20,402 nucleotides of DNA from a virus, in the IMG/VR virus record IMGVR_UViG_3300006928_000147, positions 1 through 20,402 of that record. One strand, given 5' to 3'. Below, piece after piece: positions 1 to 20,402 of this stretch. Each line of letters starts with the position of its first letter. Position 1 is the stretch's first letter. A program made the translations under genes and the position numbers. Under the pieces are notes generated by a model that did no database searches, had not been told where the DNA came from, and saw nothing but the letters and a program-made list of their open reading frames with translations.

Positions 1-11
1 AAAATAAAATT

Positions 12-2291
12 ATGCCAGAAACATTATATTTTAAAATAGAGAGTGATATTAAGACAGCGACACAAGACACTAAGCAATTTGGTGATTCTTTACAGGGTGC
101 TGATGAAAAACTAAAGTATTTAAATACTACCTTAAAAGAGCAGAAAGAAATTCTGTTAATGTTACAAAGGGAGGAGATAAAATTACAACAGGAAAGAAGT
201 AAAATGTCTGAATGGGAACTTCATATTTCAGGGGCAAACAAAAAGTTATCAGATTTAAAAACAGAAATAAAAGACCAAAGACTTGCTGTAAAAGATTTAA
301 CAATGCAACAGCGTGAGGCAAAAGATTCTGTAAAAGAATGGCAAGCTGCTAACAAAGAACAAGAAGGTACATTAGGGGAATTAATTGGCAACTTTCAAGT
401 AATGGGCGTGTCTTTGAATAGTGTTAAAAAAGGCTTTGGGCAAATTATACCTATTGCTAAAGCTATGTTTAAGACAATAAAGATAGGGATATTGAGTACA
501 GGAATAGGTGCTTTAGTAATAGCATTTGGGGCATTAATGACTTGGTTTACAAAAACTAAAAAAGGTGCAGAAGTTTTAGAAGTAATATTCTCAGCAGTTG
601 GTGCAGTAGTTAGTGTATTAGTAGATAGAATATCAAAGTTTGGTGGGGCTATTGCTAAAGTTTGGACAGGTGATATTTCAGGTGCTTTTACAGACATGAA
701 AGAATCTTTTACAGGTATAGGTGCTGAGATACAAAAAGAAATTGAATTATCAATACAATTAAAAAAAGCGTTACAAGAGTTAGCTGATTCTGAAAGAGAG
801 TTAAGCGTACAAACTGCTGAAAGAAGAGCTGAGATAGAAGAGTTGAAATTAAGGGCAGAAGATTTAAACTTAACTGAACAAGAAAGATTAGACGCATTAA
901 ACCAGGCAACAGCTATTGAACAGAACTTAATGAATCAAAGAGTAGCTAATGCTGCAGAAGCAGTACGAATACAGAAACAGCAAATGGCTATGACAGAAAA
1001 TACTAAGCAAGATTTACAAGACCTTGCTGATTTAGAGATTAAACTGGCTAACATTAAAAGAGAAAGTGCAAAAGTACAAAGAACATTAATAAGAAAAACA
1101 AATGAAATACAAAGACATGCTGCACACCAAGAAAGAGAAAGACAAAATAATTGGATTAGAAAGCAAAATGAAATAACTAGAGCAGCTAATAAATTAAGGC
1201 ATGAAGTATGGGCTATTGAAAGAGAGCTTACTTTAAGAGGAATTAAAGATGATGAAACAAGAGAAAAACACAAAATAAAACAAGATTACCTAAGACAAAG
1301 AAAAGTACTTGAAGAAGCTAAATTGTCAGCAGGTTTTAAGAAAAAAGAGAGAGACGCTTTACTCTTAACTTTAGAAGAGAAGTTTCAATCTGATAAACAG
1401 CAAGTTGTTGATAAATTTGCTAAGGCGGCAAGAGATAAGGAAAATTCAGAATATGACGCTATGAGCAAGTTACGGTTAGAACAAGAGCTTTTAGAAATAC
1501 AGCTGAGGGGTACTACAGTAAAGCAGGGTAGAAAATCACTAGCAGAACAAGTAAAGAGAATAGCTTACGAAACGTTCAACGCAGAATTATCTGCGCAAAT
1601 GGCAGCAGAACTTAAGGGGGTAGAGAACTTTGAAAATGCTCAAGAGATGAAGGATGCAATAACAGAAAAATATGCTACTAAAAGAGCATTGTTCACGCAA
1701 GAACAAAACGAGAAAGAAAAAGAAGATATGAAACAATTAAATGCGGCTAGAGTTGAAATGCTTAAAGATAGTTTAAGTATAGTTAGTAGTATTATGGACG
1801 TACAGGCTCAAACCTTAGAAAACAATTACAACAAAGAAATCAAATTAGCTGAGAAGAATGGAAAGAGTACAGAAAAGATAGAAGAAAAATATGATAAGAA
1901 GCGAAGAGAACAAGCTAAGAAATTTAAAGCCATGAAAATAGCGATGGCAGTTGTAGACACATATCAAGCAGCAACAGCAGCTTATGCTACAGCTTTAGAA
2001 ATCCCAGGCGCAGGATTAGCTATGGCACCTATTGCAGCAGGTTTAGCAGTTGCAGCAGGTTTAGCAAATATTGCTATGATAGAAAAGCAGCCATTAGGTG
2101 CGGGAACAGGACCAGGACCATCAGCTCCGCCACCACCAACACCTGATACACCTGCACCACAAATGATGAGTGGTGCGTTTGAATTAGGAACAGGTCAAGC
2201 ACCTGAACCAATGCAAGCATTTGTTGTTTCAGATGACATAACAAATAACCAAGATAAACTAGCTACGATAAGAAGAAGAGCTACAATATAA
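12..2291 (+). CDS. Putative tail tape measure protein
   Basis: This 759-residue protein has the architecture of a tail tape measure protein, which sets tail length and lies inside the tail tube. Residues about 20-120 are charged, Q/E/K-rich predicted coiled coil. Residues about 140-210 hold hydrophobic, Gly/Ala-rich segments (IGILSTGIGALVIAFGALM is clearly membrane-like). Residues about 240-650 are again long coiled coil, followed by an Ala/Gly-rich hydrophobic stretch (about 650-695) and a Pro-rich linker (GPGPSAPPPPTPDTPAP). The ATG is preceded by an A-rich leader with no Shine-Dalgarno sequence. The gene lies upstream of the protease and capsid genes, an unusual order. The tape measure call is inference from composition and length; another large coiled-coil virion or injection protein is possible. 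Confidence 0.75.
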   Translation: MPETLYFKIESDIKTATQDTKQFGDSLQGADEKLKYLNTTLKEQKEILLMLQREEIKLQQERSKMSEWELHISGANKKLSDLKTEIKDQRLAVKDLTMQQREAKDSVKEWQAANKEQEGTLGELIGNFQVMGVSLNSVKKGFGQIIPIAKAMFKTIKIGILSTGIGALVIAFGALMTWFTKTKKGAEVLEVIFSAVGAVVSVLVDRISKFGGAIAKVWTGDISGAFTDMKESFTGIGAEIQKEIELSIQLKKALQELADSERELSVQTAERRAEIEELKLRAEDLNLTEQERLDALNQATAIEQNLMNQRVANAAEAVRIQKQQMAMTENTKQDLQDLADLEIKLANIKRESAKVQRTLIRKTNEIQRHAAHQERERQNNWIRKQNEITRAANKLRHEVWAIERELTLRGIKDDETREKHKIKQDYLRQRKVLEEAKLSAGFKKKERDALLLTLEEKFQSDKQQVVDKFAKAARDKENSEYDAMSKLRLEQELLEIQLRGTTVKQGRKSLAEQVKRIAYETFNAELSAQMAAELKGVENFENAQEMKDAITEKYATKRALFTQEQNEKEKEDMKQLNAARVEMLKDSLSIVSSIMDVQAQTLENNYNKEIKLAEKNGKSTEKIEEKYDKKRREQAKKFKAMKIAMAVVDTYQAATAAYATALEIPGAGLAMAPIAAGLAVAAGLANIAMIEKQPLGAGTGPGPSAPPPPTPDTPAPQMMSGAFELGTGQAPEPMQAFVVSDDITNNQDKLATIRRRATI

Positions 2292-2295
2292 AAAT

Positions 2296-2325
2296 CAAAT
2301 AAATACTAACTTAATATATTATATA
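2296..2325 (+). promoter_or_regulatory. Two-part phage promoter motif, copy A
   Basis: CAAATAAA at 2296-2303 and TATTATATA at 2317-2325 are separated by 13 bases. The protease ATG (2328) starts two bases after the second box. The same pair with the same gap recurs at 3046, 5468 and 18240. A phage-specific promoter is inferred. Confidence 0.5.
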
Positions 2326-2327
2326 CT

Positions 2328-3056
2328 ATGCCTTGTAAAGAATGTAAAGACGGAAAATATAAATGGGGAGAAAGAGGAGAATGCGAATATGATTCTATGG
2401 AAGAATGTAAAGAAGCCAATCCTGACCACCATTATGAAGAAACAAAAACAACTAAAATTGTAGAATTGGTTATTGAAGACGATAATCAAGAATTAGCAAT
2501 AGACGCTATTAGTTTAGTTTCGGCACCTGCCATAGAACAGGACTTCGTATATTTTGGTAAAGAGAAAAACAACTTGACTTTTGCTAAAGTAGATGAAGAA
2601 AAACGTATGCTCGTTTCACCCGCTCTAATACCTAACAAACAGATATTTAGATATGACCCTAATACTGATTCAGAATACTATGTGTACTTTAGCCCTGAAA
2701 CAGTTAGAAAAGCAAGTGAGTTGTACCTGCAACATAATAACCATCACAAAGCCACTTATCAGCACCAAGACCGTGTGTCTGGAGTTCTAACAGTAGAGAG
2801 TTGGATAAAAGAAGGTGACAATGATAAGTCGAAGATGTATGGTTATGATTTACCAAATGGAACTTGGTTCGTAAAAATGAGGATAGATAATGATGAGTTG
2901 TGGGGTAAAATTAAAGATGGCGAATTAAAAGGGCTAAGCATAGAGGGCTACTTCACAAATAAATTTGAAGCCATGCAAGAAAAACCACCTACAGATGAAG
3001 AAATATTATCAGCTCTAAATGAAATTATCAACGAAATGCAAAAATCAAATAAATAA
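2328..3056 (+). CDS. XkdF-like prohead serine protease
   Basis: The 242-residue product resembles the PBSX XkdF-like phage serine protease family (Peptidase_S78_2), which matures the procapsid by cleaving scaffold and capsid protein. Visible family hallmarks are the SLVSAPAIE segment (62-70), the YQHQDRVSG segment with candidate catalytic His146, the VESWI strand (156-160) and GLSIEGYF (202-209) with candidate catalytic Ser204. An extra N-terminal module carries four cysteines (C3, C6, C19, C27) that could bind a metal. It lies directly upstream of the scaffold candidate and the capsid gene, as expected for a maturation protease. The start is the ATG at 2328, immediately after motif copy A. 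Catalytic assignments come from family resemblance, not alignment. Confidence 0.78.
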   Translation: MPCKECKDGKYKWGERGECEYDSMEECKEANPDHHYEETKTTKIVELVIEDDNQELAIDAISLVSAPAIEQDFVYFGKEKNNLTFAKVDEEKRMLVSPALIPNKQIFRYDPNTDSEYYVYFSPETVRKASELYLQHNNHHKATYQHQDRVSGVLTVESWIKEGDNDKSKMYGYDLPNGTWFVKMRIDNDELWGKIKDGELKGLSIEGYFTNKFEAMQEKPPTDEEILSALNEIINEMQKSNK

Positions 3057-3075
3057 TAAACGAATCTATTATATA
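3046..3075 (+). promoter_or_regulatory. Two-part phage promoter motif, copy B
   Basis: CAAATAAA at 3046-3053 and TATTATATA at 3067-3075, again 13 bases apart. Here the position that holds ATG in the other copies reads ATA, and the scaffold ATG (3105) comes about 30 bases later. The box is therefore conserved where it does not abut a start codon, which favours a promoter over a translation signal. The first box overlaps the end of the protease gene. Confidence 0.5.
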
Positions 3076-3104
3076 ATATAAACTTACTTAATACAAACTA
3101 AATT

Positions 3105-3797
3105 ATGGAATTAAAAGAACGAATACTTGTAGCTTTAGGACTTGACAAAGAAGTACAGTTAGGTTGGCAAGCTAAATCGGAAGATGGTACTATTTTTGTA
3201 TCAACAGCCGAAGAATTAGAAGCAGGGGTAGATATTTCTGTTTTAACAGAAGATGGAACTACAATATTACTACCAGTTGGCACATATAAGACAGATACAG
3301 GTGTATCTTTCCGAGTTGAAGAAGAAGGTATAGTAGCTGAAGTTATCGAATCTGAAACTGAAGAAGAAGTAACAGAAGAAGAAATGGGTGAAGATAGAGG
3401 TGAAGATGATGATGAGGTAGCAGTAGATGATTGGGAAGGTATGGAGAAAAGAATCAAAAACTTAGAAGACGCAGTAGCTGATTTGAAAGAAAGATTGAAT
3501 AAAGAAGATGAATATGAAGATGATGAAGAGGAGAAAGAAGAAATGTCTGAAGAAGTTGAAGAACCTTCTACAAATCCTAAAACTATAAAAACTACTGAGG
3601 TAGTAGAATTTTCAGCAGAAGAAGAATTAGAAAAACTTAAAGCAGAAAATGAAAAACTTAAAACGGAATTAGCAGAAAGTCCTGCTGATACTCCAATTAA
3701 TACAAATAAATTTAGCTCAGAAAAACCTAGATTAACAAATAAAGAATACAAGAGGTTATCTAAGAATGAGAGATTTTTATATAACTTAAATAAATAA
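3105..3797 (+). CDS. Putative capsid scaffolding protein
   Basis: The 230-residue protein is strongly acidic, with Glu/Asp runs over about residues 75-165, and has two predicted coiled-coil stretches (about 108-135 and 170-192). A small beta-rich N-terminal part (about 1-75) precedes them, and the C-terminus is basic and short (TNKEYKRLSKNERFLYNLNK). Acidic, helical, low-complexity proteins between the prohead protease and the major capsid gene are typically assembly scaffolds, whose basic C-terminal end contacts the capsid protein. The call rests on position and composition only; no specific family was recognised. It probably belongs to one transcription unit with the capsid gene, 19 bases downstream. 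Confidence 0.6.
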   Translation: MELKERILVALGLDKEVQLGWQAKSEDGTIFVSTAEELEAGVDISVLTEDGTTILLPVGTYKTDTGVSFRVEEEGIVAEVIESETEEEVTEEEMGEDRGEDDDEVAVDDWEGMEKRIKNLEDAVADLKERLNKEDEYEDDEEEKEEMSEEVEEPSTNPKTIKTTEVVEFSAEEELEKLKAENEKLKTELAESPADTPINTNKFSSEKPRLTNKEYKRLSKNERFLYNLNK

Positions 3798-3816
3798 TAA
3801 CTAAAAAATAAATAAA

Positions 3817-4728
3817 ATGGCGTTTACTACAACATCAAACTTTGCAGGAAAAGCAGCAGGATTCTATGTGTCCGCAGCTTTAAAAGAAGCAACATCATTA
3901 GATTACTTAACTATGATTGAAAATATTAAGTATAAATCTAATATACAAAGAATGGCAGGTTCTTCAGTGGTAAGAAATGCAGAATGTGACTTTACAGATT
4001 ATGGAACATTAGCACTTACTGAGAAGGTTTTAGAACCTAAGAATCTACAAATTAATCTTGACTTATGCAAGTCTACTCTCTTAGACTCATGGGAGGCATT
4101 ACAAATGAGAGCAGGAGCAGGAGCACCACCACCTGCAAGTTTTGACGATTATGTTATTTCTTATATGGGAGAAATCATAGCACAAGCAACTGAAGAAAGT
4201 ATTTGGAGTGGAGCAGCTGCTACTCAAGGACAATTTGAAGGATTCTTAACAGGAACAACAGGTATTTTTGCAGTAGATGGAACAGTGGTAGCTTCATCAG
4301 CTTCAGGTGCTTATACAGCAGCTAACATTATAGCAAACTTACAAACTTTAACAGCAGATATGGCAACTAATATCCCTAACGCATTAAGAAAAGAGGACTT
4401 ACATATTTATATGAACCCTAAAGTGTATGCGTTCTATATTTCAGCAGTATCTACATTAGGGTATGTTAATGCTTACAATATGAACGGAGATTATGAGCCT
4501 GTATTTGAAGGTTATAAATTAGCAGTTTGTCCAGGGATGTTAGATAATAAAATGGTAGCAGCACAAAAATCTAACTTATTCTTTGGAACTGACCTATTAT
4601 CAGATGCAACTAGAATCACTTTAATGGATATGGCTCAATTAGATGGTTCAGATAACATGAGATTAGTAGCTAGGTACTCAGGTGGTGTTCAGTTAGGAGT
4701 AGGGGCTGATATTGTTTCACAATCATAA
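3817..4728 (+). CDS. Putative major capsid protein
   Basis: The 303-residue protein follows the protease and scaffold candidates and is followed by a hairpin terminator, the usual setting of a major capsid gene. It begins MAFTTTSNFAGKAAGFYVSA and contains a long helix-rich N-terminal part, a central segment with FDDYVISYMGEIIAQATEES (like the spine-helix region of HK97-fold capsid proteins) and a C-terminal beta-rich part ending in YSGGVQLGVGADIVSQS. Length fits an HK97-fold subunit of a siphovirus. The leader is A-rich (AAAAAATAAATAAAATG) with no Shine-Dalgarno sequence, as expected for a highly expressed Bacteroidetes phage gene. The call is inferred from position, size and composition. Confidence 0.72.
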   Translation: MAFTTTSNFAGKAAGFYVSAALKEATSLDYLTMIENIKYKSNIQRMAGSSVVRNAECDFTDYGTLALTEKVLEPKNLQINLDLCKSTLLDSWEALQMRAGAGAPPPASFDDYVISYMGEIIAQATEESIWSGAAATQGQFEGFLTGTTGIFAVDGTVVASSASGAYTAANIIANLQTLTADMATNIPNALRKEDLHIYMNPKVYAFYISAVSTLGYVNAYNMNGDYEPVFEGYKLAVCPGMLDNKMVAAQKSNLFFGTDLLSDATRITLMDMAQLDGSDNMRLVARYSGGVQLGVGADIVSQS

Positions 4729-4742
4729 AATAAATCAATGAC

Positions 4743-4771
4743 AGCAGGGGTGTAAAAACCCTTGCTTTCTT
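4743..4771 (+). terminator. Hairpin terminator after the capsid gene
   Basis: The arm at 4743-4751 pairs with 4758-4766 (nine pairs, one G-U) around a six-base GTAAAA loop, followed by a short T-rich tail (TTTCTT). It lies 15 bases after the capsid stop. The tail is weak, so it may act as an attenuator that lowers transcription of the next gene relative to capsid. Confidence 0.65.
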
Positions 4772-4793
4772 AACCTTTAAAAAAAACAAAATC

Positions 4794-5378
4794 ATGGCAT
4801 GCACAGCATTAACAAAAGGAAGGGGTCTTGATTGTAATAGAATAAGTGGTGGGGTAAAAAATATATATTTTGGTGTTTATGACCAATTTACAGCACCTTT
4901 AACAACAGTAGGTATAGTTCAAGCAACTGGTGAAATTTCTGATATAGAAATGGGTGTTGGAACTGGATTATATAGATATACTACACCACTAGGAGTAGCT
5001 TCTGTTTCCGAAACTATAACAGGTTCCAATGAAAATGGTACTATATTCTACACACCAACTGTAAACGTTATTCTTAACAAACTTACTAAAGAAGACCAAA
5101 ACCAAATAAAATTACTAGGGCAAAGTAAACTAGTTATTTTTGCAGAATTAAATCAACAATTATCTAATGGACATAATGTAATAATAGGTCTAGGGGTTAC
5201 CAATGGTATGACTTTAAATGCAGGTTCTATGGACACTGGAGCGGCGTGGGGTGACCGAAATGGTTACACGCTTACCTTCGATGGAATGGAGCCAACCCCA
5301 TTCCCAATGGTTGCAGATTATACAACTAACCCATTTGATAATTCAGCATTTACAAATGTATCGATAACAACATCGTAA
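4794..5378 (+). CDS. Putative virion structural protein (tail tube candidate)
   Basis: The 194-residue protein is rich in Thr, Gly and Asn and predicted to be almost all beta strand. It opens with MACTALTKGRGLDCNRISGG, a Cys-containing N-terminus that resembles proteins next to capsid genes in Bacteroidetes phages. It stands between two terminators (4743-4771 and 5434-5462), suggesting its own expression level; readthrough past the first would supply it at an amount related to capsid protein. Major tail tube protein or another abundant virion component are both reasonable; no specific family could be named. The start ATG follows an A-rich leader (AAAAAAACAAAATC). Confidence 0.55.
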   Translation: MACTALTKGRGLDCNRISGGVKNIYFGVYDQFTAPLTTVGIVQATGEISDIEMGVGTGLYRYTTPLGVASVSETITGSNENGTIFYTPTVNVILNKLTKEDQNQIKLLGQSKLVIFAELNQQLSNGHNVIIGLGVTNGMTLNAGSMDTGAAWGDRNGYTLTFDGMEPTPFPMVADYTTNPFDNSAFTNVSITTS

Positions 5379-5433
5379 TTAGTATTTTTATAAGATAGAA
5401 TTTAATTAGTAGTTTTCATATATTTCTTGATTA

Positions 5434-5462
5434 GGGTGGCTTTTTAGCCACTCTTTTCTTTT
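5434..5462 (+). terminator. Rho-independent terminator
   Basis: GGGTGGCT at 5434-5441 pairs with AGCCACTC at 5446-5453 (eight pairs, one G-U) around a TTTT loop, followed at once by TTTTCTTTT. It closes the 4794-5378 gene. Motif copy C begins six bases later, so one transcription unit ends and another seems to begin here. Confidence 0.8.
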
Positions 5463-5467
5463 ATAAG

Positions 5468-5497
5468 CAAATAAAAAGATAGTATTTCTATTATATA
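5468..5497 (+). promoter_or_regulatory. Two-part phage promoter motif, copy C
   Basis: CAAATAAA at 5468-5475, a 13-base gap, and TATTATATA at 5489-5497, directly after a rho-independent terminator. The ATG of the next gene starts at 5500, at the same distance from the second box as in copies A and D. Confidence 0.55.
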
Positions 5498-5499
5498 GT

Positions 5500-5979
5500 A
5501 TGATACAAGTAACTACAGAAACAGCGTTCAATGTTTATATCAATACAGAAGCAAATCGTATTGACACTTCAGTAGATTCAAGCAAGATTAGACATTTAAT
5601 GAAGTTTACTAATGATTTAGATGGTTCTGTGCAGTACGGGTATTCTACTACACATTTTATAAGCGATAGATATACTAAAATGACTTTTGACTATAACGCT
5701 ACACCAGACGTATATACAGGAGCAACTAAACTAATACCTAGTGGATATTATAAATATGAAGCATACGAAGTTAGTTGGACAGGAGCAGTAGCAATAAGCT
5801 CAGGTAATGCTCCTGTTACAGAAGATGATGTTTTACCAATAGGTGCTACTCATGGTGTAGTACAGGGGTTGGTAGCAATAGGCAAAATGAATGTATCAGA
5901 AAAATCAGGAACAGAAGAAGTTCAATATACTCAACATACTGAGGCTTCATCAACAAATTATATATATTACGGACAATAA
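5500..5979 (+). CDS. Putative virion structural protein
   Basis: The 159-residue beta-rich protein begins MIQVTTETAFNVYINTEANR and has a central SGYYKYEAYEVSW segment, a pattern seen in small structural proteins of flavobacterial phages that may belong to the tail or neck. It has no predicted membrane segment or signal peptide. It is the first gene after a terminator and a promoter-like motif and leads a run of structural genes (5992-9865) with short gaps. Its specific role is not known to me. The ATG at 5500 lies two bases after the TATTATATA box, so a transcript from that motif would have almost no leader. Confidence 0.55.
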   Translation: MIQVTTETAFNVYINTEANRIDTSVDSSKIRHLMKFTNDLDGSVQYGYSTTHFISDRYTKMTFDYNATPDVYTGATKLIPSGYYKYEAYEVSWTGAVAISSGNAPVTEDDVLPIGATHGVVQGLVAIGKMNVSEKSGTEEVQYTQHTEASSTNYIYYGQ

Positions 5980-5991
5980 AAAAAATAAAAA

Positions 5992-6264
5992 ATGGCAATA
6001 GAAAACGTACAACAATTACTAACAGAACAGCTAGGTAAAAATGGGGGTACAGTTGTATTTACAACAGTAGCACAAACTGAGGATTTTTATGCAGTATATT
6101 TTCCTGTTACATCAGTAGTATCAGCAATAACAGTTGCAGACGCAACAGGTGAAGCAGCTTTACAAACAACACTACCTGCCGGAACTACTTTGTTTATGAA
6201 CATTACAGCGATTACTCTCACTTCAGGGATTGGAATAGGTTACCACGAAGGAATAACTACATAA
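5992..6264 (+). CDS. Small phage structural protein, unknown role
   Basis: The 90-residue, Thr/Ala/Val-rich product looks entirely beta-stranded (VVFTTVAQTEDFYAVYFPVT) and contains an LPAGTTLFMNITAITLTSGIG hairpin-like stretch. It is 12 bases after the preceding structural gene and three bases before the LamG-type gene. A short all-beta protein here could be a head decoration, neck or tail-tip component. No cysteine, membrane segment or catalytic motif is visible. I do not recognise a named family; the structural role is inferred from position. Confidence 0.5.
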   Translation: MAIENVQQLLTEQLGKNGGTVVFTTVAQTEDFYAVYFPVTSVVSAITVADATGEAALQTTLPAGTTLFMNITAITLTSGIGIGYHEGITT

Positions 6265-6267
6265 GAT

Positions 6268-6984
6268 ATGTTAGCATTAAAATCAGCACTTAGTTTAAAT
6301 ACAGCGCGAGGTTCATTAAGAGATGAATATGCGTTGAAACTTACAGGTACAGAATATGTTTCAATAGACGAAGCAGCAGATGAATTTGATGAGAGTTCAG
6401 GTAGCTTTTCAATATGGACAGAAATAAGCTCCATGTCAGGCTCAGGACATATTATGAAATTAGCGGTGGACGCAAATAATTTTATACAATTATTTTATCA
6501 TAATGCAAGTGGAGAAATGAGATTCGCTTATAAGGGTGGTGGTGCTGCAACAAGAGTAATAAATTTTGATGCTTCAAGTTTAGAGGGTGATGGAACTTGG
6601 CACCATTTATTCTGTACGTGGCAAACATCAAGTAATAGGTTGGAATTATTTTTAGACGGAGAAAGTCAAGCGTATCAAACAAGTGCTTTAGGTGTATGGT
6701 CAGGAACACCTACATTATTTGATATAGGGCAAAATGCATCAGGTGGTAACTTTTACAAAGGTTTTATATCTGAAGCTGCTTTATTTGATAGAGTAGTAGG
6801 TATTAGTAAAGTTTATAATACTACAACAAAAAATAGAGTTATAAATTTAACAGGTACAGCAAATTTAGTAGGGTATTGGAGGTTTAATGAAGGCGCAGGG
6901 GCAAAGGCATTAGACAGTTCAGGAAAGGCGAATACAGGTGATATATTTAATACACCTGATTGGATAACAGATATACCAGAATAA
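6268..6984 (+). CDS. LamG/concanavalin-A-like virion adhesin
   Basis: The 238-residue product carries a laminin-G/concanavalin-A-like jelly-roll domain over about residues 25-190. Hallmarks are the opening YALKLTGTEYVSI strand, SFSIWTEI, the GDGTWHHLFCTW motif, LELFLDGE and the ISEAALFDRV strand near the end, followed by GYWRFNEGAGAKALDSSGK, typical of the Laminin_G_3 group. Such domains bind glycans and occur in phage tail fibres, tips and head decorations, where they attach to the host surface. No collagen-like or trimerisation segment is visible, so it may decorate the virion rather than form a fibre. It lies three bases after 5992-6264 and one base before 6986-7216. Confidence 0.72.
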   Translation: MLALKSALSLNTARGSLRDEYALKLTGTEYVSIDEAADEFDESSGSFSIWTEISSMSGSGHIMKLAVDANNFIQLFYHNASGEMRFAYKGGGAATRVINFDASSLEGDGTWHHLFCTWQTSSNRLELFLDGESQAYQTSALGVWSGTPTLFDIGQNASGGNFYKGFISEAALFDRVVGISKVYNTTTKNRVINLTGTANLVGYWRFNEGAGAKALDSSGKANTGDIFNTPDWITDIPE

Positions 6985-6985
6985 T

Positions 6986-7216
6986 ATGAGAAAATACGCA
7001 ATAATAGAAAAATCAGAATTAAGTAATATGGACTTTGACCTATTACTTACTACATCAGAAGAAACAGCAAGGCATAATTTGGATAAGTCAAAATTTATTG
7101 TTTCCTTTGAAGGTGGTACACCTACATTTTTAGAAGGTAAAACAATATATAATAATACTGAACTGTTTGTAATAGTTGATGACATTACAAATGGTTGGTT
7201 TACTGAAGAAGAATAA
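6986..7216 (+). CDS. Small conserved-looking phage protein
   Basis: The 76-residue acidic protein (MRKYAIIEKSELSNMDFDLL) alternates predicted strand and helix and contains FEGGTPTFLEGKTIYNNTEL, ending in GWFTEEE. It is one base after the LamG-type gene and two bases before the portal gene, so it is co-transcribed with virion genes. No metal-binding or membrane motif is visible and I cannot assign a function. Confidence 0.55.
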   Translation: MRKYAIIEKSELSNMDFDLLLTTSEETARHNLDKSKFIVSFEGGTPTFLEGKTIYNNTELFVIVDDITNGWFTEEE

Positions 7217-7218
7217 AT

Positions 7219-9291
7219 ATGAAAGACAATATCATTAATATAAATTTAGAAACTAGCACAAGCCCAATAGTACAAGAGGTTAGGGGTAAAGATTGGATAG
7301 AATATGGAACAGAAGATTGGAGAAACCTGTACCCTCAATTCCTTATAGACCTTTATTACTCAAGTTCAATATCTGCCGCAATTATTAATGCTACTTCTGA
7401 AATGATAGCAGGCGAAGACCTTATTATAGAAAATGAAGATGATAGAGACATGGAGGCTAGAGTTAGGCTTCAGAACTTTATGGATAGAGCTAATAGTAAT
7501 GAAAGCCTACATGAAGTCCTTAAAAAAGTAGCTTTTGACTTTAAACTTCAGGGGGCATTTGCACTTAATATTGTATGGTCAAAAGACAGAACACAAATCG
7601 CTGAAATCTATCATGTTGGGGTAGAGAAGATTAGATGTGCTAGACCTGATGAAATGGGAAGAACAACTGGTTATTATATATCAGCAGATTGGGCAAACAC
7701 TAGGCAAAATAAACCCCACTTCGTACCTGCCTTTAACACTAAAGATAGAACATCAGCAAATCAAATATTATATTCAGGTCTATACAGCCCTAATATGAAC
7801 AGCTATTTTACACCTGATTATGTTTCTTGTAATAATTGGGCATTAATCGATAGTCGTGTTTCTGAATTTCATTTAAACAATATCAGCAATGGGTTCGCAG
7901 GAAGTTTTATGATTAATTTTTCTAATGGCATACCTACTCAAGAAGAGAGATTTGAAATAGAAAGAAGTTTGACAGATAAATTTTGCTCGGAAACTAATTC
8001 AGGCAAATTTGTATTAACATTTTCCGATGATAGAAACAGAACACCTGAAATAACATCAATCGGTACAAGTGATTTGGATAAACAATATTTGGCTCTCCAA
8101 GAATTATTGACCCAGAACATACTTTCAGGGCATAGATGTACTTCACCTATGCTAATGGGTATAAAGTCGGACACAGGGCTTGGAAACAACGCTGACGAGC
8201 TTAATTCGGCTGCGAACTTCTATCTTAATACAGTGGTAAAACCATTCCAAGACCAATTAGTAAAAAGCCTAAGAAAAATATTCAAAGTAAATGATATGGA
8301 TATGCCTGTCAATTTTGTTCAGATTAAGCCAATTACTACAAGGTTTACAAACCAAGATTTAATGGCTGTAATGACACAAGACGAAATTAGAGAAGAACTT
8401 GGTTTACCACCTTTAGATGAAGATGTTGAAGTTAGAGAGGATATTGATTTGGCTAAAGTAGGAACAATGATTACAGATGGAGTAGAACTACCTTTATTTG
8501 AAACAAAAGAAGAGGCAGAAGCAGAAGCAGAAAAACTAGGCTGCAAAGGTTCACACGAACATAAACAAGATGGAAAAACTTATTATATGCCTTGCAAAAA
8601 CCATGAGCAAATAACTAAGTTGAATAAATGTAATTGTAATATAGAGTTGTCTGAAGCTACAAATTTACAAAAATGGATTGAAGAGTTTGGTGAAGATACA
8701 GCAGAAGAGTGGGAGTTAGTTGAAGAAGAAGTAGTTGATGGAGAACACATGGACTTTGACTTTGAACAAGAATTAAATAAAGTAACTAATGAAAAGATAG
8801 AACTAGCTTCTACCCCAACAGCTAGACCTAATGCACGAAGTAGTCAAGATGGGGTAAATAAATCTTTTAACAATTATTACAAGGTTAGGTATGTTTACGC
8901 AACAGATAATTTTTTAGTAAATAAATCAGGTACAAGTAGAGAGTTTTGCGAATTAATGGTCGGTGCGAATAAAGTTTATAGAAAAGAGGATATAGTGAGA
9001 GCAAATAGTCAGGACGTAAATCCAGGTTTTGGGCACCCTGAATACGCTTATTTAGATGGAGAGCTAGGAACATACAATTTGTTTCTTTTTAAGGGCGGAC
9101 CTCAATGTCGCCATTTTTGGTTGCGTAGAATCTACAAAACATCTTTAAGAAATGCGAAGCAGCCTATTGTAGACGCTGAAGTTATTGGTTATACAAAAGC
9201 AGTTAGTGAAGGTTTTACTGCAGAAAGAAATGATAAATTGGTAGCAATACCACCACAAAGAATGGTAGATAATGGGTATTACCCTGAATAA
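7219..9291 (+). CDS. Portal protein with C-terminal extension
   Basis: At 690 residues this is longer than a usual portal (about 400-550). Residues about 20-405 look like a PBSX/SPP1-type portal core: GTEDWRNLYPQFLIDLYYSS, FKLQGAFALNIVW, then FVLTFSD near 264-270, a TSPMLMG(I) segment (308-315) and an EIREELGLPPLD helix (389-400) typical of portal ends. The portal is the dodecameric ring through which DNA enters and leaves the capsid. A Cys/His segment follows (GCKGSHEHKQDGKTYYMPC, 441-459), then an acidic linker, then a separate domain at about 555-640 with SREFCELMVGANKVYRKEDI and GGPQCRHFW. The extension could be a head-morphogenesis module; its function is not known to me. It lies downstream of the capsid gene, not next to terminase. 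Confidence 0.78.
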   Translation: MKDNIININLETSTSPIVQEVRGKDWIEYGTEDWRNLYPQFLIDLYYSSSISAAIINATSEMIAGEDLIIENEDDRDMEARVRLQNFMDRANSNESLHEVLKKVAFDFKLQGAFALNIVWSKDRTQIAEIYHVGVEKIRCARPDEMGRTTGYYISADWANTRQNKPHFVPAFNTKDRTSANQILYSGLYSPNMNSYFTPDYVSCNNWALIDSRVSEFHLNNISNGFAGSFMINFSNGIPTQEERFEIERSLTDKFCSETNSGKFVLTFSDDRNRTPEITSIGTSDLDKQYLALQELLTQNILSGHRCTSPMLMGIKSDTGLGNNADELNSAANFYLNTVVKPFQDQLVKSLRKIFKVNDMDMPVNFVQIKPITTRFTNQDLMAVMTQDEIREELGLPPLDEDVEVREDIDLAKVGTMITDGVELPLFETKEEAEAEAEKLGCKGSHEHKQDGKTYYMPCKNHEQITKLNKCNCNIELSEATNLQKWIEEFGEDTAEEWELVEEEVVDGEHMDFDFEQELNKVTNEKIELASTPTARPNARSSQDGVNKSFNNYYKVRYVYATDNFLVNKSGTSREFCELMVGANKVYRKEDIVRANSQDVNPGFGHPEYAYLDGELGTYNLFLFKGGPQCRHFWLRRIYKTSLRNAKQPIVDAEVIGYTKAVSEGFTAERNDKLVAIPPQRMVDNGYYPE

Positions 9292-9301
9292 ATAAAAAAT
9301 T

Positions 9302-9865
9302 ATGGCATACGTACTTTTTATATCAGAAGCGAAGCTCAAAGATAGCACCGCACTAAACTTAAATGTTGATACAAACCTCTTATTGCCATATATCAGGCAA
9401 TCACAAAAGCTCTACGTTGAAACTAAATTAGGAACAGATTTGACACAAGCACTAAAAGATAAGATAATTGCAGGAAACTTAACAGGAGCATACAAAACTT
9501 TAGTAGACGATTACATAGGAGATATGCTGCCTAATTGGGCATTTTATCACGCTATCCCATTCCTTAGATTTAAGATAGAAAATGGCAATATATATTCTAA
9601 GACATCAGAAACAGGTACAGCACTTTCTACAGAAGAAGCACAACACCTTAGAGAAGAAGTGCGTAATACAGCAGAATATTATACTGAAAGAATGATTAAG
9701 TATGTTACAAATAATACAAGCTCATTTCCTGAATACAGTACCAATAGTGGTGCAGACGTTAATCCTGACCAGAATGCGTACTATGCAGGGATGAACCTTG
9801 AAAGACCTAGCAGGCAAGGAACGAAACTTACATTAAGGAATTTTTTAACACCTGACTTGACATAA
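9302..9865 (+). CDS. Putative head-tail connector protein
   Basis: The 187-residue, mostly helical protein directly follows the portal gene, where gp6-like adaptors commonly lie. The N-terminal part (LLPYIRQSQKLYVETKLGTDL) and the central DDYIGDMLPNWAFYHAIPFL helices resemble the all-helical connector proteins annotated in Bacteroidetes phages (DUF6712-like, from memory). Such proteins form a ring beneath the portal that joins the tail. The C-terminus ends in LTLRNFLTPDLT. Its stop overlaps the start of the next small ORF (TAATG). Function is inferred from position and helical pattern. Confidence 0.6.
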   Translation: MAYVLFISEAKLKDSTALNLNVDTNLLLPYIRQSQKLYVETKLGTDLTQALKDKIIAGNLTGAYKTLVDDYIGDMLPNWAFYHAIPFLRFKIENGNIYSKTSETGTALSTEEAQHLREEVRNTAEYYTERMIKYVTNNTSSFPEYSTNSGADVNPDQNAYYAGMNLERPSRQGTKLTLRNFLTPDLT

Positions 9866-9987
9866 TGAAGAAACACTACAAACCAAAAAATATAAACATA
9901 ACAAAGCTAAAATCCTACTTGGAAATTAAGCATAACAAAATTAAAAATGACAGACCTAAAAGACACACTACAAGTAGGGCTAGCTAA
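9865..9987 (+). CDS. Tiny basic protein, hypothetical
   Basis: An ORF of 40 codons, beginning MKKHYKPKNINITKLKSYLE, whose ATG overlaps the upstream stop codon as TAATG, a classic coupled-translation arrangement. The product is strongly basic with no hydrophobic stretch. It overlaps the following holin candidate by 41 bases. It could be a real small protein or a translational bridge that delivers ribosomes to the holin start. Support is the coupling and codon pattern only. Confidence 0.35.
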   Translation: MKKHYKPKNINITKLKSYLEIKHNKIKNDRPKRHTTSRAS

Positions 9988-10111
9988 TGGTTCAGCAATA
10001 GGATTTAGCATAACAGATTGTAATGAAATATTGACATTTGTTTCGCTGATATTAGCAATAGGATTTACAGTTTATAAATTTGTAATATATGAAAAAGAAA
10101 AAACTAAATAG
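9947..10111 (+). CDS. Putative small holin, one membrane segment
   Basis: The 54-residue product (MTDLKDTLQVGLANGSAIGF at its start) has one strong hydrophobic segment at about residues 28-47 (EILTFVSLILAIGFTVYKFV) followed by a charged tail, EKEKTK. This is the size and topology of a class III-like holin or other small lysis membrane protein. It lies one gene ahead of an M15-type endolysin candidate, which supports a lysis role. It overlaps tiny ORFs at both ends (41 bases upstream, 23 bases downstream). The ATG at 9947 follows an A-rich leader. Other small membrane proteins cannot be excluded. Confidence 0.5.
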   Translation: MTDLKDTLQVGLANGSAIGFSITDCNEILTFVSLILAIGFTVYKFVIYEKEKTK

Positions 10112-10211
10112 TAAAAACCCTAAGTACAAAAAAGTTGAAGAACTTAAAGTGCGTAGAGAATTTGTACATGAAGTTAAGGGGGTTAAAGTTTACAAACTAT
10201 ACTACTTATAA
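10089..10211 (+). CDS. Tiny basic protein, hypothetical
   Basis: An ORF of 40 codons beginning MKKKKLNSKNPKYKKVEELK, lysine-rich, with no hydrophobic stretch. It starts inside the end of the holin candidate (23-base overlap) and runs 44 bases into the endolysin candidate. The similar size, charge and overlap style to 9865-9987 is notable. It may be a real protein or serve to couple translation of the endolysin. Confidence 0.35.
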   Translation: MKKKKLNSKNPKYKKVEELKVRREFVHEVKGVKVYKLYYL

Positions 10212-10578
10212 TTTGGACTTAAAATATTTTAAAGTATCAGAATTTGATAGCCCTGACGAAGCAGGTTCAGGCTCTAAAATGAATTATGCTTTTATAGAAA
10301 AATTAGATTACGCTAGAGGAAACGCAGGTATTCCTTTTAAAATTACATCTGCCTTCAGAACGAAAGCTAGAAACCAACTAGTAGGTGGGCGAGTAGGAAG
10401 CAGTCATCTTAAAGGGTTAGCAGTAGATATTGCTTTTAATGGCAGTAGAGATTGCTATTTAATAGTAGAAGCGTTATTATCAGTAGGCATTAATCGTATA
10501 GGAATATCTAAGAAAGGGCGTTTTATACATTGTGATGTTGATAAGTCAAAAGACCCTGACGTTATATGGTTATACTGA
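10168..10578 (+). CDS. Endolysin, peptidase M15 (DD-carboxypeptidase-like)
   Basis: With the ATG at 10168 the product is 136 residues, the usual size of a single-domain Peptidase_M15_3 enzyme, a zinc peptidase that cuts D-Ala-containing peptide bridges of peptidoglycan. The signature SSHLKGLAVDI supplies His80 and Asp87, and RFIHCDVD supplies His121 as the third zinc ligand. The leading FKVSEFDSPDEAGSG and ITSAFRTKARN motifs are also typical. No signal peptide or membrane segment is present, so it would need a holin to reach the wall. An upstream in-frame TTG at 10135 would add 11 residues that lie outside the domain, so the ATG is preferred. Membrane-protein genes lie on both sides. Confidence 0.85.
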   Translation: MKLRGLKFTNYTTYNLDLKYFKVSEFDSPDEAGSGSKMNYAFIEKLDYARGNAGIPFKITSAFRTKARNQLVGGRVGSSHLKGLAVDIAFNGSRDCYLIVEALLSVGINRIGISKKGRFIHCDVDKSKDPDVIWLY

Positions 10579-10613
10579 AACAATAAATTTGAATATTAAT
10601 TAAAAACAAAAAA

Positions 10614-10802
10614 ATGAAAAATTACATTATTACACAATTACTTTCTTCAAAGAAGGTATGGTTAGGAATTTCTTCAATAGTTATTCCTATGATTGCTAAT
10701 TACTTAGGTGTTGATGAAGATTCTGTATCTAAGATATGGTGGTCTTTATTAGCTATGTTAATTGGTCAATCAGCAGCAGATTTTGGAAAATCAGCAAAAT
10801 AA
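10614..10802 (+). CDS. Putative holin-like membrane protein
   Basis: The 62-residue product has two moderately hydrophobic segments, about 15-31 (VWLGISSIVIPMIANYL) and 41-53 (IWWSLLAMLIGQS), separated by a short acidic turn (GVDEDS), and ends in AADFGKSAK. The IGQ-x3-ADFGK ending is one I associate with small membrane proteins next to phage endolysins. It lies 35 bases after the M15 endolysin gene, and its end overlaps the possible start of the phosphoesterase gene. Two membrane segments suggest a class II holin. Which of the membrane genes here is the true holin cannot be decided from sequence. Confidence 0.55.
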   Translation: MKNYIITQLLSSKKVWLGISSIVIPMIANYLGVDEDSVSKIWWSLLAMLIGQSAADFGKSAK

Positions 10803-11511
10803 TAGATTTAGACTAAAGCCACACGAAATAGTGGCTCTTAAAAAAATGCGAGAAACCGACACTAGAAACGTTCTAGTTGTTGGTGACTTGCATGAACCCT
10901 TTTGTAAAAAAGGATATTTGGAATTTTGCCAAGAACAATACGAAACTTGGAATTGTACAGACGTTGTATTTATTGGTGATATTATAGACAATCATTATAC
11001 AAGTTTTCACGAAATAGATATTGAAGCAGAATATACAGGAAAAGAAGAGTTAGAGTTTGCTATAAGTAAGATAGCTAAATGGTATAGAGCTTTTCCTGAA
11101 GCTAGCGTTATTATTGGAAATCATGACAGAATGATAATGCGTAAGGCACAAACATCTCTTATTCCTTCTAAGTGGATAAAATCATACAAAGAAGTATTAG
11201 AAGTACCTAATTGGCAATTTCTTGATAGATTAGTAATTGATGGGGTACAATACATTCATGGTGAAGCAGGTACTGCTCGTACTAAATGTCGTGCAGATAT
11301 GATGAATACAGTACAAGGTCATTTACATACACAATGCTATATAGAACATTATGTAGGGCAGAACTTTAGAATATGGGGTGTTCAAGTTGGTTGTGGTATA
11401 GACCACGACAGTTACGCTATGTCTTATGCTAAACGTGGTAAGAAACCTGCTATAGCCTGTGCAGTAGTTTTAGGTGGTAAAACCCCTGTAAACCTTTTAA
11501 TGCCCTTATAA
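10762..11511 (+). CDS. Calcineurin-like metallophosphoesterase
   Basis: All metal-binding motifs of the calcineurin-like phosphoesterase fold are present. In the 249-residue numbering these are GDLHEP (D42, H44), GDIIDNH (D73), GNHD (N120, H121), YIHGE (H166) and GHLHT (H187, H189). Such enzymes hydrolyse phosphomono- or diesters; the substrate here is unknown, with nucleic acid or a nucleotide plausible. The start is uncertain. The coordinates given use a TTG inside the preceding holin-like gene, which keeps NRFRLKPHEIVALKK, a segment I think belongs to the family. The first in-frame ATG (10846) gives 221 residues that still contain every motif. The stop overlaps the next ATG (TAATG). The frame is +1 relative to the holin-like gene. 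Confidence 0.8.
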   Translation: MVNQQQILENQQNNRFRLKPHEIVALKKMRETDTRNVLVVGDLHEPFCKKGYLEFCQEQYETWNCTDVVFIGDIIDNHYTSFHEIDIEAEYTGKEELEFAISKIAKWYRAFPEASVIIGNHDRMIMRKAQTSLIPSKWIKSYKEVLEVPNWQFLDRLVIDGVQYIHGEAGTARTKCRADMMNTVQGHLHTQCYIEHYVGQNFRIWGVQVGCGIDHDSYAMSYAKRGKKPAIACAVVLGGKTPVNLLMPL

Positions 11512-11588
11512 TGAAGCTGAAACCTTCTACACAACTTACCTTATTTTACTTTCTACTTATTATAATAGTTTTACTCATTACTCTTTAA
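11511..11588 (+). CDS. 25-residue membrane peptide
   Basis: A 25-codon ORF starts within the stop codon of the phosphoesterase gene (TAATG). The peptide begins MKLKPSTQLTLFYFLLIIIV and continues LLITL. It has a short positively charged N-terminus followed by a single uninterrupted hydrophobic helix of about 17 residues. This is the pattern of a minimal one-helix membrane peptide. Being next to a lysis cassette, it could be a lysis accessory or just a small inner-membrane peptide. The coupling and composition support it, but chance cannot be excluded at this length. Confidence 0.4.
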   Translation: MKLKPSTQLTLFYFLLIIIVLLITL

Positions 11589-11603
11589 TTAACATAGTAT
11601 TTG

Positions 11604-11643
11604 TTAACAACTTTGTAAATAATTCTGTTAAAAAGGTTGTTAA
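11604..11643. promoter_or_regulatory. Inverted repeat over the promoter, possible operator
   Basis: TTAACAAC at 11604-11611 and GTTGTTAA at 11636-11643 are perfect reverse complements, 24 bases apart. The right arm covers the promoter -33 box (TTG, 11637-11639). The left arm is part of a local palindrome, TTGTTAACAA (11601-11610). This suits a repressor or activator binding as a dimer or forming a loop. No regulator gene in the window can be assigned to it. Confidence 0.4.
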
Positions 11644-11666
11644 TTCAAATATTTGTTATATGTTTG
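11637..11666 (+). promoter_or_regulatory. Bacteroidetes-type promoter (TTG / TAnnTTTG)
   Basis: TTG at 11637-11639 and TATGTTTG at 11659-11666 are separated by 19 bases, matching the known Bacteroidetes primary-sigma promoter (-33 TTG, -7 TAnnTTTG). A start site near 11672 would give a short A-rich leader before the ATG at 11691. It faces the early and replication genes and lies in the longest noncoding stretch of the window. Confidence 0.75.
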
Positions 11667-11690
11667 TACCATAACTAAAAACAAAGAAAA

Positions 11691-11945
11691 ATGAAAACAA
11701 ACTACACAATGAAAGAAGCCATTAACAAAGAAGAAGCTATTGTATCTATATTAGATGTAATAGAAGAAAATCCACTTTGGCTAAACAAAATTACTGATAG
11801 CTTATTTATATTAGTTAAAAGTATTGAGCCTGAACACAAAAGGTTCTTATTAGAAAAGTCACTTGACGAACAAGTAATTGATTTATTTGTTAAACTTAAA
11901 AAAGAATACTATAACTTTAAAGACGTTACACAATGGAATTACTAA
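11691..11945 (+). CDS. Hypothetical helical protein, early region
   Basis: The 84-residue, mostly helical acidic product (MKTNYTMKEAINKEEAIVSI) is the first gene after the Bacteroidetes-type promoter and so probably the first made by the host polymerase from this unit. It has an amphipathic helical pattern (LDVIEENPLWLNKITDSLFI) and no cysteine, membrane or DNA-binding motif that I recognise. First genes of early operons are often host-takeover or defence-countering proteins, but nothing in the sequence shows that here. It overlaps the next gene by 13 bases. Confidence 0.6.
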   Translation: MKTNYTMKEAINKEEAIVSILDVIEENPLWLNKITDSLFILVKSIEPEHKRFLLEKSLDEQVIDLFVKLKKEYYNFKDVTQWNY

Positions 11946-12268
11946 TTTGCGAAGATTACCATTTTTATCCTAATGGTCTGTATCAAACAACCAATACTAA
12001 GCACTCGTATTTAAACACAAACGTTCAAGATTTACAAGAAATATCAGAAGCTATCAGAATATTTGGAACTGAAGAACAAATACATCAAGCATTAGAAGAA
12101 TACATAGATAAAACAGGGTTAATGCTAGATGAGTGTTATAAGTTTGAGCCTGAGCCTAAAAATTCTAGGTGGTACAATGAAGAGGATAATAAGCAAATAA
12201 AAAATAGATTAAAAGAATATGAAGAAATGTATAATAAAAAAGAAGCATTAATCATAAACTTAATTTAA
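11933..12268 (+). CDS. Hypothetical acidic protein
   Basis: The 111-residue product begins MELLICEDYHFYPNGLYQTT, is rich in Glu, Tyr and Asn, and ends with a charged helix (EEDNKQIKNRLKEYEEMYNK). No conserved motif is recognised. It starts within the end of the preceding gene and is followed four bases later by a small coiled-coil gene, so it belongs to the same early-type operon. Codon usage matches its neighbours. Confidence 0.55.
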   Translation: MELLICEDYHFYPNGLYQTTNTKHSYLNTNVQDLQEISEAIRIFGTEEQIHQALEEYIDKTGLMLDECYKFEPEPKNSRWYNEEDNKQIKNRLKEYEEMYNKKEALIINLI

Positions 12269-12272
12269 AAAC

Positions 12273-12437
12273 ATGGAAACAACATTAGAATTAGAATTAA
12301 AAAGGGCTTTACAAGACGTAGAAAGATTACGTAATAATAATTTAGAATTAAAACTAAAAGTAATAGAGCTTTTAAAAGTTATAAGAAATGTAAGAGAAAC
12401 TTTAGAGAAAACAAAAAACAATATTAATGGAATATAA
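12273..12437 (+). CDS. Small coiled-coil protein, hypothetical
   Basis: The 54-residue product is a single predicted coiled coil: METTLELELKRALQDVERLR at the start, then a Leu/Val heptad pattern to the end. It lies four bases after the previous stop, and its end overlaps the next start by 11 bases, a spacing consistent with a real gene in the operon. It could act as a small oligomeric adaptor or inhibitor, but there is no direct evidence of function. Confidence 0.5.
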   Translation: METTLELELKRALQDVERLRNNNLELKLKVIELLKVIRNVRETLEKTKNNINGI

Positions 12438-12633
12438 AAACGAAATACACAAAAACATGCACAATATTAATACGTTTCACTCCTACAGAAATGAAGTGTG
12501 CCTAAGGGGTACAGATGAAGAAGGTAACGATTTAACAATATGGTTTGATAGCTACGATTTTTTAAAGTGGGTAGATGGAGAAAAACTAGAATATATAAAA
12601 GAAAACCTAATTAAACACATACAAACGAAATGA
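12427..12633 (+). CDS. Hypothetical protein
   Basis: The 68-residue product begins MEYKNEIHKNMHNINTFHSY and contains VCLRGTDEEGNDLTIWFDSY, which looks like a small beta sheet followed by a helix (FLKWVDGEKLEYIKENLIKH). The next gene starts in its stop codon (ATGA), so the two are translationally coupled. No family is recognised. Confidence 0.55.
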   Translation: MEYKNEIHKNMHNINTFHSYRNEVCLRGTDEEGNDLTIWFDSYDFLKWVDGEKLEYIKENLIKHIQTK

Positions 12634-12896
12634 AAGTATATAATATGACAAGCTCAAGAGGTAACAAAATAGCAAATCAATTTGAAATATATGATAATAA
12701 AGGTAGATATTTTCAAAGTTACAATTCAATAATAGCCTTTATAAATAAAAAAGGGCAAGTATATTTAGATGAATATTACTGGGACTACTCACAAACGACA
12801 GGAAAATACAGGAATATGTTTTTAGGCGATTGGGGTATAGAAGAAACTAGAGAAAAAATTAAATCAGGTCAATATAAATTAAAGAATTTGAACTAA
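12630..12896 (+). CDS. Conserved phage protein of unknown function
   Basis: The 88-residue product contains YNMTSSRGNKIANQFEI, YFQSYNSIIAFI, YLDEYYWDYSQTTGKYRNMF and an ending IKSGQYKLKNLN. I associate this string of motifs with a small protein found in many unrelated phages (possibly the DUF8033 family; the number is from memory). Its function is unknown to me. The pattern suggests a compact alpha/beta domain. It overlaps the upstream gene as ATGA. Confidence 0.6.
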   Translation: MKVYNMTSSRGNKIANQFEIYDNKGRYFQSYNSIIAFINKKGQVYLDEYYWDYSQTTGKYRNMFLGDWGIEETREKIKSGQYKLKNLN

Positions 12897-12932
12897 ATTT
12901 ATTATTTTTAACAGAATTTTAAACAAAGAAAT

Positions 12933-13325
12933 ATGAAAACAGACAAACTAAAAGAAAAATATGTAAAGTATGAACTTACTAAAGATGATGTCTTCAAACA
13001 TCAGCACTACATTATTATCACTAGAAGTGGTATAGAGAAAATCCAAGCAATAGAAAATATCACTATATATTTTGAGGTGGTAAAATCAGAACCTAATTTC
13101 GCAGGGGTAAAAGCAACAGCTACAAAAGATGGTTGTACTATTGAAACATTTGGCTCAGCTTTAAAAGGTAATACATTTAAAGATGGTAATACTAATACTT
13201 GGTATGTTTTAGAGATGGCTGAGAAAAGAGCATTATCTAGGGCAGTATTAAAAATGACAGGCTTTTACGAACTAGGGGTATTTGGTGAAGATGAAGCAGA
13301 AGCATTTAAACAAAAACTAATATAG
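12933..13325 (+). CDS. Possible ssDNA-annealing (Rad52/ERF-like) protein
   Basis: The 130-residue protein has a beta-rich first half (HQHYIIITRSGIEKIQAIEN, ITIYFEVVKSE, FAGVKATATKDGCTIETFGSA) and a helical WYVLEMAEKRALSRAVLKMT segment followed by GFYELGVFGEDE. The A-EKRA-x-R-A helix after a small sheet is characteristic of a group of phage recombination-locus proteins that I loosely connect with Rad52/ERF-type single-strand annealing. It is short for a complete annealing protein, and the link is an inference. It lies shortly before an SSB-like gene and a NinG-type nuclease, consistent with replication or recombination. A structured terminator begins at its stop codon. Confidence 0.45.
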   Translation: MKTDKLKEKYVKYELTKDDVFKHQHYIIITRSGIEKIQAIENITIYFEVVKSEPNFAGVKATATKDGCTIETFGSALKGNTFKDGNTNTWYVLEMAEKRALSRAVLKMTGFYELGVFGEDEAEAFKQKLI

Positions 13326-13387
13326 GTTGGGGTGGCTTAACAAATTGGATAACACCTACGGTAAACTAGCGACCCCTTCCTTTTTTT
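13325..13387 (+). terminator. Structured terminator with a large loop
   Basis: GG (13325-13326), GGGGT (13329-13333) and GCT (13335-13337) pair with AGC (13368-13370), ACCCC (13372-13376) and CC (13379-13380). The stem is interrupted only by a TT/TT internal loop and a G-G mismatch, and is followed immediately by seven Ts (13381-13387). It encloses a 30-base loop that is unusually long for a simple terminator. The region is G/C-rich compared with its surroundings. It separates the early genes from the replication genes. Confidence 0.65.
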
Positions 13388-13409
13388 AATAATTAAATAA
13401 ATAAATAAA

Positions 13410-13616
13410 ATGTCAAAAAAGAAAACAAAAAAAACTGAAATAAACAAAGCAGTTGCTGAAGAATTAAGTGGTAGAATTGAAATGGATAGACAAGACCAAA
13501 AACAAGAATTAGAAAGCAGGTTACAAGAAATCTACGGAAGACCACATGCTATGACATCTGAAGAGCAGATACTAGTACAAGCACTAAAGGAAGAAATTAA
13601 TCAATTAAATAAATAA
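13410..13616 (+). CDS. Small charged protein, hypothetical
   Basis: The 68-residue product begins MSKKKTKKTEINKAVAEELS and is highly charged and helical, probably a coiled coil over most of its length (ELESRLQEIYGRP, then EEQILVQALKEEINQLNK). The lysine-rich N-terminus could contact nucleic acid. It is the first gene after the structured terminator and two bases ahead of the SSB-like gene, so it is presumably part of the replication operon. No family is recognised. Confidence 0.55.
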   Translation: MSKKKTKKTEINKAVAEELSGRIEMDRQDQKQELESRLQEIYGRPHAMTSEEQILVQALKEEINQLNK

Positions 13617-13618
13617 AT

Positions 13619-13942
13619 ATGGAAATTACAGGAAAATTAATGAGAAAACTTGACTTAGAATCAGGTGTAAGTAAAGCAGGAAAAGAATGGAGAAAACAAT
13701 CTATTATAGTTGAACAAGATACTGAATACAATAAAGAGGTTTGTATCAGTGCTTTTGGTGAAGATAAAATAAAATCAATCAATGATTTAGAAATTGGAGA
13801 AACTGTTTCAATATTATGTAATGTATATTCAAGAGAATACAAAGGAAGGTGGTACAATCAAATAGATGGTTATTGGTTTACTAGAAAAGGAGAAGAAAAA
13901 GAAATTAATAACGAAACTAATGAAGACGATTTACCATTTTAA
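13619..13942 (+). CDS. DUF3127-type ssDNA-binding (OB-fold) protein
   Basis: The 107-residue protein resembles DUF3127, a Bacteroidetes family with an OB-like fold. It begins MEITGKLMRKLDLESGVSKAG, a typical opening for the family, and continues with EWRKQSIIVEQDTEYNKEVC and INDLEIGETVSILCNVYSRE strands. The acidic tail ends in DDLPF, exactly the style of the C-terminal tip by which bacterial SSB recruits replication and repair proteins. It probably coats single-stranded DNA during phage replication. It is two bases before the next replication gene. The OB-fold role is inferred from family and tail. Confidence 0.75.
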   Translation: MEITGKLMRKLDLESGVSKAGKEWRKQSIIVEQDTEYNKEVCISAFGEDKIKSINDLEIGETVSILCNVYSREYKGRWYNQIDGYWFTRKGEEKEINNETNEDDLPF

Positions 13943-13944
13943 TT

Positions 13945-14451
13945 ATGACAGCAAAGGATAATTTTATACAAATATGCAACCTCACTACAAAAGTAATGGG
14001 GTTGAACAAAGGTGCTTTGTCTTTTAAAACTAGGGTTCAAGAGGTTCAAGTGCCTAGAATGGTGGCAAGTGTAATTGCTAGAATGGAAGAAGAAATCAGC
14101 CATACTATAATAGCAGACGTACTTAAACGTGATAGGACTTTAATCTATTATTATGAAAAGAACCATCAAGTGAATTATACTTGGGAAACGTACAGAAATG
14201 TGTTCAATAAAGTTTATATGGCATATAAAAAAATAGAAGAGGAGAAAGAAGTTTTTATTGATAAAAACCATATGAGAAAATATCTGTTAAGTAATGGGGT
14301 GAGTGAAAGTGAAAAACAAGAAGCTCAAATAATGGTTAAATCAGGTAAAGTAGGGGTTGTTATAAATACTTCTTATTTTGATTTTTCTAATCAGATAGAA
14401 AATATTAAATTTGCGCTGTCTAATTACAAATATGAAATAGAAATTTTATGA
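13945..14451 (+). CDS. DnaA domain IV-like DNA-binding protein
   Basis: In this 168-residue protein, residues about 30-76 look like the DNA-binding domain IV of DnaA: VPRMVASVIARMEEEISHTI followed by IADVLKRDRTLIYYYEKNH, which parallels the helix-turn-helix and the RDHTTV-type signature of DnaA. There is no AAA+ ATPase domain. It may bind origin sites or help recruit replication proteins. Residues 77-168 are a separate helical and beta region with no motif I recognise. The stop overlaps the next start as ATGA, coupling it to the putative initiator. Confidence 0.6.
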   Translation: MTAKDNFIQICNLTTKVMGLNKGALSFKTRVQEVQVPRMVASVIARMEEEISHTIIADVLKRDRTLIYYYEKNHQVNYTWETYRNVFNKVYMAYKKIEEEKEVFIDKNHMRKYLLSNGVSESEKQEAQIMVKSGKVGVVINTSYFDFSNQIENIKFALSNYKYEIEIL

Positions 14452-15065
14452 AACACTTGCTTAGCAGTTCAGCCTTTTTAGTTTTTAATAAAGAATTAGC
14501 AAGACAAATAGGACTAAAAGAAACAGTATTGTTGGCAGATTTAATAAGTAAAGAAGAATATTTTATAACTAATGGAATGTCTGATGGGTGGTTCTTTAAC
14601 ACTGAAGACAACATACAAAAAGACACTACCCTAACCCCTTCACAACAAAGAAAGTGTATTAAAAATTTAGTTGAGTTAAATATTATTGAAGCTAAAAGAA
14701 AAGGGGTTCCTGCTAAAAGGTACTTTAAGATTAATGAAGAACAAGTCATTAACTTTCTTAATAACTTGTCATTAAAAAAGGTTACATCTATTAATAATAA
14801 TAAAGAAATAAAAATAAATAATAAATATTTTAAAAAGCCGAAACCAATAGAAATTAAAATTTATTGTATAGAAAGACAAAACAATGTTGATTTTGAAGCG
14901 TTTTATGATTTTTACGAAAGTAAAGGTTGGAAAGTTGGTAAAAATAAAATGAAAGATTGGAAAGCCGCAGTTAGAAATTGGGAGCGTAGAAAACAAAAGA
15001 CATCAAAAATGTCAAAATTAGACGCACAAATAAATGCGTGGTCAGAAGCTAAAAAATTATTGTGA
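14448..15065 (+). CDS. Putative replication initiator, winged-helix
   Basis: The 205-residue protein resembles phage replisome organisers of the DnaD/replication-initiator type. The N-terminal half (about 10-100) reads as a winged helix: FNKELARQIGLKETVLLADL, DGWFFNTEDNIQKDTTLTP, QQRKCIKNLVELNIIEAKRK and then a strand pair GVPAKRYFKIN. An Asn/Lys-rich linker (about 110-130) coincides with an A/T-rich DNA tract. The C-terminal part (FEAFYDFYESKGWKVGKNKM and AAVRNWERR) matches the helical tail common in these initiators. It probably binds the phage origin and helps load helicase. It is coupled to both neighbours by overlapping start and stop codons. Confidence 0.65.
   Translation: MKHLLSSSAFLVFNKELARQIGLKETVLLADLISKEEYFITNGMSDGWFFNTEDNIQKDTTLTPSQQRKCIKNLVELNIIEAKRKGVPAKRYFKINEEQVINFLNNLSLKKVTSINNNKEIKINNKYFKKPKPIEIKIYCIERQNNVDFEAFYDFYESKGWKVGKNKMKDWKAAVRNWERRKQKTSKMSKLDAQINAWSEAKKLL
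14789..14960. other. Candidate replication origin within the initiator gene
   Basis: A 48-base tract (14789-14836) contains only one base that is not A or T. About 85 bases downstream are three iteron-like copies: AAAGGTTGG (14922-14930), AAAGTTGG (14931-14938) and AAAGATTGG (14952-14960). In lambda the origin lies inside the initiator gene O, with iterons next to an A/T-rich region. Coding constraint (Lys-x-Trp repeats) could also explain the repeats. Confidence 0.25.
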
Positions 15066-15427
15066 AGATACTTAAACATGAAAATATACAAGAATTATCT
15101 GAAAAGGTTTTAGACCTATTGGGTAGAACTTCAATAGAAATAGGTCATAAAACAGACCCCAAAACTTTAGCTCTATTATCTAAAATATTTGCAGAAGATT
15201 TAATAACTGAAAATAGATTTAATAAGCTGACTTTCAATCAGATAGCAGACGCATTTAAAATTGGGATAAGATTTGGAAAAGATGAACCCTTTTTAAATAT
15301 AAGAACTTTTTATAAATGGGTGTATAGTCATAAGAAAACAATAGACAATGCGTATTATGAAGTACATACGTTAGGAAAAAAACCAGAACAAGTACCTTTT
15401 TATCAATCACAAAAACTATTAAAATGA
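15062..15427 (+). CDS. Replication-region protein, unknown function
   Basis: The 121-residue helical product starts with GTG inside the preceding stop (GTGA) and ends in an ATGA overlap, so it is coupled on both sides. It contains DPKTLALLSKIFAEDL, FNQIADAFKIGIRFGKDEPF and IRTFYKWVYSHK. The pattern resembles small helical proteins that sit after initiator genes in Bacteroidetes phages. A helicase-loader role would fit the position but nothing shows it directly; no Walker motif is present. Confidence 0.55.
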   Translation: MKILKHENIQELSEKVLDLLGRTSIEIGHKTDPKTLALLSKIFAEDLITENRFNKLTFNQIADAFKIGIRFGKDEPFLNIRTFYKWVYSHKKTIDNAYYEVHTLGKKPEQVPFYQSQKLLK

Positions 15428-15714
15428 AAACAATTACTATCAAATCACACGAAGTTAAAAGTCAATCAGACGCAATACTTTGGCATTTAAAACAATATGG
15501 TGCAATCACAAGTTATGAAGCTATAAAAGAGTATGGAGCAACAAGACTATCAGCTATCATATTTAACCACCGAAAAGATGGTTATAATATTGACAGCGTT
15601 CCTTTAACTAAAAAAACTAGATTTGGACGAAACACTACTATTGCTAAATACGTTTATAAAGCACCTCAAGTAAAGTTCAATCAACAATTTGGCATGTTTA
15701 GTGAAGTCAATTAG
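15424..15714 (+). CDS. Helix-turn-helix protein (HTH_39-like)
   Basis: The 96-residue protein has a winged-helix core at about residues 13-60: SDAILWHLKQYGAITSYEAI, then a recognition-type helix YGATRLSAIIFNHRKDGYNI, then a basic wing (LTKKTRFGRNTTIAKYVYK). It resembles the HTH_39 group of small phage DNA-binding proteins. It could regulate transcription of this block or act in replication. It starts in an ATGA overlap, and its end overlaps the NinG-type gene by 14 bases. Confidence 0.65.
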   Translation: MKTITIKSHEVKSQSDAILWHLKQYGAITSYEAIKEYGATRLSAIIFNHRKDGYNIDSVPLTKKTRFGRNTTIAKYVYKAPQVKFNQQFGMFSEVN

Positions 15715-16105
15715 TAAACTAAAAAAAGAATTAGATAAATGGTTTAGCCTCTATATTAGGTTAAGAGACGCTAATGAATATGGTATGGTTCAATGTTTTA
15801 CATCAGGAAGGGTTTACCATTATAAAAGTATACACGCAGGACATTTTATTTCCAGAAGACATTTATCTACAAGATGGAACGAAAGGAACGTACAGCCGCA
15901 ATCAGCAGCTGATAATCTTTTTGGTCAAGGTGAACAATGGAAATTTGGATTATCACTTGACGCAAAATATGGTATTGGTACATCTTCTGAATTACAAGAG
16001 TTATCTAGGCAAACAGTAAAAAAAAGCAGGGCAGAATATGAGGAAGAAATAAGTTATTACAAATCTTGTGTTGATAACTTAAAAAAAGACAAAGGAATAG
16101 AATAG
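15701..16105 (+). CDS. NinG-like recombination endonuclease
   Basis: The product resembles NinG (Rap), a nuclease that cuts branched DNA recombination intermediates in lambdoid phages. Visible hallmarks are LDKWFSLYIRLRDA, VQCFTSGR, AGHFISRRHLSTRWNERNVQ, a following DNLF/GQGEQWKF segment and a C-terminal helical stretch. The GTG at 15701 is chosen because it gives KSISKLKKELDKWF directly and resembles the GTGAAG start at 15062; a TTG at 15689 would add four residues. The paired cysteines expected around the CxxC and QCxxCN positions are mostly missing (CFTS, QSAADN), so zinc binding may be lost or altered. It is the last gene of the replication block. Confidence 0.75.
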   Translation: MKSISKLKKELDKWFSLYIRLRDANEYGMVQCFTSGRVYHYKSIHAGHFISRRHLSTRWNERNVQPQSAADNLFGQGEQWKFGLSLDAKYGIGTSSELQELSRQTVKKSRAEYEEEISYYKSCVDNLKKDKGIE

Positions 16106-16126
16106 ATTTTTTTCTATATTTGAAAA

Positions 16127-16483
16127 ATGAGAAAACCAATATATGCAAGCCAAGAACATAAGGTCTTAACTGAAGCATATATATTAATGATAAAAGAATT
16201 TATTAGAGATGTATCAAATGAAACAAGATGGGCTACTTTTTTAGAAGTTTTAGACGTGGTGATAGAGTATCATAATAATTATGGTAAAGGGGTTAGGGAA
16301 CACAATTATTGGGATTGGCTAATGATATTACCTATTAATCTTTCAGTAATGGCAAATGGGTATTTAGCAGCAATAGAAACTAAAAGAAACGCTACATTGG
16401 TGAGGTCGTATAGAGTTTTATTGAGTGAAATGGTAAAAGACGTAATAGATAAGATAGAAAAATTAGAACCAATAAGTGAATAA
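16127..16483 (+). CDS. Hypothetical helical protein
   Basis: The 118-residue, mostly helical product begins MRKPIYASQEHKVLTEAYIL and has aromatic-rich central segments (EHNYWDWLMILPINLSVMAN) and a C-terminal charged helix. Hydrophobic stretches are short and interrupted, so membrane insertion is uncertain. No family is recognised. It overlaps the sigma-like gene by eight bases, so the two are probably co-expressed and might act together. Confidence 0.55.
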   Translation: MRKPIYASQEHKVLTEAYILMIKEFIRDVSNETRWATFLEVLDVVIEYHNNYGKGVREHNYWDWLMILPINLSVMANGYLAAIETKRNATLVRSYRVLLSEMVKDVIDKIEKLEPISE

Positions 16484-17024
16484 AATCTATCTTGAAATAT
16501 CGAAATTGAGTAGTAAATTTAGAACCATGTGTTATGGACTAACAAAAGATAAAGAGGCTATTGATGACGCAGTACAGGAATTAATGTTGTATTTTATGCA
16601 AATGAACCCTTCTACCTTAAAAAACATTTGGGAGAAAGATGGTAAAAAAGGTATTATTAGTTATGGTGCTGTAGTTTTAAAAAGAGCTTTGACAAGCCCT
16701 AGAAGTCCATTTTATTATAAGTATTCTAAATATTATACAAATCTAGATAATATTAATTACATATCAGAAACAACTTTAAATTACCATAAAAGTATATACA
16801 ATATACCTAATGAACAAAATAATTATCAATGGGAACAGCTTGAGAAGATAGACAAAGTTTTAGATAGCCAAACTTGGTACGATAAGCAAATTTTTGAATT
16901 ATATTATTATGAAGGTAATACATTAGATTCACTTGCTGAGAAAACTAGAATAAGTAGGAATAGTTTGTTTACAACGATAGATAAGGTTAGGACAATAATA
17001 AAAGAAGAATTGTTAGATGAATAA
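16476..17024 (+). CDS. Sigma-70-like RNA polymerase factor
   Basis: The 182-residue protein has the two-domain layout of a small (ECF-sized) sigma factor. Residues about 8-75 resemble region 2 (KEAIDDAVQELMLYFMQMNP, then ISYGAVVLKRAL). Residues about 135-180 resemble region 4, with YDKQIFELYYYEGNTLDSLA leading into a helix-turn-helix SRNSLFTTIDKVRTIIKE. The linker (76-130) is Tyr/Asn-rich. It would direct host RNA polymerase to phage promoters; the four-copy two-part motif in this window is a natural candidate target. The start is GTG at 16476, overlapping the upstream gene. Region 2 is diverged, so an HTH regulator with only the sigma-4 fold is the main alternative. Confidence 0.65.
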   Translation: MNKIYLEISKLSSKFRTMCYGLTKDKEAIDDAVQELMLYFMQMNPSTLKNIWEKDGKKGIISYGAVVLKRALTSPRSPFYYKYSKYYTNLDNINYISETTLNYHKSIYNIPNEQNNYQWEQLEKIDKVLDSQTWYDKQIFELYYYEGNTLDSLAEKTRISRNSLFTTIDKVRTIIKEELLDE

Positions 17025-17421
17025 GTTTTTTGTACCAAATGAAATATATGAAGATAGAATTTCTATATGCAAAAAGTGTGTTTATTATTCTAAAACTTTA
17101 GGACAATGCAAAGTGTGTTTGTGTTTTATGAAAATCAAAGCACGATTAGCACCAATGGCTTGCCCGAATAAGTATTGGGATAAAACAACTGAAATAGAAA
17201 CCCCTGATGATTTACCACAAGAAATAATAAATGAAATATTAGATATTTGGAAAGATTTAAAAACAGGTAGGGCAAAAGACCAAAAGACAAAAAAAAGAAT
17301 GATTGAACTTTATAACACTATACACGCAACAAATTATGGTATTGGTACTAATTGCGGTTCTTGTTTGTCTAGTGTGTTTGATGGAATAAAAAAACTATAT
17401 AATAAATACAAAAAAATATGA
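17017..17421 (+). CDS. Cysteine-rich zinc-ribbon-like phage protein
   Basis: The 134-residue protein has a cysteine cluster C18, C21, C31, C34, C36 and C49 within RISICKKCVYYSKTLGQCKV and the following CLCFMKIKARLAPMACP, a pattern seen in small phage zinc-ribbon proteins. A second pair, C113 and C116, occurs in TNCGSCLSSVFDGIKKLY near the C-terminus. Metal binding is likely; DNA or protein binding is possible. The next gene starts in its stop codon (ATGA), and it overlaps the sigma-like gene by eight bases, which may point to a transcription role. Confidence 0.6.
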   Translation: MNKFFVPNEIYEDRISICKKCVYYSKTLGQCKVCLCFMKIKARLAPMACPNKYWDKTTEIETPDDLPQEIINEILDIWKDLKTGRAKDQKTKKRMIELYNTIHATNYGIGTNCGSCLSSVFDGIKKLYNKYKKI

Positions 17422-17630
17422 GCTACTTAGCACACTTAAAAAGATATGACCACTCTAAAGATAGTAGGTGGATAGTAAAATATAATGGTAAATTGGTTCG
17501 TGAAGTTAAATTAATCTTTAATCCTAAAGAATATTTGAACACCAACAAACACAATAGACCACTACATACAAAAGAAAGTTTAATTAAAATTTTAGAAAAT
17601 GATAGAATTAATCGTAATAATAGGGGTTAG
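17418..17630 (+). CDS. Hypothetical basic protein
   Basis: The 70-residue basic product begins MSYLAHLKRYDHSKDSRWIV and contains KYNGKLVREVKLIFNPKEYL, a likely beta hairpin, ending ILENDRINRNNRG. Its last 32 bases overlap the next gene. The LENDRIN segment near its end recurs near the end of the next gene, encoded by a related 21-base sequence. No family is recognised. Confidence 0.5.
   Translation: MSYLAHLKRYDHSKDSRWIVKYNGKLVREVKLIFNPKEYLNTNKHNRPLHTKESLIKILENDRINRNNRG
17592..17612 (+). repeat. 21-base direct repeat, copy 1
   Basis: TTAGAAAAtGATAGAATtAA plus T; 19 of 21 bases match the copy at 17743-17763. In the 17418-17630 frame it encodes LENDRIN. It also contains the ATG start of the next gene. 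Confidence 0.5.
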
Positions 17631-17787
17631 TATTGCCACTTGGTTTATAGGGTGGGTGATGGGCTACAAAAAAGGATATGATATTAACAAAATTTATCGA
17701 AATATGTATTTGAGAGATAATATATATCCGAGAACAGGTGCATTAGAAAACGATAGAATAAATACAGAAGAAAATGAAAACAGATAA
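17599..17787 (+). CDS. Small membrane protein, one N-terminal helix
   Basis: The 62-residue product begins MIELIVIIGVSIATWFIGWV, a single membrane-spanning helix, followed by a basic, Tyr-rich tail (GYKKGYDINKIYRNMYLRDN) expected in the cytoplasm. It ends LENDRINTEENENR, sharing LENDRIN with the end of the preceding gene. Its start lies inside the preceding gene (32-base overlap), and its end overlaps the DUF3310 gene by 14 bases. Function unknown; a small inner-membrane protein in a late or middle gene block. Confidence 0.5.
   Translation: MIELIVIIGVSIATWFIGWVMGYKKGYDINKIYRNMYLRDNIYPRTGALENDRINTEENENR
17743..17763 (+). repeat. 21-base direct repeat, copy 2
   Basis: TTAGAAAAcGATAGAATaAA plus T; differs from the copy at 17592-17612 at two bases. 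It encodes LENDRIN in the 17599-17787 frame. The T-to-C change removes the ATG that starts a gene in copy 1. Confidence 0.5.
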
Positions 17788-17986
17788 AAAAATACCTGAA
17801 TACTATATAGGTAAAAAATATGGTTATGAAGCACGTAAAATTGTAGAAGATTATGAACTTAGCTATAATCTTGGTACTGCAGTTAGTTATTTATTAAGAG
17901 CAGACAGAAAACATGATACACCAGTAAACGATATTAGAAAGGCGATTAACCATTTACATTTTGAATTAGATAAATTAATAAAATGA
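17774..17986 (+). CDS. DUF3310 family protein
   Basis: The 70-residue protein matches the DUF3310 pattern common in phages: YYIGKKYGYEARKIVEDYEL, then NLGTAVSYLLRADRKHDTPV, then NDIRKAINHLHFELDKL. Family members are small helical proteins sometimes labelled nucleotide-kinase-like; their biochemical role is not established. Phage copies usually lie among nucleotide metabolism or replication genes. The stop overlaps the next start as ATGA. Confidence 0.75.
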   Translation: MKTDKKIPEYYIGKKYGYEARKIVEDYELSYNLGTAVSYLLRADRKHDTPVNDIRKAINHLHFELDKLIK

Positions 17987-18246
17987 TAAAATTTATATGC
18001 AACAACTGTAATGAAACTAAAGAGCTAATGAAGGCTACTATTAAAGTAATAGATGGCAAAGTTAGAACAGAAGAAGCATATTGCGAAAAATGTGAAGAAT
18101 ATATGCAAGAATATGATAAGTCGTTCAATGGTTTTCCTAGCTTAATAAGAACAGAACCTACACTAAGTAAAAAGCGTGATAAGTTATGGGCTAGTGCTAA
18201 AGAAAAATTAGTAGGTGAACGTGGTATAAATGAACCATTTAAATAA
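17983..18246 (+). CDS. Zinc-ribbon protein, hypothetical
   Basis: The 87-residue product has two CxxC pairs, C6/C9 (FICNNCN) and C34/C37 (AYCEKCE), the layout of a zinc ribbon. After the ribbon comes a charged helical tail with RTEPTLSKKRDKLWASAKEK. Zinc ribbons of this size often bind nucleic acid or RNA polymerase. It is the last gene before motif copy D and the packaging cassette. No named family is claimed. Confidence 0.6.
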   Translation: MIKFICNNCNETKELMKATIKVIDGKVRTEEAYCEKCEEYMQEYDKSFNGFPSLIRTEPTLSKKRDKLWASAKEKLVGERGINEPFK

Positions 18247-18269
18247 ATAACAAATAAATCTATTATATA
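18240..18269 (+). promoter_or_regulatory. Two-part phage promoter motif, copy D
   Basis: TAAATAAA at 18240-18247 (one mismatch to CAAATAAA), a 13-base gap, and TATTATATA at 18261-18269. The ParB-like gene ATG starts at 18272. A perfect CAAATAAA also lies at 18251-18258, but at a different distance. The motif heads the ParB/dioxygenase/terminase cassette. Confidence 0.5.
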
Positions 18270-18271
18270 AT

Positions 18272-18844
18272 ATGAAGCTAAAAATCAATAAGATACAATC
18301 TAACGTATCAAACCCAAGAATAATTAAAGACAATAAATTCAAAAAACTTGTTCAAAGCATTAAAGGTTTTCCTGAAATGTTAGAACTCAGGCCGATTGTT
18401 ATAGATGAAAATAATATAATATTAGGGGGTAATATGAGATATAAGGCTTGTATTGAAGCAGGGTTAAAAGAAGTGCCTGTTAAGGTGGCTAAAGGTTTAA
18501 CAGTAGAACAAAAACAGGAATTTATTATTAAAGACAATGTAGGTTTTGGTGAATGGGATTGGGATATACTAGGCAACGAATGGCAAAATGATAAATTGAA
18601 TGATTGGGGTTTACCAGTATGGAACCCAACAGAAAGTATATCAAATGAAACAGATTACAGCATGAATACAGCTGATGAAAAATTAAATAGGTTTTTAGAC
18701 GCTAAGATAAAAAATATTACAATACCATTTGAAAGCCAAGAGTTTGCTAATATAGTTACAAAGCTAGAAGTTATAATGCATAAATATAATTGTAAAGACT
18801 ATAGGGGTTTGATATATAAAATTATAGAAAATGAAAAAGTTTAA
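18272..18844 (+). CDS. ParB/Srx-like domain protein
   Basis: The 190-residue protein has a ParB N-terminal-like domain at about residues 3-90: a leading NPRIIKDNKFKKLVQSIKGF, RPIVIDENNIILGGNMRYKA with the GGxxR nucleotide-binding motif (52-56), then EVPVKVAKGL. It is followed by EFIIKDNVGFGEWDWDILGN and a DWGLPVW segment, typical of phage ParB-like proteins that are often fused or linked to DNA methyltransferases. Here no methyltransferase domain follows; residues 120-190 are a short unrecognised tail. ParB-fold domains bind and hydrolyse CTP or act on DNA; the phage role is likely in DNA modification or packaging. It overlaps the dioxygenase gene by 14 bases. Confidence 0.8.
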   Translation: MKLKINKIQSNVSNPRIIKDNKFKKLVQSIKGFPEMLELRPIVIDENNIILGGNMRYKACIEAGLKEVPVKVAKGLTVEQKQEFIIKDNVGFGEWDWDILGNEWQNDKLNDWGLPVWNPTESISNETDYSMNTADEKLNRFLDAKIKNITIPFESQEFANIVTKLEVIMHKYNCKDYRGLIYKIIENEKV

Positions 18845-19667
18845 TTTAACTAAATATAAAGACAGTAGCAGCCTTTTAAACACAACACCTGCTAAAGACC
18901 ATTATGACAAGGTAATTAAAGAAGACACTTCTTTTTACTTAAATGGGGAATGTATTGGTATTTATGTAAATATAGCTAAAGAACTTTTAAGCTATGTGAG
19001 GGAATGTGTAAAAGACACTGATTATGTAGAAACATATAGAACACATAGGGCTTTACCAACGAAAAGTAGTGTTTTTGGGGCTTTGCCACGTATAGCATTA
19101 CGTAATGACTTTTGTAGGTTCAGCAATAAAACAATAGAAGAAAAAGAAAATTTTAATAAACTGTTTACGTTTCAAAAAACATTATGCGATATATATAAAA
19201 AACATTTGCCTGAATTATACGAATATGATTTAAAGAAAGCTAAAGAACTTGTAGATGATGACTATAGGTTAGTAGATACCCCATACACTACAGCTAACAT
19301 AAACGTTAATCATGCTATAAAATACCACTGTGATAGTGGTAATATAAAAGGCAGTTTTAGTAATGTATTAATTTTGAAAGAACATTGTACAGGTGGAGAA
19401 CTTGTTTTACCTGATTATAGAATAGCATTAGAACAGGCTGATGGTGCTTTATGTATATTTAAAGGGCAGCAGGAAATACATGGTGTTATGCCTATTAAAC
19501 CTTATAAAGAAGGTTTTTATAGGGCTAGTATTGTTTATTATACAATGGCACAACTGCAACATTGTTACCCCTACAAAGAAGAAGTAACACGCCTTAACCT
19601 TAAAAAAAGAGAACGTGCAATCAAAAGAAGTAATAATATAGACCCTAGAACAAATGGACAAAAGTAG
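18831..19667 (+). CDS. TET/JBP-like 2-oxoglutarate/Fe(II) dioxygenase
   Basis: The 278-residue protein carries the catalytic core of the TET/JBP group of nucleic-acid dioxygenases, which oxidise the methyl group of thymine or 5-methylcytosine. The iron ligands are seen as HCD (His166, Asp168) and His217 (QQEIHGVMP), with Arg231 (FYRASIVYY) as the likely 2-oxoglutarate anchor. GGELVLPDYRIAL (188-200) and the N-terminal SVFGALPRIALRNDFCRF (80-97) also fit the phage branch. The C-terminus is Lys/Arg-rich. It lies between ParB-like and small terminase genes, overlapping both by 14 bases, an association reported for phage TET/JBP genes. The target base cannot be read from sequence, and no cytosine methyltransferase is in the window. 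Confidence 0.8.
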   Translation: MKKFNLTKYKDSSSLLNTTPAKDHYDKVIKEDTSFYLNGECIGIYVNIAKELLSYVRECVKDTDYVETYRTHRALPTKSSVFGALPRIALRNDFCRFSNKTIEEKENFNKLFTFQKTLCDIYKKHLPELYEYDLKKAKELVDDDYRLVDTPYTTANINVNHAIKYHCDSGNIKGSFSNVLILKEHCTGGELVLPDYRIALEQADGALCIFKGQQEIHGVMPIKPYKEGFYRASIVYYTMAQLQHCYPYKEEVTRLNLKKRERAIKRSNNIDPRTNGQK

Positions 19668-20007
19668 ACACATAAAAAAGGAAGCTATGTTACAAGCATT
19701 AGAGAATAGCTTAGGTGTTGTAACAGTGGCTTGTAAACAAACAGGCACACCACGAAGCACATATTATAAATGGCTAAAGGAAGATGAAGAGTTTTCTAAG
19801 GCTGTAAAAGAAATAGAAAATATTGCATTAGATTTTGCAGAAAGCCAATTACATACACAAATGAAAGATGGTAATACATCAGCTACTATATTTTATCTAA
19901 AGACAAAAGGCAAGAAGCGTGGTTATATAGAAAGACAAGAGTTAGAATTAAATTCAGGTGATAACCCATTTAACGTAAGCGTAAATATTAATGGGGTTGA
20001 ACATTAA
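19654..20007 (+). CDS. Terminase small subunit
   Basis: The 117-residue protein matches phage small terminases with an N-terminal helix-turn-helix (about 8-46: LGVVTVACKQTGTPRSTYYK followed by WLKEDEEFSKAV) and a central helical oligomerisation segment (LDFAESQLHTQMKDGNTSAT then IFYLKTKGKKRGY). The AESQLHTQMKDGNTSATIFY and LKTKGKKRGY sequences are typical of the phBC6A51/Terminase small-like type. It recognises phage DNA and loads it onto the large subunit. It overlaps the dioxygenase gene by 14 bases and the large subunit gene by 17 bases. Confidence 0.85.
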   Translation: MDKSRHIKKEAMLQALENSLGVVTVACKQTGTPRSTYYKWLKEDEEFSKAVKEIENIALDFAESQLHTQMKDGNTSATIFYLKTKGKKRGYIERQELELNSGDNPFNVSVNINGVEH

Positions 20008-20402
20008 TTTTGAGTTTACTAAAACACAAGCACAGGCAATATCTTATTTGTTAGATAAAAACACAACAGAAGTATTGTTTGGTGGCGCAGCAGGTGGTGG
20101 TAAAAGTTGGGTGGGATGTGCTTGGTTATTATTACAATGTATGAAATATCCTAATACAAGATATTTAATGGGTAGGTCTAAACTTGATTCACTTAAAAAA
20201 ACTACACTTAATACATTCTTTGAAGTATGCAAAACTTATGGGCTCAAGTCAGGTGTGCATTATAATTTTAATGGGGGTTCAAATATTATAACCTTTGTAA
20301 ATGGAGCTGAAATATTACTTAAAGATTTATTCTTATATCCTTCTGATAAGAACTTTGACAACTTGGGTTCACTAGAATTAACTGGAGCATTCATTGATGA
20401 GT
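19991..20402 (+). CDS. Terminase large subunit, 5' part only
   Basis: The reading frame opens at ATG 19991 inside the end of the small subunit gene and is still open at the window edge, giving 137 residues. It begins MGLNINFEFTKTQAQAISYL, and LFGGAAGGGKSW (about 29-40) is a clear Walker A motif of the packaging ATPase. The window edge cuts just after LTGAFIDE, the start of a Walker B motif ending in the catalytic glutamate. The C-terminal nuclease domain lies outside. This is the motor that pumps DNA into the prohead through the portal; here the portal gene is about 11 kb upstream rather than adjacent. Confidence 0.88.
   Translation, partial: MGLNINFEFTKTQAQAISYLLDKNTTEVLFGGAAGGGKSWVGCAWLLLQCMKYPNTRYLMGRSKLDSLKKTTLNTFFEVCKTYGLKSGVHYNFNGGSNIITFVNGAEILLKDLFLYPSDKNFDNLGSLELTGAFIDE

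Follow-up and report, generated by a model that had tools for sequence, protein, structure and literature searches.

The locus studied here raises the question of why a phage carries a TET/JBP-type dioxygenase gene between a ParB-like gene and its terminase genes, and on which base the enzyme might act. The window, which is the whole stretch of DNA analysed, is a virus record of 20,402 bases. As shown in Table 1, the operon lies at its end. The overlaps of 14, 14 and 17 bases between the genes of ParB, TET, TerS and TerL, which had been claimed by the sequence-only reading, were confirmed with exact ORF coordinates. For the TerS-like protein, no Pfam family was matched above the cut-offs, and Sf6_terminase and HTH_Tnp_1_2 were found only below them, while the match of the window TerL to Pfam Terminase_3 was just under the cut-off. 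A scan for promoters and terminators gave no excess over shuffled sequences. Elsewhere in the window, a sigma-region-4-like regulator was seen upstream of the operon (16476-17024), and a protein at 13945-14451 weakly matched the C-terminal part of DnaA, both below their Pfam cut-offs.

Table 1. Coordinates of the genes, active-site codons and overlap at the ParB-TET-terminase locus of the window.
Feature	Position	Strand	Remarks
ParB-like protein, 190 aa	18272..18844	+	Pfam ParB_N, 7.7e-7
ParB/TET overlap, 14 bases	18831..18844	+	same in 50/56 contigs
TET/JBP-type Fe(II)/2OG DNA dioxygenase, 278 aa	18831..19667	+	Pfam Tet_JBP, 2.2e-16; TET-like fold
HxD iron-binding motif H166-C167-D168 of the dioxygenase	19326..19334	+	codons at 18831+3*(n-1)
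Distal iron-binding His H217 of the dioxygenase	19479..19481	+	invariant in relatives
2-oxoglutarate-binding Arg R231 of the dioxygenase	19521..19523	+	invariant in relatives
Terminase small subunit-like (TerS), downstream anchor of the slot	19654..20007	+	PHROG 309 at 1.3e-10
Terminase large subunit (TerL), N-terminal part	19991..20401	+	PHROG 979 at 6e-13; open at window end

The TerL fragment was closest to those of Flavobacterium phage 11b (62%) and Cellulophaga phage phi10:1 (59%), and many structural genes of the window were common to Nonlabens phage P12024L. The host is therefore probably a flavobacterium, judging from these sequence relationships, and marine flavobacteria are the probable hosts. 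At the DNA level, the comparison gave no match to any named phage.

The dioxygenase matched Tet_JBP (PF12851) with a score of 60 bits against a curated cut-off of 34.9 (E=2.2e-16). Its iron- and 2-oxoglutarate-binding residues H166, D168, H217 and R231 were invariant in 70 relatives and, after further scans, in all 126 aligned relatives, so the earlier claim of retained HxD, distal His and Arg holds. An AlphaFold2 model was obtained with a pLDDT of 79, in which residues 68-100 were poor. In the comparison of this model with the PDB, TET2, CMD1, NgTET1 and CcTET were matched at Z 16-18 and ALKBH3, FTO and AlkB at about 14 or less, so the predicted fold is nearer to TET-like structures than to other 2OG oxygenases. 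Furthermore, the family profile matched TET2 in the PDB at 9e-8. PHROG 6059, which was also matched by the dioxygenase, is labelled 'queuine tRNA-ribosyltransferase'. TET/JBP proteins bearing this label or 'DpdA-like' were seen in phrog_6059 and in the mycobacteriophage gp2 records (H10, H16, H23), and the labels look like propagated misannotation.

The substrate was considered next to the enzymes that accompany TET. Of 24 IMG/VR records with TET, 21 had no member of the C5 cytosine methyltransferase family, and neither had any of 13 further TET records, almost all of which contain TAGT. Since neither the window nor many of the records are complete, a C5 methyltransferase could lie outside them. 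A thymidylate-synthase-type hydroxymethylase was found in none of the 36 records searched. Phage TET enzymes that oxidise 5mC are usually accompanied by a C5 methyltransferase. Where this enzyme is missing, an enzyme seeking a C5-methyl group has thymine, or the 5mC of the host. Because a C5 cytosine methyltransferase is lacking in most related contigs, and the hydroxymethylase in all those searched, thymine would be the likelier substrate compared with 5mC, by a factor of roughly two or three according to judgement and not calculation. In addition, a reaction from thymine to 5hmU is preferred because the actinophage relatives adjoin a P-loop kinase and ADDT, which are read as thymidine hypermodification. 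The kinetoplastid JBP1 and JBP2 are thymine hydroxylases (PMC6449724, PMC12730594). They belong to the same Pfam family as the window enzyme, for which the same conversion of T to 5hmU in DNA is proposed; however, they are eukaryotic with other domains, and the likeness is one of family and proposed reaction and not of direct sequence alignment.

The other route, in which the enzyme oxidises 5mC to 5hmC, is less likely, although several observations speak for it; the 5mC would come from the host or from a C5 methyltransferase encoded beyond the window. The best fold matches were 5mC oxidases, with no thymine hydroxylase among the matches listed. A C5 methyltransferase was present in three of the 24 records (G001, G007 and G012), and the host could supply 5mC. 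Moreover, the window enzyme has Asn at HxD+3 (N171), the position of TET2 N1387. Against this route stands the absence of the methyltransferase from the 21 and 13 records mentioned above, and residue 171 is also Asn in the actinophage enzymes beside 5hmU-type kinase and ADDT genes. The HxD+3 residue, tried as a predictor of substrate, was uninformative: it was Asn in 122 of 126 relatives, and TET2 has Asn too. For thymine as the preferred substrate, the fate of the oxidised base is a further point. Among the contigs of the window clade, which are incomplete records, no TAGT, kinase3 or ADDT was found above the cut-off, and no finishing enzyme was recognised.

The arrangement of ParB and TET before the terminase has been published in actinophages, namely Gordonia phage CaiB (PMC9302106) and Rhodococcus phage Tonitrus (PMC11955845), and in the Tonitrus paper the operon is interpreted as one for thymidine hypermodification (PMC11955845). 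As in the window, a ParB-like gene is followed by a TET/JBP gene, overlapping or tightly packed, upstream of the terminase, and several of the ParBs are homologous to that of the window. In contrast, the actinophage operons carry the P-loop kinase (PF18751) and ADDT (PF18724)/pyrophosphorylase after TET, none of which was recognised in the window, itself a fragment, or in its clade, and the actinophage TETs are about 25-30% identical to the window TET. The window is a variant of this published arrangement. Nonlabens phage P12024L is likewise a Bacteroidota phage with an enzyme of the same dioxygenase superfamily, besides the structural genes already mentioned. However, its TET was 24% identical, had Asp at HxD+3, adjoined a TAGT and did not adjoin the terminase, and no ParB of the window type was detected in this phage. 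Systems of TET plus TAGT are reportedly treated in the phage TET literature by Burke et al. in 2021.

The position of the pair upstream of the terminase was highly regular. In all 56 IMG/VR contigs that cover the region, TET was immediately preceded by the ParB-like gene, with the exact 14-base overlap in 50. In a clustering of 18 contigs, TerL and TET were present in 18/18 and ParB in 17/18, and the tape measure and other structural genes were near-universal; an additional partner gene conserved with TET was sought in this clustering, which gave only TerL, TET, ParB and structural genes. A profile search of genome contigs with the close alignment found no relative, and the broader alignment gave 5.

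The sequence-only reading suggested that oxidised bases are installed around packaging and either mark the DNA for the terminase or protect virion DNA from host nucleases. The gene order favours a link to packaging, since the pair stood directly before TerS in nearly all relatives and overlaps TerS in the window. However, the terminases proved to be exchangeable under the same ParB-TET. At the cut-off used, the TerLs below the pair fell into two families and three singletons, and both the window type and the DUF5681 type were among the TerS found there. In L001, TET was 87% identical to that of the window, yet TerL had no match to the window TerL at this cut-off. Conversely, within a single TerL family, whose members were at least 78% identical to the query of the scan, the slot contained TET, TAGT, Mom, a methyltransferase or nothing. 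No Tet_JBP was found anywhere in 18 contigs (21-36 kb) with another cassette or none, while the three positive controls were found. Furthermore, no ParB or TET is annotated before the nearest named terminases, those of phages 11b and phi10:1, and the TETs of phages P12024L and Bolt007 do not adjoin an annotated terminase. For the terminase it thus seems to make no difference which modification its neighbour makes, or whether it makes one at all, and packaging is for this reason disfavoured as the cause of the gene order; the packaging mark, very improbable as an explanation, was rejected on account of terminase swapping. The earlier interpretation is supported in that a nucleic-acid dioxygenase of the TET/JBP type, its active site intact, forms one unit with the ParB and terminase genes; a special link to packaging or to recognition by the terminase is not supported.

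The interval between ParB and TerS is a slot for DNA-modification enzymes. A scan with the terminase only gave 79 new loci, of which 53 hold the region from ParB to TerS. With classes defined as BLAST clusters, each named after a Pfam or PHROGs search of one to three of its members, TET was found in 21 of these 53 slots (TAGT+TET in 13, TET in 6, kinase-like+TET in 2, the kinase reading of class X11 resting on a Walker motif) and TAGT without TET in 18 (TAGT in 15, another sugar transferase+TAGT in 2, TAGT+epimerase in 1). The TAGT naming is based on a set of 39 proteins, among them 31 diverse members of the cluster, in which 25 matched the Pfam family. The remaining slots contained Mom (3), an ABC-GNAT protein (3), X5 (3), an N6/N4 methyltransferase fused to ParB (2), another glycosyltransferase (1) or nothing (2). 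When ParB was used for a second scan, slots of the same kinds were recovered, together with a C5 methyltransferase between ParB and TerS in L173 and L174. Outside the two scans, Siphonobacter genomes and an Ignavibacteria bin had ParB-TAGT-TET or ParB-kinase-TET before the terminase, the kinase-TET type occurring in Siphonobacter sp. BAB-5405, and Bacteroides phage BS-TP3 had the order ParB-methyltransferase-TerS-TerL.

Several slot contents were observed in their own right. TAGT occupied the slot in L191, L210, L246, L249, L244 and L245 (records G039-G044), and in these whole contigs no TET/JBP, C5 methyltransferase or thymidylate-synthase-type enzyme was found beside it. An FkbM-type methyltransferase adjoined TET with an 8-base overlap in L062 (4630-5373); it also occurred after TET in L063, L064 and L065 and before TET in L193, L195 and L201, and it might O-methylate the hydroxymethyl base. 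In L182 (3483-4562), L224 and L282, a fusion of an ABC ATPase with a GNAT acetyltransferase (PHROG 11143) occupied the same slot as Mom and is possibly a new DNA-modification enzyme. X5, of 310 aa, was in the slot in L134 (3522-4454), L185, L218, L220 and L221. It had no match in Pfam or the PDB and is a candidate for a new DNA glycosyltransferase, its resemblance to T4 beta-glucosyltransferase being a reading by eye only. Moreover, small P-loop kinase-like proteins were located directly before TET (L223:984-1448, L257:1388-1864, L158:891-1379 and L285:4481-4999), which parallels the 5hmU kinase arrangement of actinophages.

The ParB-like protein consists of two parts. Its N-domain (aa 1-115) was common to the ParBs of the other cassettes, with median identities of 61-78% to that of the window for any cassette, while the C-terminal tail (aa 116-190) was similar only among the ParBs of TET-only slots; in all other cassette classes, the identity fell after about residue 120. 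The ParB scan selected for N-domain similarity, and the TerL-scan subset gave the same identity profile. In a dereplicated set of 97 ParBs, which includes 15 fused N6/N4 methyltransferases where the 'tail' is the enzyme, the nearest neighbour by tail was of the same cassette class in 86 (shuffle maximum 38), compared with 33 by N-domain (shuffle maximum 35). The tail agreement of the 15 fusions is trivial, and without them the tail count was 71 of 82. It is proposed that the tail docks the modification enzyme. Recombination breakpoints next to the cassette could also produce the association of tail and enzyme, with no physical docking involved.

In structure, the ParB model agreed with the CTP-bound ParB of M. 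xanthus (Z 13.1, rmsd 1.4 over 88 residues). The fold of this CTPase clamp is shared in the N-domain, and the GxxR-like and (D/E)N motifs are kept in the window protein. However, only the N-domain matched solved structures, and the positions of M. xanthus Q52 and E93 are Asn in the window protein (N14 and N54), so the residues of CTP hydrolysis are not kept. Q52 and E93 are needed for CTP hydrolysis, and their mutants are hydrolysis-defective (PMC9178275). A partition or plasmid-maintenance protein that stands beside the modification gene by coincidence would fit the ParB_N domain and the ParB CTPases as best structural matches. Such a protein is nevertheless very unlikely, considering that none of the annotated ORFs was recognised as a ParA, that the tail follows the class of the modification enzyme, that relatives are fused to an N6/N4 methyltransferase and that both hydrolysis positions are changed. 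Finally, a 2OG enzyme acting on a target other than a DNA base, whether tRNA or a protein such as capsid or terminase, is scarcely credible, since the label of PHROG 6059 and the place of AlkB and FTO next in the fold rank are opposed by the Pfam Tet_JBP match, the clear first rank of TET structures and the DNA-modifying families among the slot neighbours (TAGT, Mom, N6/N4 and C5 methyltransferases), which disfavour a protein hydroxylase and a tRNA enzyme alike.

We consider it fairly probable that the window holds a swappable cassette, the ParB tail with TET/JBP, between the ParB N-domain and the terminase, whose docked enzyme would make 5hmU against restriction. The ParB-like N-domain and the terminase genes would be the two anchors of exchange. 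The N-domain would hold the phage DNA, possibly with a nucleotide, and the tail would dock the dioxygenase. Once the DNA has been replicated, this enzyme may hydroxylate the C5-methyl group of a pyrimidine, with thymine as the most likely base and 5-hydroxymethyluracil as its product. The base may then stay as hydroxymethyl or be finished by an enzyme not recognised here, while relatives would finish it with a glycosyltransferase, a kinase or another transferase. The purpose would be escape from host restriction. Protection of the phage DNA is the most plausible purpose, and the system is most likely not a packaging signal but an armour that protects against host restriction and can be exchanged. 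A wider reading, held tentatively, is that of a general phage platform, in which the ParB-like N-domain would serve TET, glycosyltransferase, kinase, Mom and methyltransferases through swapped enzyme-specific tails, the window being the case of 5hmU made by TET/JBP alone. No published account was found of an exchange slot in which one ParB N-domain is combined with class-specific tails; the main subscription papers were outside the search, and priority is not certain.

If this is true, the small 'ParB-like' gene often seen near phage DNA-modification genes would be a targeting subunit, and thereby have a testable job. Furthermore, modification genes would gather before the terminase through an exchange slot between conserved anchors, and not through the biology of packaging. 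In addition, a large set of uncultivated Bacteroidota phages would be predicted to carry 5hmU or glycosylated 5hmU.
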